Below are positions 1 through 64,000 of a stretch of DNA of 64,000 nucleotides, piece by piece. The notes under the pieces are model-generated. The model searched no databases, was not told where the DNA came from, and was given only the letters and a program-made list of their open reading frames with translations. Position 1 is the first letter of the stretch. Each line of letters starts with the position of its first letter. Source of the DNA: Mariprofundus aestuarium (GTDB taxonomy: Bacteria > Pseudomonadota > Zetaproteobacteria > Mariprofundales > Mariprofundaceae); NCBI RefSeq assembly GCF_002795805.1, contig NZ_CP018799.1:2225001-2289000 (forward strand), given 5' to 3'. The position numbers and the translations under genes are program-made.

Positions 1-1
1 C

Positions 2-268
2 GAAGGTGACCTTGACCAAGGCATTATCTGGGATGACAGCGTGCCGGAGATGATCAAGGCGATCGTTCAGGCGGTTAGCAGCCACATGCCCGGAGATGCA
101 GAAGAGCAGGATGAGTCCACCACAGCATCGGCAACGGCCAAAGGATCTGCAGGTGAACCTGCGGCTTCACCAATCAAATTGATTGAAGGCGGCGGCGCTA
201 AAAAAGAGGAAACTGCGGATGAGAAGCCTAAAGATCGTAAAACCAGCCATCTACGGGTCGTCAAATGA
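2..268 (+). CDS. C-terminal part of an unidentified protein (5' end outside window)
   Basis: An open frame runs in from the window edge (first full codon at base 2) and stops at 266-268. The GTG at 41 is internal to the frame, so it need not be the start. The visible part begins EGDLDQGIIWDDSVPEMIKA and ends in a low-complexity tail rich in Ala, Glu and Lys, which is probably disordered. I do not recognise the family. The stop overlaps the ATG of the DUF2066 gene (ATGA at 265-268), which suggests translational coupling and one operon with the next three genes. Confidence 0.55.
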   Translation, partial: EGDLDQGIIWDDSVPEMIKAIVQAVSSHMPGDAEEQDESTTASATAKGSAGEPAASPIKLIEGGGAKKEETADEKPKDRKTSHLRVVK

Positions 269-1218
269 TTAAACGCTTTCTGCTGCTTCTCCTGCTTCTC
301 CTGCCCCAGCTTGCGCTGGCCGCAGATGACCCTCGCATGCAAGTCGATGTTTTCGCAGACAGTAACGACAACATCACGACAGAATACCTGCATGCCAATA
401 TCCGCAAGGCCGCCGACATGGCACTGCCCCAGCTGTGGAGACGGGTTGTTCTGCAGAGCGCTCAGAGGCAGATCCCGAAAGATGTGAAGGCGGTTCAGTT
501 CCTTCAGCGCGTCTCGCCTACAGCCAACGGGGTGAGTGTCGAATTCAACCAGCGACGCGTGATAGCCTTTCTTAAGAAACACAACATACCGCACCTCGCC
601 GACCTGCCAGCATGGAACCTTTCGCTGCAAATCTCCAACGCCGCCGGGCGCTCCATGCCGGAATCCGCCGCCATGTTGAAGCGCCGTGCAGGTTCAGAGG
701 GTCAAACATGGGGTTATGCTATTGATGGCGCACATGAGTCGCTGGTACTGCACTGGCGCTGGCTGGATAGCCGGAAAATTACCCTGAGCGTACGCGGCAC
801 CTCAAGGCTTGGTGAGTATTCCGAAACCCGCACAGTCGGCTCGGGTGACCCGTTCAGGCAGCTGAACCCCTGGCTCTCAGAGGTGCTTCTGAAAGCACGG
901 GGTGCCTACGCCTCCAATGCCATTGCTTCCAAGCCAGCCCCGGAAACTCCAATAGTGACTGCAACAGGCATGACCGCCCAGAAAGAGCCTGTGATTCTCA
1001 GCATTGAGCGCCACGCATCTCTGCCCGAACAGGTACTGTTCGAGGAGGAACTTCGCCGGGACCCACGCGTTGTTGACCTCTCCCTCAGGCAGGTGAACCG
1101 TGATGGGCAGCAGTACCGACTGCTTCTGAAAGGGAGCGATGAGCAGTGGTTAACGCAGTGGTTCAAACGCAGGGGATTAACCCTCACACCTACCGTCGAA
1201 GGGTGGGTGGCGCGCTGA
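265..1218 (+). CDS. DUF2066 family secreted protein
   Basis: 317 residues. The N-terminus has a signal peptide: MIKR followed by a Leu-rich core, with a likely cleavage after LALA near residue 19, so the protein should be exported. The body resembles DUF2066, a family of unknown function often encoded near hda in gammaproteobacteria (for example between purM or perM and hda). The hda-like gene two positions downstream fits that context. The start ATG lies inside the preceding stop. No catalytic motif is evident; the second half, about residues 215-317, is Pro- and Ala-containing at first and then folded-looking. The family call rests on overall resemblance and context. Confidence 0.7.
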   Translation: MIKRFLLLLLLLLPQLALAADDPRMQVDVFADSNDNITTEYLHANIRKAADMALPQLWRRVVLQSAQRQIPKDVKAVQFLQRVSPTANGVSVEFNQRRVIAFLKKHNIPHLADLPAWNLSLQISNAAGRSMPESAAMLKRRAGSEGQTWGYAIDGAHESLVLHWRWLDSRKITLSVRGTSRLGEYSETRTVGSGDPFRQLNPWLSEVLLKARGAYASNAIASKPAPETPIVTATGMTAQKEPVILSIERHASLPEQVLFEEELRRDPRVVDLSLRQVNRDGQQYRLLLKGSDEQWLTQWFKRRGLTLTPTVEGWVAR

Positions 1219-1225
1219 GTAAGCA

Positions 1226-1792
1226 GTGAAGGTACATGACCGTATTCTGAGTATCCCCAACATATTGACGCTGGCCCGCATCGTCATCACCCCTTTTATT
1301 GTCTTTGCAATCATGGAGGGAGAGGCGGCCTTTGCATTGATATTGATGGGCATTGCCGGCATCACCGACATGCTCGACGGTGCCATCGCCCGTTACCTCG
1401 ACCAGCGCAGCATCGTTGGCGCATTCATGGATCCTCTTGCCGACAAACTGATGCTGATCAGCACCATCGTAACCCTCTTTTTTATTGATGAGATCCCGCT
1501 CTTCCTCTTCCTTGCCGTGGTGTTCCGTGATCTGGTGATCATGGTTGGCGCGATCGCCTATGAGGTGGTAACCGGCAAACTGGAGATGCAGCCCACGATG
1601 AGCTCCAAGATCACCACCGTATTACAGATCACACTGGTGCTGACTGTACTCGCCGATATGGCTTGGTCATTCCCGACTGAACTTTTCTACCAGACCGTGA
1701 TCTGGACAACCTTTGCCTTCACCTGCATTTCCGGGGTGCAGTACATGGTGGTCTGGATGCGCAAAGCGGTCACTGACGAAGACACCAACTGA
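1226..1792 (+). CDS. pgsA: CDP-alcohol phosphatidyltransferase (PgsA-like)
   Basis: 188 residues, several hydrophobic helices, inner membrane. The CDP-alcohol phosphotransferase signature is complete: D51-G52-x2-A55-R56-x8-G65-x3-D69-x3-D73, the residues that bind metal and the CDP-linked substrate. Size and sequence fit phosphatidylglycerophosphate synthase, which joins CDP-diacylglycerol and glycerol-3-phosphate. Another CDP-alcohol transferase cannot be excluded by eye. Translation starts at GTG, 7 bases after the DUF2066 stop. Its stop codon shares one base with the ATG of hda, so the three genes look co-translated. Confidence 0.85.
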   Translation: MKVHDRILSIPNILTLARIVITPFIVFAIMEGEAAFALILMGIAGITDMLDGAIARYLDQRSIVGAFMDPLADKLMLISTIVTLFFIDEIPLFLFLAVVFRDLVIMVGAIAYEVVTGKLEMQPTMSSKITTVLQITLVLTVLADMAWSFPTELFYQTVIWTTFAFTCISGVQYMVVWMRKAVTDEDTN

Positions 1793-2517
1793 TGCCAGCA
1801 GAGAAAAACCAGTTACGCCTGCAGCTGCCGCTGCCGGTCTCCTACGACTATCACAGCTGGTTACGCCACCCCGGTGTTGAAGATGCCTGCAATCGACTTG
1901 CGCTCTGGACGATACATGGCGGTCGCATCTGGCTGAACTCCGAATCGGCCGCTGGCAAAAGCCACCTCTTACGCACCATCTCCGGGGATCACCCCAATAT
2001 TGGCCTGCTCGATATCAGCAGTGATGAAGCGCAGGAAGCAAGCTGGCATCTGGTGCAGCAGTGGATGCAGGCACTGGAAGAGAAGAGCTTCTGGATGCTT
2101 GATGTGAAGGCCGGAGCTATGCCACAGACGGTTGCACATGCCATCTTTCACTGCCTTGAGCGGGCTCGCGACCTTCAACGCCCTGTTGTCGTCGCCTGGT
2201 CTGGTGACAACGAATCCCTGCCACCGGAGCTCTCATCACGGCTGCTGGCCATGGAGAGCATTACACTGACACCTCCGCTGGATGATGCAGGGCTATTGCA
2301 GATCCTCGGCAACAGTGCCGGCAAACTGCAGTGGGATATTCGCGAACAGGTACTGCAGTCTATGCTCACCTATCTACCGCGCCAGCTCGACATCCTCGTG
2401 CCGGCACTGAGGGAACTTGAACGACTCTCATTTGAGCAGAAGCATAAACCCGGTCCCGCCTGGGTGAAGCAGCAACTTACCCGCATCGCCGGAGAACTAC
2501 ATCCGCGCCTGCTGTAA
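1792..2517 (+). CDS. hda: DnaA-related regulator, Hda-like AAA+ protein
   Basis: 241 residues, close to the Hda length. The N-terminus carries a QL-R-L-Q-L-P stretch (residues 7-13) like the sliding-clamp binding peptide of Hda. A Walker A-like segment with G55-K56-S57 follows, then the DnaA-type AAA+ core. Hda promotes hydrolysis of DnaA-bound ATP after clamp loading and so limits re-initiation of replication. The ATG overlaps the pgsA stop by one base (TGATG). Compared with DnaA it lacks the C-terminal DNA-binding domain, as Hda does. It is the last gene of the forward operon. Confidence 0.8.
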   Translation: MPAEKNQLRLQLPLPVSYDYHSWLRHPGVEDACNRLALWTIHGGRIWLNSESAAGKSHLLRTISGDHPNIGLLDISSDEAQEASWHLVQQWMQALEEKSFWMLDVKAGAMPQTVAHAIFHCLERARDLQRPVVVAWSGDNESLPPELSSRLLAMESITLTPPLDDAGLLQILGNSAGKLQWDIREQVLQSMLTYLPRQLDILVPALRELERLSFEQKHKPGPAWVKQQLTRIAGELHPRLL

Positions 2518-2570
2518 ACGGCTTATCGCAAAAGCACGAAACGCACTTATGCCACAGCAAATCACCATCA

Positions 2571-2733
2571 TAATATAAGAAATATTATTGTCCTTTCTTT
2601 GATGGCAAAGAAAGAACGAAAGAAAGCCACCCCGGAACCAGCCTGCCCTTCGGGTTCCCGATCCTGCATATCCAAATTCGGCCACGGCCGCCGCTTATTC
2701 CGGTTTTTGACATTTGTCTCGGCAGCCTGCTAG
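2571..2733. repeat. REP-like intergenic element with nested inverted repeats and a 43-codon frame
   Basis: The 253-base gap between hda and trmFO holds two inverted repeats. One is TAATAT-AAGAA-ATATTA at 2571-2587. The other is CTTTCTTTG-atgg-CAAAGAAAG at 2593-2614. The second is followed by a purine-rich run and by CCCGGAACC and GGGTTCC. An ATG at 2602, inside the hairpin loop, opens a 43-codon frame to 2733 that begins MAKKERKKATPEPACPSGSR. It has no ribosome binding site. Elements of this look (CTTTCTTTG hairpin plus GGTTCC motif) recur between genes in many proteobacteria, so I read it as a dispersed repeat, not a gene. I cannot see a second copy in this window. Confidence 0.45.
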
Positions 2734-2770
2734 CGGGGGATTTGAATACCTTTTAGAGGCATCAGCTCCA

Positions 2771-4114
2771 TCAGGGTTTCGTGCTTAACCATTCATCCAG
2801 AGCAGCCAGCGCAAGATCGGAAACTGAACGCCTGCGCTCAGCCCTTGAGAAACGGCGTTTACCCTCGCGCTTTTTACCCGGAGGCAACAAGCCGAAGTTG
2901 ATATTCATCGGCTGAAAGTCTGCCGTTCTTGTCTGTGAGATGTGCGCCAGCAGTGCGCCATGTGCCGTGTTCTCCGGCGGCGCATTGGGCTCCTCACCCT
3001 GGGCAAGCGCAGCAAGGAATCGCCCTGCCATCAACCCCATGGAGGCTGATTCCACGTAACCTTCCACACCGGTAATCTGACCGGCAAAGAGAACCCGCGG
3101 ATCAGACTTCAGGCGCAGGGTACCATCGAGCAGATCAGGCGATTTGATAAAGGTGTTGCGATGCAGGCTACCGAGCCGGAAGAACTCCGCATTCTCAAGC
3201 CCGGGAATCATGGTAAATACGCGTTTCTGTTCGCCATAGGTCATCTTGGTCTGGAAACCGACCATATTCAGCAGTGACCCCATGCGGTTATCTCGCCTGA
3301 GCTGAACAACGGCATATGCCTTCTCGCCGGTTTCGGGATGATCCAGCCCCACTGGCTTCATCGGCCCAAAACGGGGCGTATCCTCACCGCGTTCGGCCAT
3401 CTCCTCGATCGGCATACAGCCCTCGAAAAAGGGAATATCCTCGAAATCCTTAAAGGCCACCTTCTCGGCATTGACCAGCTCTTTGATAAAGGCCTTATAC
3501 TGCTCCGCATCCATCGGGCAGTTCAGGTAGTCACCCGTCTCACCCTCTTCGACATTCTTGTCATAGCGGTTTTTCCAGTAGCAGATATCCATATTGATCG
3601 ATTCGGCATCAAGTACCGGTGCAATCGCATCAAAGAAGCAGAGCCGATCCACACCCGTTAGCTTCTGAATTTCATCGTAGAGGCCATCAGAGGTGAGCGG
3701 GCCTGAGGCGATCAGCACCAGTCCATCGGCAGGGATCTCTGTAACCTCGCCCTCGATAAGCTCAATCAGCGGTTCCGCGCGCAGAGCGGCGGTGACCATC
3801 TCGGAGAACTGTTCGCGATCCACAGCCAGTGCGGTTCCGGCTGGAATACGCGCCTTATCACCGCACGCCATAATCAGCGAATCCATGCGGCGCATCTCTT
3901 CGTGCAGAAGACCTACTGCATTCTCAAGGTGATCGGCTCTAAAGGTGTTGGAGCAGACAAGCTCGGCACAGTTTCCGGTGTTGTGCGCTGGCGTCATTTT
4001 CACCGGCCGCATCTCATGCAGCCTTACCGGCACACCGCGTTTGGCCAGCTGCCAAGCAGCTTCTGAGCCGGCAAGGCCGGCTCCAATAATCGTTACAGTT
4101 TGAATATCACTCAT
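2771..4114 (-). CDS. trmFO: methylenetetrahydrofolate-tRNA-(uracil-5)-methyltransferase TrmFO
   Basis: 447 residues, the usual TrmFO length. The N-terminal dinucleotide-binding motif is [15 protein letters not shown]. It is followed by the family-typical HEMRP and [15 protein letters not shown] segments and, near the C-terminus, [17 protein letters not shown]. The enzyme uses FADH2 and 5,10-methylene-THF to make ribothymidine at position 54 of tRNA. TrmFO replaces SAM-dependent TrmA in the bacteria that have it. It starts 9 bases after the end of nfo and is probably the last gene of a reverse-strand unit (GGDEF/EAL, nfo, trmFO). Confidence 0.95.
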
Positions 4115-4123
4115 GGCGCAAAC

Positions 4124-4969
4124 CTAGCCTTCAATCAGAGAGTACAACAACTGAATCTCTTCAGGCCAGATGGTCTCATCAATAGTTTCCAGCACCATTG
4201 GAATATCGTTGAAGTGGTCGCTGTTCATGATATGGCGGAACACATCCAGCCCCAGCTCTCCCTGTGTGAGCGAATGGTGGCGATCCACACGTGATGCAAA
4301 GGCGGCCTTGGAACCGTTGAGATGCATGCCGCGCAGGTAATTGAATCCAACAATGGCATCAAACTCACCGAATGTTTTCTCACAATCCTCTGGTCTGCGC
4401 ATATCGTAACCGGCGGTGAAGGTGTGGCAGGTATCGAGGCAGACACCAACGCGCGATTTGTCTTCTACCTCTTCGATAATCGCAGCAAGATGCTCGAAAC
4501 GGAAGCCCATGTTGCTGCCCTGCCCACTGGTATTTTCAATCACCGCGGTAACGCCTTCAGTCTGATCCAGCGCCCAGTTAATCGATTCGGCAATGCGACT
4601 CAGGCAATCTTCCTCTGAGATTTTCTTCAGGTGTGATCCCGGATGGAAGTTGAGAAGGGGAAGCTCCAACTGTTCACAGCGCTGCAGCTCATCAAGAAAG
4701 GCATTTCGCGATTTTGCCAAGGGTTCGGCCTCGGGATGACCGAGGTTGATCAGGTAGCTGTCGTGCGGCAGAACATGCTTTGGTTCAATCTCCGCCTTTT
4801 TCAGGTTGGCCTTGAATGCTGCGATACTCTCATCCGTCAGCGGCTTAGCAGCCCACTGACGCTGATTTTTGGTAAACAGGGCAAAGGCCTTCGCTCCGAT
4901 ATCAATGGCCCGGCCAGGCGTATTCTCGACACCGCCAGCCGCGCTTACATGTGCACCTACATATTTCAA
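4124..4969 (-). CDS. nfo: endonuclease IV (AP endonuclease)
   Basis: 281 residues; E. coli Nfo has about 285. The trinuclear zinc site of the family is visible in order: [54 protein letters not shown] and VLETIDE. The enzyme cleaves DNA at abasic sites in base-excision repair. The start is TTG at 4967-4969, preceded on the reverse strand by GGAG with 7 bases of spacing. Homologous N-termini (M-K-x-V-G-A-H-V-S) begin at this residue, which supports the TTG. Other repair genes in the window are ung and the alkyltransferase. Confidence 0.95.
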
Positions 4970-5020
4970 AATAGAACTCCGAATCTGGGATCGGGAGACA
5001 CTATCGGATCAACATGATGA

Positions 5021-8000
5021 TCACACCCCAGATCCTTCAAGAATAGGCGACTCGAAAAGAAACTCCTGTTCAAATTCCTCAGCAGGCACAGGCCGGCCGA
5101 AATAGTAACCCTGAAACTTTCTGCAGCCATACTGCTTAAGAAGCTTAAACTGTTCTTCAGACTCCACCCCTTCGGCAATCACCTCCAAGCCCAGGGTCTC
5201 CCCAACCTTGATAATGGCCTGCACGATTGATTCATCGCTGATATCTACGCCAAGGTCACGAACAAAGCTCTGGTCAATCTTGAGCACATCAAGAGGAAGT
5301 TTTTTCAGGTATGAGAGTGAAGAGTAACCTGTTCCAAAGTCATCCATCGCGAGCTTGAGGTCTGCCAAGCGCAACAGGTGAAGCTTCTCGATCAGCTCCT
5401 CTGGATTGGAGTGCCCGATACTTTCGGTGATTTCAAGCTCGAGACTGGCGGAATCCACGCCAGAGGCTTCTATAGTCTGATGAACCTGCCGGACAAAGCC
5501 ATCCTCCATAAACTCCTTCATGCTTATATTCACAGAGAGCTTCAAATGACTCATGCTCTCATGCTGCTGCCACTGGCTGAGTTTATGGCAGGCCTCTTTC
5601 ATGAGCCACTGCCCCACAGGCACAATCAGGCCACTCTCCTCGCAAACATGGATAAACTCGAATGGTGGAACCATGCCTCGCTGCGGATGTTTCCATCTGA
5701 TCAATGCCTCAGCACCTGTAGGCTTGCCCTCATCATCCACCTGTTTCTGGTAGTGGAGCTCGAACTGCCCCAGCTCCAGGGCATCACGAAGGTCTGATTC
5801 CAGTTGACTGCGTTTCTCCAGTGTTGCCTGCATTGCCGGATCGAAGAAACGCAGACCGTTGCGGCCCTGCTTCTTGGCCTCGTACATGGCTATATCTGAA
5901 TTGCGGAATATCTCGTCCACGCTCACGTCCATACCCTGGAAAAGAGTGGCGCCAACACTGCCTGTGCAACTGAAACTCTTTCCTTTCAACCGATACGGCT
6001 CAGCTAGGATAGCCACAAGCTTTTCACCGACATGCCTGGCGCCCTCAATGGCCTGCTCTTTATCGTCTCCCAACTCGTGCAGGATGATAACGAATTCATC
6101 CCCACCAAGCCTTGCAACAGTATCAACCTCGCGAAGAACCGCCTCTAGCCTCTGTGCAACCTCCTTGAGCAAAGCATCCCCCTGATCATGGCCAAGCGTA
6201 TCGTTAATGATCTTGAAGTTATCCAGGTCAATAAACAGCAGGCCACCAAAGAGCTTGTTACGCGCACTCTCCTTCAGGTTCTGCTGCAACTGCTCAATAA
6301 GTCGACGCCGATTCGGAAGTCCGGTCAGCGGATCGTAGTAGGCGAGTTTCAACGCCTCCTCCTGCGCCTCTTTGACCGCAGTAATATCCGAGAACATAGA
6401 GACATAATTGACGACTCGACCACGACTGTCTTCAACGCTGCTGATCGTCGCCCACTTCGGAAATATCTCCCCATTCTTGCGTCGATCCCATATCTCGCCC
6501 TGCCAGACTCCATACTCGGTAATGTGCCGCCACATCTCATTGTAGAACTCTTTGGAGTGGCGGCCTGACTTCAAGATTCGGGGGTTCTGCCCAACCACCT
6601 CTTCACGGCTGTAGCCTGTGATCTTCAGGAAGGCATCATTCACCCTGAGAATATTGGCCGCTGGATCAGTAATAAACATTGCCTCATGGGCGTTAAATAC
6701 GGTTGCAGCAATTTGAAGCTCCCGCTCGGCGAGCTTGCGCTGGGTAACATCGGAAACCGTAGCAATGACATGGTGCTCGCCGTTCAAATGCAGAGGGCAA
6801 AGTTCCACCTCAACAAAAAACTCTTCCCCATCCTTACGCTTAGCAACATGGTCGCCCCCCTCTCCCATGTGTCGGCTATCTTCCGGTTCTCCCTGCTGGT
6901 ATTCAGTGCGTTCAGAGCGATGGATGTCGATAAGCTCCTTGGGCATGAGAAATTCGACCGGCTGCCCCAGCATCTCCTGCAGCGAATATCCAAACAAATC
7001 GATGGCGATCTTGTTGACTCGAATAATTCGACCATCCGCATCAACCACGATGATACCCTGGGGAACCGTTTCAATAATGCGGCTGGCATAGGCCTCGCTT
7101 AGTTTCAGTTCTTGATTTAGCGCCCCGACCTTCTGCTCCTGAAACGCAATGCCCTCCAGCATCTGCTGAAAAGCATCAACAAGGGTTCCGAGCTCACCGG
7201 GGGCCTGAACTGGCAGATCAATCGTTCGGGCACCTTTGGCTACCGCCATCGCTCCATCGCTCAACTGCTCAAGTGGTGAAAACATCCGCCTTAACATGAC
7301 AGACATGATCAAGCCAAGCAGCAGCAAAATCCCCAGGAAGCCCAACGCCAGCATATTTCGAAGCGATGCTGTCCTCTCATCAATCAGGGCATCAGGAAAA
7401 CCATAGATCAATGTCAGGTATCTCTCCGGATTACTCAGGTCGTAATAGATCTTGGCTGCAGCCATGTGCATGGTCTGGCCGGCAATATTCAGCGACTGCG
7501 TAGTAATGCCCCCTGAATCAGCCCCAAACTTGGAAAATTCACTCAACTGCTGTTCAGGCTCCTGCAGGTTGAGCTCAGGCATTTCCTGCTGCCAGCGGTA
7601 GCGCTGGCCCAGATCAAATCCGAACACCTTTTCGGAGTCGGGGTGGTAAAGGAAATCGCCCTGCTGGTTACTTAAATAACCCTGGATGCCGGGACGCACC
7701 GGCTTCATGATTTCGGCAATGCTGGAACCGAGATCCAGGTTAGCCACGAGCATGCCGAACAGCTCCCCATCCCCTGCAAAGACTAACACTGAGGCTCTGA
7801 TCGTCTGCACATGAGGCAGCTGAATCTTGCCATGATCACGATTGAGAGTGATTTCAGAGATATATGCAGCTCCAACAGTTCCGTCAGCCAGCTTCAGCGT
7901 TTCTAAGAAGTAGTCGCGGTCACCCTTTGCTTGCAGCCGTGCATCTGTCGCTACTACCAGCTCGTCTTCAAGTCGTTCAACGCGTACCAGCTCCATGCCG

Positions 8001-8392
8001 TTGTCGGCCAGGCCAATAAAGCGCAGCTGAAAATAGTGGGGATTCGCCAGAAGGAATGATTTGAATATCTCTTCAAGCCGCGCCCTCCATACCGCTAGCG
8101 AGTCACCCTCAACCGGATCGACTCCGCCGTTCCTGACGGCGCGGGCAATGGCCCGCACTGGCGGAGTCTGGACAAGAAACCGTGTCTGCTTACTCAGTTC
8201 ATTAATGTATACCTGCAGGTGTACACCACGGTTGCTAACTGCACTTTCTACAGCAGAAGCATAGCCCTCGCGCAGTGACTTCCGCTGATCATCCTGGATT
8301 TTGAAGAAAAGCAATGCCGCGCCAGCCAGAAGAATTGCCAGAACAATGAACATTACCCTGCTCCGCAGGCTCATACCTTTAGCTCTAGCCAT
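5021..8392 (-). CDS. membrane sensor with HAMP, two PAS, GGDEF and EAL domains
   Basis: 1123 residues. Order: transmembrane segment (about 8-30), a Cache-like periplasmic sensor domain (about 35-340), second transmembrane segment (347-368), HAMP (to about 420), PAS (433-555), PAS (563-680), GGDEF (680-845), EAL (860-1105). The diguanylate cyclase signature GGDEF is intact at 763-767. The phosphodiesterase signature is also intact: E895-A-L, then DDFGTGYSSL, LKIDQSFV and EGVE. Both activities on c-di-GMP are therefore possible, and the dominant one cannot be told from sequence. The end is 51 bases before the nfo start, so they may be co-transcribed. The signal sensed is unknown. Confidence 0.9.
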   Translation of the reverse strand: MARAKGMSLRSRVMFIVLAILLAGAALLFFKIQDDQRKSLREGYASAVESAVSNRGVHLQVYINELSKQTRFLVQTPPVRAIARAVRNGGVDPVEGDSLAVWRARLEEIFKSFLLANPHYFQLRFIGLADNGMELVRVERLEDELVVATDARLQAKGDRDYFLETLKLADGTVGAAYISEITLNRDHGKIQLPHVQTIRASVLVFAGDGELFGMLVANLDLGSSIAEIMKPVRPGIQGYLSNQQGDFLYHPDSEKVFGFDLGQRYRWQQEMPELNLQEPEQQLSEFSKFGADSGGITTQSLNIAGQTMHMAAAKIYYDLSNPERYLTLIYGFPDALIDERTASLRNMLALGFLGILLLLGLIMSVMLRRMFSPLEQLSDGAMAVAKGARTIDLPVQAPGELGTLVDAFQQMLEGIAFQEQKVGALNQELKLSEAYASRIIETVPQGIIVVDADGRIIRVNKIAIDLFGYSLQEMLGQPVEFLMPKELIDIHRSERTEYQQGEPEDSRHMGEGGDHVAKRKDGEEFFVEVELCPLHLNGEHHVIATVSDVTQRKLAERELQIAATVFNAHEAMFITDPAANILRVNDAFLKITGYSREEVVGQNPRILKSGRHSKEFYNEMWRHITEYGVWQGEIWDRRKNGEIFPKWATISSVEDSRGRVVNYVSMFSDITAVKEAQEEALKLAYYDPLTGLPNRRRLIEQLQQNLKESARNKLFGGLLFIDLDNFKIINDTLGHDQGDALLKEVAQRLEAVLREVDTVARLGGDEFVIILHELGDDKEQAIEGARHVGEKLVAILAEPYRLKGKSFSCTGSVGATLFQGMDVSVDEIFRNSDIAMYEAKKQGRNGLRFFDPAMQATLEKRSQLESDLRDALELGQFELHYQKQVDDEGKPTGAEALIRWKHPQRGMVPPFEFIHVCEESGLIVPVGQWLMKEACHKLSQWQQHESMSHLKLSVNISMKEFMEDGFVRQVHQTIEASGVDSASLELEITESIGHSNPEELIEKLHLLRLADLKLAMDDFGTGYSSLSYLKKLPLDVLKIDQSFVRDLGVDISDESIVQAIIKVGETLGLEVIAEGVESEEQFKLLKQYGCRKFQGYYFGRPVPAEEFEQEFLFESPILEGSGV

Positions 8393-8487
8393 CTCTGTTC
8401 AGTCCACCCATGCGATTTTCGTCCTCCCTGGAGATTATTTCACCAGACAGTGATGCAGCAAGCAATGTGCCACATATCAATTTCATG

Positions 8488-9375
8488 TCACGCTAAAAGC
8501 CCTTTATGGAAATAGCGGTTCAGCATCGTCTCGTTGCCAATTAAGCCGCCACTGTGAACGTAAAGGATCGCACCATCGATCAACTCAACATGTTGCAGCA
8601 GTGTATGCCACATATTAGTCCCATAGATCAGGTCAAATTCTATACCAGCAGCCTTCAGCTCCCGGTATATGGCGAGAAACTCCGGATAGGGCCTGGCAAA
8701 GTGATGTTTCTTTTCGTTTTCGAGAATCCGCAGGTTTGGCGGCAGGGCTCCCAGCATTTCCATTTGATGGATCAGGTAATCTCTGTCGCCGACAGTAGGC
8801 GTGGTCAGAATCTTGGCATCGGGAAGCGCATAGGCGAGATAACACGCTGTGGTACCGGTGCCTGAAGGGGTAACCACATGAAGTTCATCAAGACCCTGCT
8901 CCTGCTGCCATCCACTTATCTCCCGAGCCAACAGTGTGATGCCCTCCTCTGCAATTGGATCTGCTCCGCCCTGAGGCACAAACAGTGTTGATGTTTTTCG
9001 CTGCAGCCTCAGCTGCCGGACCGTTTCCTCGTAGGCCTCATGCGCCACCTCGTGCAGCTGCATGCCAAGCTCCAGTGCCAACTTTAAATTGCCGCTCGGA
9101 TAGGCCTTGAGGTGTTCAGGCAGAAGTTTGCATGTGTAGTGAAAGTCCCACCCTTTTTGATGGCAGAGCGCGGCAATGGAGAGCATGGCATTGGACTGTG
9201 TGCCGCCATAGGAGATGATGTCGTCATAGGTTTCAGCAGGCGTTTTTATCAGGCTATAGAGCTTGCGATATTTATTGCCACTAAGTAGTGGATCAATGAG
9301 ATCATCCCGTTTAACGAAGAATTCCCTACCTCGTAAAACAAAATGTTCAATCCCGGAAAGCGGCTTCATGCGCAT
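8488..9375 (-). CDS. PLP-dependent ACC deaminase / D-cysteine desulfhydrase family protein
   Basis: About 295 residues, fold type II PLP enzyme. The Schiff-base lysine lies in LLSGNKYRKL. The substrate loop is ISYGGTQSNAML, and the phosphate-binding glycines are in TPSGTGTTACYLAYA. The family includes 1-aminocyclopropane-1-carboxylate deaminase and D-cysteine desulfhydrase. The exact substrate cannot be fixed by eye, and this copy is short. A TTG at 9384 would add three residues. I prefer the ATG at 9373-9375, though neither has a good ribosome binding site. It follows the cupin gene by about 10 bases, so the two are likely co-expressed. Confidence 0.75.
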   Translation of the reverse strand: MRMKPLSGIEHFVLRGREFFVKRDDLIDPLLSGNKYRKLYSLIKTPAETYDDIISYGGTQSNAMLSIAALCHQKGWDFHYTCKLLPEHLKAYPSGNLKLALELGMQLHEVAHEAYEETVRQLRLQRKTSTLFVPQGGADPIAEEGITLLAREISGWQQEQGLDELHVVTPSGTGTTACYLAYALPDAKILTTPTVGDRDYLIHQMEMLGALPPNLRILENEKKHHFARPYPEFLAIYRELKAAGIEFDLIYGTNMWHTLLQHVELIDGAILYVHSGGLIGNETMLNRYFHKGLLA

Positions 9376-9385
9376 CTCTTGCAAA

Positions 9386-9883
9386 CTACCGTGTCAGCTT
9401 CTCGATCACAGTGCTGTGTTGCGGATAAAGCGACAGAAGCTCCTGGCGCGATGGCATTTCAAAATCGGCAAAATCGAATCCAGGAGCAACCGTACACCCA
9501 ACCAGTGCAAAGCCGCCGGAAGGTACGCTTGCCCCGAACCAGTCGCCCGCTTCCACCACCTGCTGGAAACACTCATCCTTTTCAGCATTGCGCCCCAGCT
9601 TCTTTTCTAGGCAGGAACCTGCCTTGTCAATTACATGCACCGTCAAGCCATCTCCATCATAGAAGTGCCACAACTCATCCTGTTTGATGCGGTGAAAGGC
9701 GGAGAACTCATCGCCACTCAGCAGAAAGTAGATGCTGGTGCAAAAGGAACGCTCGCCATCAAACCGCGCCGGCAGTCCATGCAGTGGAACCGTCTCGGAA
9801 GAGCGGTAGCTCTCTCTATACCATCCTCCTTCCGGATGCTGTTTGAGCCCCAGCTGTTCAATTATTTCATTTATCGTTCTCAT
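9386..9883 (-). CDS. cupin, DUF985 family
   Basis: About 165 residues. It has the DUF985 cupin pattern: LGLKQHPEGGWYRESYRS, TSIYFLLSGDEFSAFHRIKQDELWHFY (in parts), then SVPSGGFALVGCTVAPGFDF. The family forms a single-domain beta barrel, and some members bind sugars or metal. The function here is unknown. A longer frame reaches 9949, but the ATG at 9881-9883 matches the family start (MRTINEIIEQLGL) and has AAGG just upstream. The next gene starts about 10 bases downstream. Confidence 0.8.
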   Translation of the reverse strand: MRTINEIIEQLGLKQHPEGGWYRESYRSSETVPLHGLPARFDGERSFCTSIYFLLSGDEFSAFHRIKQDELWHFYDGDGLTVHVIDKAGSCLEKKLGRNAEKDECFQQVVEAGDWFGASVPSGGFALVGCTVAPGFDFADFEMPSRQELLSLYPQHSTVIEKLTR

Positions 9884-9958
9884 AATCCTTGCCTTCCAAG
9901 TATACAATCTCGGCAACCCTAGCTTGCAGATTGAAAAAATCAGTTCCATACTGGCTTT

Positions 9959-10687
9959 ATGCGATACCTACTTATGCTCTCCCTTCTACTCTTCACCCCT
10001 GCATTGGCGCAGGCCGAAAGTGATCAGCCGGCCGGCACACGCATCAACATCTCAGCCAGTGCGGAAACCGAAATTCCCAATGACGAGATGGTGATCACCT
10101 TTCGGGTTGAAAAAGAGGGCAAACATGCCAACGAAATCCGCCAGCATGTCAATCGGGTGAGTGCTGCGATCCAGAAGCGGATGAAAAGTGAAAGGGGTGT
10201 GAAGATGAAAACCACCGATCGCACCATGCAGCCGGTGTGGCACCATCCGAAGAACATGACACGCATCCGCACCGCATGGCGCATGACCCAGACCGAGCAG
10301 ATCACCAGCAGCAACCTTGATGCCGTGCCAGAGTGGCTGGATGCAATCGAAGCTGAAGGGGCAAACCTCGCCAACCTGCAGTTCAGGGTTAGCCGAAACA
10401 GCTCTCTGGAAACACAGGCGCTGTTACGCCTTCAGGCCATCAAGGCGTTTCGGGCCAAGGCTGCAACCATCGCCAGGGGCGTAGATGCCAGAAGCTTTCG
10501 CATCATTCGCCTGAACAGCAGCAGCCACACACCTCAGCCCGTCATGTATCGGGCTGAGATGGCGATGATGGCCAAGGCTGCCGAGGCCTCTGCCCCGCCG
10601 GCCCTCTCTGCCGGAGAAGGCTTGGTTCGCGTCACAGTCAATGGTGAAATCGAGGTTCCATTCACAGATTTTCCTGTCGCCAGATAA
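9959..10687 (+). CDS. SIMPL domain (DUF541) periplasmic protein
   Basis: 242 residues. The signal peptide ends at about residue 19 (ALAQA, then ESDQ). The mature part has the SIMPL/DUF541 pattern: INISASAETEIPNDEMVITFRVEKEG near the start, then a long helix region and a C-terminal VRVTVNGEIEVPF strand. These proteins are usually periplasmic or outer-membrane associated and of unclear role; E. coli YggE is one member. It is divergently arranged with the cupin gene, 75 bases away. Confidence 0.8.
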   Translation: MRYLLMLSLLLFTPALAQAESDQPAGTRINISASAETEIPNDEMVITFRVEKEGKHANEIRQHVNRVSAAIQKRMKSERGVKMKTTDRTMQPVWHHPKNMTRIRTAWRMTQTEQITSSNLDAVPEWLDAIEAEGANLANLQFRVSRNSSLETQALLRLQAIKAFRAKAATIARGVDARSFRIIRLNSSSHTPQPVMYRAEMAMMAKAAEASAPPALSAGEGLVRVTVNGEIEVPFTDFPVAR

Positions 10688-10702
10688 ACCCCTGCTTTAC
10701 AC

Positions 10703-10740
10703 TATCTAACAGTTTTCATAATTTATGCTATGGTTAGATA
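10703..10740. promoter_or_regulatory. 8-bp inverted repeat upstream of the receiver-GGDEF-EAL gene
   Basis: TATCTAAC at 10703-10710 and GTTAGATA at 10733-10740 are perfect inverted copies separated by 22 bases. The spacer contains CATAAT, a weak -10-like hexamer, and TTTACA lies just before the left arm. The site is 35 bases ahead of the TTG start at 10775. It could be an operator for a dimeric regulator. It is less like a terminator because the spacer is long and no T-run follows. Confidence 0.35.
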
Positions 10741-10774
10741 TTGGGACGTTTTATAAACCAACGGGGAGGCTGGC

Positions 10775-12919
10775 TTGAAACAATCCAAAATCCTTATTGT
10801 TGACGATCAGGAGTCCCTCAGAGAGGCATATAGTCAGGTGCTGGAGCATGCGGGTTTTCTGGCCTGTACGGCTGAAGATTACGATCAGGCCATCACTCTG
10901 ATCGACGACTCCATTGACCTTGCCCTGCTCGATATCCAGCTCAGTGGGAAATCAGGCCTCGACATTCTCACCTATATCCGCGGACACCGCCCGGATTGCC
11001 CGGCAATTATGATGTCCGGCTATGCCGACAAACAAAACACCATCGATGCGCTGCGACAGGGTGCTGCCGACTACCTTGAAAAACCGATCGCGCCGCTTGA
11101 ACTGGTTCATAGTGTCAAACACTGCCTAGATTTTCGCGCCCTGAAAGATGAGAACCGGCAACTGCAGGATTTCCAGGTTATGCACCAGCAGCTTCAGGAG
11201 AGCGAGGCAGAAGCTCGCATGGCCAATGAGCGTTTGAACTTCCTGCTGACATCAACTGCAGCTGTCATCTATGCAGCAGAAACGACTGCCCCTTATGCCA
11301 CCCTGTTTATCAGCGAAAACATCCAGCGCATGTGTGGCCATAAGAATGAAGAGTGCACCAGCGAAGCGGATCTGAGAATGAAGCAGATTCACCCTGATGA
11401 TCTTGAGCACGTACAGGCTGAGCTGGTGCGCGGGCTTAAGCGTGGAAGCAGCCGAATTGAGTACCGTTTGCGACATAAGGATGGCCACTACTTCTGGGTA
11501 GCTGACGAGTTCAGGGTGGAAAAAAACAGGGATGGAGAACCTGAGTTTCTGGGCTTCATAACGGACATCACCGACCAGAAACTCAGCGCAGAGAAGATCA
11601 GGGAGATGGCCTATTCGGACCCGCTCACAGGGCTGCCGAACCGAAGCCTCTATTATGACCGCCTGCAGCAGACCCTGGCACAGTCGCACCGCAACAAGAC
11701 CAATATGGCGGTGCTGTTCATGGATCTGGACTACTTCAAACCCATCAATGATGAGCTTGGCCATGAGTGGGGTGATCAAGCACTCATAGAGGTCAGCAAA
11801 AGATTACAGGAGTGTATCCGTGAAACCGATACGGTCGCCAGGATCGGCGGCGATGAATTCAGTATCATCCTTGCAGATATCGCTTCAGAAAAGGCCGCCT
11901 GCCTAGTCGCAGACAAGGTTATTGCCAGCATTCAGGAGCCCATGCTGCTTAAGGACACCCACTATGTACTTGGCATCAGCATCGGCATCTGCATGAAATC
12001 TCAGGAACATGGCGATGTAGAGACCTGCATGCGACTGGCAGACGACGCCATGTATCAGGCCAAGGAGATGGGGCGCAACCGCTACTGCATCTATCGCAAT
12101 TCCGGACAAGGCTTATCGACTGAGCTAAGTGAGGAGCTGCTTGTTGAAAAGGCCCTGCGCCAGGCCATCGCAAATGATGAGCTGGTGATTCACTACCAGC
12201 CCAAGGTTGGTGTGAAGGACGGCCTGATCACCGGCACCCATGCACTGCTGCGCTGGAACAGGGGCGGCGAATCAGGCATGTTCTATCCCAACCAGTTCCT
12301 TCCCATCGCCAACAAGACAGGCCTTATCGTGCCGATTGGGGAGTGGGTACTGCGTCGAGCCTGCACCCAGAACAGGACATGGCAGGATGCAGGGCTTCCC
12401 ATCGTACCTGTATCGGTCAATGTTACAGCCGAGCAGTTAAGGCATCCTGATTTCAGCAAGCTGGTGGCACGCATTCTGGATGAGTGCAATCTGGACTCCA
12501 GCATGCTGCAGCTGGAGATCAGTGAAAATGATTTGATGCAGCATAGCACCTCTGTCATCAAAACCATGAATGAACTCAATGATCTGAACATAAAAATGAC
12601 CATTGATAACTTTGGCGCAGGCTTCTTCTCACTGCAGTCCCTGAAGGACATGCCTGTGCATGAGCTGAAGATGAACCGGTCACTGGTCAACCAGATCGGC
12701 GAGGGTGGAGACAGCGGCCAGATCGCCAATGCCATCATTGCGATGGGGCACATTCTAAATCATCAGGTGGTTGCGGAGGGCGTGGAAACCAACGACCAGT
12801 TGCAGTTTTTACGCGCGCATGACTCCGACGGCATGCTTGGCTACCTCTCCAGTCCACCGGTTCCGGCAGATAAGATCGTTGAACAGCTGAAAAACAGAAA
12901 ATCAATGCTGGACAGCTAA
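10775..12919 (+). CDS. response regulator with receiver, PAS, GGDEF and degenerate EAL domains
   Basis: 714 residues. Order: receiver (about 3-118; ILIVDDQ, phosphoacceptor Asp in LALLDIQLSG, Lys in LEKPI), short coiled coil, PAS (about 150-270), GGDEF (275-440), EAL-like (455-705). GGDEF is intact at 358-362, so diguanylate cyclase activity is likely. The EAL domain is damaged at key sites: HAL at 489-491 in place of EAL, D611-N612-F in place of DDF, and LKMNR in place of LKIDR. It is probably a non-hydrolysing domain. The start is TTG with a strong GGGGAGG at 10763-10769. A strong terminator follows. Confidence 0.9.
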   Translation: MKQSKILIVDDQESLREAYSQVLEHAGFLACTAEDYDQAITLIDDSIDLALLDIQLSGKSGLDILTYIRGHRPDCPAIMMSGYADKQNTIDALRQGAADYLEKPIAPLELVHSVKHCLDFRALKDENRQLQDFQVMHQQLQESEAEARMANERLNFLLTSTAAVIYAAETTAPYATLFISENIQRMCGHKNEECTSEADLRMKQIHPDDLEHVQAELVRGLKRGSSRIEYRLRHKDGHYFWVADEFRVEKNRDGEPEFLGFITDITDQKLSAEKIREMAYSDPLTGLPNRSLYYDRLQQTLAQSHRNKTNMAVLFMDLDYFKPINDELGHEWGDQALIEVSKRLQECIRETDTVARIGGDEFSIILADIASEKAACLVADKVIASIQEPMLLKDTHYVLGISIGICMKSQEHGDVETCMRLADDAMYQAKEMGRNRYCIYRNSGQGLSTELSEELLVEKALRQAIANDELVIHYQPKVGVKDGLITGTHALLRWNRGGESGMFYPNQFLPIANKTGLIVPIGEWVLRRACTQNRTWQDAGLPIVPVSVNVTAEQLRHPDFSKLVARILDECNLDSSMLQLEISENDLMQHSTSVIKTMNELNDLNIKMTIDNFGAGFFSLQSLKDMPVHELKMNRSLVNQIGEGGDSGQIANAIIAMGHILNHQVVAEGVETNDQLQFLRAHDSDGMLGYLSSPPVPADKIVEQLKNRKSMLDS

Positions 12920-12952
12920 CCCATGGATCGCACTGACTCATAACAGCTCATA

Positions 12953-12980
12953 AAAAAGGCGGGGATATCCCCGCCTTTTT
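12953..12980. terminator. bidirectional intrinsic terminator
   Basis: The palindrome GGCGGGGATATCCCCGCC (12958-12975) is flanked by five A on the left and five T on the right, so it works as a hairpin plus U-run in both directions. It lies between two convergent genes that end at 12919 (+) and 12999 (-). Confidence 0.9.
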
Positions 12981-12998
12981 AGTCATGCATCAAACAGC

Positions 12999-13277
12999 TT
13001 AACTGCGGCTGGTAACTTCCAGAAGGTGATAGCCGAACTGAGTCTTAACCGGCCCCTGTACGGTTCCAACCTCGGCGGAGAAGACCACTTTGTCGAATTC
13101 CGGTACCATCATACCCGGACCGAACTCACCCAGATCACCACCATTGCGGCCGGATGGGCAGCTGGAGTTCTGGCATGCGACCTCGGCAAAGTCGGCACCG
13201 GCTTCGATAGCCGCTTTCAGTTCGTTACACTTCTCTTCACTTTCCACCAGGATATGGCGGGCGCTTGCTACTGTCAT
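12999..13277 (-). CDS. small parvulin-type peptidyl-prolyl isomerase
   Basis: 92 residues, a single parvulin domain with no signal peptide, so cytoplasmic. Signature segments are SARHILVESEEKCNEL, DFAEVACQNSSCPSGRNGGDLG, VPEFDKVVFSAEVG and PVKTQFGYHLLEV. It resembles E. coli PpiC (93 residues), which catalyses cis-trans isomerisation of peptidyl-proline bonds. The ATG at 13275-13277 has AGAGGTG upstream. A second, 101-residue copy lies at 49015-49320. Confidence 0.9.
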   Translation of the reverse strand: MTVASARHILVESEEKCNELKAAIEAGADFAEVACQNSSCPSGRNGGDLGEFGPGMMVPEFDKVVFSAEVGTVQGPVKTQFGYHLLEVTSRS

Positions 13278-13315
13278 AATACACCTCTTTAATAAATTTC
13301 GAGCACACTAACAGC

Positions 13316-13747
13316 TCAAAAGCTGCGTTCAAATTTCAACAGCTTCTTCTTCCACTCGATGCCGCAGGAGAAACCACCCAAACCATCGGCTGCAATGATG
13401 CGATGACAGGGAATCAGGATGGGCAGTGGGTTGCCGCCGAGCGCCTGCCCCATCGCCCGTGGGGCGGTATGCAGTGTTGCTGCAATTTCGCCGTAGGTGC
13501 GCACCTCACCGAACGGAATCGCCAGCAATCCTTGCCGCATTCTCTCCTGAAAAGGTGTTGCAGCTTCAGCCAGAAGCGGCAAAGGAGCCTGCTGATTACT
13601 GAAGTAGGCATTCAACCATTCAGAAACCGGATCAACCGATTCAGGCATCCCAATCTGTGCAGAGAGGCTGACTTCTTGGCACGCCTCTCCATCCCAGCGG
13701 TAAGAGATCGGCCCTAATGGCGAGTTGAACAGGTAGAGCATGACCAT
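13316..13747 (-). CDS. ogt: methylated-DNA-[protein]-cysteine S-methyltransferase
   Basis: 143 residues. The active-site motif is IPCHRIIAADGLGGFSCG. The preceding recognition helix segment PFGEVRTYGEIAATLHTAPRAMGQALGGNP is characteristic and read here in parts. The suicide enzyme moves an alkyl group from O6-alkylguanine in DNA to its Cys. The N-terminal domain is short (about 60 residues), as in Ogt-type proteins; there is no Ada transcription-factor domain. Whether it is best named ogt or a generic MGMT cannot be decided by eye. Confidence 0.9.
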   Translation of the reverse strand: MVMLYLFNSPLGPISYRWDGEACQEVSLSAQIGMPESVDPVSEWLNAYFSNQQAPLPLLAEAATPFQERMRQGLLAIPFGEVRTYGEIAATLHTAPRAMGQALGGNPLPILIPCHRIIAADGLGGFSCGIEWKKKLLKFERSF

Positions 13748-13808
13748 ATTCTAGCAGATCATCTCAGGAACAGTGGTCGAAATTCCGCCAGCCACCTAGT
13801 GTGCAGCG

Positions 13809-14219
13809 ATGGACTGGGCACTCTTCTTTTCGGCGCTGATCTCTTCCACCCTCTTTCCGGGAGGGTCGGAGGCACTGCTGCTCTATCGTCTCAATGAAGG
13901 CGGCAGTGTGATGTCGCTCCTGTTGATTGCCACCATCGGCAACGTGCTCGGTAGCCTGATTACCTACGGCATGGGGCGGCTCGGCAACGAGGCCCTGCAC
14001 AAAAAATGGTTGCGCATCTCCGAGGCACAGACCGAAAGGGCAGAAAAGTGGTTTGAGAAATATGGCAAGCCATCACTGCTGTTTGCCTGGCTGCCCATTG
14101 TCGGTGATCCGCTCTGTCTCGTGGCAGGGCTGTTGCGCTGCCATCTGATTACCTTTCTGGTGCTTGTATCGATAGGGAAGCTGGCCCGCTATGCCCTTCT
14201 GGTATCGCCATTTATTTGA
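13809..14219 (+). CDS. yqaA: YqaA-type membrane protein (DedA/SNARE-associated family)
   Basis: 136 residues. It has the YqaA layout: FFSALISSTLFPGGSEALLLY, IATIGNVLGSLITYGMGRLG, WFEKYGKPSLLFAWLPIVGDPLCLVAG and IGKLARYALL. Four or so hydrophobic segments place it in the inner membrane. DedA-family proteins are now linked to lipid scrambling or transport of undecaprenyl phosphate, but YqaA itself has no settled role. The C-terminus is slightly shorter than E. coli YqaA (142). Confidence 0.85.
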   Translation: MDWALFFSALISSTLFPGGSEALLLYRLNEGGSVMSLLLIATIGNVLGSLITYGMGRLGNEALHKKWLRISEAQTERAEKWFEKYGKPSLLFAWLPIVGDPLCLVAGLLRCHLITFLVLVSIGKLARYALLVSPFI

Positions 14220-14287
14220 AACATCCGGAGCTGAAGAAACAGCCAAAGACAGCTTTACCCAGCCAGACTGGCGCATTTCACGCCACA

Positions 14288-15523
<1,236 letters not shown>

Positions 15524-15561
15524 GCCCTGACTATCGACTACCGTCTCACATATTTATCGCC

Positions 15562-15581
15562 TTTTTACCCACTGGTAAAAA
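15562..15581. promoter_or_regulatory. 8-bp inverted repeat in the leader of the 411-residue kinase gene
   Basis: TTTTTACC at 15562-15569 and GGTAAAAA at 15574-15581 form a perfect palindrome with a 4-base spacer, 38 bases upstream of the start codon at 15523. It could be an operator for a dimeric repressor. It could also be a weak terminator separating this gene from the larger kinase upstream, since the stem is flanked by a U-run when read on the reverse strand. Confidence 0.4.
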
Positions 15582-15660
15582 CGTCACGATCCAGAGAGCA
15601 CCAGAAAGCGCCACATCTCCTCGCTACACGCAAAACCATGGCTCAAAATAGCGGCGAATC

Positions 15661-17991
15661 CTATGCGTCTAACGCCCTTCTGATGGTTCTGCCAAGCTCA
15701 TCAACTTCGTAGGGCTTATATAGAACGATAACATCGCTCGAATGAACATCACCAAGCCGCTCCTCTTCTTTGTTATATCCTGTGGTAAAAACAACTTTAA
15801 TCTCAGGACGAATCTTCTTCATAAGTCCAACTGCTTCAACACCTCCAAGCTTTGGCATCATGATGTCGGTCACAACGATGGAAATTTCATCTTTATTGGC
15901 CTTGAAAACATCAACGGCCTCTGAACCATCCGAAGCTACCAACACCCGATAACCAATCGATTCCAGCACCTCTTTGCTTGTCTCGAGAATATTTTCTTCA
16001 TCATCGACCAGCAGTATTAGCTCACCAACCCCACTCTCAATCACCTCACGCTGCCGGGGAGAAAACTCAATCTCTTCTGTCTCCTGTAAGGGCAGATAAA
16101 ACAGGAACAGCGCCCCTTCGCCTTCAACGCTCTCAATCTCCATACAAGCCTGGTGGGCATGCATCGCCCCGCTTACCATTGAGAGACCGAGCCCTGTCCC
16201 CTTGCCGATTTTCTTGGTTGTATAAAAGGGCTCGAGAATATGAGGCAGGTCATCCGGGCTGATACCCGCTCCATTATCTCTTATGGAGAGACAAGCGAAG
16301 TTGTCAGCGTCGGTTTCAGGGTGCCTAGCAAGAAAATCACCATCAGCAGAAAACTCGCTTAATTTGATAGATATCAAGGGCTCTTCAACCGTCATTAACG
16401 CATCACAGGCATTGTTGATGAGATTGATCAATGCCTGCTGAAGAAGGTTCGCATCCCAGTTGACTGTCATGGGGAGGGCTCCAACATCCAAATCCAGCCG
16501 GATATTTTCCGGTAGCGAAACCCGATGTACTTTTATGACCTCTTTCAGAAAGAGGGGCAAGTTGATCGGTGTTTTCTGGACCACCCCTTTACGTGCGAAA
16601 GAGAGCAGGTTTTTAATCAACTCAGAACTTTTGAACGAAAGCTTCTCAATAATATCCAGTTTTTCAATCACCTCTGGAAGCTGCGATGCTCGTTTTTTTG
16701 CCAAATATAGGTTGCCGGTAATTCCGGCCAATGAATTATTAAATTCGTGGGCAATACCTCCCACCAGTGTTCCAAGCGCCTCCATCTTCTGAGCCTGATA
16801 GAATCGATTCTCAAGCTCCTCATTCTCGCTCAAATCCTGCTGAAGGCAGACAAAACCGGTCGTTTCACCCAACTCACTCTTGATGGGTGAAATCGTCACC
16901 ATGGCCGGATAGAAACTGCCATCCTTTTTCCTGTCGATCATTTTACCATGCCAGACCTGACCAGAAAGTATGGTATTCCACATCTTTTCATAAAAAAGCG
17001 CTTGTTGCTTGCCGCTCTTAAGAACCTTCGGATTCTGCCCGGCAACTTCATCACTGCTATATCCGGTAAGCTCAGAGAAGGCAGGGTTCACATATTCGAT
17101 GATACCGCTGCTGTCTGTGATCATGATGGATTCACCAGCATGCTCAACAGCCTGAGACAACCTACGCAGTACGGCTTCCGCTTCCTTGGTTTTGCTGACA
17201 TCCACTATCATTGCAGTCAGATAATCAATACCGCCCTGCTCTTTGTGTACGCTGCGCACTGCGAAATGTGTGTGAACAACTTTACCGTCTTTGTGAACAA
17301 ACCGTAGCTCAATTGTATAGTCATCAGTCTCGCCGCTTAATAATGAGTTGATACAACCCTCATCAAGCTTTTGATCATCAGGGCAAACCAACTCAGGCCA
17401 GGACATGTGCATCAATTCATCACGGCTGTAGCCCAGCATGAGGCACAGGGCATCGTTCACCTCTTGCCAGCTCCTGTCGGGGTTAACAATCGCCATACCG
17501 ACAGTAGAGCGTTCGAAATAAGAGCGGAAACGCTCCTGACTTTCAAATTCGAGTGTTTTTAATGCCTTTCGAAGTGCCGTTTCACGTTCGAATATTTTAC
17601 GGTGAAGCCTTATACGGTTAAGCAACTGATTCTCATCCAGTGGCTTTGTCAGGTAGTCAATTGCACCCACTTCATAGCCACGTTTGATAAACTCAGCGCT
17701 CTTGAATACCGCTGTTATAAAAATGATTGGAATATCCCTCGTGCGCCTGGTCATTTTCAAATGTTCTGCAGTTGAATAGCCATCCATCCCGGGCATTTGG
17801 ACATCCAGAAGAATCAGGTCGATGGAGTTCTCAATAGTGGTTGCAAGCGCAGCTTCACCGGAAGAGGCCTGCACTACTTCACAATGCTCCAGTCGCCGAA
17901 GCAGAGACTCAAGCGTGAACAGGTTACTTGGATTGTCATCTACAATCAGGATTTTGAAGGGAATATCATTGCCCGCTGTTAGCTCAACCAT
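15661..17991 (-). CDS. hybrid kinase: receiver, two PAS, HisKA, HATPase, receiver
   Basis: 776 residues, no membrane segment. Order: receiver (about 12-128; ILIVDDN, Asp in LILLDVQMPGMDG), coiled linker, PAS (about 152-270), PAS (275-395), HisKA with H415 in GGIAHEFNNSLAG, HATPase (about 510-640; NLINNACDAL, GTGLGLSM), C-terminal receiver (655-775; LILLVDDEEN, Asp in VVTDIMMPKLGG, Lys in LYKPYE). All catalytic residues look intact. The AHEFNN H-box belongs to the NtrB-like class, unlike the SHELRTP box of the 1352-residue kinase. Its ATG lies inside the 3' end of the CheB-CheR gene (13-base overlap), so the two are translationally coupled. Confidence 0.9.
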   Translation of the reverse strand: MVELTAGNDIPFKILIVDDNPSNLFTLESLLRRLEHCEVVQASSGEAALATTIENSIDLILLDVQMPGMDGYSTAEHLKMTRRTRDIPIIFITAVFKSAEFIKRGYEVGAIDYLTKPLDENQLLNRIRLHRKIFERETALRKALKTLEFESQERFRSYFERSTVGMAIVNPDRSWQEVNDALCLMLGYSRDELMHMSWPELVCPDDQKLDEGCINSLLSGETDDYTIELRFVHKDGKVVHTHFAVRSVHKEQGGIDYLTAMIVDVSKTKEAEAVLRRLSQAVEHAGESIMITDSSGIIEYVNPAFSELTGYSSDEVAGQNPKVLKSGKQQALFYEKMWNTILSGQVWHGKMIDRKKDGSFYPAMVTISPIKSELGETTGFVCLQQDLSENEELENRFYQAQKMEALGTLVGGIAHEFNNSLAGITGNLYLAKKRASQLPEVIEKLDIIEKLSFKSSELIKNLLSFARKGVVQKTPINLPLFLKEVIKVHRVSLPENIRLDLDVGALPMTVNWDANLLQQALINLINNACDALMTVEEPLISIKLSEFSADGDFLARHPETDADNFACLSIRDNGAGISPDDLPHILEPFYTTKKIGKGTGLGLSMVSGAMHAHQACMEIESVEGEGALFLFYLPLQETEEIEFSPRQREVIESGVGELILLVDDEENILETSKEVLESIGYRVLVASDGSEAVDVFKANKDEISIVVTDIMMPKLGGVEAVGLMKKIRPEIKVVFTTGYNKEEERLGDVHSSDVIVLYKPYEVDELGRTIRRALDA

Positions 17992-19658
17992 CGATAAACC
18001 TTCTTTTCTTTGTTTTCAGCTTTAAAATAACGATTACCGTCACCCAAGCTCAGTGACTCTTTATCCCCGAGAGTCAGGAAACCGTCGCGATGCAGGGAGC
18101 GTGAGAAGAGCTGCATTACATGATTTTGCAGCTTATTAGAGAAATAGATAATGACATTACGGCAGAGGATAAGTTGAAATTCATTAAAGACAGCCTCATT
18201 AACCAGTGAATGGCGAAAGAAGAGCACCCTCTCCCGAAGCTCCGGGGCGATTGAGAAGATGTCACCCTGCTTTTCAATATAGTCCGCAAACCTCCGAGCA
18301 CCGCCACTTAATCGATAATTATCCTGGTACTCATCCATCTTCTGGCATGAATAGATGCCGTTTTTTGCCTCATAGAGAATGGATGAATTGATATCCGTTG
18401 CGTAGATGGTAGTTCTCTGCAGCAGCCCCGCCTCCTTGAGCAGAATAGCCAGCGAATACGCCTCCTCACCGCTTGAGCAACCGGCCACCCATATCTTGGT
18501 ATGCGGAAAACTTTCCAGAAACGGGAACACCTTCTGGCGCAGGTAGTCGAGCTGCTCAGGAGACCTGAAGAATGTAGTCACATTGATGGAGAGTGAACTG
18601 AAGAGCAGATCAAAGGCTTCCGGATTTGTCAGAACATCCCGCTGTAGCGAAAAGAAATCGGCAGCGCCACAGCTTTTGAGCATCACTTCGATACGCCGTT
18701 GCAGGGTGCCTGATTGATACTCGGTGAAGTCATAACCGTACTGCTCCCTGACAGCTTCGAGAAAGGAGCTGATCGTGTGCAGGTCGGGTAAGCTGTTCTT
18801 GATCGCAGCACTGGAAAAAAAACTCTGAATTCCCTTTCTGCTAAGAACATGGTCGTAATGGCCGCTGTCGATGCCATTTTGTGGCAGATTCTTTGCCTCG
18901 CACTCTTCAGGGGACTCGATCAATACGGTTGCGCCTTTATCACGTAGAACCTTCAATGCTTCCACACCATCATCGCCATAACCGCAGAGCAGGGCGACCA
19001 TCAGGCTGGATTCATATTCGTATGCCAGTGACTCAAACAACACCTGAATCGATGGTCGTGCAAAGCGGACTTTACGGTCGCGCGTCAGGTAGACCTGTTG
19101 TTCATGAATGCGAAGCTGATGGCCGGGGGGCGCAATATAAATTGTGCCAGGCTCAACCGGCATCATGTGATGCGGCATGAGCACGCTGTAATCAGTACGC
19201 ATTTTCAACAGTTTATCCAGAAGGTTGGTCTGATCCTCGGAGACATGTTGAACAATAAAAACAGTCAACTCAGATAATTGCAGCGATTCGATGATATGAA
19301 GAATTTTCGCAAGGCTGTCTGCCGAGCCACCTAGAGCTAGAGCCTTGAATGTTGGATGCCTTTTGTTCTCACTTATTGCCAGATCATTTCTGGAGTTGAT
19401 TTTTAGTTTATTCAGATAATGAGAAAGGCTCGGGTGATGGGTTCGTATGCGTAGAGGCTTCACGCCCGAGGAGTGAGATGCCAGCACTTTGATCAGCTTC
19501 CCCGGAAGCAGTCGGGCATCAAAAAAGGCAACTTCAGTCGCCATGCCTGCTGAGTCGTTGATGGCATTGATAAGCTCATTCTGCTCTTCGGGTATTGAAA
19601 GCTCGCCCATAACCAGCAGGCGTCTTTTTCCTCCACCATCATGGACAGATAGGCTCAT
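17979..19658 (-). CDS. CheB-CheR fusion: methylesterase and SAM-dependent methyltransferase
   Basis: 559 residues. An N-terminal region of about 100 residues has no clear family. A CheB catalytic domain (about 104-285) follows, with candidate triad S112 in ALGGSADS, H138 in FIVQHVS and D230 in CGYGDDG. The usual GASTGG around the Ser is altered to GGSADS. Then comes CheR (about 290-559), with LSINVTTFFR (356-365), the SAM-binding VAGCSSGEEAYSLA (391-404) and ILCRNVIIYF. CheR methylates and CheB demethylates or deamidates glutamates of chemoreceptors. No chemoreceptor, CheA or CheW is encoded in the window. It overlaps both neighbours by a few bases (4 and 13), which ties it to the hybrid kinases. 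Confidence 0.85.
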   Translation of the reverse strand: MSLSVHDGGGKRRLLVMGELSIPEEQNELINAINDSAGMATEVAFFDARLLPGKLIKVLASHSSGVKPLRIRTHHPSLSHYLNKLKINSRNDLAISENKRHPTFKALALGGSADSLAKILHIIESLQLSELTVFIVQHVSEDQTNLLDKLLKMRTDYSVLMPHHMMPVEPGTIYIAPPGHQLRIHEQQVYLTRDRKVRFARPSIQVLFESLAYEYESSLMVALLCGYGDDGVEALKVLRDKGATVLIESPEECEAKNLPQNGIDSGHYDHVLSRKGIQSFFSSAAIKNSLPDLHTISSFLEAVREQYGYDFTEYQSGTLQRRIEVMLKSCGAADFFSLQRDVLTNPEAFDLLFSSLSINVTTFFRSPEQLDYLRQKVFPFLESFPHTKIWVAGCSSGEEAYSLAILLKEAGLLQRTTIYATDINSSILYEAKNGIYSCQKMDEYQDNYRLSGGARRFADYIEKQGDIFSIAPELRERVLFFRHSLVNEAVFNEFQLILCRNVIIYFSNKLQNHVMQLFSRSLHRDGFLTLGDKESLSLGDGNRYFKAENKEKKVYRWLS

Positions 19659-22600
19659 CTCCCCTTCTCAATCCAGGCATGGCTCAGTTTAATCAGCCTT
19701 TCGTACTCGACAGGTTTGGAGAGATAGTCATTGGCACCGATCTGCAGGCATTTTTCACGATCTTCCTTCAGCGCCTTGGCAGTTAACACGATAATGGGAA
19801 TATCTTTCAATGCATCATCTGCCCTGATCTTGCTGATCGCCTCATAGCCATCCATCTCCGGCATCATGATATCCATCAGGATCAAGTCGAACTGCTCCTC
19901 CTTCAGTTTCTTAAGCGCACTATTACCATTGACTGCATCAACAACCCTCGCTCCGTGTTCCTCAAGCGCCGATGTGATCACAAAGAGGTTTCTGGCATCG
20001 TCATCGGCAACAAGAATGTTACTTCCCTTGAGCACCTTCTGATCAGCATGAACAGGGTTCGGCCGGGCCGGGTCCAGTTGCTGATTAGAAGCCGTGCGAA
20101 GGAAGTGTTCAATATTTTCAATCAACCGGCTTTGCGCCCCGGAAGACTTGACGATGACCGTATCTGTAAACTTGGCAATAGCTGCCTCATCATCGGCATC
20201 TGGGGCTGAGGCGGCGCCGATAACGATAGAGATATCGGGCCACCGACTCCTCAACTCGGCACAGATATCCAGCATTGCTCCTTTAGAGGGGGCTGCATCA
20301 ACGATGGCAAGCAACTTCTCCTGTTCACCTATCAATTCAAGGGATGCTTCCGAATCACTCATGTCGATGACCTGAGTATCCATCGCTTTCGCCAACTCTA
20401 ATATTTCTGCATAAGAGATCGTTTCACCTGCATAAACAAGGATAGATTTCACACCGCTGCTGATCGTCTGAAGAATGGCATGGGTCATATCGGTGATGTC
20501 ATCACTTGTTACCGGCTTCTGCAGGTACTCCAGAGCACCTTGCTTCAGCAGGGCCTCGTCTTTATCCCGGCCGGATACGACATAGACGGGAATAGCCTTG
20601 GTCTGAGCGTTCTTCTTTAGGCGGGCAAGCAGGTCAACGCCATCCATGTCCGGCAGCCCAAGGTCAAGGATAATCCCGGCCGGATGGTATTTGGTGGCCA
20701 TCTTCAACCCCTCTTTGCCACTATGCGCAGTCACCGTTTTGCAGCCATTCTGACGGTTGATGTCGATAACAGCTTTACAAAAATCGCTGTCATCATCGAT
20801 AAGAAGAATTGGGCGACCTTCATCACGGAGCTCTGCACGATCATCGTCTTCTGCCTCTGCATAATCCCGCGCATCTACTGAGGTAGGAGCCTTCTCCTGC
20901 TCCATTTCCCCGGGCAGGTGAACGGTGAATGTGCTCCCCTCGCCCTCTTTACTCTCCACGCTCACCTTTCCGTTGATCAGCTCTGCAAATTTCTTGCTGA
21001 TGGAGAGTCCAAGGCCTGTGCCTCCGAACTCTCTGGAGATGGAGCCATCCACCTGCTGGAACTCATTGAAAATAAGCTCAAGTTTATCTTCAGGGATGCC
21101 AATGCCGGTATCGCTGACCGAAATTCTGATCGGCAGCACTTCATCCTCGATCATTGCAGCAGTAAGGGTAACAGATCCCTGTTTGGTGAATTTCATGGCG
21201 TTGGAGAGAAGGTTGCGCAGGATCTGCAGAAGTTTGTTTTTATCGGTGTTTAGTGATGCATGCAGCCGATCGTCAACAATAAGGCTCAGCCCTTTATTTT
21301 TTGCGCTATCCTCAAACTGGCTCCTCAGCTCATCCAGCAGCTGAGTGGAGTCAAAGCTCTCCTGAATCAGTTCGAACTTACCGGCCTCCACCTTCGAGAG
21401 GTCGAGGATGTCATTGATCAGGCGCAGCAGCTCATTGCCCGAGTGGTGGATAACATTGGCCCGTTTGACATCCTCATCATCGAGATGCCCGTTCTCATTG
21501 CGCATCATCATTTTGGAGAGAAGAATGACCGAGTTGAGCGGGGTGCGCAGCTCATGCGACATATTGGCCAGGAACTCCGATTTATACTTATTGGAGAGCT
21601 CCAACTGCTCAGCCCTTAGGGTGAGTGCCTCTTTTGACTCCTGCAGCTCTTCTGTCTGCATCTGCAGTTGCTGCTGCTGCTCCTCCATCTGGGCATTGGT
21701 CTGCTGCAGCTCCTCTGTCTGTTGCTGCAGTTGCTGCTGCTGCTCCTCCATCTGGGCATTGGTCTGCTGCAGCTCCTCTGTCTGTTGCTGCAGTTGCTGC
21801 TGCTGCTCCTCCATCTGGGTGTTACTCTGCTGAAGGGCACGGCTCTTCTCTTCAGAAACCTTCAGAAGGGTCGAGATTTTACCACTCTGGATGGCCATGT
21901 AGATCAGCGATGCAATGATACTGGCTGATTCGTCAAAGAATTGCTGTTTAAGCTCGGTGAATGGCTCAAATGAGGCGAACTCAACAACGCCACACAGCCC
22001 ACCCTCATAGATCAGCGGGAAGGTAAAGGTATTCAGCGGGGTCTCACTGGTGGTGCCTGTACTGATCTTTCTCTCTTTGGGGATATCCTTGAGCAGGATC
22101 GCTTTGCGCTCACGTGCAACCTGGCCAATAGCCCCCTCTCCCAGCTTGTAGTGGGAGGAGAGGCTGGCTCGCTCGGTAAACATATAGGAGCCTAGAAGAT
22201 CAAGCGTCTCCCCTTCATCTGATTCACTGTAGAGATAGATTACACCATGGCCGGCATCGACATAGCGGCCGATAAAGGAGACAGCCTTTTCCGCCAGTTG
22301 CTGCAGGTTATTCTCACCTGAGAGCTCACGGGTAAGCTGTGTAAGCCCGTCGGAGAGCCACTCCCGGGTCTCATTCTCCTCCCTGTTTTTCTTCAGGGTG
22401 GCAGTCATATTATTGATAGCCATGCTCAACTTGTCCTTGTCGGAGAGAACGTGCACCTGCTGTGAATAATCACCTGAGGAGATCGTGTCGACCTGTGTGG
22501 TCAGCGCCTCCAGGTTGGCAATTACGCTGTCACTCGATTTAAGCATGGCACTGATCTCATCATCCGCCCTGTAGTCAATCTCCTCACGTCGCAGTTCACC

Positions 22601-23713
22601 CTGACTCAGGCGCTGCATCTGGCGGGTAAGGGTTATCAACGGGCTCAGCAGGCTGTTGATGGTGAGGCGGCCGGAGATAAACACGAGCAGAAGCGTCATA
22701 ACAAAGATGATGGCTGATATGGTGACGAACTGGTTGAGCTGGGCCAGCACCACATCTTCATCAATCATACCTACCAGATACCAGTAGTTGGTTTTGTCCT
22801 GGGGGTTGGGGTAGATCTTGGTAAAGCTGATAACCTTATTATCCAGTTCAATAAGGCCGCCCTCCTTTCCGGAGATGGAGGCAAATATTTCGGGGTAATC
22901 GCTGGCAAAGCTGACATGGTGACCCAGAAGGTGGCCCCATGACTTCTCCGCATCGGGGTTGTAATAATAGAAGCCATCTTCCGAGATCAGGAGGTAGTTG
23001 CCATCACTGCCTTCATCGATACTTCTGACAAACGAGAGAAAGTAATCGGCATATATATTGATCACCGCCACACCGTACTTCACATGGTTGGCACCATATA
23101 CCGGACGGGCATACCTCAGCACCGGGATGTGGGGCTTCTCGATTTTGCCATACTCCCTGTTCAGGTCCAGCGGCGAGGTGTAGAGCCCGTCTTCTTCCAT
23201 CATATAGGTTTCACTGAAGTAGGCCTCATGGCGCCTGTCCTGAAGGTTGCGCCCTTTCTCGACATGCACTTCCCCTGTTGCCCTGTCACTACGGATACTG
23301 ATGACCTCAGTCCCGTTGTTATCCAGGAACCGGATCTTGTAGAGATAATCGTAGTTACGCATAAACGCTTCGAATGCGTCTGTCGTGGAACTTTTCCAGA
23401 TGGCGGCATTGCCGGGAACCTTCAGATCCTGCCAGTAGAGGTATCGTGTCAGCCCGTAATAGCTGGATATAAAGTTCATGTCATTGGCAACCAGAGACAA
23501 GAGATCCATGGTGCTGCGGGAGGCATCGTCTGTCTTCTCCACCACCTGCGCCAATGCATGCTGGCGATAGGCATCTCTGGCTGACTGATAGCCGTAATAG
23601 CCGACAACCGCGACAGCGATCGTTACAACCAGATAGAAGAGGGTGAACATTTTCCTGCGGATAGCCAGCTTCTCAATGCCGGTTTTGCGCAATATTGCCT
23701 CACTCCATCTCAT
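19655..23713 (-). CDS. large membrane hybrid kinase: Cache, HAMP, GAF, Gln-rich coiled coil, kinase, three receivers
   Basis: 1352 residues. Order: transmembrane (20-42), Cache-like periplasmic domain (45-330), transmembrane (333-355), HAMP plus a second HAMP-like segment (to about 450), GAF (470-610), Gln/Glu-rich coiled coil with 21-residue repeats (about 626-685), HisKA with H720 in NMSHELRTPLNS, HATPase (820-935), receiver 1 (975-1090; LLIDDDSD, ILDLGLPDMDG), degenerate receiver-like segment (1095-1215; ILVYAGE lacks the acidic pair), receiver 3 (1235-1350; ILVADDDA, LILMDIMMPEMDG). Kinase motifs are intact. The GAF and helix layout suggests signal input from periplasm and cytoplasm. Its stop overlaps the CheB-CheR start (ATGA). 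Confidence 0.9.
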   Translation of the reverse strand: MRWSEAILRKTGIEKLAIRRKMFTLFYLVVTIAVAVVGYYGYQSARDAYRQHALAQVVEKTDDASRSTMDLLSLVANDMNFISSYYGLTRYLYWQDLKVPGNAAIWKSSTTDAFEAFMRNYDYLYKIRFLDNNGTEVISIRSDRATGEVHVEKGRNLQDRRHEAYFSETYMMEEDGLYTSPLDLNREYGKIEKPHIPVLRYARPVYGANHVKYGVAVINIYADYFLSFVRSIDEGSDGNYLLISEDGFYYYNPDAEKSWGHLLGHHVSFASDYPEIFASISGKEGGLIELDNKVISFTKIYPNPQDKTNYWYLVGMIDEDVVLAQLNQFVTISAIIFVMTLLLVFISGRLTINSLLSPLITLTRQMQRLSQGELRREEIDYRADDEISAMLKSSDSVIANLEALTTQVDTISSGDYSQQVHVLSDKDKLSMAINNMTATLKKNREENETREWLSDGLTQLTRELSGENNLQQLAEKAVSFIGRYVDAGHGVIYLYSESDEGETLDLLGSYMFTERASLSSHYKLGEGAIGQVARERKAILLKDIPKERKISTGTTSETPLNTFTFPLIYEGGLCGVVEFASFEPFTELKQQFFDESASIIASLIYMAIQSGKISTLLKVSEEKSRALQQSNTQMEEQQQQLQQQTEELQQTNAQMEEQQQQLQQQTEELQQTNAQMEEQQQQLQMQTEELQESKEALTLRAEQLELSNKYKSEFLANMSHELRTPLNSVILLSKMMMRNENGHLDDEDVKRANVIHHSGNELLRLINDILDLSKVEAGKFELIQESFDSTQLLDELRSQFEDSAKNKGLSLIVDDRLHASLNTDKNKLLQILRNLLSNAMKFTKQGSVTLTAAMIEDEVLPIRISVSDTGIGIPEDKLELIFNEFQQVDGSISREFGGTGLGLSISKKFAELINGKVSVESKEGEGSTFTVHLPGEMEQEKAPTSVDARDYAEAEDDDRAELRDEGRPILLIDDDSDFCKAVIDINRQNGCKTVTAHSGKEGLKMATKYHPAGIILDLGLPDMDGVDLLARLKKNAQTKAIPVYVVSGRDKDEALLKQGALEYLQKPVTSDDITDMTHAILQTISSGVKSILVYAGETISYAEILELAKAMDTQVIDMSDSEASLELIGEQEKLLAIVDAAPSKGAMLDICAELRSRWPDISIVIGAASAPDADDEAAIAKFTDTVIVKSSGAQSRLIENIEHFLRTASNQQLDPARPNPVHADQKVLKGSNILVADDDARNLFVITSALEEHGARVVDAVNGNSALKKLKEEQFDLILMDIMMPEMDGYEAISKIRADDALKDIPIIVLTAKALKEDREKCLQIGANDYLSKPVEYERLIKLSHAWIEKGR
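21662..21836 (-). repeat. 63-bp tandem repeat encoding a Gln/Glu-rich coiled coil
   Basis: A 63-base unit is repeated at 21662, 21725 and 21788 (the third copy partly diverged). The first two copies are almost identical in DNA. Each codes for 21 residues, three heptads, of the pattern Q-M-E-E-Q4-L-Q3-T-E-E-L-Q-Q-T-N-A. The segment sits between the GAF and HisKA domains of the 1352-residue kinase, where a signalling helix is expected. Near-identity of the units suggests recent expansion by slippage or unequal crossing-over. Confidence 0.9.
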
Positions 23714-23722
23714 CTCAGGCTC

Positions 23723-24658
23723 CTATCTTAGCTGTTCGATCAAGCGCAGCTTTCTGGTCACCCAGCTTATGAGCTGCTGCGAATCGGCCGGTACCTTTCC
23801 TTCAAAACGCTCTGCCGGTGGGGCAATTGTAGTGATATCAAGGCTTGCCTTGAGCGTCTGCAGCTCGGCAAAGGCCATACCCACCATATTGAAAACATCG
23901 GATGGCTTTACATCTTCACTCTGCTCAAATGCTGAAAAGTCGGTGCGCCCGATACCAGCCTGCCCCTGCAGCCGCTGAATCTCACCCATTAGTGCAAACA
24001 CGGAGGCCAATACATCGACAGGCTTGGCACCTTCGACCTTTGCTGGAGGGAAGGTCTGATCATCGACAAAGAGGTGGCGAAGAATGTCATCAACATCATG
24101 ATCAATCTTCATGACAACAGCGAACACATGGTTGGGTAAAATCGGCGCTTGATTAAGCAGTTCAATATTCAGCGATATCTGGTGAAGCTTGTTGAAAACA
24201 TCAATCGGCCTTTTTCCTGAATAGCTTTTTGCGGCAGAAACCTGAGCTGAGATGCCCAGGCGGGTCTTGATAATTCTAAGTTCTGTGAGGATTCTCTGGG
24301 TCTGTTCATAAACCAGCTCTGAGTCCACAGACATCTTCGGTTCCAGAGAAACTATGCTGAAACGGGAGAAGCCGTTCTTTTCCCGCAAAATCTGGACTTT
24401 GGTCAGTACAACATAGGCCATCTCAAAAACGTGGCGCGGTTTCAACTCAGCCTTGTAGGGCTTCGGATGAATTCTTTCGGAGATCTTGAAGTGCCTGAGC
24501 AGCAGCTCCACCTCTTTCTCAATCTGAACCGCCTCTGCATAGGCCTGGGATGGGCTGATAAATACCGACACGTCCTGAGCAACAGTCGTACCTGCATACA
24601 GGAATAACAGCCCCACCAGACAAATGAGGTGCTTCAAAACAACTCGGAAACAGATCAT
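23723..24658 (-). CDS. secreted protein of about eight 38-residue helical repeats, unknown function
   Basis: 311 residues. The signal peptide runs to about residue 28 (TTVAQ, then DVSV). The mature part is a chain of degenerate repeats whose anchor is a Pro followed by a helix. Anchor prolines or equivalents lie at 36, 74, 112 (Asp), 151, 175, 213, 252 and 290, so the spacing is 38-39 except one gap of 24. The clearest units read KPRHVFEM, RPIDVFNK, KPVDVLAS and KPSDVFNM, each followed by an amphipathic helix ending near -EI/VQ-L. I do not recognise the family. Its position between a CHASE3 protein (ATGA overlap at 24655-24658) and the Cache-containing kinase suggests a periplasmic partner of one of those sensors. 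Confidence 0.75.
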   Translation of the reverse strand: MICFRVVLKHLICLVGLLFLYAGTTVAQDVSVFISPSQAYAEAVQIEKEVELLLRHFKISERIHPKPYKAELKPRHVFEMAYVVLTKVQILREKNGFSRFSIVSLEPKMSVDSELVYEQTQRILTELRIIKTRLGISAQVSAAKSYSGKRPIDVFNKLHQISLNIELLNQAPILPNHVFAVVMKIDHDVDDILRHLFVDDQTFPPAKVEGAKPVDVLASVFALMGEIQRLQGQAGIGRTDFSAFEQSEDVKPSDVFNMVGMAFAELQTLKASLDITTIAPPAERFEGKVPADSQQLISWVTRKLRLIEQLR

Positions 24659-25701
24659 CGATCACCTCCAAGCCAATTTTTCCTCTGCAGAAACCAGTAA
24701 CCGAGCAGAGCCGCCACAATGGCACTAATGAGGGTGTATAACAGTCCGAAGTAAGTAATCGCTGAGACTTCCTGAATACGCCCTACTCTCAAGCGGCGCT
24801 CCACATCTTCAAAGGCAGCCAACTCGACGCGGATCTGATCCATGATTGACTTCCCGGTATCCGCCTTCACCATGTTAATTACTTCACCCAATTCCACCAA
24901 CTTCTCATTCATCTTTTTGCGCGCATTGATCTCGGGAGTGCCTGCCATGATCTGCCATTGACTGGCATCCTGAAACATCGCCTCAACATGAGGCAGAGCC
25001 TCCTGTGATTGCCTGCGGCAATAGCTGGTTAATTGATCAAAATACTTAACAAGCATTTCGCGGCCACTGTCATATGGCTCGAGAAACTCATCCTGACCAG
25101 TGATCAGAAAGCCGCGTTCGCCTGTCTCCATATCAACCATGGCCTTGGTGACCTGAAGCAGCAATAGGCGCCCTTCAGTCAGACCATCCCGTTTGAAAAC
25201 CTGATCAAGCAGGTCTGCCCGAACTCGAATGCGGTCTAAAATCTTCTTACCTGTGCGCTCAACCAGCATAGCCTGCAGCCTTGCCATGCTGCCGCCTGTT
25301 ACATCCACCTCGCGACGCTTATTTATCTCGGGTATGGCGGCCTGTTCCTTCCATTGATTGATTAGCCGTCCAATCTTCTGGGCCTGCTCTACCTGAGGTG
25401 GATTGTCCGCCACCAACTCTGAAAGATAGCCAATGGCATTATCGATCTTGTTATCAGCCAGATTGTAGGGTTCGAGAAAACGCTCCTCACCGGTCAGCAG
25501 GAAGCCGCGCTCTGAAGTTTCCATATCGACTATCAATTTTGCAATTAAACCGGCCTGCTCTATCACCTGATCAGTATGATGAACCCACTCATTTTTTTCT
25601 TTTATGAGTATCATTGAAACCGAACTAACCAACCCAATAGCAAGAACCAGTAAAAAGGGGGCGGATGCCTTGAGCCAAGGTCTTCTTGTGTCTGGAATCA
25701 T
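24655..25701 (-). CDS. membrane protein with two tandem CHASE3 domains and no output domain
   Basis: 348 residues. A transmembrane segment (about 13-33) is followed by two CHASE3-like helical domains (about 35-165 and 170-300) and a second transmembrane segment (about 318-340), then a short cytoplasmic tail. Each CHASE3 unit has the hallmark METxERGFLxTGxxxFLEPY and a later conserved segment with PEINxR/xK. CHASE3 normally senses signals for attached kinases or cyclases, but no transmitter is attached here. It is the first gene of the signalling cluster and overlaps the next gene by 4 bases. It likely acts with the 1352-residue kinase. The start codon has no obvious ribosome binding site. Confidence 0.8.
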   Translation of the reverse strand: MIPDTRRPWLKASAPFLLVLAIGLVSSVSMILIKEKNEWVHHTDQVIEQAGLIAKLIVDMETSERGFLLTGEERFLEPYNLADNKIDNAIGYLSELVADNPPQVEQAQKIGRLINQWKEQAAIPEINKRREVDVTGGSMARLQAMLVERTGKKILDRIRVRADLLDQVFKRDGLTEGRLLLLQVTKAMVDMETGERGFLITGQDEFLEPYDSGREMLVKYFDQLTSYCRRQSQEALPHVEAMFQDASQWQIMAGTPEINARKKMNEKLVELGEVINMVKADTGKSIMDQIRVELAAFEDVERRLRVGRIQEVSAITYFGLLYTLISAIVAALLGYWFLQRKNWLGGDR

Positions 25702-25707
25702 GTCGTC

Positions 25708-25730
25708 TTATTGACAGCCACGGTCAATAA
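25708..25730. promoter_or_regulatory. 8-bp perfect inverted repeat next to the start of the signalling cluster
   Basis: TTATTGAC at 25708-25715 and GTCAATAA at 25723-25730 are perfect inverted copies with a 7-base spacer. The site ends 6 bases before the start codon of the CHASE3 gene (25701, reverse strand), so it overlaps the place where a ribosome would bind. It could be an operator, or an RNA hairpin limiting translation of the first gene of the cluster. Confidence 0.45.
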
Positions 25731-25857
25731 AGGGAGGGGCACGCCATTAAGAAAAACCAAGCATCGGCAAGAACCCAAGCGAAACATTAGCACCCCCAAG
25801 ACAACCAGACCGAACCGGCCCTTAGGCCATTTATGCATCTACTGACAATACATACTG

Positions 25858-25863
25858 ATTATA
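25858..25863 (-). promoter_or_regulatory. possible -10 element for the signalling cluster
   Basis: The reverse strand reads TATAAT here, a consensus -10 hexamer, about 155 bases before the CHASE3 start codon. No good -35 hexamer is visible 16-18 bases further upstream, so the call is weak. Confidence 0.25.
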
Positions 25864-26052
25864 GATGAATAACCCCTCTATTTCTAGAAGGTTCCATTAT
25901 TAGCCATGAGTCGGCCCCTCGTTAATGGCCAACTTTTCTGGTTTTGCATGCAAAGAGGGAGTAGCTACACAGAAGCGACATTGAGTTACATGAATACGGG
26001 AAACAACAAGAGAGGCAATTCCTGTTCATGCTTCAAACCCCTGAATCATCTA

Positions 26053-26991
26053 TCACAACACGACCTGCAACCAGAGTGGCAGTGTCAGCAGGGAGAGCAC
26101 TGTTGTCACCGTAACTGCCTCTGCATAGAGCGTCGTATCGAGCTTGAATCGGTCACAGATCACCAGCCCCAACACCATGGTCGGCATCGCCCCCTCGATA
26201 ATAGCCGGAGCCAGCAGCTTCTCCGGCATTCCGACACCGATCGAGGCACCCCAGGCAATCAGTGGCATCAGGGTCAACTGGATCAGAATCACAGGCAGCA
26301 GCACCGGAATACGCCCCAACCAGCCCGACTGCCAGCGAAGCGCCATACCAACAGAGAGCAGCATCAACGGCACGACAGCCGCACCCAATATCGATAGAGA
26401 ATTGCCCAGCCAGATCGGCATGGGAGCATGCGTTATACTCAGTGCAAGCCCGGCAACGGCTGCCCAGAGGGCAGGCACCTGCAACAGCGCAAGCGCCGGG
26501 TGCAGCCCTTTGGCCGCCGAGCCGTAATAGCGTGCTACCATAATGCCGACAGTAAACAGGATTGGCGTACTGGCCAGCAGATCGAACTGGATCGCCACTT
26601 TCTGGGACCATTCGCCAAATGTCTGGCTGAGGACTGGCAGTCCGAGATAGGAGAAATTACCGAATGCGGAGGCCAGAAGCAGTGCGCCAACCGCTTTGTT
26701 GGGCGATGCAACCTTCATAAACCCTTTGACCAAGTGTCCACTTGAGTAGATCAGAAATGCCGCCAGCAGTGACAGAAGCACACTGATTGCGGAAACCAAG
26801 GGTACTCGCACCGTATTCATATCAACCGGCACCTGCCAGAGCACATGCAACACGAGGGCAGGCAGAAACACTTGGTAAACGGCCTTCGCCAGATGTGAAC
26901 GGATCGTCTCCGCACTGTCATTGCCGAGAATCAGTCTCCAGCCGATTCCGACAACAATGATGACAGCCATACCAAGCAAAACATTAAACAT
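26053..26991 (-). CDS. AEC family (auxin efflux carrier-like) transporter
   Basis: 312 residues with about ten hydrophobic helices, inner membrane. The layout is that of the bacterial AEC/BASS-like carriers: an N-terminal helix set, a SAFGNFSYLGLPV motif in the middle (G-N-x-x-x-L-G-L-P), and VPLMLLSVGMAL in the second half. Bacterial members export or import small organic acids such as malate. The substrate is not predictable here. It follows smpB on the same strand after about 83 bases. Confidence 0.85.
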   Translation of the reverse strand: MFNVLLGMAVIIVVGIGWRLILGNDSAETIRSHLAKAVYQVFLPALVLHVLWQVPVDMNTVRVPLVSAISVLLSLLAAFLIYSSGHLVKGFMKVASPNKAVGALLLASAFGNFSYLGLPVLSQTFGEWSQKVAIQFDLLASTPILFTVGIMVARYYGSAAKGLHPALALLQVPALWAAVAGLALSITHAPMPIWLGNSLSILGAAVVPLMLLSVGMALRWQSGWLGRIPVLLPVILIQLTLMPLIAWGASIGVGMPEKLLAPAIIEGAMPTMVLGLVICDRFKLDTTLYAEAVTVTTVLSLLTLPLWLQVVL

Positions 26992-27074
26992 AGACGGACT
27001 CTACATACTCAAGGGCAGTATCACTATGAGATGCAGACCATTGCTGATTTACGGTGTTAGGAAAGGGGGCGCAG

Positions 27075-27515
27075 TTACACCTTGTACTGGCGCTGCAGGT
27101 CACGCCTGATATCCCGCTCTTTCACATCCTGGCGCTTATCGTGCATCTTCTTACCACGGGCCAGTCCAATCTCCAGCTTGGCGAAGTTATGCGCATTAAA
27201 ATAGAGCTTTAACGGCACTAGCGTTAAACCTTTCTCTTTCAGCTTACCCAACAGCCGCTCCACCTCTTTTTTGTGCAGCAGCAGTTGCCGTGAACGGGTG
27301 GGATCACTTGGATTATTCATCGCCGCGGGCTTGTAGGGGCTGATATGACAGCCGATCAGCAGCACGCGATCTTTGCGGATAATGCAGTGCGCCTCGGCTA
27401 GGTTAGCCAGGCCTGCACGGATGGATTTCACCTCGGGGCCGGTCAGTATCATGCCGGTCTCAAAGGTTTCCAGGATGTGATATTCGTGCCGAGCACGGCG
27501 ATTTACGATAGCCAT
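27075..27515 (-). CDS. smpB: SsrA-binding protein SmpB
   Basis: 146 residues. Family segments are clear: NRRARHEYHILETFETGMIL, GPEVKSIRAG, NLAEAHC, LLLHKKEVERLLG, LVPLKLYFN and LARGKKMHDKRQ. The C-terminal basic tail enters the mRNA channel of the stalled ribosome. SmpB brings tmRNA to stalled ribosomes for rescue. No ssrA-like tmRNA gene is visible in this window. Confidence 0.97.
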   Translation of the reverse strand: MAIVNRRARHEYHILETFETGMILTGPEVKSIRAGLANLAEAHCIIRKDRVLLIGCHISPYKPAAMNNPSDPTRSRQLLLHKKEVERLLGKLKEKGLTLVPLKLYFNAHNFAKLEIGLARGKKMHDKRQDVKERDIRRDLQRQYKV

Positions 27516-27564
27516 GGGCGGATGCTAACCCGAATTCGCCAACTGACCAGCAAAGGTGTCGTGA

Positions 27565-28191
27565 TTAATAACCACCCCAGCGTTTCTTTTTACGCAGACG
27601 CACATACGGCAACAGCAGTCCAAGCAGTACACCAGCCAGAATTGCACCGCCACCGAGCATAAACCAGCGCTGATAAGCTGCATTGGTAATACTTTCAGTA
27701 TCACTGCGAAATTCTTCCAGAGCCCGTTTCGCCTCTTCCGACCCAGCTTTCAGAGACTTATTCTCCTCCAACATCTCGGATGCGCTGGCAGCAGTCTTAC
27801 GCAGCAGTGCCAGATCGGCCTCGAGCCTGCTGTTTTCAGCCTTCAGCTTCTCGCTCTCTGCTTCAACAGCCAGCTTCTGTTTTTTCAGCTCTCCGAGCTG
27901 GCTTAACTCTTTCTCAAACAGTTGCAGACGATCCCTGGCTGCTGGTGTATTCATCAGGTAGCGACTGAGAATCCACCCCTCCTTGCCACCGGCCTTGATA
28001 TGCGAGTAGCCGTCTGCAGATTGGCCAAGCAGCTCTACGGCCGTACCGCTGGAGAGCATGCGCACAATCTTATGGCCGGTGCTCTGGCCTGCACGCATAG
28101 GAAATTGGGCCTGATCAACGATATAACGTGTTTCAGCAACAGCGGTGCCCGAAAAGACAAACAGCAAGACAAGTGCGACAAGAATCCTCAT
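27565..28191 (-). CDS. SH3-domain, coiled-coil membrane protein (YgiM / TIGR04211 type)
   Basis: About 208 residues from the ATG at 28189-28191; a frame open to 28239 would add 16 residues before the signal peptide. Order: signal peptide (MRILVALVLLFVFSGTAVA), bacterial SH3 domain (about 20-80; FPMRAGQSTGHKIVRML, GWILSRYL), long coiled coil (about 90-170), C-terminal transmembrane helix (about 175-195) and a basic tail. This is the YgiM layout. The role is unclear, probably tied to the cell wall or envelope. It lies 49 bases upstream of smpB on the same strand. Confidence 0.8.
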   Translation of the reverse strand: MRILVALVLLFVFSGTAVAETRYIVDQAQFPMRAGQSTGHKIVRMLSSGTAVELLGQSADGYSHIKAGGKEGWILSRYLMNTPAARDRLQLFEKELSQLGELKKQKLAVEAESEKLKAENSRLEADLALLRKTAASASEMLEENKSLKAGSEEAKRALEEFRSDTESITNAAYQRWFMLGGGAILAGVLLGLLLPYVRLRKKKRWGGY

Positions 28192-28325
28192 TAAACCCAA
28201 CCCCTTGATAGGAAATCCGCCGATTATTATAGATAACAATGGGAAAATCCAAGTTTTTAGAAACGTGAGTCATACTACGCCAATATAAGTACAAAACACG
28301 CCATATTAGAGATCATTGCCAATAT

Positions 28326-28395
28326 CAGCTCCCTTGGCCACACTATTTGTTCTGATTCTGTCCGGGCTGTTTTAAGCCAGCCACAGGGGGAGCTG
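28326..28395 (+). promoter_or_regulatory. leader with inverted repeat that can pair with the ribosome binding site
   Basis: CAGCTCCC at 28326-28333 can pair with GGGAGCTG at 28388-28395. The right arm overlaps the ribosome binding site GGGGGAG (28386-28392) of the CoA-binding protein gene (ATG at 28401). The 54-base interior holds a smaller GGCT/AGCC hairpin. If transcribed, this would sequester the ribosome binding site. The pairing was found by eye and not folded. Confidence 0.3.
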
Positions 28396-28400
28396 CCGCT

Positions 28401-28817
28401 ATGAACTGGTCAAATCCTGATGATGCAACCATCGCCCGCCTGCTGAAGGAGGCGAAAACAATCGCAGTTTACGGCTGCTCGCCGAAAGAGCATCGAACCA
28501 GCCACCAGATTGCCAGCTTCCTGATCAGCCGCGGTTATCGCGTCTACCCTGTACACCCAAAAGCGGTGACCACCCTCGGACAGAAAGCCTACCCGGACCT
28601 CGCCTCAATCCCTGAGCACATTGATATCGTCAATGTCTTTCGCCGAGCTGAGTTTACACCGGAAGTTGCTAGACAGGCTGTAGCGATCGGAGCGGGGGCC
28701 TTGTGGCTGCAACAGGGCATCATCAACCCGGAGAGCTGGAAGATCGCCACCGATGCAGGGCTGCCCTGTCTGATGGATAGCTGCATTGCCGTGATGCACC
28801 AGCTACTGGTGAGATAA
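28401..28817 (+). CDS. CoA-binding domain protein (YccU family)
   Basis: 138 residues, a single Rossmann-like CoA_binding_2 domain. Typical segments are TIAVYGCSPKEHRTSHQIASFL, GYRVYPVHPK, DIVNVFRRAEFTPEVARQAV and ALWLQQGIIN, followed by a conserved Asp-Ser-Cys near MDSCIAVMHQ. Family members bind CoA-type nucleotides; the physiological role is unknown. The gene starts with a GGGGGAG ribosome binding site. Confidence 0.9.
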   Translation: MNWSNPDDATIARLLKEAKTIAVYGCSPKEHRTSHQIASFLISRGYRVYPVHPKAVTTLGQKAYPDLASIPEHIDIVNVFRRAEFTPEVARQAVAIGAGALWLQQGIINPESWKIATDAGLPCLMDSCIAVMHQLLVR

Positions 28818-28894
28818 CCACCCACGGTAACAACCACGACAATATTGGCCTGTATATGCTATAGTTGGAACGGTGATTCACAAAGGAGGCCCGT

Positions 28895-29446
28895 ATGAAA
28901 ACAACAACTATTCGATTTGGCATGCTCTGCCTAGCGTTAAGCCTGCTATGCCTGCCTGCTGCAGCCAGTGCAGCAAGCAAGCAGGAGATTAATGCCAAGG
29001 TCACATCAACCATGACCACATTCTACTCCCAGGTGAAGTCGGGCAAAGAGCTGGCCAATAAGGCCGTTGCCATCCTGGTCTTCCCTGAGGTATTCAAGGC
29101 CGGCATCGGCATCGGCGGTGAATATGGGGAGGGCGCCATGCTTGAGGGTGGAAAAACCACCGGTTACTACAACACAGCCGCCGCTTCGATCGGCTTCCAG
29201 CTGGGCGCCCAGATGAAATCGCAGGTCATCATGTTTATGACCCGGGATGCGCTGAAGGGCTTCAAATCCAGCGATGGCTGGAAAGCGGGAGTAGATGGCA
29301 GCGTTGCCCTAGTCACCATCGGTGCCGGCGGCGATATCGATACCAATACGATCAAGGACCCGATTATCGGCTTCATCTTTTCCAATAAAGGGCTGATGTA
29401 CAACCTCACCTTTGAAGGCTCAAAGATCACCAAACTCGATAAGTAG
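28895..29446 (+). CDS. secreted SYLF (Ysc84) domain lipid-binding protein
   Basis: 183 residues. The signal peptide ends at about residue 26 (AASA, then ASKQ). The mature protein matches the SYLF/DUF500 pattern: ANKAVAILVFPEVFKAGIGIGGEYGEGAM, GYYNTAAASIGFQLGAQ and a glycine-rich C-terminal half with FSNKGLMYNLTFEG. SYLF domains bind phosphoinositides in eukaryotes; the bacterial role is unknown, probably in the envelope. A strong AAAGGAGG lies upstream of the ATG. Confidence 0.88.
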   Translation: MKTTTIRFGMLCLALSLLCLPAAASAASKQEINAKVTSTMTTFYSQVKSGKELANKAVAILVFPEVFKAGIGIGGEYGEGAMLEGGKTTGYYNTAAASIGFQLGAQMKSQVIMFMTRDALKGFKSSDGWKAGVDGSVALVTIGAGGDIDTNTIKDPIIGFIFSNKGLMYNLTFEGSKITKLDK

Positions 29447-29505
29447 GATCCTTTCACAGGGGTCGTGCCCCTGTTGCTTTACCCGGCGACCGCTACAATC
29501 GGCAC

Positions 29506-30591
29506 ATGCGAATCCTGCTTCTTTCCGCCTACGATGCAGCCAGCCACCGTCAATGGCGGCAAGGCCTTACCCAACACCTGCCCGAATACAAATGGAGTGT
29601 CCTGACACTGCCGCCCCGTTTTTATTCATGGCGAGTCCGCGGCAACACCTTCTCATGGCTGGCCGAACAGCAGCAGGTGCTGGATGCGCCATACGACCTG
29701 ATCCTCGCCACATCAATGGTGGATCTCGCCACCCTTCGCGGCATCGTTCCCAAACTGGCTGCAACACCTGCCATCCTCTATTTCCATGAGAACCAGTTCG
29801 CCTATCCGGAGTCAGGCCATGCCCACCCGAGTGTGGAGGCGCAGATCACCTCCATCTATTCAGGGCTTGCCGCAGACCGGATCGCCTTCAACTCAGCATA
29901 TAATCGCGACAGCTTTCTCGCCGGCGCTAGGGCACTGATAAAGAAGATGCCCGATCATGCCCCACTCGCCCTGCTCGATCAGCTTGGCGAAAAGAGCCGG
30001 ATTCTACCGGTGCCTCTAGATGAGTCCTGCTTTGAGACCCGCAAAAAAGAAGAGGGCGCGCCACTAACCCTGCTGTGGAACCATCGCTGGGAGTATGACA
30101 AAGGCCCTGACCGGCTTCATCTGCTGCTGCAGAAACTTGAAACTGCGCAACTGGAGTTCCGCATTCACATCATCGGCCAGCAGTTCAGAATATACCCGGA
30201 GATATTCGATGCCATACGTTCGCAATTCCCGCACAGAATCGGCGCGTGGGGTTTTATCGAGGATCGCATCGCCTATCTCGATATCCTGCGAAATTCTGAT
30301 ATCGCAATGTCAACCGCGCTGCACGATTTTCAGGGCGTGGCACTGCTTGAGGCAACCGCCTGCGGTGCATCCCCGGTTGCCCCGAACCGGCTCGCTTATC
30401 CTGAATTCATCCCGGCCAGCCATCTGGTCGCATCGTTCAACGATGACCCCGATCGGGAGGCTGCGGCAATGGCGACGAGAATTATCTCCCTCGCCGACCA
30501 GAGAGAAGAGAAGGCTATCGATATATCTCATCTGGCATGGCTCCAAATGGTGAAGCCATACCGCAATATGATTGAATCAATTCTGGCCTGA
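29506..30591 (+). CDS. queuosine-tRNA mannosyltransferase-like glycosyltransferase (DUF3524)
   Basis: 361 residues, GT-B fold. The N-terminal half is the DUF3524 type: LLLSAYDAASHRQWRQGL, LPPRFYSWRVRGN, ILYFHENQFAYP and FNSAYNRDSFL. The C-terminal half is a glycosyltransferase group 1-like domain with LLWNHRWEYDKGPDRL and LHDFQGVALLEATACG. The human relative GTDC1 is the tRNA-queuosine alpha-mannosyltransferase. Bacterial members are presumed to act similarly, but that is inference. The gene ends three bases before the convergent nnrU gene. Confidence 0.8.
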   Translation: MRILLLSAYDAASHRQWRQGLTQHLPEYKWSVLTLPPRFYSWRVRGNTFSWLAEQQQVLDAPYDLILATSMVDLATLRGIVPKLAATPAILYFHENQFAYPESGHAHPSVEAQITSIYSGLAADRIAFNSAYNRDSFLAGARALIKKMPDHAPLALLDQLGEKSRILPVPLDESCFETRKKEEGAPLTLLWNHRWEYDKGPDRLHLLLQKLETAQLEFRIHIIGQQFRIYPEIFDAIRSQFPHRIGAWGFIEDRIAYLDILRNSDIAMSTALHDFQGVALLEATACGASPVAPNRLAYPEFIPASHLVASFNDDPDREAAAMATRIISLADQREEKAIDISHLAWLQMVKPYRNMIESILA

Positions 30592-30594
30592 GCC

Positions 30595-31152
30595 CTATGC
30601 CATCAGAGAAATGCCGGTGAAGTGGGCATGCATCATCATCAGGGCGACATAGATGAGCGAGCTCACCACCAGGGCGATACCATCTTGCATCAGCGAGATC
30701 TTATTGCCGGCTGGCCTCGCACCTCGCTGGTTGGCTGAGGCCATAGCAAACAGTGCATAGGTCAGGAAAGAGCCAAAAAGCAGTAGCGATGCAGCATCGC
30801 CATTGGCGAACAGGTGACCCACCGACCAGAAGGTAATCCCCCAGAGCATGGGATGGGCAGTGACCCGCCTGAAGCTCGTTTCCAGCTTGAATGAAACCAT
30901 TGATACAATCGCAAACAGCATCAGCAGCCCGGTCACATGCATACCCCATGACGGCGGCTCATAGAACTCGATGAACTCAGCACTGCCCTTTCCGGTGACA
31001 ATCAGCGCAAGGCCAGCCATTGAAATCAGGGCAAAGCCCACCTTGTAACCGTTCTCCCCGATCCTGCCGACCAGCAACTCTCGCAGTGACACCTTTGCTG
31101 GAATCAGGTGTATGCCAATAAAGACAATCAGACCGGCAATTAACAATTCCAT
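30595..31152 (-). CDS. NnrU family membrane protein
   Basis: 185 residues with five or six hydrophobic segments. The family signature is visible: RRVTAHPMLWGITFWSVGHL followed by ANGDAASLLLFGSFL. NnrU was first described in nitrite/nitric oxide metabolism of denitrifiers, but the family is broader (NnrU/MAPEG-like) and no denitrification genes are in this window, so a role in nitrogen oxide metabolism should not be assumed. Confidence 0.85.
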   Translation of the reverse strand: MELLIAGLIVFIGIHLIPAKVSLRELLVGRIGENGYKVGFALISMAGLALIVTGKGSAEFIEFYEPPSWGMHVTGLLMLFAIVSMVSFKLETSFRRVTAHPMLWGITFWSVGHLFANGDAASLLLFGSFLTYALFAMASANQRGARPAGNKISLMQDGIALVVSSLIYVALMMMHAHFTGISLMA

Positions 31153-31244
31153 ATGACAGTTACCCCTTCCCTTGTATTCATCAGCTTGGAAACGTTATGG
31201 TTTCCGCGTTAATGTAATATGAAAACAGGAAAAAGGTACCCCAT

Positions 31245-31658
31245 ATGATGCAACGCCCTCGATCCCTGCTGATCATGGTATTCGCCCTGCTTGCAGCCTG
31301 CTCGCTGGAGAGTGGCGCCCCTGCCATCTCACAGCAGCAGCTTCTGGATACGATCAATGGCGGGGAAGACATCCTCATCCTCGACGTACGCACTGCTGGA
31401 GAATATTCGGAGGGCTTTATTCCCGGAGCTAAACATTTTGACCACCGGGAGATAGCAGCGCGACTGCATGAGATTTCCGATTATAAGCAGCGCCCCGTTG
31501 TCGTTTACTGCCTCTCCGGCATGCGGGCGGTAATGGTAGAATCGACTCTGATGGAAAACGGTTTTGATCGCTTATTGCATCTGCAGGGCGACTGGTCCGC
31601 GTGGCAAAAAGGCAACCTGCCTATCACAAAACCCGGCGAAAATAGCGCTCAACTGTGA
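31245..31658 (+). CDS. rhodanese-domain lipoprotein
   Basis: 137 residues. The N-terminus has a lipoprotein signal with lipobox LLAAC (Cys at residue 19), so the mature protein is anchored to a membrane outside the cytoplasm. The rest is a single rhodanese domain: ILDVRTAGEYSEGFIPGAKHF and the active-site loop VVYCLSGMRA, with Cys in place. It probably transfers or binds sulfane sulfur in the periplasm. The ATG at 31245 is preceded by AAAAGGT. Confidence 0.9.
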   Translation: MMQRPRSLLIMVFALLAACSLESGAPAISQQQLLDTINGGEDILILDVRTAGEYSEGFIPGAKHFDHREIAARLHEISDYKQRPVVVYCLSGMRAVMVESTLMENGFDRLLHLQGDWSAWQKGNLPITKPGENSAQL

Positions 31659-31736
31659 GTACTCTTCCTCAACAATTTAGATTATAGTTTCGGCCTTTAT
31701 AGCTGGACGAATATATCTGACTAAGAGAGCAGCCCT

Positions 31737-33386
31737 ATGAGTTCTAATAAATACATGACAGGCAGTCTTGACCTGACCAAACACGATACCGGCACCGGTG
31801 CCCACCGCTCACGCAAACCGGTATATATGGATTTCCTGCCACCATGTAATCATGCATGTCCTGCTGGCGAGGATATCCAGGCCTGGCTGGCTCTGGCTCA
31901 GGCCGGCGAGTATGAAGCTGCCTGGCAGAAACTATTGGAGAACAACCCCTTCCCCGCCATCCACGGTCGTGTCTGTTACCACCCGTGCGAAACCGCGTGT
32001 AATCGTAACTATACAGATGACACAGTAAGTATTCATGCCGTCGAGCGCTTCCTTGGCGATCTGGCGATGGAGAAGGGGTGGAAGCCTGAGTTCACTGCAC
32101 CTCCGGGAGGCAAGCGCGTACTGATTATCGGCGCGGGCCCATCCGGACTCTCTGCAGCCTACCACCTGATTCGCCTTGGTCATGAAGTAGAGATCCGTGA
32201 AGCTGGCCCGTTTGCCGGTGGCATGATCCATTTCGGCATTCCGGCCTACCGCATGCCACGCAAGGAGCTCAACCAGGAGATTCAGCGTGTCGTGGATATG
32301 GGTGCCAAGATCGTTCTCGATTGCCGTGTTGATGATATCGAAGCAGCCAAGGCTGAAGGCGGTTTTGATGCCGTATTCGTTGCTGTGGGTGCCCACCTGA
32401 GCAAGAACATTGAGATTCCAAGCCGGGATGCGCGCAAGATGATGGATGCGGTCAGCTTCCTTAAAAGCGTCGAACACGGCGAAGACCTGCAGCTGGGTCG
32501 CAGGGTGGCGGTTTACGGCGGCGGTAACACAGCCATGGATGCTGCACGTACTGCCAAGCGCCTCGGTGCGGAAGAGGCGGTGATCATCTATCGCCGTGAC
32601 CGTGCCAGCATGCCAGCGCATGATTTTGAGGCCGATGAGGCGATCGAAGAGGGTGTGAAGATCAACTGGCTGCGCACCATCAAAGAGATCGACTGCACCA
32701 CCATGACCGTTGAGGTGATGGAACTGGATGAGAATGGTCGTCCGCAACCTACAGGCAAAACAGAAACGCTGGAGACCGACGCACTGATTATGGCCGTGGG
32801 TCAGGATACCGATACCGGTTTCCTGAAAAAGGTTGAAGGCATTGAATTTAACTGGGACGGCACGGTAGTCGTCGGCCCGAATATGATGACAGGAGCCGAT
32901 GGTGTATTCGCCGGCGGCGACATGGTGCCATCTGAACGCTCGGTCACCATTGCAACTGGCCACGGCAAGAAGGCTGCCCGCTACATCAATGCATGGTTGC
33001 GTGGCGATATCTACGAACCTGCTGCCAAACACCCGATTGTTGAGCACGACAAACTGCAGCTCTGGTACAGCACCGAAGCATCCAAGCGTTCACAGGGCGA
33101 ACTCTCGCCGGAAGATCGCCTTGGTGGCTTCCAGGAGATTCTGCAGGGATACAGTGAAAAAGAGGCGCTGTTTGAGGCCAAACGATGCCTATCATGCGGC
33201 AACTGCTTTGAATGCGACGGCTGCTACGGATCCTGCCCGGAAGATGCGATCATTAAGCTGGGCAAGGGTAAACGCTACGAATACGACTACGACAAATGCA
33301 CCGGTTGCGCCTCCTGTTTTGAGCAGTGCCCGTGCCACGCCATTGAGATGGTCAAGGAAGATGTTGTAAGTGCAGGTCAGGAATAA
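31737..33386 (+). CDS. FAD/NAD(P) oxidoreductase with 4Fe-4S domains (GltD-like), paired with PFOR
   Basis: 549 residues. Order: N-terminal GltB/D-type Fe-S domain with CNHACPAGEDI and VCYHPCETACNR (about 37-90), FAD-binding domain (VLIIGAGPSGLSAAY, about 127-142), NAD(P)-binding domain (VAVYGGGNTAMDAARTA), then a C-terminal two-cluster ferredoxin domain with CLSCGNCFECDGCYGSCP and CTGCASCFEQCP. It resembles the small subunit of glutamate synthase extended by a ferredoxin. No glutamate synthase large subunit is near. It ends 2 bases before the pyruvate:ferredoxin oxidoreductase gene, so it likely exchanges electrons between ferredoxin and NAD(P)H for that enzyme. The electron route is inference. 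Confidence 0.85.
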   Translation: MSSNKYMTGSLDLTKHDTGTGAHRSRKPVYMDFLPPCNHACPAGEDIQAWLALAQAGEYEAAWQKLLENNPFPAIHGRVCYHPCETACNRNYTDDTVSIHAVERFLGDLAMEKGWKPEFTAPPGGKRVLIIGAGPSGLSAAYHLIRLGHEVEIREAGPFAGGMIHFGIPAYRMPRKELNQEIQRVVDMGAKIVLDCRVDDIEAAKAEGGFDAVFVAVGAHLSKNIEIPSRDARKMMDAVSFLKSVEHGEDLQLGRRVAVYGGGNTAMDAARTAKRLGAEEAVIIYRRDRASMPAHDFEADEAIEEGVKINWLRTIKEIDCTTMTVEVMELDENGRPQPTGKTETLETDALIMAVGQDTDTGFLKKVEGIEFNWDGTVVVGPNMMTGADGVFAGGDMVPSERSVTIATGHGKKAARYINAWLRGDIYEPAAKHPIVEHDKLQLWYSTEASKRSQGELSPEDRLGGFQEILQGYSEKEALFEAKRCLSCGNCFECDGCYGSCPEDAIIKLGKGKRYEYDYDKCTGCASCFEQCPCHAIEMVKEDVVSAGQE

Positions 33387-33388
33387 GG

Positions 33389-36300
33389 GTGGGTAACGAC
33401 ACGATGACTGAGAAGAATAAAGCCAAACAGATTACTTGTGACGGCGGCACCGCCGTTGCCCATATCGCCTACCGGGTAAACGAGGTCTGCTCGATCTATC
33501 CGATTACCCCCTCTTCCGACATGTCCGAGCTATGCGACGAGTGGGCTGCTCAGGGTAAACCGAACATCTGGGGACAGGTTCCCGAAGTCATCGAGCTGCA
33601 GTCCGAGGGTGGCGCTGCCGGCACCGCACATGGTGCGCTACAGACCGGCGCGCTGACCACCACCTTCACTGCATCCCAGGGCTTACTGTTGATGATCCCG
33701 AACATGTACAAGATCGCCGGTGAGTTGACCTCAACCGTATTCCATATCGCTGCCCGTTCACTGGCTACGCAGGCGCTATCGATCTTCGGCGACCATCAGG
33801 ATGTGATGGCAGCCCGCTCCACCGGTTTTGCTGTACTCTCCTCTGCTTCTGTTCAGGAAGCGCATGATGCAGCTCTGATCGCACATGCCGCCACACTCAA
33901 AGCACGCGTGCCATTCATGAACTTCTTCGATGGTTTCCGCACCTCGCACGAGATCAACAAAATCAGCCTGATCTCCGATGATCAGATCAGGGCAATGATT
34001 GATGATGAGCTGGTTTTCGCCCATCGCCGCCGCGCTCTAAATCCGGACAACCCGTTTATTCGCGGCACTGCGCAGAACCCGGATGTTTACTTTCAGGGCC
34101 GTGAAAGCTCCAACTCGTTTTACAATGCGGTGCCTGGCATTGTACAGGATACGATGGATCAGCTCGCCGGGCTGACCGGTCGCCAGTATCACCTGTTTGA
34201 CTACTTCGGTGCAGATGATGCCGAGCATGTAATTATCATCATGGGTTCCGGCACAGAAACGGTTGAAGAGACTATCAAGGTTCTCAACGCCCAGGGCGCC
34301 AAGCTTGGCGTCATCAATGTGCGGCTCTTCCGTCCATTTTCCCGACAGCACCTGATTGCAGCGCTGCCTGCAACAGTGAAAAAGATCGCCGTACTTGACC
34401 GCACCAAAGAGCCGGGCGCCTATGGTGAACCGCTCTATCAGGATGTAATGGCATCACTCTCCGAATCGGTAATGATCGGTGAACTGGCTGCACTGCCAAG
34501 GGTAGTTGGTGGCCGCTACGGCCTCTCCTCCAAGGAGTTTACACCGGCCATGGTCAAGGCTGTGTTCGAGGAGCTGACCAGTGAGACCCCGAAAAACGGC
34601 TTCACTATCGGTATCAACGATGATGTGACCCATACCAGCCTTACCTACGATCGCAGCTTCAACATTGAACCTGAAAATGTAACCCGCGCCCTCTTCTTTG
34701 GGCTGGGTTCTGACGGCACCGTTTCAGCCAACAAGAACAGCATCAAGATTATTGGTGAGAACACCCCATTGAACTGCCAGGGTTATTTCGTTTACGACTC
34801 CAAGAAGGCGGGGTCACAGACCGTTTCACATCTGCGCTTCGGTTCCGATCCGATCCGTGCGCCCTACCTTGTGGATTCAGCCAACTTTATCGCATGTCAC
34901 AAGGCCACCTTCATCACGCAGGTAGATATGCTGGATAAAGCAGCGCAAAATGGCGTATTCCTTCTTAACAGCCCGACAGCAGCTGATCAGATATGGGATG
35001 AACTTCCGAAGCCTGTACAGCAGACCATTATCGACAAAAATATCGATTTCTATGTGATTGATGCCTCGACCGTAGCCCGAAATGCAGGCATGGGCCGCCG
35101 CATCAATACCATCATGCAGACCTGTTTCTTCGCCCTATCCGGTGTACTGCCGCGTGATGAAGCGATTGCCCAGATTAAAGTTGCCATTGAGAAGACCTAT
35201 GCCCGCAAAGGCATGAATGTGGTTGAACAGAACTTCAAGGCGGTCGATGCCGCCCTTGATCACCTGCACAAGGTGGAGACGCCAGCCACAGCATCCAGCC
35301 AGCGTCTCATGGACCTGATGGTGCCGCCACAGGCGCCTGAGTTCATCCAGAATGTGATTGCACCGATGCTGGCGGGCAAGGGTGATGATCTGCCTGTCTC
35401 CATGATTCCGGTGGATGGCACCTACCCTTCAGGTTCTGCGCAGTGGGAGAAGCGCAACATCTCCGACTTCGTGCCCAAGTGGGAGCCTGATGTCTGCATC
35501 CAGTGCGGCAACTGCAGTTTCGTTTGCCCGCATAGTGTGATCCGAGCCAAATTCTACCATGAGGATCACCTTGAAAATGCCCATGAGGGCTTCCCTTCCG
35601 CACCAGTATCAGCACGCGGCTTCCCTGAAACCCGCTATACGCTGGAGATCTATCAGGAAGACTGTACCGGCTGTGAAATGTGCGTACATGCATGCCCGGC
35701 ATTTGATTTGACCGATGAAACCAAAACACGTAAAGCGATCAACATGACGCCAAAAGCGCCAATGTTGGAGCAGGGCATCAAGGATGTTGAGTTCTTTGAA
35801 ACCATCCCCTACAACGATCGCGGCACCATTGACTACTCATCCGTTCGCGGCGCCCAGTTCCTTGAGCCACTGTTTGAGTTCTCCGGTGCATGTTCAGGCT
35901 GTGGTGAAACGCCTTATGTACGCCTGCTGACCCAGCTCTTCGGACCACGTCTGCTGGTTGCCAATGCCACCGGCTGCTCCTCGATCTATGGCGGCAACCT
36001 GCCTGCCACACCGTGGACAAAGAACAAAGACGGACGCGGCCCGGCTTGGTCGAACTCACTATTCGAGGACAATGCCGAGTTCGGCCTGGGCATGCGTATT
36101 GCCGCTGACCAGCACACGCACATGGCCATGCAGCAACTGCAGGGGTTGAGTGAGTATTTCGATGCTTCTTTCATTGATGAGATCATCAATGCGGACCAGA
36201 GCATCGGCTCCGGGATTACCCAGCAGCGTGAACGCGTTGAAAAACTGAAGCTGGTCCTTGAAGGGATCGACGATCCGCGTGCCAAGAACCTGTTGACCGT

Positions 36301-36988
36301 GGTCAACCATCTGGTTCGTCGCAGCGTCTGGCTGGTCGGTGGTGATGGTTGGGCGTATGATATTGGCTCCGCAGGACTGGATCATGCACTGGCATCAGGT
36401 CGCAACATCAATGTGCTCGTACTCGACACTGAGGTCTACTCCAATACCGGCGGCCAAGCTTCCAAATCGACACCTATCGGTGCCACTGCGAAGTTCGCAT
36501 CGGCGGGTAAACCGGTTGGCAAGAAGGATCTGGCGCTGCAGGCAATCTCCTACGGCAATGTTTACGTTGCCCGAGTCGCTATGGGTGGCAATCCGCAGCA
36601 GACACTGCTGGCGATGCGTGAGGCAGAGGATTACCCAGGCCCATCCATCATTCTCGCCTACAGCCACTGTATTGCACACGGCATTGATATGACTCAGGGA
36701 CTGCATCAGCAGGATATGGCGGTTGCTTCCGGTTACTGGCCATTGATTCGTTACAATCCAATGTTGCGCCAGGCTGGTAAGAGACCGTTTGTATTAGACT
36801 CGCCAACACCAACGATGAAAGTAAGGGATTACGCCTACACCGAGATGCGCTACAAGCTGCTGCAGCGCAGTCACCCTGAAGAGGCTGAACGCCTGATGGG
36901 ACTGGCTCAGGAGTCAGCTGATCTGCGCTGGGCCACCTACGAACATATGGCCCAACAGGACCCATCGGAATTCCAACCTATGGAGTAA
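33389..36988 (+). CDS. nifJ: pyruvate:ferredoxin (flavodoxin) oxidoreductase
   Basis: 1199 residues, the fused single-chain PFOR. Order: pyrimidine-binding N-terminal domain with IYPITPSSDMSE, transketolase C-like and gamma domains, two-cluster ferredoxin domain (C703 in CIQCGNCSFVCP, then CTGCEMCVHACP), and TPP-binding domain with ACSGCGETPYVRLL, NATGCSSIYGG and GDGWAYDIG, plus NTGGQASKSTPIG. The enzyme converts pyruvate and CoA to acetyl-CoA, CO2 and reduced ferredoxin, or the reverse. PFORs are usually oxygen-sensitive. GTG at 33389 follows the upstream stop by 2 bases, with AGGA upstream; an ATG at 33404 is the alternative start. Confidence 0.95.
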   Translation: MGNDTMTEKNKAKQITCDGGTAVAHIAYRVNEVCSIYPITPSSDMSELCDEWAAQGKPNIWGQVPEVIELQSEGGAAGTAHGALQTGALTTTFTASQGLLLMIPNMYKIAGELTSTVFHIAARSLATQALSIFGDHQDVMAARSTGFAVLSSASVQEAHDAALIAHAATLKARVPFMNFFDGFRTSHEINKISLISDDQIRAMIDDELVFAHRRRALNPDNPFIRGTAQNPDVYFQGRESSNSFYNAVPGIVQDTMDQLAGLTGRQYHLFDYFGADDAEHVIIIMGSGTETVEETIKVLNAQGAKLGVINVRLFRPFSRQHLIAALPATVKKIAVLDRTKEPGAYGEPLYQDVMASLSESVMIGELAALPRVVGGRYGLSSKEFTPAMVKAVFEELTSETPKNGFTIGINDDVTHTSLTYDRSFNIEPENVTRALFFGLGSDGTVSANKNSIKIIGENTPLNCQGYFVYDSKKAGSQTVSHLRFGSDPIRAPYLVDSANFIACHKATFITQVDMLDKAAQNGVFLLNSPTAADQIWDELPKPVQQTIIDKNIDFYVIDASTVARNAGMGRRINTIMQTCFFALSGVLPRDEAIAQIKVAIEKTYARKGMNVVEQNFKAVDAALDHLHKVETPATASSQRLMDLMVPPQAPEFIQNVIAPMLAGKGDDLPVSMIPVDGTYPSGSAQWEKRNISDFVPKWEPDVCIQCGNCSFVCPHSVIRAKFYHEDHLENAHEGFPSAPVSARGFPETRYTLEIYQEDCTGCEMCVHACPAFDLTDETKTRKAINMTPKAPMLEQGIKDVEFFETIPYNDRGTIDYSSVRGAQFLEPLFEFSGACSGCGETPYVRLLTQLFGPRLLVANATGCSSIYGGNLPATPWTKNKDGRGPAWSNSLFEDNAEFGLGMRIAADQHTHMAMQQLQGLSEYFDASFIDEIINADQSIGSGITQQRERVEKLKLVLEGIDDPRAKNLLTVVNHLVRRSVWLVGGDGWAYDIGSAGLDHALASGRNINVLVLDTEVYSNTGGQASKSTPIGATAKFASAGKPVGKKDLALQAISYGNVYVARVAMGGNPQQTLLAMREAEDYPGPSIILAYSHCIAHGIDMTQGLHQQDMAVASGYWPLIRYNPMLRQAGKRPFVLDSPTPTMKVRDYAYTEMRYKLLQRSHPEEAERLMGLAQESADLRWATYEHMAQQDPSEFQPME

Positions 36989-37000
36989 ATCAGGAACATG

Positions 37001-37018
37001 TCCCCGGCATGCCGGGGA
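37001..37018 (+). terminator. GC-rich palindrome after the PFOR gene
   Basis: TCCCCGGCATGCCGGGGA is a perfect 18-base palindrome 12 bases after the PFOR stop, followed by TACTGTTTTG. It fits a weak intrinsic terminator or an mRNA 3' end stabiliser that lets some transcription pass to sthA. Confidence 0.6.
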
Positions 37019-37065
37019 TACTGTTTTGCATTTCGCGCTGAAACACGGCTAAACAGGAGAACACC

Positions 37066-38454
37066 ATGGACTATGATATCCTGATCGTCGGATCCGGCCC
37101 TGCCGGACAGCATGCAGCATGGCAGGCAGCACGCATGGGCAAGAAGGCAGCGATTATTGAGCGCAAGCCGAGCATCGGCGGTGCGGGCCTGCAAACCGGT
37201 ACAATCCCAAGCAAGGCACTGCGTGAGGCAGCGTATCTCGCCTCAAGAACCGGCACACAGGGCATGCGTGAAGCGTCACGCACTGCGCGTTACGGTGTTA
37301 TGGCTGAGGCTGTACGGCGCAAGGACATGGTCATCACCCAGCAGGAGTCGGTGATTGTTAAACGGCTTCTTAAATCGGGCGTAACCCTGATTCCGGGCGA
37401 GGCCTCGCTTGTGGATGCGCACACACTGGAGATTATCGACAGCAAAGGGGTATCAAAGAAGCTCTCCGCCGAAATCATATTACTGGCTACAGGCTCTAGG
37501 CCACGACGACCGTCGCATATTCCGTTCGACAAGAAGACCGTGCTTGATTCCACCTCGATTCTCAACCTGAAAAAACTGCCTGGAAGCCTGCTGGTGGTCG
37601 GCGGTGGCGTTATCGCCTGTGAATTCGTATCGATCTTTGCAGCCCTCGGTGTAGAGGTCACCGTCGTCGATTCGCATGAACAGCTGCTGGCATATCTGAG
37701 TGAGGATGTGGTTGGCGTGCTTGCCGAGTCTTTTGAAAACATGGGTGTTGAATTTCACATGCAGGAGCGCGTGGCTGCGGTCAGCATTGAGGAGGGGCGC
37801 ACCCTCACATTGCTGGAATCGGGCAAAAGGCTCTATTCAGAGGCTGTACTTTATGCCCTTGGCCGCGAACCGAACTCGCAGAGTCTGAATACCCCGATGG
37901 CAGGCATCGAACTGGATCAGGGGTGGATTACTGTTAATGACGATTTCCAAACCAGTGTTCCGAATATCTATGCCGTTGGTGATCTTATCGGCTGGCCCGC
38001 ACTGGCATCAACCGGCATGGAGCAGGGACGTGCCGCCGTGCTGCACGCCTTCGCCGGTAAAACCCACGCTATGCCTGAACATCTTCCGATGGCGATCTAC
38101 GCCATTCCCGAGATCTCCTGGGTAGGCAAGACAGAGAAGGAAGCGAAGAAGGAGAAGATCAATTACGTGGTTGGACGCGGCCATTTCAAAGAGAGCGCCC
38201 GCGGCCAGATTATTGGCGACATCAACGGACTGGTAAAACTGATTGTTGATGCAACATCACACAAGCTGATCGGAGTACATATTGTCGGCGAGCATGCCAG
38301 CGAACTGATTCATACCGGTCAGATGTTGATGCACTTTGGCGGCACAGTGCACGACTTGGTCGGCAACGTATTCAACTACCCTACACTGGCTGAGTGCTAC
38401 AAACTTGCTGCTCTGGACTGCATGGAAGCATTGAATAAATCAGCGCTTCCCTAG
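37066..38454 (+). CDS. sthA: soluble pyridine nucleotide transhydrogenase SthA
   Basis: 462 residues, flavoprotein disulfide reductase fold without the redox disulfide: where lipoamide dehydrogenase has CxxxxC, this reads GAGLQTGTIPSKALREA. The FAD motif is ILIVGSGPAGQHAA; the NAD motif is LLVVGGGVIACEF. The C-terminal dimerisation motif is VFNYPTLAECYKLAAL, with Tyr where reductases have the catalytic His. These are features of SthA, which balances NADH and NADPH. It follows the PFOR and oxidoreductase genes, which suits redox balancing. The ATG has CAGGAG upstream. Confidence 0.92.
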   Translation: MDYDILIVGSGPAGQHAAWQAARMGKKAAIIERKPSIGGAGLQTGTIPSKALREAAYLASRTGTQGMREASRTARYGVMAEAVRRKDMVITQQESVIVKRLLKSGVTLIPGEASLVDAHTLEIIDSKGVSKKLSAEIILLATGSRPRRPSHIPFDKKTVLDSTSILNLKKLPGSLLVVGGGVIACEFVSIFAALGVEVTVVDSHEQLLAYLSEDVVGVLAESFENMGVEFHMQERVAAVSIEEGRTLTLLESGKRLYSEAVLYALGREPNSQSLNTPMAGIELDQGWITVNDDFQTSVPNIYAVGDLIGWPALASTGMEQGRAAVLHAFAGKTHAMPEHLPMAIYAIPEISWVGKTEKEAKKEKINYVVGRGHFKESARGQIIGDINGLVKLIVDATSHKLIGVHIVGEHASELIHTGQMLMHFGGTVHDLVGNVFNYPTLAECYKLAALDCMEALNKSALP

Positions 38455-38508
38455 AGGGCTGCCATTGTCTAATTCATGGTGTATGATAGTGCTTCTATGG
38501 AAGATACC

Positions 38509-39183
38509 ATGCACCGCACCGCTGCATGTACATTATTCATTGCGGCTCTCCTGTTTGCCATAACCGGCAACACTCACCTTTTACAGGCCGCAGAAAACCC
38601 CGCCAAGCAGTACCGTGAAACCCTTGCTGTGATGCAGATGCTCTACGGCATCGAGGTGCGTGCCGCACATCGTTTCCAGATATTTTCAGACAGGGCTGTC
38701 GAAGAGGGCCATGGCAACATTGCCCATCTATTCAAGGCCATCTCAATCTCCGAGCATATCCATGCGTCCCATTTTAAGGAATTGATCGAAAGCGTTGGTG
38801 AGCGGACGGCAACCATTGATCTCTCATCGATCAGGGCAGGTAGTACTGATGAAAATCTGAGATATTCAGCAACTACAGAGCTCTCCGAGATCAACAGTCA
38901 GTACCCCAGATATATCGAGCGCATCAGCCCGGAGGGGCACGCGAGGGCTCTGGAGTATCTTCGGTTTGCATGGGAGGCTGAAAAGCATCACCGCAGGCTG
39001 ATTGATGAGATGCCGAACGGAGCGGCTCGTTTCTTCGACAGGTTACTGGCACCATTCGAGGCAGGCGAGAGCCGCTATTATGTAAACCAGAACTGCGGAA
39101 CCACTGTCACCAAGCTACCGAAACAGGAGTGTCCGGTCTGCCGCATGCCGGTTGAAACATACATCGAAGTTCCCCGTCCCTGA
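38509..39183 (+). CDS. exported rubrerythrin-like protein with an incomplete rubredoxin-type end
   Basis: 224 residues from the ATG at 38509, which has GGAAG with five bases of spacing; an upstream in-frame ATG at 38476 has none. A signal peptide (to about residue 28, LLQAA, then ENPA) exports it. The ferritin-like diiron domain shows E49, E82xxH85, E127 and E158xxH161, all in rubrerythrin-like order. The C-terminal rubredoxin-type domain has C196, C208 and C211, but N193 where the first Cys is expected, so a normal Fe(Cys)4 site is unlikely. Rubrerythrins reduce peroxide. A periplasmic place for it is unusual. Confidence 0.8.
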   Translation: MHRTAACTLFIAALLFAITGNTHLLQAAENPAKQYRETLAVMQMLYGIEVRAAHRFQIFSDRAVEEGHGNIAHLFKAISISEHIHASHFKELIESVGERTATIDLSSIRAGSTDENLRYSATTELSEINSQYPRYIERISPEGHARALEYLRFAWEAEKHHRRLIDEMPNGAARFFDRLLAPFEAGESRYYVNQNCGTTVTKLPKQECPVCRMPVETYIEVPRP

Positions 39184-39239
39184 AGCCAATTCATTTACTA
39201 TTCGACTCCGGTTGACGCCATTTCTGTTACAATAAGATT

Positions 39240-39920
39240 ATGAGTCTTCCCCCCTCACCCGTTCGCCTGTTTGTACTGATCGTGTTATCCATACTGGTTG
39301 GAACCCTTCTGCTGTCGCTGGTTCAGCTTGGACTTATATCACTGATCGTTGAAAAACTGGGTCTGTCGCCAGCACAGGGCGTGATGTTTCTGGTGTTTTC
39401 ACTGATAGGCAGCACGCTGAACCTGCCTGTCATCTCGATTAAAGCGGAGCATCCGGAAGGCGGCCTCAAACCCGATAATGTGCAGGAGATACTCGGCGTC
39501 CCAATACCACAGTTTCAGGGGAAGACGCTAATTGCTGTTAACGTCGGTGGCTGCCTGATCCCACTGGTCTTCTCAGCAAGTCTGATCTACCGATTTCCAC
39601 TGGAACTATCGCTGCTTCTGCTATCGGTGGGGCTCTGCTCTATCATCTGCTTTCTGGCCAGCCGTCCGATTCCCGGCATCGGTATCGGCATGATGCCGCT
39701 TGTCGCTCCGGTTACCGCCGCCATCATCGCCATCACCTTCGGCGGCGAATATGCTGCACCACTGGCCTACATCACCGGCACATTCGGTGTGATCATCGGA
39801 GCAGACCTGATGCACATGAGGGATATCTCCAGGCTCGGCGCCCCCATCGCTTCCATCGGCGGTGCAGGAACCTTCGACGGCATCTTCCTCACCGGCATTG
39901 TCGCTGTTTTACTCACCTAG
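39240..39920 (+). CDS. DUF1614 family membrane protein
   Basis: 226 residues with about six hydrophobic helices. DUF1614-type features: LGLSPAQGVMFLVFSLIGSTLNLPV, NVGGCLIPLVFS, GIGIGMMPLVAPVTAAIIAI and the C-terminal HMRDISRLGAPIASIGGAGTFDGIFLTGI. The family has no known function; such proteins are common in bacteria and archaea with inner-membrane prediction. It ends 51 bases before the convergent lpd gene. Confidence 0.8.
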   Translation: MSLPPSPVRLFVLIVLSILVGTLLLSLVQLGLISLIVEKLGLSPAQGVMFLVFSLIGSTLNLPVISIKAEHPEGGLKPDNVQEILGVPIPQFQGKTLIAVNVGGCLIPLVFSASLIYRFPLELSLLLLSVGLCSIICFLASRPIPGIGIGMMPLVAPVTAAIIAITFGGEYAAPLAYITGTFGVIIGADLMHMRDISRLGAPIASIGGAGTFDGIFLTGIVAVLLT

Positions 39921-39932
39921 AACTGCAAACAA

Positions 39933-39952
39933 AAAGGCTCCCGAAAGAGCTT
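39933..39952. terminator. weak hairpin between convergent genes
   Basis: AAAGGCTC and GAGCTTT flank CCGAAA, giving an imperfect stem with one bulged G. The position between two gene ends (39920 and 39972) suits a shared terminator, but the stem is short and there is little T-run. Confidence 0.4.
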
Positions 39953-39971
39953 TCAAATAGCCATTTGCCGC

Positions 39972-41813
39972 TTAGATGTGAATGGCGCGATCGTCGGAAT
40001 CCAGTACTGATTCGTGGATCATCTCCGAGAGTGTTGGATGCGGGAACATGTGGTGTGCAAGCTCCGCCTCTGTGGTCTCCAATGTTTTGGCTACACCGAG
40101 TGAGACAATCATCTCAGTGGCTTCAGCACCTACGATGTGTGCTCCCAGCAGCTCACCTGTCTCAGCATGGAATATCGTTTTGACCATGCCATCAGTCTCT
40201 GCCAGCCCCATCGCTTTACCGTTGGTACCGTAGGACATACGACCCACTTTGTAGGGAATGCCCTCTTCCTTGCACTGGTTCTCTGTCTTGCCGCATGAAC
40301 CCACCTGCGGCTGGCAATAGGTGCAACCCGGGACATTACCGTAATCAACAGGATGGGGATGTTTCTCGGCAATAGCCTCGACACAGACAATACCTTCATG
40401 GCTGGCAACATGTGCCAGCGCAGGAGCGCCGACCACATCGCCGATAGCATAAATACCCGGATGATCGGTACGGTACCAGTCATCCACCGCAATAGTGTTG
40501 CGATCCACCTTCATCGAGGTGTTCTCAGCACCGATTGCATCAGTATTGCCGATCACGCCAACGGCAACCAGACAGACATCGCCTTCAATGCTCAGCTTCT
40601 TGCCCTTGGATTCATATTCAACCACAGCCTTGCCATCAATGTTTTTGGCTGATGATACCATTGCGCCGGTGATGATATTGATCTTCTGTTTCTTGAATGA
40701 TCGCGCGACAACTTTAGAAATCTCGTGATCTTCCAGTGGCAGGATCTGATCGGCCGCCTCAATCACGGTCACATCGGAACCCATCGCTTTGTAGAAATAG
40801 GCGAACTCCATGCCGATCGCACCGGACCCGATAACCACCAGTTTCTCTGGTAGTGCCTTAGGCGCCAGCGCCTGTTTGTAGGTGATCACCACGTCATTAT
40901 CGACATCCATGCCCGGGAATGCGCGGGCGCGGGCACCAGTCGCTACGATCACATGTTTTGCGGTGACCTGCCTGACGTTACCCTCGGCATCCTTCACCAT
41001 CAGCTGGTTGCCGGCCTCGAATGTTGCATAGCCTTCGATATGTTCGATCTTGTTCTTCTTGAAGAGGAAACCGATGCCCCCATTAAGCTTGGTCGAGATG
41101 GCACGTGAGCGGGCAACTGCCTTTTCCAGGTCAGGGTTGGCCTCGGTAACGCCCAGCCCCAGCACATCACCACTATGCTTGATGATGTTAATCACCTCAG
41201 CCGTGCGCAGCAGTGCCTTGGTCGGGATACAACCCCAGTTCAGGCAGATGCCGCCAAGGTGGGTGGATTCGATGCAGGCTACCTTCATACCCAGCTGTGC
41301 AGCACGAATGGCCGCCACATAACCGCCCGGGCCCGCGCCAATCACCACTACATCATATTCGCCATCAGCATTGAACAAACCAGCAGGCTTGAGATGCAGT
41401 GCCTCCGCCTCTTCGGCATCGTGTGCCTCATGAGCAGCCACATAGGCAGGGTGCATATCGGGAGCAGCCTCGGAACCCAGCTCCACAGCCTCTTCAGACG
41501 AATCATTGTTGACGATCTCAATCGCATGAGCCGCATCTAAACCGGCCGCCGTGTAATCGTCAGCAACCTCTTCATCCTCTTCGCGAATCACAGCAATCGG
41601 AGCACCTACGGTAACAATGGAGCCCTCTGGAGCGAGGATTTTGTGCAGAACACCCTCATCCACGACCTCCATTTCCATGGTCGCCTTGTCGGTCTCGATC
41701 TCGGCCATAACCTCACCGGAGACAAGCTCATCACCCTCTTTTTTCAACCAGCGGGCGATACGCCCTTCGGTCATGGTCGGGGATAGCTGAGTCATAAACA
41801 GATCAATCGGCAT
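39972..41813 (-). CDS. lpdA: dihydrolipoyl dehydrogenase (E3) with an N-terminal lipoyl domain
   Basis: 613 residues. An N-terminal lipoyl domain (1-80; K43 in ETDKATMEM), an acidic Ala-rich linker (about 85-150), then the E3 core: FAD motif VVVIGAGPGGYVAA, redox disulfide in GGICLNWGCIPTKALL, NAD-binding VVIGSGAIGMEFAYF and catalytic FPHPTLSEMIHE. E3 reoxidises the lipoyl groups of E2 with NAD+. The fused lipoyl domain is nearly the same as that of E2 (54 of the first 60 residues), so one was copied from the other. It is the last gene of the pyruvate dehydrogenase operon, 45 bases after pdhC. Confidence 0.95.
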   Translation of the reverse strand: MPIDLFMTQLSPTMTEGRIARWLKKEGDELVSGEVMAEIETDKATMEMEVVDEGVLHKILAPEGSIVTVGAPIAVIREEDEEVADDYTAAGLDAAHAIEIVNNDSSEEAVELGSEAAPDMHPAYVAAHEAHDAEEAEALHLKPAGLFNADGEYDVVVIGAGPGGYVAAIRAAQLGMKVACIESTHLGGICLNWGCIPTKALLRTAEVINIIKHSGDVLGLGVTEANPDLEKAVARSRAISTKLNGGIGFLFKKNKIEHIEGYATFEAGNQLMVKDAEGNVRQVTAKHVIVATGARARAFPGMDVDNDVVITYKQALAPKALPEKLVVIGSGAIGMEFAYFYKAMGSDVTVIEAADQILPLEDHEISKVVARSFKKQKINIITGAMVSSAKNIDGKAVVEYESKGKKLSIEGDVCLVAVGVIGNTDAIGAENTSMKVDRNTIAVDDWYRTDHPGIYAIGDVVGAPALAHVASHEGIVCVEAIAEKHPHPVDYGNVPGCTYCQPQVGSCGKTENQCKEEGIPYKVGRMSYGTNGKAMGLAETDGMVKTIFHAETGELLGAHIVGAEATEMIVSLGVAKTLETTEAELAHHMFPHPTLSEMIHESVLDSDDRAIHI

Positions 41814-41858
41814 TATAAAACCTCATAAATAATTAACTGGAAAGCATTGGATGAGACA

Positions 41859-43145
41859 TTAAATGAGTGTTCCCGCTGGGCACTCTATGTGCCTCTTCAG
41901 TGCAGCCAGGAATTCAGCACCTACTGCGCCATCCACGACGCGATGGTCGCAGGAGAGGGTCAAGGTCATCATCTTCTTCACACTGACTTCCCCATTCACA
42001 ACTACAGCCCGCTCTTCGGTCGCACCAACAGCGAGAATTGCCCCCTCCGGCGGATTCACAATCGCAGAGAACTGCTTGATGCCATACATGCCGAGGTTGG
42101 AGATCGAGAAGGTGCCTCCGGAATACTCTTCCGGCTGCAGTTGACCGGCACGCGCACGCCCGGCCAGCTCTTTCACTTCAGCTGAGATGTCGGTGATGCC
42201 CTTCTGCTCGGCAAAACGAACCACCGGGGTAATCAAACCGCCCTCAATGGCAACCGCCACCGAGATATGGGCATGTTTGTGCATCAAGGTGTCACTCTCC
42301 GTCCAGCTTGCATTGGCAGCAGGAACATCCACCAGCGCCTTGGCCACAGCTTTGATAATAAAATCATTCACACTGAGCTTGAATTCGCCATCTGCCGCTT
42401 CATTCAGCTGAGCCCTGAGATCCATTAAACGATCCATGACCACATCCAGACTCAAGTAGAAATGCGGAACCTGCTGTTTGGACTCAGTCAGGCGGCGGGA
42501 TATAGCCTTGCGCATCATAGAGTTCTCAACGCGCACAAACTCATCTTCATGGTATGGCAGAGGACCAGCTGGCATCGGCCGTGCAGGCGGTGCGACTACG
42601 GCTGCAGTAGCACCACCGAGATTGATGCCACGCCTTACAGCATTTTCCACATCCGACCTGGTAATACGGCCATTGGGGCCAGAACCTGTTATGGCAGCCA
42701 GATTAATGCCCTTCTGCTTGGCTAACCTGCGTGCCAGAGGACTCGCCTTGATACGTCCGCCCTTCCTGGCGACAGGAGCAGGAGCTGAAACAGCGGCTGC
42801 AGGGGCTGGCTTGGCTGCAACTGCTGCTGGTTGCTCAACCTCTGGAGTGGTCACCGGAGCTTCTGCTGCAGGGGCAGCCGATTTGTAATCAGCAGGCACC
42901 TCTTCGCCCTCTTCAGCAATGATGGCAATGACACTGCCGACAGGGACAATTGAACCTGCCGGTGAAAGGATTTTATGCAGTACCCCTTCATCGACAACTT
43001 CCATCTCCATCGTCGCCTTATCTGTCTCTACTTCGGCCAGGATTTCTCCTGATTCAAGTGCGTCGCCCTCTTTCTTCAACCAGCGGGCAATCTTACCCTC
43101 GGTCATCGTCGGCGAGAGCTGAGTCATAAAAAGATCAATCGGCAT
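41859..43145 (-). CDS. pdhC: pyruvate dehydrogenase E2, dihydrolipoyllysine acetyltransferase
   Basis: 428 residues. Order: one lipoyl domain (1-80; K43), Pro/Ala-rich linker, E1/E3-binding domain (about 130-170; SPLARRLAKQKGINL, TGSGPNGRITRSDV), Pro/Ala linker, catalytic domain (205-428) with the active-site DHRVVDGAVGAEFL. It passes the acetyl group from E1 to CoA and forms the core of the complex. It begins 9 bases after the E1-beta stop. Confidence 0.95.
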   Translation of the reverse strand: MPIDLFMTQLSPTMTEGKIARWLKKEGDALESGEILAEVETDKATMEMEVVDEGVLHKILSPAGSIVPVGSVIAIIAEEGEEVPADYKSAAPAAEAPVTTPEVEQPAAVAAKPAPAAAVSAPAPVARKGGRIKASPLARRLAKQKGINLAAITGSGPNGRITRSDVENAVRRGINLGGATAAVVAPPARPMPAGPLPYHEDEFVRVENSMMRKAISRRLTESKQQVPHFYLSLDVVMDRLMDLRAQLNEAADGEFKLSVNDFIIKAVAKALVDVPAANASWTESDTLMHKHAHISVAVAIEGGLITPVVRFAEQKGITDISAEVKELAGRARAGQLQPEEYSGGTFSISNLGMYGIKQFSAIVNPPEGAILAVGATEERAVVVNGEVSVKKMMTLTLSCDHRVVDGAVGAEFLAALKRHIECPAGTLI

Positions 43146-43154
43146 GGTTTCCCC

Positions 43155-44135
43155 TTAACCCCTTCCACACGCCACACGGGCGGCTTCGACGATATCAAGT
43201 ACGCTCGGCAGAGCCAGTGATTCGAGATTAGCAGCATACGGCATAGGAACATCCTTGCCTGTTACACGGATCACCGGCGAATCAAGGTCATCGAAACCGC
43301 GCTCCATAATGCGGGCAGAGATTTCGGCACCGATACCGGCAAAACGCCAGCCCTCTTCAACGACAACAGCACAGTTGGTTTTCGCAACTGAAGCCAAAAT
43401 CGTATTCTCATCCAGTGGTCGAATCGTACGCGGATCAATCACTTCGGCCTCAATGCCCTGTTCGGCAAGAATTTTTGCCGCCTCAAGTGCAAAACCGGTC
43501 ATGCGTGAGTGCGCCACGATGGTGACATCAGAGCCCACACGCTTCACATCGGCAACACCGAGCGGGATGATATATTCACCATCCGGAACCTCACCGACAT
43601 CACCGTAGTTGATCTCATTTTCGATAAATACCACGGTATCGTTATCACGGATCGCAGCCTTCAGAAGCCCCTTGGCATCTGCAGGGTTGGATGGCATGAC
43701 CACCTTCAGCCCCGGCACGTTGGCCAGCCAGTTTTCCAGACTCTGCGAATGCTGTGCACCCACACGGGCAGCCGAACCACCTGCGCCACGGAACACCATC
43801 GGACAGCTGTACTGACCACCGGACATATATTTCATCTTGGCTGCTGCATTGACGATCTGATCCAGTGCCAGGATGGCAAAGTTCCAGGTCATAAACTCAA
43901 TGACTGGACGCAGGCCCGCCATCGAAGCTCCCACACCAAGGCCGGCAAATCCCAGCTCGGTGATCGGTGTATCAATCACACGCTTGGGGCCGAACTTCTC
44001 CAGCATGCCCTGCGAAATTTTGTAGGCGCCATTATATTCGGCAACCTCTTCACCCATCAGGAAAACGCGATCATCACGCTTCATCTCTTCGCACATGGCC
44101 TGATTCAGTGCTTCTCGATAAGTAATCTTGCTCAT
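43155..44135 (-). CDS. pdhB: pyruvate dehydrogenase E1 beta subunit
   Basis: 326 residues from the ATG at 44133-44135 (MSKITYREALNQAM); a frame open to 44201 overlaps pdhA and is not the start. AGGTGA precedes this ATG by 7 bases. Family segments: VFLMGEEVAEYNGAYKISQG, RVIDTPITELGFAGLGVGAS and MVFRGAGGSAARVGAQHSQS, and a transketolase C-terminal domain with IDPRTIRPLDENTI. Together with E1 alpha it decarboxylates pyruvate with TPP. The start lies two bases after the pdhA stop. Confidence 0.95.
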   Translation of the reverse strand: MSKITYREALNQAMCEEMKRDDRVFLMGEEVAEYNGAYKISQGMLEKFGPKRVIDTPITELGFAGLGVGASMAGLRPVIEFMTWNFAILALDQIVNAAAKMKYMSGGQYSCPMVFRGAGGSAARVGAQHSQSLENWLANVPGLKVVMPSNPADAKGLLKAAIRDNDTVVFIENEINYGDVGEVPDGEYIIPLGVADVKRVGSDVTIVAHSRMTGFALEAAKILAEQGIEAEVIDPRTIRPLDENTILASVAKTNCAVVVEEGWRFAGIGAEISARIMERGFDDLDSPVIRVTGKDVPMPYAANLESLALPSVLDIVEAARVACGRG

Positions 44136-44137
44136 CT

Positions 44138-45187
44138 TCAGTTCACCTTGCCCGGATAAGGGTATGCATTCTCGATCGGATCGGTATAGATGTCGGTCCA
44201 CAGTTCGGCCGCATCCGGTTCCGGCTGCGCTTCCGCTGCCTTGGCAATGGCTGCAACCTCTTTCTTGATATCTTTGTCTTTCTGTTTGAAGTGCTCTTCG
44301 GTCGCCAGTCCCGCTTCAATCATCTGGGCCTGCAGTCGTGCTATCGGATCGCGACCAGAGCGCCACTCATCCACCTCGGCACGCGTGCGGTAGGTGGCAG
44401 GATCGGACATGGAGTGACCACGGTAGCGGTAGGTCATTGCTTCAACCAACATTGGCCCCTTGCCTGAGCGGGCATGTTCCATCGCTTCACCCATCTTCTT
44501 TTCGAATTCGAGCACATCCATACCATCGATCTTCATGCCCGGAATCTTAAATGAGATGCCTCGTTTGAAAAGCTGAGTTTCAGCTGATGCGCGTTCAAGA
44601 GAGGTGCCCATGGCGTACTGGTTATTCTCGACAAGAAATACAATCGGCAACTTCCACAGCGCGGCCATATTGAAGGATTCATACACTGCGCCCTGATTGA
44701 TACCGCCATCACCCATGATACAGATGGTTACACGGCCATCATCCTTATACCAACTGGAGAAACCAAAGCCGAGTCCAATTGGCACCTGCTCACCCACAAT
44801 ACCGTTACCGCCAGCAAAGTTCTTCTCGATATCAAACATATGCATCGAGCCTCCCTTGCCTTTGACGATACCGCCGGCACGACCCAACAGTTCGGCCATT
44901 ACAGCAGTTGGATCGGAGCCGCGCGCCAGAATATGGCCGTGGTCACGGTAACTGGTCATCATGTAGTCAGCAGGCTCGGAAGCATGCTCCAGCCCCACAC
45001 ACACAGCTTCCTGCCCATTACAGAGATGGCAGAAGCCTCCGATTTTTTTCAGACCATAGAGCTGACCCGCTTTCTCTTCAAAACGGCGGATAAAAAGCAT
45101 CTTATCATGCATCTCATGCAGACTCTCTTCGGAAAAGAAAAGTCCATCATGCGTGATACCAGCTTTCGATTTCTGCTTTGCAGACAT
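44138..45187 (-). CDS. pdhA: pyruvate dehydrogenase E1 alpha subunit
   Basis: 349 residues. The TPP-binding motif GDGGINQGAVYESFNMAALW is present, and the phosphorylation-loop segment YRYRGHSMSDPATYRTRAEV is of the alpha2beta2 E1 type. GFCHLCNGQEAVCVGLEH lies near the N-terminus. It is the first gene of the operon pdhA-pdhB-pdhC-lpdA. The ATG is preceded by CGGAGG on the reverse strand; an AT-rich TATAAAATAG lies further upstream in the 176-base gap to the divergent cNMP-binding gene. Confidence 0.95.
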   Translation of the reverse strand: MSAKQKSKAGITHDGLFFSEESLHEMHDKMLFIRRFEEKAGQLYGLKKIGGFCHLCNGQEAVCVGLEHASEPADYMMTSYRDHGHILARGSDPTAVMAELLGRAGGIVKGKGGSMHMFDIEKNFAGGNGIVGEQVPIGLGFGFSSWYKDDGRVTICIMGDGGINQGAVYESFNMAALWKLPIVFLVENNQYAMGTSLERASAETQLFKRGISFKIPGMKIDGMDVLEFEKKMGEAMEHARSGKGPMLVEAMTYRYRGHSMSDPATYRTRAEVDEWRSGRDPIARLQAQMIEAGLATEEHFKQKDKDIKKEVAAIAKAAEAQPEPDAAELWTDIYTDPIENAYPYPGKVN

Positions 45188-45363
45188 GGTGCCTCCGACA
45201 AATAATAGTCAGCGAATGCTACCCCAGCTTAAAATGGCAGCAACCACTTCTATTTTATAGATTTTTTTGCGACCGGCATCACAGATGCACAAAGCACCAG
45301 AATCCATCCTGTGCAATCGGGAACCCCCCTTCCCATGTCTATATAAACAGGAAGGAAGCCGTC

Positions 45364-46122
45364 ATGTCAAAAATTGTCTCTTTCAGCACAGGCGAATCAC
45401 TGATCAATCAGGGAGATGAAGATACCATCGCCTACCTGATCCAGAGCGGCTGGGTACAAATCAACCAGAAGAAAGAGGATGGTACCTCATTCGAGGTCAA
45501 AATCGGGCCCGGTGAGATTGTTGGTGAACTGGCACTTGTAGGTCTGGTCACTCAGCGTAGTGCTTCGGCAACTGCAATCACCGCGGTTGAAGCCGAGGAG
45601 ATAGACCGCGGAGCGCTGATCAGACTGGTCAATGGCCCCGCAAGCAAGTTGACCCCGGTTCTGGCCGCCCTTCTCTCCCGCCTGAAAAATGCGATGGTCG
45701 ATGAAAAACAGGCTAACGTATTTGCCCCCGATGACACGATCCACGCCAGAGTCGTTGGATTAAACGACATATCTAAACAGGCACTCTGCAATCAACCATG
45801 CGAAATCTCACGCCTGCCATGGGTGTTCGGTTCGCATGTGCCTCCGCAGAGCGTCACAGACCTGCTCCGCCATCAGCAGATGGCGGACACCCTTTTGGCC
45901 AATGCCAGCAAACGCGTCCGGGAACAGCACCTCTGCATCGAAACAGATGGAAAAAACGGCTTGCAACTGCAACTGATGCAACATGGCGATTATTGCGAAG
46001 TGAATGATAAACGTGTGGGATATGGTGCATCCAGCACCACAGTGCCACTGCAGAAAGGAGATCACACCGTAAGCTTCGGTGACCCTGTTGACCCTTATGC
46101 ATTCGGTATCGAGATACTGTGA
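45364..46122 (+). CDS. cyclic-nucleotide-binding domain fused to an FHA-like domain
   Basis: 252 residues from the ATG at 45364, preceded by AGGAAGGAAG; a frame open from 45178 has no such support. Residues about 1-110 fit a cNMP-binding domain (ESLINQGDEDTIAYLIQSG, GPGEIVGELALVG, SASATAI). No helix-turn-helix follows, so it is not a CRP-type regulator. Residues about 150-252 look like an FHA domain: SRLPWVFGS, KRVREQHLCIE, DYCEVNDKRV and VPLQKGDHTVSFGDP, lacking the exact G-R-x-S-x-x-H. It is divergent from pdhA. Function unknown; the FHA part is by pattern only. Confidence 0.75.
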   Translation: MSKIVSFSTGESLINQGDEDTIAYLIQSGWVQINQKKEDGTSFEVKIGPGEIVGELALVGLVTQRSASATAITAVEAEEIDRGALIRLVNGPASKLTPVLAALLSRLKNAMVDEKQANVFAPDDTIHARVVGLNDISKQALCNQPCEISRLPWVFGSHVPPQSVTDLLRHQQMADTLLANASKRVREQHLCIETDGKNGLQLQLMQHGDYCEVNDKRVGYGASSTTVPLQKGDHTVSFGDPVDPYAFGIEIL

Positions 46123-46126
46123 CCTA

Positions 46127-46157
46127 AGGGGTTAGCTGCCCCTATATGCAAGGGGCA
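46127..46157 (+). promoter_or_regulatory. alternative hairpins over the SUI1 ribosome binding site
   Basis: Two mutually exclusive stems can form in the 39-base gap before the SUI1 gene. AGGGG (46127-46131) can pair with CCCCT (46139-46143). TGCCCCT (46137-46143) can pair with AGGGGCA (46151-46157), which contains the ribosome binding site AGGGG for the ATG at 46162. The first pairing would free the site and the second would hide it. Ribosomes ending at 46122 could also shift the balance. Confidence 0.4.
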
Positions 46158-46161
46158 AGTA

Positions 46162-46527
46162 ATGACTAACGACCGACGACTCGTCTATTCAACAGAGAGC
46201 GGACAACTCGACAAAGCGATGAGCAGTAAGAAACAGGGGCGCAAAAAAACAGCTCAGAAGCCCACGCCTGCCATCACAAATCCGGCCAAGCAGGGAATTC
46301 GAATTCGCCGAGAGTCAAAGGGGCGAGGTGGAAAAACCGTCTCCGTTATTGATGGCTTGCCACTGGATGATACCAACCTGAAGATTCTCATGAAAAAACT
46401 GAAAGCGGCGCTCGGAACGGGTGGCGCAGTTAAAAGTGGCAGTCTCGAGATTCAGGGTGAGCATCGGGATAAACTTCTGCTCCTGCTGGAGAAAGAGGGG
46501 TATAAAGCCAAGTTATCCGGCGGGTAA
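46162..46527 (+). CDS. yciH: SUI1-family translation factor (YciH)
   Basis: 121 residues. The C-terminal SUI1 domain shows RIRRESKGRGGKTVSVIDGL, LKKLKAALGTGGAVKSG and IQGEHRDKLLLLLEKEGY. The N-terminus is a Lys/Gln-rich extension of about 40 residues. The family is the bacterial relative of eIF1; E. coli YciH affects start-site fidelity under stress. A strong bidirectional terminator follows. Confidence 0.9.
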   Translation: MTNDRRLVYSTESGQLDKAMSSKKQGRKKTAQKPTPAITNPAKQGIRIRRESKGRGGKTVSVIDGLPLDDTNLKILMKKLKAALGTGGAVKSGSLEIQGEHRDKLLLLLEKEGYKAKLSGG

Positions 46528-46607
46528 GGCAACCTCCGAACAGGTCTGCAATTTCTGGAGAACAAAGTGACTAAGCATAGTCATGCAGCGTGAAGCCGGG
46601 GCAAAAT

Positions 46608-46637
46608 AAAAGGCGGAGTTTGCACGCTCCGCCTTTT
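46608..46637. terminator. bidirectional intrinsic terminator
   Basis: AAAAGGCGGAG (46608-46618) and CTCCGCCTTTT (46627-46637) form an 11-bp perfect stem with an 8-base loop, A-rich on the left and T-rich on the right. It ends the SUI1 transcript and could serve genes arriving on the other strand. Confidence 0.9.
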
Positions 46638-46718
46638 GTTTATTCGAGGATAGTTGCATACTGCTGCTGACAGCATGGCCGAGCTTAAAGCATGACCATG
46701 GCAAAAAAGTGATCCTGC

Positions 46719-46937
46719 TCACAAAAAAGAACCCAGCTCAGTTTTTTTGAAAGCACTCTCAAAAAGAGGGAAATCTTCAAAGACCTCGTGCCCGTTACCC
46801 TTCGCTTCCGCATTGGCTTTCACTATCTGATCCAGAGGCACTGCTGCATATGATTTACAGTTTTTACGGCGCCTACAAACACTGGCAACACAGGCGGCGA
46901 GTTCATTATTAATTATTAAAGCCCCTGCCTTGGCCAT
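46719..46937 (-). CDS. hypothetical 72-residue protein
   Basis: A small frame between the terminator and the DUF481 gene. It starts MAKAGALIINNELAAC and has three Cys within about 12 residues (CVASVCRRRKNC), then a soluble, mixed-charge C-terminus. No ribosome binding site is clear before the ATG at 46935-46937. I do not recognise it, and it may not be a real gene. Confidence 0.35.
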   Translation of the reverse strand: MAKAGALIINNELAACVASVCRRRKNCKSYAAVPLDQIVKANAEAKGNGHEVFEDFPLFESAFKKTELGSFL

Positions 46938-46965
46938 GCTTGAAGCACCAGATTCAACTCATCCC

Positions 46966-47679
46966 TTAGAAGTTCACCACCAGCGTAATCGCGGTCTCGA
47001 CATCCAGCTTCTTGATCCCGGCCGGCACCTTGCTGTTATGGTTCAGCTTGAGCGAAATTTTGCTTGCTATATGTGAATTCAGCGCATGCTGCAGGGCTGT
47101 GACCGATTCAGTTGCCCAGCCATTTTTTCCGCCCTCGGTCGAGATATCCTGCGTAAAGGTGGCAGAGTCATTCACCTTCCAGTTCACACCCGTTGCAGAA
47201 CGCATGATAGGCTCACTCTTTTTGCTACGGTCAGTATACTGGGTCTGTCGAAGACCGCCGCCCAACTCAAACTTCCAGAGCAGATCATCTGTTTTAATCA
47301 GATCGCGACCGTAACCGGCCGTTTCACTGAAACGGCGACTATACCCTGCAAAGCGATCACTCTCGAAGCTGCCACGGGCGAAGAGATAGCCTCGCTCAGA
47401 GAACTTCCAATCCTCCTGCAGACTGGCTTTGTACGACTCAGCAGTCGTTGTGTTGCTGTCAGTGGAGTTATTGGCACTGCCGGTAACCGTCTCACGCAGG
47501 GTATCACCTTCGTGAACAGACTTGAGCTTGGCATTAACAGTCAACGTCTTGGTATTGCCGGAGGTCTGCACCGCGCCAAGTTCAACATTGTTTTTCCAAT
47601 TGCTTGGCTCCTCCTCGGCGTAAGCGGCCAGAGGAGTGATCATAACAAGGGACAGGAGGGGTAAATAAAGCTTTTTCAT
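46966..47679 (-). CDS. DUF481 outer-membrane beta-barrel protein (YdiY-like)
   Basis: 237 residues. The signal peptide ends at about residue 21 (AAYA, then EEEP). The mature protein has alternating aromatic/hydrophobic strands typical of a barrel, with WKNNVELGAVQTSGNTKT near the start and a C-terminal Phe (TLVVNF), the outer-membrane insertion signal. DUF481 proteins such as YdiY are outer-membrane proteins of unknown function. Confidence 0.85.
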   Translation of the reverse strand: MKKLYLPLLSLVMITPLAAYAEEEPSNWKNNVELGAVQTSGNTKTLTVNAKLKSVHEGDTLRETVTGSANNSTDSNTTTAESYKASLQEDWKFSERGYLFARGSFESDRFAGYSRRFSETAGYGRDLIKTDDLLWKFELGGGLRQTQYTDRSKKSEPIMRSATGVNWKVNDSATFTQDISTEGGKNGWATESVTALQHALNSHIASKISLKLNHNSKVPAGIKKLDVETAITLVVNF

Positions 47680-47858
47680 AGTGGCGCGCAGACTAGAGGC
47701 ACAGTGGTGAAATTCCAGTGGAAATGAGTATATACGTTGTAACTACTTCATTAGTTGGAGAACATCGTGCTATCGTTGCCCTATACAGCAAGAAAAGAGA
47801 GTCGCCATTGGCCTGTTTATTCAGGCTATTTGGGGGGAGTTATTCTGGGGAGTCCTGA

Positions 47859-48272
47859 TTGAACAGCGTTATGATATCGGTCACGCTATATTTGGTCTCA
47901 GTAAATATTCTGGCCGGAGTGATCTATATGTTCGGTCAGAAAAAGGCAGGGCTTCTCTGGATAGAGTACCCGTTTGTTTATGCCCCTCTTATTATTTTCC
48001 AGTTCCTGATGCCACAGTTCATGTCCATCCCCGGCCTCGCCGAGACTGAAAACTCGCTGAAATATTTTCTCTTTATGCTGCAGGGATTCAGCTGTGGTGC
48101 CATCGGAGCCATGATCCTGTTGCCCCGCTTTTTTGTGCCTGCTATCACAACGATCGAGAAGCTGAAGGTAACAGCTGTCAGTTGCCTCGCCATGTCGACG
48201 ATGTACCTGATTACCCGCTGGCTTTTTTTTGAGGCACTGCGCTTCCTGATTCCCCAGATGCACGGGGTTTAG
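47859..48272 (+). CDS. hypothetical four-helix membrane protein
   Basis: 137 residues with four hydrophobic segments, roughly 4-26, 35-52, 68-88 and 105-128. The start is probably TTG at 47859, preceded by GGGGAG (47847-47852) with 6 bases of spacing; the ATG at 47871 lacks a binding site. I do not recognise the family. It lies just upstream of the LOG gene on the same strand. Confidence 0.55.
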   Translation: MNSVMISVTLYLVSVNILAGVIYMFGQKKAGLLWIEYPFVYAPLIIFQFLMPQFMSIPGLAETENSLKYFLFMLQGFSCGAIGAMILLPRFFVPAITTIEKLKVTAVSCLAMSTMYLITRWLFFEALRFLIPQMHGV

Positions 48273-48313
48273 GAGCCCCAGTCCCACAGCTCGATTCCCA
48301 GGACAGAGTGTTC

Positions 48314-48319
48314 TATAAT
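48314..48319 (+). promoter_or_regulatory. possible -10 element for the LOG gene
   Basis: TATAAT lies 21 bases before the ATG at 48340. The segment 17 bases further upstream is not a good -35, so this is only suggestive. Confidence 0.25.
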
Positions 48320-48339
48320 AGTGAGTATCGGAGGCACCC

Positions 48340-49011
48340 ATGGAAGATCTCAAAGGCTCGGAATCGTGGCGCATATTCAGAATCATCAGTGAGTTCACCG
48401 AAGGCATCGATACGCTGAACGACCTCCCCTACTCGGTGACCGTCTTCGGAGCAGCCAGAGCCAGCCCAGGCGACAGCCATTACGAAGCCACTGTCGAAAT
48501 CGCCCGGAAACTGGCCCACGAGGGGTTCGGTGTCATATCCGGCGGTGGGCCCGGCATCATGGAGGCCGCCAACAAGGGTGCTAGCGAAGGGGGAGGAAAA
48601 TCAATTGGCCTGAACATCACCCTGCCAGAGGAGCAGACCCCCAACCCCTACCAGAACATCTCCATCAACTTCCGCTACTTCTTCGTTCGCAAGGTAATGT
48701 TCGTCAAATACTCCATGGGTTACATCTGCATGCCCGGTGGCTTCGGCACGCTGGACGAATTTTTCGAGTCGTTAACGCTCATGCAGACGCAGAAGGCGTT
48801 TCCTCTGCCGCTGGTGCTTTACGGCACCGAGTTCTGGAAGGACCTGCTCGACTGGATTCGACACACCGTACTGGAAGCGGGATATATCAGTGAAGATGAC
48901 CTAAAGCTGGTGACCGTCACCGATGACATCAATGAAGCGGTAGAAATCATGTGCAGACACCGCACATGGAAGCTGCAGCAGGTTCAGATCGCAAAGACTA
49001 GCGGCCTGTAA
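48340..49011 (+). CDS. LOG-family protein (nucleotide phosphoribohydrolase-like)
   Basis: 223 residues. It has the LOG motifs VISGGGPGIMEAANKGASEGGG and MPGGFGTLDEFFESLTLMQT. LOG enzymes release the base from nucleoside monophosphates; plant and some bacterial members make cytokinins, others (PpnN) process ordinary nucleotides. The conserved Arg and Glu of the active site are at R116 (FFVRKVMFVKYS) and in the GGFGTLDE loop. Substrate not determined. Confidence 0.9.
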   Translation: MEDLKGSESWRIFRIISEFTEGIDTLNDLPYSVTVFGAARASPGDSHYEATVEIARKLAHEGFGVISGGGPGIMEAANKGASEGGGKSIGLNITLPEEQTPNPYQNISINFRYFFVRKVMFVKYSMGYICMPGGFGTLDEFFESLTLMQTQKAFPLPLVLYGTEFWKDLLDWIRHTVLEAGYISEDDLKLVTVTDDINEAVEIMCRHRTWKLQQVQIAKTSGL

Positions 49012-49014
49012 GGT

Positions 49015-49320
49015 TTAGCCCTCAGAGCGCGATGTAATCTCGATCAGGTGATAACCGAACTGGGTTTTCACCGGCCCGTGCACCTTGTGCAGCTCAGCAG
49101 AAAAAACCACTTCATTGAACTCCTTCACCATCTGCCGTTCGCGGAAGCTGCCCAGATCGCCACCATTTTTTCCCGAAGGACAGCTGGAGTACTGTTTTGC
49201 CACCTCGGCAAAATCGGCCCCGGCTTCAATCTCCGCCTTCAGCGCTTCGCACTGATCAAGATCCTTGACCAGAATGTGGCGTGCTGATGCCGTTTTTTTC
49301 TTTTTATTCCAACCGAACAT
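49015..49320 (-). CDS. small parvulin-type peptidyl-prolyl isomerase, second copy
   Basis: 101 residues, similar to the copy at 12999-13277: SARHILVKDLDQCEAL, DFAEVAKQYSSCPSGKNGGDLG, KEFNEVVFSAELH and PVKTQFGYHLIEI. It differs by a basic N-terminus (MFGWNKKKKT) that could bind nucleic acid or membrane. It starts 9 bases after the end of the tcdA gene on the same strand. Confidence 0.9.
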   Translation of the reverse strand: MFGWNKKKKTASARHILVKDLDQCEALKAEIEAGADFAEVAKQYSSCPSGKNGGDLGSFRERQMVKEFNEVVFSAELHKVHGPVKTQFGYHLIEITSRSEG

Positions 49321-49329
49321 AATAACTCC

Positions 49330-50067
49330 TTACTTCTCTTGCTTATCAAGTAACTGTTTAATTACGAAGCCGGCGAGCATAAAACCAAATAGGTTCGGCA
49401 TATAGGAGATTGTGCCATTAACTGCTCGCGGCAGCCTGTTTGGATCGCTGCCAACAGGTTCCTGTGGCAGCGGCTTGATAGGGAACTCACCAGAAAACAC
49501 CACGGGGTAATCCAGCGAGGCACCAGCCCGACGCAGTTTACGGCGAAGATTGACCGCCAGACCGCAGTTGTAGGTTTTATCCAGCGTAGTGATTTCGGCT
49601 TTTGTGACATCCAGCCGGCCACCTGCTCCCAGGCTGGATGCCACAGGGATCCCCAGCTTTTGGCATGTGGCTACCAGTAAAGATTTACAGGCAACTGAAT
49701 CGATGCAGTCGATCACATAATCAAAATCACCGGCTGCAAGAAAGCTTTCCATATTCTCATAACCGAGAAATCCAACATGGGCATTGAGCTCTACATCGGG
49801 GTTAATATCGACAACTCTGGCGCCCATTGCAGCAGCTTTATCCTGGCCTATGGTTGAGTGGGTGCAGACCAGCTGACGATTCATATTGGAGAGCCCGACA
49901 CTATCATGATCAACAATCGTCAGTCGGCCGACACCAGCACGCGCCACAGCCTCAACCACCGCGCCGCCTACACCGCCTAACCCCACAACCAGCAAATGCA
50001 GCCCGGCGAGGTAATCCAGCCCTGTTTCACCAATAAGAATTCCGGTACGTTCCTGTGCTTGACTCAT
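49330..50067 (-). CDS. tcdA: tRNA threonylcarbamoyladenosine dehydratase (TcdA)
   Basis: 245 residues, E1-like ThiF fold. The ATP-binding motif is LLVVGLGGVGGAVVEAVARAG, then TIVDHDSVGLSNMNRQ and DYVIDCIDSVACKSLL. Lengths and the C-terminal GTISYMPNLFGFMLAGFVIKQLL match TcdA (CsdL), which cyclises t6A at position 37 of tRNAs decoding ANN codons. It follows TatD with a 4-base overlap (50064-50067). Confidence 0.88.
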   Translation of the reverse strand: MSQAQERTGILIGETGLDYLAGLHLLVVGLGGVGGAVVEAVARAGVGRLTIVDHDSVGLSNMNRQLVCTHSTIGQDKAAAMGARVVDINPDVELNAHVGFLGYENMESFLAAGDFDYVIDCIDSVACKSLLVATCQKLGIPVASSLGAGGRLDVTKAEITTLDKTYNCGLAVNLRRKLRRAGASLDYPVVFSGEFPIKPLPQEPVGSDPNRLPRAVNGTISYMPNLFGFMLAGFVIKQLLDKQEK

Positions 50068-50819
50068 AACCTGAACAGCTCCTTCGCATTGCGGTTGCAG
50101 ATGCGGGCCAGTGACTCCGCATCAATGGCGCGAAGCGTAGCGATCCGCGCGAGGATTTCGATCAGAAAAGCGGGTTCATTACGCTTCCCCCGGTGATCGC
50201 TGGGGGACTGGTCCGGTGCGTCGGTCTCGATCAACAGCTTTTCGACAGGAATCGCCTGAACAACTGCTGCATTTTTGCGGGCCCGCTCATCTGTTATCGA
50301 GCCGCCGAATCCCAGATAGAAACCCAGAGCGATCAGTTGATCCGCCTGCTGCTGTGAACCGGAAAAGCTGTGAACCACCCCGCGCAGCTCGGGATAGCAT
50401 TTGATCTCCCGAATCACACTATCGAGAGCCTTGTAGCCATGCACGATCACCGGAAGGTCATGTTCTGCGGCAATGCGAAGCTGCCCCCGGAACCAGTGCA
50501 GCTGCCTCTCCATATCAAAACGGCAGAGCCCTGTATCGAGTCCGCACTCACCGATAGCCACCGCCCCCTCTAACAACTTGGGCAGCAGTTTCAAATCAGA
50601 TTCATCATGTTCATCACAAAACCAGGGATGCAGGCCAAAGGCCGGATAGATGGACACCTCTTCCGCTGCAATCGTTTGCAACTTTCCCCAGCCTCTGCGA
50701 CTGACTGCAGGCACTACAAATCGATCCACACCCGCCTCACTTGCGCGCTGTATCACCTCTGCCCTGTCGTGGTCGAAGCGGACATCATCGAGATGGCAGT
50801 GGCTATCAGTCAGCTGCAT
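50064..50819 (-). CDS. TatD family metal-dependent hydrolase
   Basis: 251 residues. Metal-binding motifs are DSHCHLDD near the start, GECGLD, LPVIVHGYKA, GVVHSFSGS and LLIETDAPDQSP. TatD proteins are Mg-dependent nucleases; YcfH and YjjV are related. It overlaps tcdA by ATGA, so the two are translationally coupled, an order also seen elsewhere. Confidence 0.88.
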   Translation of the reverse strand: MQLTDSHCHLDDVRFDHDRAEVIQRASEAGVDRFVVPAVSRRGWGKLQTIAAEEVSIYPAFGLHPWFCDEHDESDLKLLPKLLEGAVAIGECGLDTGLCRFDMERQLHWFRGQLRIAAEHDLPVIVHGYKALDSVIREIKCYPELRGVVHSFSGSQQQADQLIALGFYLGFGGSITDERARKNAAVVQAIPVEKLLIETDAPDQSPSDHRGKRNEPAFLIEILARIATLRAIDAESLARICNRNAKELFRL

Positions 50820-50837
50820 AAACAGTAACCGGGCCCC

Positions 50838-51557
50838 TTACTTGAACAGGGTTTCGCAACCAGACCATAAATCCGACTCCTGACTTGGCCTGATATCGCT
50901 CTGCCACTCACCCGATGCATTCTGCGATCCGAAATCCTGCAGACCCTGGCACTCATCATTGCCACTGCCGCCATCAAAACTGTCCTGGCCTTCGCGGTCG
51001 AACAGCCGGTCATCACCCTCACCGCCATCAAGCATATCGTTACCATACCAGCCATAGAGCCTGTCATTGCCGCGATTTCCATAAAGTCGGTCATCACCAT
51101 GTTCACCGTAGAGGGTGTCATCACCATCGCCGCCCTCGAGCTGGTCATCACCAGCTCCGGCGCTCAGTTTATCCTCGCCACTTCCGCCTTTGAGAAGGTC
51201 ATTTCCCTTATCGCCAAAAAGTTTGTCATTGCCCGCACCACCTTCGATGATGTCATCGTCAAAGCCGCCGAGAATTTTATCGTTGCCGGCATCACCGAAC
51301 AGCTTGTCACTGCCGCTGCCACCTTTGATAGTATCGTCACCGTCGCCACCACAAATCAGATCGTTACCGCCTTTGCCGTCGATCTTGTCATTGCCCCCCA
51401 AGCCGACAATCACATCATCGCCTGATGTACCGCTGATTTTATCGGCTTTCTCCGTTCCAGCGATCGTGGCAGGCAGTCCCGCACACTCGTATGCCGAAGC
51501 GATGCATGGCATCAGCATCGCCAAAGCCATAGAATGAATAGCGACCTTTGTTTTCAA
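50838..51557 (-). CDS. secreted RTX (calcium-binding) repeat protein
   Basis: 239 residues from TTG at 51555-51557, which has AGGAGGAG just upstream; the longer frame to 51611 has no binding site. An N-terminal Sec signal peptide (KTKVAIHSMALAMLMPCIASA, read in parts) is followed by about 16 nonapeptides of the GGxGxDxUx type, from residue 40 to 210. These form a calcium-stabilised parallel beta roll. It has four or five Cys (AYECAG, DLICGG, DECQGL, GCETLF). Export by Sec differs from the C-terminal signal of type I-secreted RTX toxins. Function unknown. Confidence 0.85.
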   Translation of the reverse strand: MKTKVAIHSMALAMLMPCIASAYECAGLPATIAGTEKADKISGTSGDDVIVGLGGNDKIDGKGGNDLICGGDGDDTIKGGSGSDKLFGDAGNDKILGGFDDDIIEGGAGNDKLFGDKGNDLLKGGSGEDKLSAGAGDDQLEGGDGDDTLYGEHGDDRLYGNRGNDRLYGWYGNDMLDGGEGDDRLFDREGQDSFDGGSGNDECQGLQDFGSQNASGEWQSDIRPSQESDLWSGCETLFK

Positions 51558-51682
51558 TCTCTCCTCCTGTAGTCCAGCCAGAAGCATAAACGTCCGGCAG
51601 TAGGAATGCATGCCGGGGCAGAGGTGACGGTGGAGAGTCAGTTTATCAAATAGGGGCGCAGCTGCAGAGGGAGAAGAGCCAG

Positions 51683-52054
51683 TTATGCGCCAGCAGCCTG
51701 CTGGTTGGCGACCCGCGCATGGACCTCTTTCATATCAATCGCTCTGATCTGGCCAATAAGTGCCTCCAGATCCTTCTTTGAAAGCGCACCGGATTCAGAG
51801 TAGAGCATCACATTTTCGCGAATGACCATCAAGGTCGGAATGGAGCGTATATTGAAATGTGCTCCGAGCTCCTGCTGCTCTTGCGTATTCACCTTACCAA
51901 ACAGGAGATCCGGGTGATTTTCCGATATGGCTTCAAAGACAGGCCCGAACATTTTGCAGGGGCCACACCATGGGGCCCAGAAGTCGAGCACGGCAATATC
52001 ACTGCCTGCCACCTCAGCCTGAAAATTTTCTTTAGTCAGTTCAACCGTAGCCAT
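51683..52054 (-). CDS. thioredoxin
   Basis: 123 residues. The active site is FWAPWCGPCKMF (C30, C33) and the cis-Pro segment is IRSIPTLMVI. It has a 15-residue C-terminal extension beyond a minimal thioredoxin. No signal peptide, so cytoplasmic. It is close to the TrxA type, though another general thioredoxin may exist elsewhere in the genome. Confidence 0.95.
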   Translation of the reverse strand: MATVELTKENFQAEVAGSDIAVLDFWAPWCGPCKMFGPVFEAISENHPDLLFGKVNTQEQQELGAHFNIRSIPTLMVIRENVMLYSESGALSKKDLEALIGQIRAIDMKEVHARVANQQAAGA

Positions 52055-52093
52055 AGAGGCCTCCCCTGGGGTTAGTGATGGGTATCTATCAAT

Positions 52094-52189
52094 TTATCCT
52101 GCGTAGTTAAAATCTTTGACGCTGATGTAAAAAAAAGCGCCGGTGTACAGGGTGATAAACAGTGCTGCAAATGAAAACAGATATGCCAT
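52094..52189 (-). CDS. 31-residue single-span membrane peptide
   Basis: A short frame in the gap between the thioredoxin and hemerythrin genes. On the reverse strand AAAGGAGA precedes an ATG at 52187-52189 by 5 bases. The product starts MAYLFSFAALFITLYTGAFF, then YISVKDFNYAG and a stop: one transmembrane helix with a short polar tail. The good ribosome binding site and clean hydrophobic core argue for a real small protein. It resembles in style the small subunits of membrane complexes such as terminal oxidases, but no such complex is in this window. Confidence 0.6.
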   Translation of the reverse strand: MAYLFSFAALFITLYTGAFFYISVKDFNYAG

Positions 52190-52379
52190 TGCGTTCTCCT
52201 TTTCTAATGTGATAGCCACACTTTAGCGGTGCGAATTAAGCATATGATGAGAAAAACCTTAATATATGTTAATATCCTAATATTTAAGGAGTGACTTAAT
52301 TGGACTTGGATACTGCGAACATTGCGGCAAACAAAAGTGCTGATTGCAATAATGGCTCCCCATCAGGCAAGATGGCCGT
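52190..52379. other. AT-rich divergent intergenic region
   Basis: This stretch separates the 31-residue peptide gene (-) from the hemerythrin gene (+). It includes a very AT-rich core with CCTTAA at 52257-52262 and TTAAGG at 52284-52289. Both neighbouring promoters should lie here; I cannot assign them with confidence. Confidence 0.5.
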
Positions 52380-52799
52380 ATGAAATTATGCGCATCAGAT
52401 TTTCCCGAAGTTCCATTCCAGCTCATGCACAATGTTCACCTGGAAGAGGTGGAGATGATCAATGCCATCTACGACCTGATCGTTGAAATCGAGGCGGGCG
52501 CGAATAAGAGTCCTGTTCTCACAGAGAAGCTGGATGGGCTTCTCACCCATACGAAAGAGCACTTCGCCAACGAAGAGCGACTGATGCAGGAGGCTCACTT
52601 CCCGCCCTACGCCATGCATAAAGGCGCCCATGATCTTTTCCTTTCCGAGTTTGAAGCTGCACTAGCTGACTGGCGGGAGAGTCAGACCGTCGGTCCGATC
52701 GCCATGTTTTTGCGCCTTAAACTTCCACGCTGGATGAAGGATCATATCGGCAGCATGGATTATGTGACTGCTGGTTTTCTCGCTATGCACGCAAAGTGA
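52380..52799 (+). CDS. bacteriohemerythrin
   Basis: 139 residues, a single hemerythrin domain. The diiron ligands are visible in order: H20 (HNVHLEEVE), H57/H61 and E65 (HTKEHFANEERLM), H80 and H84 (MHKGAHDLF), H122 and D127 (WMKDHIGSMD). It binds O2 reversibly in the cytoplasm, and suits a microaerophile. The stop overlaps a GTG that opens the longer selO frame. Confidence 0.92.
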   Translation: MKLCASDFPEVPFQLMHNVHLEEVEMINAIYDLIVEIEAGANKSPVLTEKLDGLLTHTKEHFANEERLMQEAHFPPYAMHKGAHDLFLSEFEAALADWRESQTVGPIAMFLRLKLPRWMKDHIGSMDYVTAGFLAMHAK

Positions 52800-52819
52800 A
52801 TAAGCCCTCTGGACCAATC

Positions 52820-54415
52820 ATGAACAAACTTGAAGAACTGATGTTCGATAATGCCTATGTGAGCGAACTGCCGAGCGACCCCGAGCCGGAAAATTTCACG
52901 CGTCAGGTGACGGGCGCCTGCTACTCGCGCGTGAAGCCGACCCCGGTAAGCGACCCGCAGACCTTAGCCTGCGCCAAGGAGGTAGCAGAACTGCTGGGCA
53001 TCTCAGAGCAGGCGTGTAAATCACCGCACTTCGCTGAAGTTTTCGCTGGCAACCGGTTGCTGCCCGGCATGGACCCTTATGCCAGTTGTTACGGCGGCCA
53101 TCAGTTCGGCCATTGGGCCGGTCAACTGGGTGATGGCCGCGCCATCAACATCGGCGAAGTCATCAATCATCAGGGGGAGCGCTGGATGCTACAGCTTAAA
53201 GGCGCTGGCCTTACCCCCTACTCCCGCAATGCCGATGGGCTTGCGGTACTGCGCTCTTCGCTTCGCGAGTTCCTCTGCAGTGAGGCAATGTTTCACCTTG
53301 GTGTACCGACCACCCGTGCATTGAGCCTTGTCACCACAGGAGAAATGGTAAAGCGCGATATCCTTTATAACGGCAATGCGGCCTTTGAACCAGGTGCTGT
53401 CCTCTGCCGCATCGCCCCCTCCTTTACCCGCTTCGGCAATTTCCAGCTCTTTGCCGCGCGCGGTGAGATCGCAGTGCTGAAGCAGCTGCTCGATTACACC
53501 ATCCGCACCGATTTTCCGCACCTTGGCGAGCCATCGCCTGCGGTCTATATCACATGGTTCAAGGAGGTGTGCATCTCTACCGCTGAACTGATGGCACACT
53601 GGATGCGGGTCGGTTTTGTGCACGGCGTCATGAATACGGACAACATGTCTGTGCTGGGGCTGACCATCGATTACGGACCGTACGGCTGGCTTGAAGGGTA
53701 TGATCCTGGGTGGACCCCCAATATCACCGATGCCGAGATGAAGCGATACCGCTTCGGCAATCAGCCGCAGATTGCAGGATGGAACCTTGCCCGGCTGGCA
53801 GATGCACTGGTGCCACTAGTCGAATCGGTGGAGCCACTGCAAGAGGCCATCAAGGTCTATGCAGCCACCTATGAAAAACGGTGGCGCTCGATGATAGGCG
53901 CCAAGCTGGGCTTTTCAGAGACCCTCCCTGATGATGCTATACTGATCCAGGAGTTGCTGGCTATCCTGCCGCTGGTTGAAACCGACATGACAATCTTCTA
54001 CCGCAAACTTGCTGGTATCGAAACCGACAGCGATACGACCCGTCTCTCCGACGATCTCCTGATCGCCCCGCTGCTCGATGCCTACTACGACCTTGGCTCA
54101 CTCAATGCGGCCTACCGGAACCGCCTGGCCTCATGGCTGCGCAGCTACATCAATCGCACCCAACAACAGGGTATTTCCGATACTGAACGGCGTGCCCGGA
54201 TGAATGCGGTGAACCCTAAATATGTACTGCGCAACTACCTTGCCCAGCAGGCGATCGACAAGACTGAGGCCGGAGACAGCTCGATGATTGATGAACTGCT
54301 GGAGCTGCTGCGCCGCCCCTATGATGAACAGCCGGAAAACGAGCATTTTGCTGCCAAACGACCGGAGTGGGCACGCCATCGCGCTGGCTGCTCAATGCTC
54401 TCCTGCAGCTCCTGA
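52820..54415 (+). CDS. selO: protein adenylyltransferase SelO (YdiU)
   Basis: 531 residues from the ATG at 52820; a GTG at 52796 is possible and would overlap the hemerythrin stop. SelO segments: ASCYGGHQFGHWAGQLGDGRA, LQLKGAGLTPYSRNADG, SSLREFLCSEAMFHLGVPTTRAL, FVHGVMNTDNMSVLGLTIDYGPYG. The fold is a pseudokinase that transfers AMP to proteins. The C-terminus CSMLSCSS has Cys in the place where some homologs have selenocysteine, and no UGA recoding is needed. It ends 5 bases before the convergent ung gene. Confidence 0.93.
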   Translation: MNKLEELMFDNAYVSELPSDPEPENFTRQVTGACYSRVKPTPVSDPQTLACAKEVAELLGISEQACKSPHFAEVFAGNRLLPGMDPYASCYGGHQFGHWAGQLGDGRAINIGEVINHQGERWMLQLKGAGLTPYSRNADGLAVLRSSLREFLCSEAMFHLGVPTTRALSLVTTGEMVKRDILYNGNAAFEPGAVLCRIAPSFTRFGNFQLFAARGEIAVLKQLLDYTIRTDFPHLGEPSPAVYITWFKEVCISTAELMAHWMRVGFVHGVMNTDNMSVLGLTIDYGPYGWLEGYDPGWTPNITDAEMKRYRFGNQPQIAGWNLARLADALVPLVESVEPLQEAIKVYAATYEKRWRSMIGAKLGFSETLPDDAILIQELLAILPLVETDMTIFYRKLAGIETDSDTTRLSDDLLIAPLLDAYYDLGSLNAAYRNRLASWLRSYINRTQQQGISDTERRARMNAVNPKYVLRNYLAQQAIDKTEAGDSSMIDELLELLRRPYDEQPENEHFAAKRPEWARHRAGCSMLSCSS

Positions 54416-54420
54416 GAGCC

Positions 54421-55128
54421 TCAATCAAGCCCGAGTTGAAGCTGTGGCTGCGTGCAAGCCGGCGACCAGTCAACGGGGTCATAGCCGTTGGCAATGAGAT
54501 ATGCATTAGCTTTGGAAAAGTGAGCAGAGCCCAGAAAGCCACGATGCGCTGAAAAAGGCGACGGGTGTGTCGACTTCAGTACAAGGTGGCGATCGACATC
54601 AATCAGATCAGCTTTGGAGTGAGCGAAGTTACCCCACAGCATAAACACGAGGTGCTCGCGTTTCTCGCTCAAAATCCTGATCGCAGCATCGGTGAACCGC
54701 TCCCAGCCTCTCCCCTGATGTGAACCCGGAGCTCTCTCCTCTACCGTCAGCGTAGCGTTGAGCAGCAGCACACCCGCCTTCGCCCAGCTTGAGAGGCAAC
54801 CGTGTTCGGGTGCTGCAATCCCGAGATCGGCATTCAGCTCCTTGTAAATGTTACGTAGCGACGGCGGAATTTTCTGGCCCGGCAACACCGAAAAACTAAG
54901 GCCGTGTGCCTGATTCGCTCCGTGGTAGGGATCCTGCCCGATGATCACCACCTTCACGGACTCAAATGGTGTCTCATTAAATGCAGCGAACCGGTTCTCC
55001 TCTGCAGGGTAGATAATTTTCCCTTCCGCTTTCTGCTCATCCAGAAATGCAACCAGCTCGGACATATAGACCTGTTCGAACTCACCCGCCAGATATCTGC
55101 CCCACGACTCACTCAGCACAAGACTCAC
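54421..55128 (-). CDS. ung: uracil-DNA glycosylase
   Basis: 235 residues, family 1 UDG. The catalytic motif is VVIIGQDPYHGANQAHGLSF, and the DNA-intercalation loop is STHPSPFSAHRGFLG. It removes uracil from DNA. The start overlaps the stop of the RND outer-membrane factor (ATGA at 55125-55128), so a repair gene is translationally coupled to an efflux operon. Confidence 0.97.
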   Translation of the reverse strand: MSLVLSESWGRYLAGEFEQVYMSELVAFLDEQKAEGKIIYPAEENRFAAFNETPFESVKVVIIGQDPYHGANQAHGLSFSVLPGQKIPPSLRNIYKELNADLGIAAPEHGCLSSWAKAGVLLLNATLTVEERAPGSHQGRGWERFTDAAIRILSEKREHLVFMLWGNFAHSKADLIDVDRHLVLKSTHPSPFSAHRGFLGSAHFSKANAYLIANGYDPVDWSPACTQPQLQLGLD

Positions 55129-56591
55129 TCATCTGCCCCCTGTTGACTCATGGCACCATCCTGCTGCGGCTCGCCGTTGACCGGTTCCACCAGCTGCCAG
55201 CCGCCGCCAAGCGCCTTATATAACTGTGTCAGGCCGGTGAGGATTCGCATTTCGCTGCTTACGATATCGTTACGCGTGGTAATCAGCATCCGTTCGGCAT
55301 CGAGCATGGTCATAAACCCCTCTTCACCCGCCTCATAACGCAGCTGTGCAATCTCAAATGCCTGCAGATGCGAACGTTCTGCGGCCTGCAAAAGCTTCAG
55401 TGTCTGCCACTCTCTGGCGTAAGCCATCAACGCCGACTCGGCATCCTCCAGCGCCAGCAGTACGCTCTGCTCATAACGAGCTAGGGCTGCTTTAGCATCG
55501 GCTTCGGCAACATCAATGCGGGCCGTGATCGCACCACCGGCAAACAGCGGCCAGCCCAGTGCTGCTCCCAGCGAACTGGTCAGGGTTCCCGGCATGAAAA
55601 GATCACTGAACAGGCGTGCACTGCTGCCGATAGCACCGGTTAACGAAAAATCGGGGAAGAGGTCAGCGCGAGCGATACCGATAGCAGCTGTAGCCGCGGC
55701 CAGTTCGCGCTCCGCCTGCCGCACATCCGGGCGCCGTTTAAGTATCTGGGAGCGCAGCCCCACCGGCACCCGATCCAATGCCACAGGTAGCGGCTGACTC
55801 AGCTTAAGTTTTTCTTCATAAAACTCAGGCGTCTCACCCGTCAGCACGGAGATGCGGTAGATGCGCGCCATAACCTGAGCTTCAAGGTTCGGTGCTTTTG
55901 CTGCCATGTTTCCCCGTTCACCCTGAGCACGAGCCAAATCCAGCCCACTTGTCACACCGAGCTCAGCCTGCGCCCCGGCAACAGCCTCCACCTCTTTGAG
56001 CAGGTCGATATCGCGCCGATTCATCTCAAGCTGCTCTTGCAAGCCGCGCAACTCGAAATAGCTGGCAGCGATTTCGGCAGCGACCGACAGCATCACACCC
56101 TGATGTGCAGCCTCACTCGCCCCGATCTGTGCCTCGGCCGCCTCCACACTGCGCCGCGTACGGCCAAAGAGATCCAGCTCCCAGCTGGCATCAAGAGACC
56201 CTGTGAAGGTATTGCGCGTTCCCGTATTGGCACCAAAACCGGTCTGCCTGCTGTAGCGACTGCGAGTGGCTGAACCGCCGGCATCGATGCTCGGGAGATA
56301 ACCTGCCCCCGCCTCGCGCCTCAACCCTCTGGCCCGCTCGACATTGGCAAGGGCCACGGCTAGGTCGCGATTGTTCAGGGCACTCTTTTCGATCAATTCG
56401 GTGAGCACGGGGTCATTGAATTGCCCCCACCAGCCAGCAGCATCGACAGGCGTTGCCGAAGTATTGACAGCGGATTCGCTCTGCCAGCTGTCACCCTGTT
56501 CAAATGCAGGCGCCTCATAGTCCGGCCCTACAGCGCAGCCACCAAGCCCGACAATCAGCATGGCAACAACTGCTGCCAAATGGCACCTCAT
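55125..56591 (-). CDS. RND efflux outer-membrane factor (NodT/OprM type)
   Basis: 488 residues. Lipoprotein signal with lipobox LGGC (Cys at 19), then GPDYEAP, a family landmark. The two halves show the repeated TolC-like pattern of long helices and barrel strands, with ASWELDLFGRTRRSVEAA in the first half and ALGWPLFAGGAITARIDVAEA in the second. It is the outer-membrane channel of the efflux pump coded just upstream. Overlap with the pump gene is 4 bases. Confidence 0.92.
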   Translation of the reverse strand: MRCHLAAVVAMLIVGLGGCAVGPDYEAPAFEQGDSWQSESAVNTSATPVDAAGWWGQFNDPVLTELIEKSALNNRDLAVALANVERARGLRREAGAGYLPSIDAGGSATRSRYSRQTGFGANTGTRNTFTGSLDASWELDLFGRTRRSVEAAEAQIGASEAAHQGVMLSVAAEIAASYFELRGLQEQLEMNRRDIDLLKEVEAVAGAQAELGVTSGLDLARAQGERGNMAAKAPNLEAQVMARIYRISVLTGETPEFYEEKLKLSQPLPVALDRVPVGLRSQILKRRPDVRQAERELAAATAAIGIARADLFPDFSLTGAIGSSARLFSDLFMPGTLTSSLGAALGWPLFAGGAITARIDVAEADAKAALARYEQSVLLALEDAESALMAYAREWQTLKLLQAAERSHLQAFEIAQLRYEAGEEGFMTMLDAERMLITTRNDIVSSEMRILTGLTQLYKALGGGWQLVEPVNGEPQQDGAMSQQGADE

Positions 56592-59500
56592 ATCTTCTCC
56601 TCAAACTGCTTGAGCTCAGATTCAAGCTTGCGTCCCGTGGCTTTCGGAGAGGAGGTATGGCTGGACCATACCCTGTACATCGCCGGTACGACAAAGAGGG
56701 TGAAGAAGGTGGTGACAATCACACCGGTGAGAATTACCGTGCCAATCACCAGCCGTGTTTCGGCTCCCGCGCCAGATGAGAGGATCAACGGCAGCGCCCC
56801 CATTGCCGTGGTCAGCGCAGTCATAATGATCGGACGCAACCGTTTGCCTGTTGCTTCCATAATAGCGGCGCGGAATTCAACGCCCTCATCGCGAAGTTGA
56901 TTGATAAACTCCACAATCAGGATGCCGTTTTTAGCAGCAATACCGATCAGGATAATCAGCCCTATCTGGCTGTAGATGTTCAGGCTCATGCCGAAGATCC
57001 ACAGCGCGGCAAGTGCACCGGTGATCGCCAGCGGTACGGTCAGCATGATAATCAGCGGGTGAATAAAACTTTCGAACTGGGCCGCCAACACCAGAAAAAC
57101 CACCAGCAGCGCCAGTCCAAAGACCAGGTAGAGCGATGAGCCACTGTCGATAAAATCCTGTGACGGCCCCTTATAATCGATGGTTGCACCGGGTGGCAGG
57201 TTATCGCGCACCAGCCCCTCCAGATATTCCAGCGCATCTCCCAGAGCATAGCCATCAGCGAGATTGGCTTCCAGCGTAATAGCACGCTGACGATTATATC
57301 GGTTGAGCGTGCTGCTGTCGGCGAACTCACGAATCTCGAGCAGGCTGGAGAGCGGGATCAGCTCTCCGCTGAGGGATGAACGCACCCATGTGCTGGCAAT
57401 ATCTGATGGGGTCTGCTTGAGTGCTTTCTCGCTCTCCAGCAGCACATCATACTCCTTGCCACGGTCAATGAAGGTGGTGACCCGTCGGCTTCCCATCAAC
57501 GTTTCGAGGGTATGGTTGATCTCGGCAACGGATACGCCAAGCGTGTCGGCCCGGTCACGCAGGACGGTAAGCCCGACCTGAGGCTTGGTTTCATCGTAGT
57601 CATGATCCAGACCAACCAGCCCCGGATTCTCTGCTGCCTTGGCGATAATGATATCGCGCCAGTTGGCCAGCTCCTCGTAGGTCGGACCACCGAGTACAAA
57701 CTGCACCGGCTTTACTTCGCCGCCGCCGAAAGCCTGGCGCACCACCACGGAGACGCGCACCCCGGGAATATCGGCCATCAGCTTCTTGACCTGATTCAGG
57801 TAGTCCCAGATTGGCTTGCGGCCTGTATTCCAGTGGCTGAGCACGACAATGCCACGGGCATCGCTGTAATTCGATGTGGCGCCGAAGCTGCCGGGGGCAC
57901 GCATCAGAAGCCGCTGAAACTCTCCTGTTTCGGTAAACGGCATCAGGCGCCGCTCAACCTCATCCATGTGTTCGCGCAGATACTGATAGGAGGCCCCCTC
58001 CGGCCCCTTGATCATGATGTAAAAGACACCGCGGTCCTCTTTCGGTGAATACTCCTGTGGAATCTCTCGAACCAGCAGCAGCACAGCGACCAGCATCAAA
58101 GCGACCACTGCAAAAGCCTGCCACGGTCTTTCCAGCATACGCTCCAGATGTCTGAGGTAGCTACTTCGCAAGGCCTCGAAGTGGCGGTCCATGGAGAGGG
58201 CAAAAGAGCTGCTATCTCCAGATTTCTCAAGCAGCTTTGACGCGATCATCGGCCCAACAGTCAGAGCGGCAAAGGTGGAGAAAACCACCGCTGCGGCAAT
58301 GGTGATGGCAAACTCGCTAAACAGGCGGCCGGTATCACCCTCCATGAAGGTGATCGGCACGAAGACGGCAACCAGTACGGCAGTCGTCGCAACCACTGCG
58401 AAACCGACCTGCCGTGTGCCACGAAAGGCGGCAACGAGCTTCGGTTCGCCCATCTCGATACGGCGGTGGATATTTTCAACCACCACGATGGCATCATCCA
58501 CGATCAGGCCAATCGCCAGCACCAGCGCCAGCAGGGTAAGCAGATTGATCGTATAGCCGAAGGCATAGAGCACGGTGAAGGTGGCAATCAGTGATATCGG
58601 CACGGTTACCGCCGGCACCAGCATGGCCCGCACATTGCCGAGGAAGATGTAGATCACCAGCACCACCAGCAATATGGCAATCAACAGCGTTTTGAATACC
58701 TCATCAATAGCACTGTCAATAAAGACACTGGAATCGTAGCTCTGCTCCATGTGCATAGCAGGCGGTAGCACCTCGTTGACACGGGCCATTTCTGCTCTGG
58801 CCAGCCGCGCCACCTCAAGCGTGTTGGCCTTGGACTGCTTGACGATACCAACACCAACCATGGCAATGCCATTGCCACGCAGCACACTGCGCTCTTCAGT
58901 GGCAGCGATCTCGACCCGGGCTATATCGCCGAGCCGCACCAGATAGCCATCACCTCCGGCCTTGAGCACAAGGCCGCGAAAATCATCCGCTGTGTGATAA
59001 CTGCGCAGCATACGGACGGTGAAATCACGCTTTTTCGACTCCAGCGTGCCGGCAGGCAGTTCAACATTCTCCTGACGCAGTACCTGTTCGACATCAGTGA
59101 CGGTCAACCCGAAGGCGGCCAACTTGTTGCGATCCAGCCAGATGCGCAGCGCCTGCTCCCTGCCACCGCCAATGCGCACACGCGCCACGCCATCAAGGAC
59201 GGCAAAGCGATCCTCGATATAACGTTTGGCGTAATCGGTCACCTCCATGGCCGCCATATCTCTGGCCGTCAGGTGCAACCACATAATCACCCGCTCATCG
59301 GCATCGGATTTACGAATATCAGGGGGATCGGCACCGTCCGGAAGGTCATCCATGATCCGCGAAACGCGGTCACGGATATCGTTGGCGGCGGCATCAATAT
59401 CGCGACTGATGTTAAAGCGAATAGCGACATCTGAGCGCCCATCGCGGCTTTTTGAGGTAATTGAACGGACACCTTCAACACCGGCAATGCGCCCTTCTAT

Positions 59501-59722
59501 CACCTCAGTAATACGTGTCTCGACCACACTGGAAGCAGCCCCCTGATAAGTGGTGGTAATGGAGACGATCGGCGGATCGATATCCGGGTACTCGCGCAAC
59601 GGCAGATAGGTGAAGGAGAGGATGCCAAACACCACCAGCAGCAGATTCAGCACCAGAGCTAGGACAGGACGACGAACGCTGGTGTCAGAGAGCCACATCA
59701 ACGGACTCCATAAGAGATTCAA
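56588..59722 (-). CDS. RND efflux pump, HAE1 family inner-membrane subunit
   Basis: 1044 residues, about 12 transmembrane helices in two repeats with large periplasmic loops. The proton-relay pair is in VLAIGLIVDDAIVVVENIHRR. The porter-domain landmarks include SDTSVRRPVLALVLNLLLVV and PGSFGATSNYSDARG. It exports drugs or lipophilic compounds using the proton gradient. Start could be the ATG at 59698 (MWLSDTSVRRP); the 59722 start adds eight residues. It starts 27 bases after the adaptor stop. Confidence 0.93.
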   Translation of the reverse strand: MNLLWSPLMWLSDTSVRRPVLALVLNLLLVVFGILSFTYLPLREYPDIDPPIVSITTTYQGAASSVVETRITEVIEGRIAGVEGVRSITSKSRDGRSDVAIRFNISRDIDAAANDIRDRVSRIMDDLPDGADPPDIRKSDADERVIMWLHLTARDMAAMEVTDYAKRYIEDRFAVLDGVARVRIGGGREQALRIWLDRNKLAAFGLTVTDVEQVLRQENVELPAGTLESKKRDFTVRMLRSYHTADDFRGLVLKAGGDGYLVRLGDIARVEIAATEERSVLRGNGIAMVGVGIVKQSKANTLEVARLARAEMARVNEVLPPAMHMEQSYDSSVFIDSAIDEVFKTLLIAILLVVLVIYIFLGNVRAMLVPAVTVPISLIATFTVLYAFGYTINLLTLLALVLAIGLIVDDAIVVVENIHRRIEMGEPKLVAAFRGTRQVGFAVVATTAVLVAVFVPITFMEGDTGRLFSEFAITIAAAVVFSTFAALTVGPMIASKLLEKSGDSSSFALSMDRHFEALRSSYLRHLERMLERPWQAFAVVALMLVAVLLLVREIPQEYSPKEDRGVFYIMIKGPEGASYQYLREHMDEVERRLMPFTETGEFQRLLMRAPGSFGATSNYSDARGIVVLSHWNTGRKPIWDYLNQVKKLMADIPGVRVSVVVRQAFGGGEVKPVQFVLGGPTYEELANWRDIIIAKAAENPGLVGLDHDYDETKPQVGLTVLRDRADTLGVSVAEINHTLETLMGSRRVTTFIDRGKEYDVLLESEKALKQTPSDIASTWVRSSLSGELIPLSSLLEIREFADSSTLNRYNRQRAITLEANLADGYALGDALEYLEGLVRDNLPPGATIDYKGPSQDFIDSGSSLYLVFGLALLVVFLVLAAQFESFIHPLIIMLTVPLAITGALAALWIFGMSLNIYSQIGLIILIGIAAKNGILIVEFINQLRDEGVEFRAAIMEATGKRLRPIIMTALTTAMGALPLILSSGAGAETRLVIGTVILTGVIVTTFFTLFVVPAMYRVWSSHTSSPKATGRKLESELKQFEEKI

Positions 59723-59749
59723 TCATGCTGGTTGGTTCACGCAACAAGC

Positions 59750-60838
59750 TTACCGGGACTCTTCTTGAGCAGGATACTGGCTATCGCGAATACGATTCCA
59801 GCTTTCACTGATCTCCACCCTTTGCCCCGCCTTGATAAAGCCCATGCCGCGCACCACCACCTGCTCACCGGCAGCCAGCCCCTGGCGGATCTCTACAAGC
59901 CCGTCCCTGCGCAGCCCGGTCTGTACAGCTCTGAGCTCTGCAACACCATTGGCATTCACCAGCGTAATGAAGTGTTTATCCTGCTTCTGGGTGATACTCT
60001 CCTCAGGCAGAACCAGCGCCTCCCGCTTTTCCTTTAGCAGGGTCACCCGCATCAGCATACCGGGAATCAGCAGACCATCAGAATTATCGACCACTGCCCG
60101 CAACAGGATCGAACGACTCACCGGGTCGATGCGCGAATCAATGGCTGCGACCTGGCCAGCAAAGATCTGGCCCGGCAGCGAATCGCTTCTCGCCTCGATG
60201 CGGAGACCTGCTTTCAGCCCCTGTAGCTGGGTGGAGGGAATCGTAAAATCGAGTTTAATCACACCGGAAGCATCCAGCGTGGTGATCACCGTACCGGGCT
60301 GGATCAGGGCGCCGGGACTGACGCGACGAATGCCTAACCTGCCGTCAAATGGTGCTGTCAAGGTAAGTTCACCGATCCGGGCTCTGATCTGTTTGATGCT
60401 GCTGGCAGTAAGAGCGGCCAGCGTTTTACGTTCATCGAGATCGCGGCTGGCGGCAGCCTTGCGGGCCAGCAGTGCTTCAAGCCGGCTGATTTCGCGCTGA
60501 TGTTCGGCCAACTGGGCGCTAGCCGCAACCAGTTGCGCCTGCTCCTCATCCTGATCCATGCGGACAATCACCTGACCTTTGCGCACCAGCTCCCCATCTC
60601 TGAAATTCACCTCTTCAAGCTTGCCCGCCACCCCGGCCGTGATGGTGATCGACTCACTAGCCTGCGCAGTACCAAGCGCTTCAACCCGGTCATGCAGGGG
60701 GAGCATATAGGCTTTCAGTACGACTACAGGTTTCGCTGCAACCGGCTTTGGACCATCGCCCTGATCACTGCAACCGCCTGCCAGCAGGGCAAGCAGCGCG
60801 AACATCCGCAGGAAGCTAAAAGATTGAGGTGATTTCAT
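59750..60838 (-). CDS. RND efflux periplasmic adaptor (membrane fusion protein)
   Basis: 362 residues from the ATG at 60836-60838; longer frames exist but do not begin near a binding site. The N-terminal lipobox is LLAGGC, so it is a lipoprotein. Order: lipoyl-like half motif (ITAGVAGKLEEVNFRDGELVRKGQ, read in parts), a coiled-coil hairpin, lipoyl second half (LTAPFDGRLGIRRVSPGALI), beta barrel and membrane-proximal domain. It links the inner pump and outer channel. It is the first gene of the efflux operon adaptor-pump-channel-ung. No regulator gene lies next to it. Confidence 0.92.
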   Translation of the reverse strand: MKSPQSFSFLRMFALLALLAGGCSDQGDGPKPVAAKPVVVLKAYMLPLHDRVEALGTAQASESITITAGVAGKLEEVNFRDGELVRKGQVIVRMDQDEEQAQLVAASAQLAEHQREISRLEALLARKAAASRDLDERKTLAALTASSIKQIRARIGELTLTAPFDGRLGIRRVSPGALIQPGTVITTLDASGVIKLDFTIPSTQLQGLKAGLRIEARSDSLPGQIFAGQVAAIDSRIDPVSRSILLRAVVDNSDGLLIPGMLMRVTLLKEKREALVLPEESITQKQDKHFITLVNANGVAELRAVQTGLRRDGLVEIRQGLAAGEQVVVRGMGFIKAGQRVEISESWNRIRDSQYPAQEESR

Positions 60839-60988
60839 AACGTGGTTATCGCAGATTCTGTATGACATGCAAGCGTATTCTAGGGCCAATCACCATGCAT
60901 GCAAAACTACTTGCATCATATCTGACAGAACATGCGTCATGTTGCCGCGCAACAACCCGTCACGGTGCCCCCTTATGCCAGTATGGTC

Positions 60989-60994
60989 TATAAT
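60989..60994 (+). promoter_or_regulatory. possible -10 element for the hpf gene
   Basis: TATAAT lies 20 bases before the ATG at 61015. The strong ribosome binding site AGGAGGTGA follows at about 61003. No clear -35 is visible at the right distance, so the promoter call is weak. Confidence 0.35.
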
Positions 60995-61014
60995 GGTACT
61001 ACAGGAGGTGACCT

Positions 61015-61353
61015 ATGCAGCAACCTTTGCAAATCACCACTCACAACCTCTCCCTCTCCGATGTCGCCGAGGAGCGAATCCGCAGCCGGGCGGAAAAACT
61101 GGAACGCTTCTGCGACCAGATCATCAGCTGCCATGTGACCGTGGATGCCCCCCATCATCACAAGCAGAAGGGCGAATCCTACGATGTGAACATCGCCATC
61201 ACCGTGCCCGGTGAAGAGCTGGTGGTAAAACATGAGCCCGATGAAGATGTTTATGTCGCCATCCGCGACAGCTTTGATGCAGCTGAGCGCAGGCTTAAGG
61301 AGCACAGTGAGCGGCGCTCCGGTGAAGCAAGGCGTCATGCCGGCAAAAGCTAG
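61015..61353 (+). CDS. hpf: ribosome hibernation promoting factor (short HPF/RaiA type)
   Basis: 112 residues. The S30AE fold is seen in LQITTHNLSLSDVAEERIRSRAEKLERFCDQI (in parts), a beta strand segment with VTVDAPHHHKQKGESYDVNI, and VYVAIRDSFDAAERRLKEH. Short HPF/RaiA proteins bind ribosomes at the mRNA/tRNA channel and silence them in stationary phase. The ATG has AGGAGGTGA upstream, a near-perfect ribosome binding site. Confidence 0.88.
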   Translation: MQQPLQITTHNLSLSDVAEERIRSRAEKLERFCDQIISCHVTVDAPHHHKQKGESYDVNIAITVPGEELVVKHEPDEDVYVAIRDSFDAAERRLKEHSERRSGEARRHAGKS

Positions 61354-61400
61354 GAGACGGCTCCCTTTCCAACATATCACATCTGACCGGACAAGTTGAG

Positions 61401-62039
61401 ATGAAGAACATGAATCTGCATGAGATGGTTACCGAGCAGATTGCACATCGCGGTGTGGCCGATGAACGCGTGCTTGCCGCAATGAGCACGGTCCCCCGCC
61501 AGCGCTTCGTGTTGCCGGAGGATATCAACGATGCCTGCGGCGATTTCCCACTACCCATCGGCTACCATCAAACCATCTCACAGCCCTATATCGTCGCCTA
61601 TATGTGCGAGCTGGCCCGCCTCTCCGAGCACGACCGGGTGCTTGAGGTGGGAACCGGCTCAGGCTACAACGCCGCCGTTATCGCCCAGCTTGTTGGAAAG
61701 GTCTACAGCATCGAGATTGTGCCGGAGCTTGCACAGCGCGCAGCAGCCACCCTCAAAGCACTGCATTACGACAATATCAACATTCGTCACAGTGACGGCT
61801 ATGACGGCTGGCAGGATAAAGCGCCGTTTGATGCCATCATCGTCACCGCAGCGACAGAGCAGATTCCACAGCCACTGCTTGACCAGTTGACCGAGGGCGG
61901 GCGTCTGGTGATTCCGCTGGGGAACCCCTATTCGAGTCAGGAGCTGATACTGGTGGAGAAGCGAAAAGGGCAGATCGCGGCAACGGCAAAGCTGCCGGTC
62001 CGTTTTGTGCCGCTGACCGGCAAGCATGTGGGGAGGTAG
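61401..62039 (+). CDS. pcm: protein-L-isoaspartate O-methyltransferase
   Basis: 212 residues. Motifs: AMSTVPRQRFVLPED, ISQPYIVAYMCELARL, the SAM-binding VLEVGTGSGYNAAVIAQL, IEIVPELAQRA, DAIIVTAATEQIP and GGRLVIPLG. It methylates damaged isoaspartyl residues for repair. It lies 47 bases after hpf on the same strand; both serve survival in stationary phase. Confidence 0.95.
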   Translation: MKNMNLHEMVTEQIAHRGVADERVLAAMSTVPRQRFVLPEDINDACGDFPLPIGYHQTISQPYIVAYMCELARLSEHDRVLEVGTGSGYNAAVIAQLVGKVYSIEIVPELAQRAAATLKALHYDNINIRHSDGYDGWQDKAPFDAIIVTAATEQIPQPLLDQLTEGGRLVIPLGNPYSSQELILVEKRKGQIAATAKLPVRFVPLTGKHVGR

Positions 62040-62129
62040 CAGATTTTTTTATTCGCTGCTATGCTAAGAGCTGGCTATGGAAGCTGTGGAGGGGGCAGGA
62101 GCAAAGCATCCCCTGTTTGTGAAGTAGTA

Positions 62130-62918
62130 ATGAAAAGAAAAAAAGAATCTGCAATTATTGCCCTGCTTGCCAAACCCTGGTGGGTAAGTGGCCTGCTTGC
62201 AGCTGGCGCACTCCTTATCCCTTATATCGTGAAATTTATTTTTCCGTCTGGCTCGACCCAGTCGGGTATCGCCTTCAAAAATAATATCGTCACTGGGGCC
62301 GAACTGCTCTCACTCCTCCTCGCAGGGGGGCTGCTGATCATTGCGCTCTATGTACTTGCAAAAGAGCTGTTTGCGAAAAAACCACAAACCAGCGCGACTT
62401 CACGGCGTCAATCGGTAACCGCAAAAGAAGCTGCTGCCAATGAGACTCCTGTGCAGGTAGCCCCGGCTGCCGATATTCCGGAAAAACCACCTCTAAGCTG
62501 GAGCCGTGAATTGCTGCAGTCGCTTAACAAAAATCAATTCAAGACACTATGCGAAGCGCTGTTCAACGATCTGGGACTGCTTGCCCGAAGCAGCGACTGC
62601 GGCGCAGATTTCGACCTCTATCCCGGGAGTTCTCCCGAAGATCCTGTTGCCATCGCCAAGTGCAAATCCAGTACATATCCGGTTAATGCAAGGGATGTAC
62701 TTGAATTTTGCGGCATCGTGGATCAGACAGGAATCGGCAAAGCATATTTTGTGACCGCATCATCATTCACCGCTGATGCCCGAAATTTCGCCACTACGTG
62801 TGATCTCTCCCTGATCAGCGGCAAGCAGCTACTCAAGTTGATTTCTTCCCGTTCACAGGAGAAGTCTGCAGAACTTCTCAAGCTTGCAACCGCTGATGAG
62901 CAGCTGCCTGTGGACTGA
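62130..62918 (+). CDS. membrane-anchored Mrr-like restriction endonuclease fold protein
   Basis: 262 residues from the ATG at 62130; a longer frame from 62061 would add a Gly/Cys-rich stretch that does not look coding. Two transmembrane helices (about 16-35 and 60-80) are followed by a linker and a C-terminal Mrr-like domain (about 148-240): NKNQFKTLCEALFNDLGL, GADFDLYP, AIAKCKSS, RDVLEFCGIVDQ and GKAYFVTASSFTADARNFA. The PD-(D/E)xK core usually has V-x-C-K or Q-x-K after the Asp; here the first position is altered (A-K-C-K), though the Lys remains. A nuclease or a degraded relative. Confidence 0.7.
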   Translation: MKRKKESAIIALLAKPWWVSGLLAAGALLIPYIVKFIFPSGSTQSGIAFKNNIVTGAELLSLLLAGGLLIIALYVLAKELFAKKPQTSATSRRQSVTAKEAAANETPVQVAPAADIPEKPPLSWSRELLQSLNKNQFKTLCEALFNDLGLLARSSDCGADFDLYPGSSPEDPVAIAKCKSSTYPVNARDVLEFCGIVDQTGIGKAYFVTASSFTADARNFATTCDLSLISGKQLLKLISSRSQEKSAELLKLATADEQLPVD

Positions 62919-62980
62919 AAAAGGTTACAGGAACAGCATCAGGTTTTGACAGGCTCGAGGTTAAAGAGAGGAAGAAGCAG

Positions 62981-63454
62981 ATGCGCAAACGGATTATAAC
63001 GCAGGGTATTCAGGAAACCTCGGAGACAGCGTTCAACTGGCTGAATCTGGAAGAGATCGCAGAGGTAGAGATCTCCTCAGAGCAAGAGGGCTTTCCAATC
63101 GAAGCCGCACTGATTGCTGATTCCGGCTCCTGCTGGCAGGCGGCAGATTCCGGAGAGCAGACAATTCGCCTGCTGTTTGATCAGCCGCAGAGCATCCGGG
63201 TAATTCGCCTGCTGTTTCAGGAGCAGCATCAGGAACGTACGCAGGAGTTTGTATTGCGCTGGTCTCCTGATCAGGGAGACAATTTCCATGACATATCCCG
63301 CCAGCAGTACAACTTCAGCTCGCCAGATTCCACGCGTCAGCTTGAAATCTATCATGTTGATCTTGATGGCGTGACCGCCCTTGAGCTGTGCATTATTCCA
63401 AACATCAGTGGCGGCGATACCCGCGCCTCGCTAACCGAGTGGCGCATCGCCTGA
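62981..63454 (+). CDS. carbohydrate-binding-like (discoidin/F5-8C fold) protein, hypothetical
   Basis: 157 residues, no signal peptide. The pattern looks like a beta-sandwich of the F5/8 type C or carbohydrate-binding kind: WLNLEEIAEVEISSEQEGFPIEAAL, WQAADSGEQTIRLLFDQP, EFVLRWSPDQGDNF, VDLDGVTALELCIIPNISGGDTRASLTEWRIA (in parts). Similar proteins are listed as carbohydrate-binding in other bacteria, by my recollection, with no known role. It lies downstream of the Mrr-like gene with a 62-base gap. Confidence 0.55.
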   Translation: MRKRIITQGIQETSETAFNWLNLEEIAEVEISSEQEGFPIEAALIADSGSCWQAADSGEQTIRLLFDQPQSIRVIRLLFQEQHQERTQEFVLRWSPDQGDNFHDISRQQYNFSSPDSTRQLEIYHVDLDGVTALELCIIPNISGGDTRASLTEWRIA

Positions 63455-63699
63455 GGTTAGCCCACAGGCCAAGGCGTTCACATTGACTTGCCAGCCTGGG
63501 TCATAGCGGATCATCTTTTCTCTGCTATGATAAGATATTGCAATGGATGCACGGAGGAGCAGAAGGAAAAGCGATTAGTGCTGGTTAAAAGCAGCTTCTC
63601 CCTTCTAGTTCGAGTCGAAGCCTGCTCGGAGTACAGCTGAAACTAGGACTCAACAAAGGTGACTGTCTGCCAGTTGAGGTCACTGCCTAAAGTGGTTAT
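63455..63699. other. 245-base intergenic region
   Basis: Lies between the carbohydrate-binding-like gene (+) and the stop of the next gene (-), so the genes converge. I see no tRNA, open frame over 30 codons or clear promoter. It does hold the left arm of a hairpin at 63692-63710. Confidence 0.6.
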
Positions 63700-63710
63700 T
63701 CAATAACCAC
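63692..63710. terminator. hairpin at the end of the last gene
   Basis: GTGGTTATT (63692-63700) and AATAACCAC (63702-63710) are perfect inverted copies around a single base. On the reverse strand the stem spans the stop codon at 63700-63702. There is no T-run on that side, so a classical terminator is uncertain; with a one-base spacer some pairs would open to form the loop. Confidence 0.4.
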
Positions 63711-64000
63711 CGGATCTTTTTAACATTCGCAGCTGCTCTTTCAGTGCAACGATCTCAGCCATCATACCAAACAACTCAGACGATAGCTCTTGCCTTATTT
63801 TCGTCATGGCCTCATTTGCCTGTTGCGTAACGGCTTCAACATCCTTGGGTGTTGCCGCAGGAGACAGAGTAAGATTCATCTCCAAATTGATACCCTTAAT
63901 ATATTTATCCAGCACTTTCTCAGCTTCGGCACGCATAAACCTGAACGATTCAGCACCATCTGCGCCGATCTCCTTGGCAAGATCCTGAATATAAGCATCA
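63700..64000 (-). CDS. C-terminal part of an unidentified helical protein (5' end outside window)
   Basis: The frame ends at the stop 63700-63702 and stays open to the window edge, with about 99 residues visible. An internal ATG at 63936 is not necessarily the start. The sequence is helical and charged: DAYIQDLAKEIGADGAESFR, then AEAEKVLDKYIKGINLEMNL, and a coiled-coil-like end with ELFGMMAEIVALKEQLRML. I do not recognise it; a phasin-like or polyhydroxyalkanoate-associated protein is one possibility on style alone. Confidence 0.55.
   Translation of the reverse strand, partial: DAYIQDLAKEIGADGAESFRFMRAEAEKVLDKYIKGINLEMNLTLSPAATPKDVEAVTQQANEAMTKIRQELSSELFGMMAEIVALKEQLRMLKRSGGY

Follow-up and report, generated by a model that had tools for sequence, protein, structure and literature searches.

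Solute-binding protein (SBP) co-receptors such as LuxP, which serves LuxQ, are exported soluble proteins encoded beside a membrane receptor; the SBP gene adjoins the kinase gene in 10 of 11 characterised SBP-kinase pairs, and the partners of SBPs comprise kinases, chemoreceptors and diguanylate cyclases (PMC11113362). Helical accessory proteins have also been described. CpxP is a small, all-helical periplasmic accessory inhibitor paired with the sensor kinase CpxA (PMC4160245), and the mostly helical QseG, an outer-membrane lipoprotein whose gene is co-transcribed with that of its kinase, binds the periplasmic sensor domain of QseE, straddling this 4HB sensor in a 2:2 complex (PMC12691602). 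Here we analysed a 64,000-nucleotide stretch of Mariprofundus aestuarium DNA (contig NZ_CP018799.1, positions 2,225,001 to 2,289,000; hereafter the window), in which a secreted eight-helix repeat protein of 311 aa, termed REP, was delineated from its open reading frame, signal peptide and helices (23723..24658, minus strand). REP shares with SBP co-receptors its soluble export, its position beside a membrane receptor gene and the same spread of receptor classes; SBPs, however, are two-lobed alpha/beta proteins related to transporter components, whereas REP is all-helical and repeat-built, and Pfam and NCBIfam scans gave no match to an SBP family. It is larger than CpxP, internally duplicated, partnered with MCPs and GGDEF proteins as well as kinases, and without a Pfam match to the CpxP family; unlike QseG, it carries no lipobox and adjoins mostly dCache-type partners. 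The best explanation is that REP is used in the manner of LuxP/LuxQ or CpxP/CpxA, yet is built on an unrelated helical-repeat scaffold.

The REP gene comes second in a run of five closely coupled minus-strand genes, whose junctions are overlaps of 4 or 13 bp or a gap of 9 bp. The gene upstream (24655..25701, minus strand), whose stop and the REP start share 4 bp, encodes a membrane protein that carries two CHASE3 domains but lacks a cytoplasmic output domain; scanning for promoters ahead of this CHASE3 gene gave consensus matches only, near the shuffled expectation. Downstream lies a hybrid histidine kinase of 1352 aa (19655..23713, minus strand) with dCache, HAMP, GAF, signalling-helix repeats, HisKA, HATPase_c and receiver domains, and we propose its N-terminal membrane and dCache / HK_sensor_dom_bact (PF21623) ectodomain region (22679..23713, minus strand) as the docking partner of REP. 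An earlier note on this DNA had placed REP between two membrane sensors, which agrees with this arrangement. It had also referred to CheB-CheR kinases; in the window, the CheB-CheR protein is a standalone fusion of methylesterase and methyltransferase that has no kinase domain (559 aa; 17979..19658, minus strand) and overlaps the hybrid kinase stop by 4 bp. The last gene of the cassette encodes a soluble REC-PAS-PAS-HisKA-HATPase-REC hybrid kinase (15661..17991, minus strand) and overlaps CheB-CheR by 13 bp. Within the 1352-aa kinase, a tandem 63-bp repeat (21641..21819, minus strand; 2.8 copies, 96% match) gives rise to a Gln/Glu-rich coiled stretch of signalling helix that precedes HisKA, and the copy number of this repeat may vary between strains.

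The N-terminus of REP (residues ~1-28) is hydrophobic and signal-peptide-like, ending ...TVAQ. Inspection of the sequence revealed no lipobox, no further membrane-spanning stretch and no cysteine in the mature chain, and no catalytic-looking motif was seen. None of the fetched relatives has REP fused into a receptor between transmembrane helices: it is a standalone exported chain. The signal peptide and the lack of a second transmembrane stretch uphold the view that REP is secreted. A Sec-exported, soluble periplasmic protein is the best explanation, and belongs to the whole co-sensor reading developed below, in which we place fairly good confidence.

The whole-REP AlphaFold2 model, computed from a 31-row alignment, is all-helical and confident (pLDDT 93.3, pTM 0.86), with helices at residues 36-56, 74-94, 113-133, 151-169, 175-195, 213-233, 252-272 and 290-309. 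Anchor positions that the earlier note had read from the sequence (36, 74, 112, 151, 175, 213, 252 and 290) fall within one residue of these helix starts. Of its description of eight 38-residue repeats, the eight helices and the repeat-built chain stand, but the equal units do not: the repeat is two-level, in that a block of 139 aa with four helices, spaced by steps of 38, 39, 38 and 24 residues, is present twice. The best off-diagonal self-alignment of mature REP scored 130 at an offset of 139 residues, which is significant against 60 shuffles (mean 29.6, sd 4.6, maximum 49), and ungapped autocorrelation peaked at lags 77 (z 4.6) and 38 (z 3.8), the 95th percentile of the null for the maximum over lags being 3.4. 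Because the strongest self-match lies at 139 residues and the fourth step is 24, a chain of eight equal 38-mers was rejected. Profiles of the two blocks, from 31 homologues each, aligned over 137 columns with E=1.7e-23 (hhalign). Block 1 spans residues ~34-172 and, predicted alone as residues 30-172 (24143..24571, minus strand), again gave four helices with high confidence (pLDDT 91.3, pTM 0.88); the homologous block 2 spans residues ~173-311 and was delimited as residues 171-311 (23726..24148, minus strand).

This anatomy is conserved. Cap-to-cap distances are 38-39 residues in most of the 31 homologues, down to ~18% identity, and the step from the fourth to the fifth cap is 24 residues in 30 of the 31. 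The unit consensus reads [TSK]-P-[SA]-[DH]-V-[YF], with hydrophobic residues at offsets 3, 7, 10, 14 and 17 counted from the proline, frequently an acidic residue at offset 13, and L-G-I closing the helix. Among the polar residues, R92, Q119, R122, E126, K131, D188, R229, Q231, Q267 and K270 are invariant. Links between helices are ordered in the model and 17-18 residues long; their near-invariant length and the high confidence within them suggest that the links are not loose loops but cross along the helices.

We found no known family to which REP could be assigned, in keeping with its first description as unrecognised. No Pfam or NCBIfam family is common to its members, none of 31 members has a CpxP/Spy-type match at E<=0.1 or another Pfam match, Pfam repeat families gave no match, and neither PDB sequences (no credible match) nor a comparison of the whole-REP model with PDB and viral folds (no match at E<=0.001) identified a relative. 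Stray weak matches in single members (PexRD54_WY, HTH_33, PRK12295) were inconsistent across the family and were discarded, and no description of the family was found in the literature. REP is best explained as the founding example of an undescribed protein family.

Three known architectures invite comparison. CHASE3 and 4HB_MCP sensor domains likewise have four helices in ~140 aa, are periplasmic and occur in the same receptors, but REP shows no profile similarity to them and differs in its 21-residue helices and ordered 17-residue links; homology was rejected at hhalign probabilities of 0.4% and 0.2%, respectively. A TPR-like alpha-solenoid has two antiparallel helices per repeat of 34-38 residues, whereas REP has one 21-residue helix and one 17-residue link per 38 residues. 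The best Foldseek matches of a single block were long-chain four-helix cytokines (IL-11, prolactin, G-CSF), whose fold is an up-up-down-down bundle and whose helices are joined by long crossing links, as those of REP may be; these matches were consistent but non-significant, and at E>=0.08 and a TM-score of ~0.3 they show neither homology nor a common fold. We tentatively suggest, at somewhat less than even confidence, that the fold is new, with one 21-residue helix and an ordered 17-residue crossing link repeated in a run of mostly parallel helices, and that, jointly with this, dedicated periplasmic co-receptors of the REP kind may form a general class that is likewise new, adapted in evolution to histidine kinases, chemoreceptors and c-di-GMP enzymes. 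A confident model with no PDB match makes REP a good target for structure determination.

We then turned to the neighbours of REP. Beyond the window, 63 distinct relatives were collected, of which two lie at contig ends, leaving 61 readable neighbourhoods. A receptor-type gene directly adjoins REP in all 61, a count that is non-independent in that it includes related species. The partners are 46 dCache-type histidine kinases, 13 MCPs and 2 GGDEF proteins, some of the kinase labels resting on an N-terminal fragment or a weak domain match. A script assigned 44 kinase and 13 MCP neighbours, and the other four were settled by hand: at loci L039 and L056 the neighbour of REP is a dCache kinase (start overlap; contig-end fragment), and the two REP genes of L148 (7260-8204 and 9940-10854) adjoin PAS-GGDEF and PAS-GGDEF-EAL proteins. 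The first receptor gene of L148 appears split over two frames. REP and receptor genes mostly overlap or lie <= ~20 bp apart; as background, the whole 2.54-Mb genome has only 65 HATPase_c places. Tested in reverse across 398 genomes, the 21 closest relatives of the window dCache region (>=154.8 bits) all lie beside REP, and the next dCache relative, at 115.9 bits, is in a genome without REP. In multi-copy genomes (G045, G051, G405), each REP copy is paired with its own receptor. The class of partner tracks the REP tree, needing no more than the minimum of 3 changes. Some MCP partners carry 4HB sensors; one MCP beside REP (L068:5492-8473, minus strand) ends in a hemerythrin domain at its C-terminus, a hint of oxygen sensing.

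Fixed co-occurrence with CheB-CheR, which the earlier note had put forward for checking, did not hold: CheB-CheR is common in the histidine-kinase-linked REP clade and absent elsewhere, with several kinase-linked loci and all MCP-linked loci lacking it. The fixed partner of REP is instead the receptor, a dCache histidine kinase or, in other clades, an MCP or GGDEF protein. A CHASE3 gene occurs near REP at only three other loci; at L035 and L038 it encodes the same type of outputless tandem-CHASE3 protein, and at L040 a longer CHASE3-HAMP-GAF version. This bears on the idea that REP is a scaffold that clusters receptors, or one whose two blocks bridge the CHASE3 protein and the dCache kinase. 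The duplication could let REP engage two partners, and an outputless CHASE3 protein is encoded next to REP in the window operon, but with those three loci (L035, L038, L040) as the only others in which its gene was found the CHASE3 protein is no constant partner, and we regard a scaffold as improbable.

A sequence search found REP in 31, and a profile search in 32, of the 398 genomes sampled from the phylum. Its relatives occur in Pseudomonadota, Campylobacterota and Desulfobulbaceae (cable bacteria, including Candidatus Electrothrix), and further carriers are Magnetococcales, Methylococcales and gammaproteobacterial symbionts. A contig search with a single REP sequence gave no loci, whereas the REP alignment as query gave 28; plasmid records contained no match. 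Within the genus the gene is patchy, being present in 2 of 22 Mariprofundus-like genomes (G008 and G014, among G001-G022) besides the window genome. Double-length forms of ~600-640 aa consist of two full copies, that is, four blocks; they adjoin dCache kinases (L056, L057, L058, L059, L146, L147, L150, L151, L152, L154) and come from several families as well as Campylobacterota. On the REP tree, members from Campylobacterota and Desulfobulbaceae group with Pseudomonadota within the kinase-linked clade, a pattern suggestive of cassette transfer. A patchy cassette that crosses phyla is also what would be seen if REP were passively hitch-hiking in a mobile signalling unit. We find this very improbable: the partner type changes by clade between kinase, MCP and GGDEF protein while adjacency stays at 61/61, and the cassette is otherwise variable (CheB-CheR, CHASE3, second kinase).

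Divergence of REP tracks the receptor ectodomain and not the kinase core. Across 32 loci, REP and ectodomain divergence were correlated (r=0.815), and the partial correlation given the kinase core was 0.673 (permutation p=0.001), whereas that between REP and the kinase core given the ectodomain was 0.132 (p=0.08). The correlation may also have another cause than contact, namely that both proteins face the same environment. Since operon-mates can be targets as well as inputs, we further considered that REP might be an enzyme, scavenger or structural envelope protein under receptor control, and thus an output. Co-divergence with the ectodomain rather than the signalling core argues against such a role, as do MCP and GGDEF partners, which do not directly regulate transcription, and a chain devoid of cysteine and of catalytic-looking motifs; we judge it unlikely.

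Taken together, soluble export, pairing with three output classes and co-divergence with the ectodomain fit a reading in which REP is a dedicated periplasmic co-sensor for the receptor encoded beside it, and we consider this quite probable. We go no higher because adjacency has misled before: in two Pseudomonas kinases with neighbouring SBP genes, the SBPs had no role in activation (PMC11113362). Most likely, exported REP would dock on the periplasmic domain of its receptor (for the window, the dCache part of the 1352-aa kinase) and would alter receptor signalling upon binding a small ligand or sensing an envelope condition. The hybrid kinase, together with the soluble kinase at the end of the cassette, would then carry the output in the window. 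By analogy with RsbK, a hybrid kinase whose signalling helix is methylated by RsbM (PMC4574943), CheB-CheR probably tunes the hybrid kinase by methylating its Gln/Glu-rich signalling helix.

The main rival is a ligand-independent regulator that keeps the receptor inactive (or active) and signals the state of the envelope, as CpxP does on CpxA (PMC4160245) and QseG on QseE (PMC12691602). It overlaps the co-sensor reading, which leaves the input open. An all-helical REP and the 4HB sensors of some MCP partners are in line with such a regulator; against it, the 31 members gave no Spy/CpxP-type or other Pfam match, and most partners have a dCache-type region, whose fold is often a ligand binder in its own right. 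It is possible, though we rate it at about one chance in three.

We return to the co-sensor reading for its implications. To our knowledge, the signal has not been recognised for many dCache kinases and chemoreceptors. Among those that carry REP are pelagic iron oxidisers, magnetotactic bacteria, cable bacteria and relatives of Sulfurimonas and Arcobacter, groups known from gradients of oxygen, iron or sulfide, and on these grounds redox-gradient sensing by REP systems may be offered as a guess. If REP does supply a missing first step, this would account for a possible failure of the receptor domain to respond by itself, and REP, soluble and predictably folded, would provide a handle for finding the signal.
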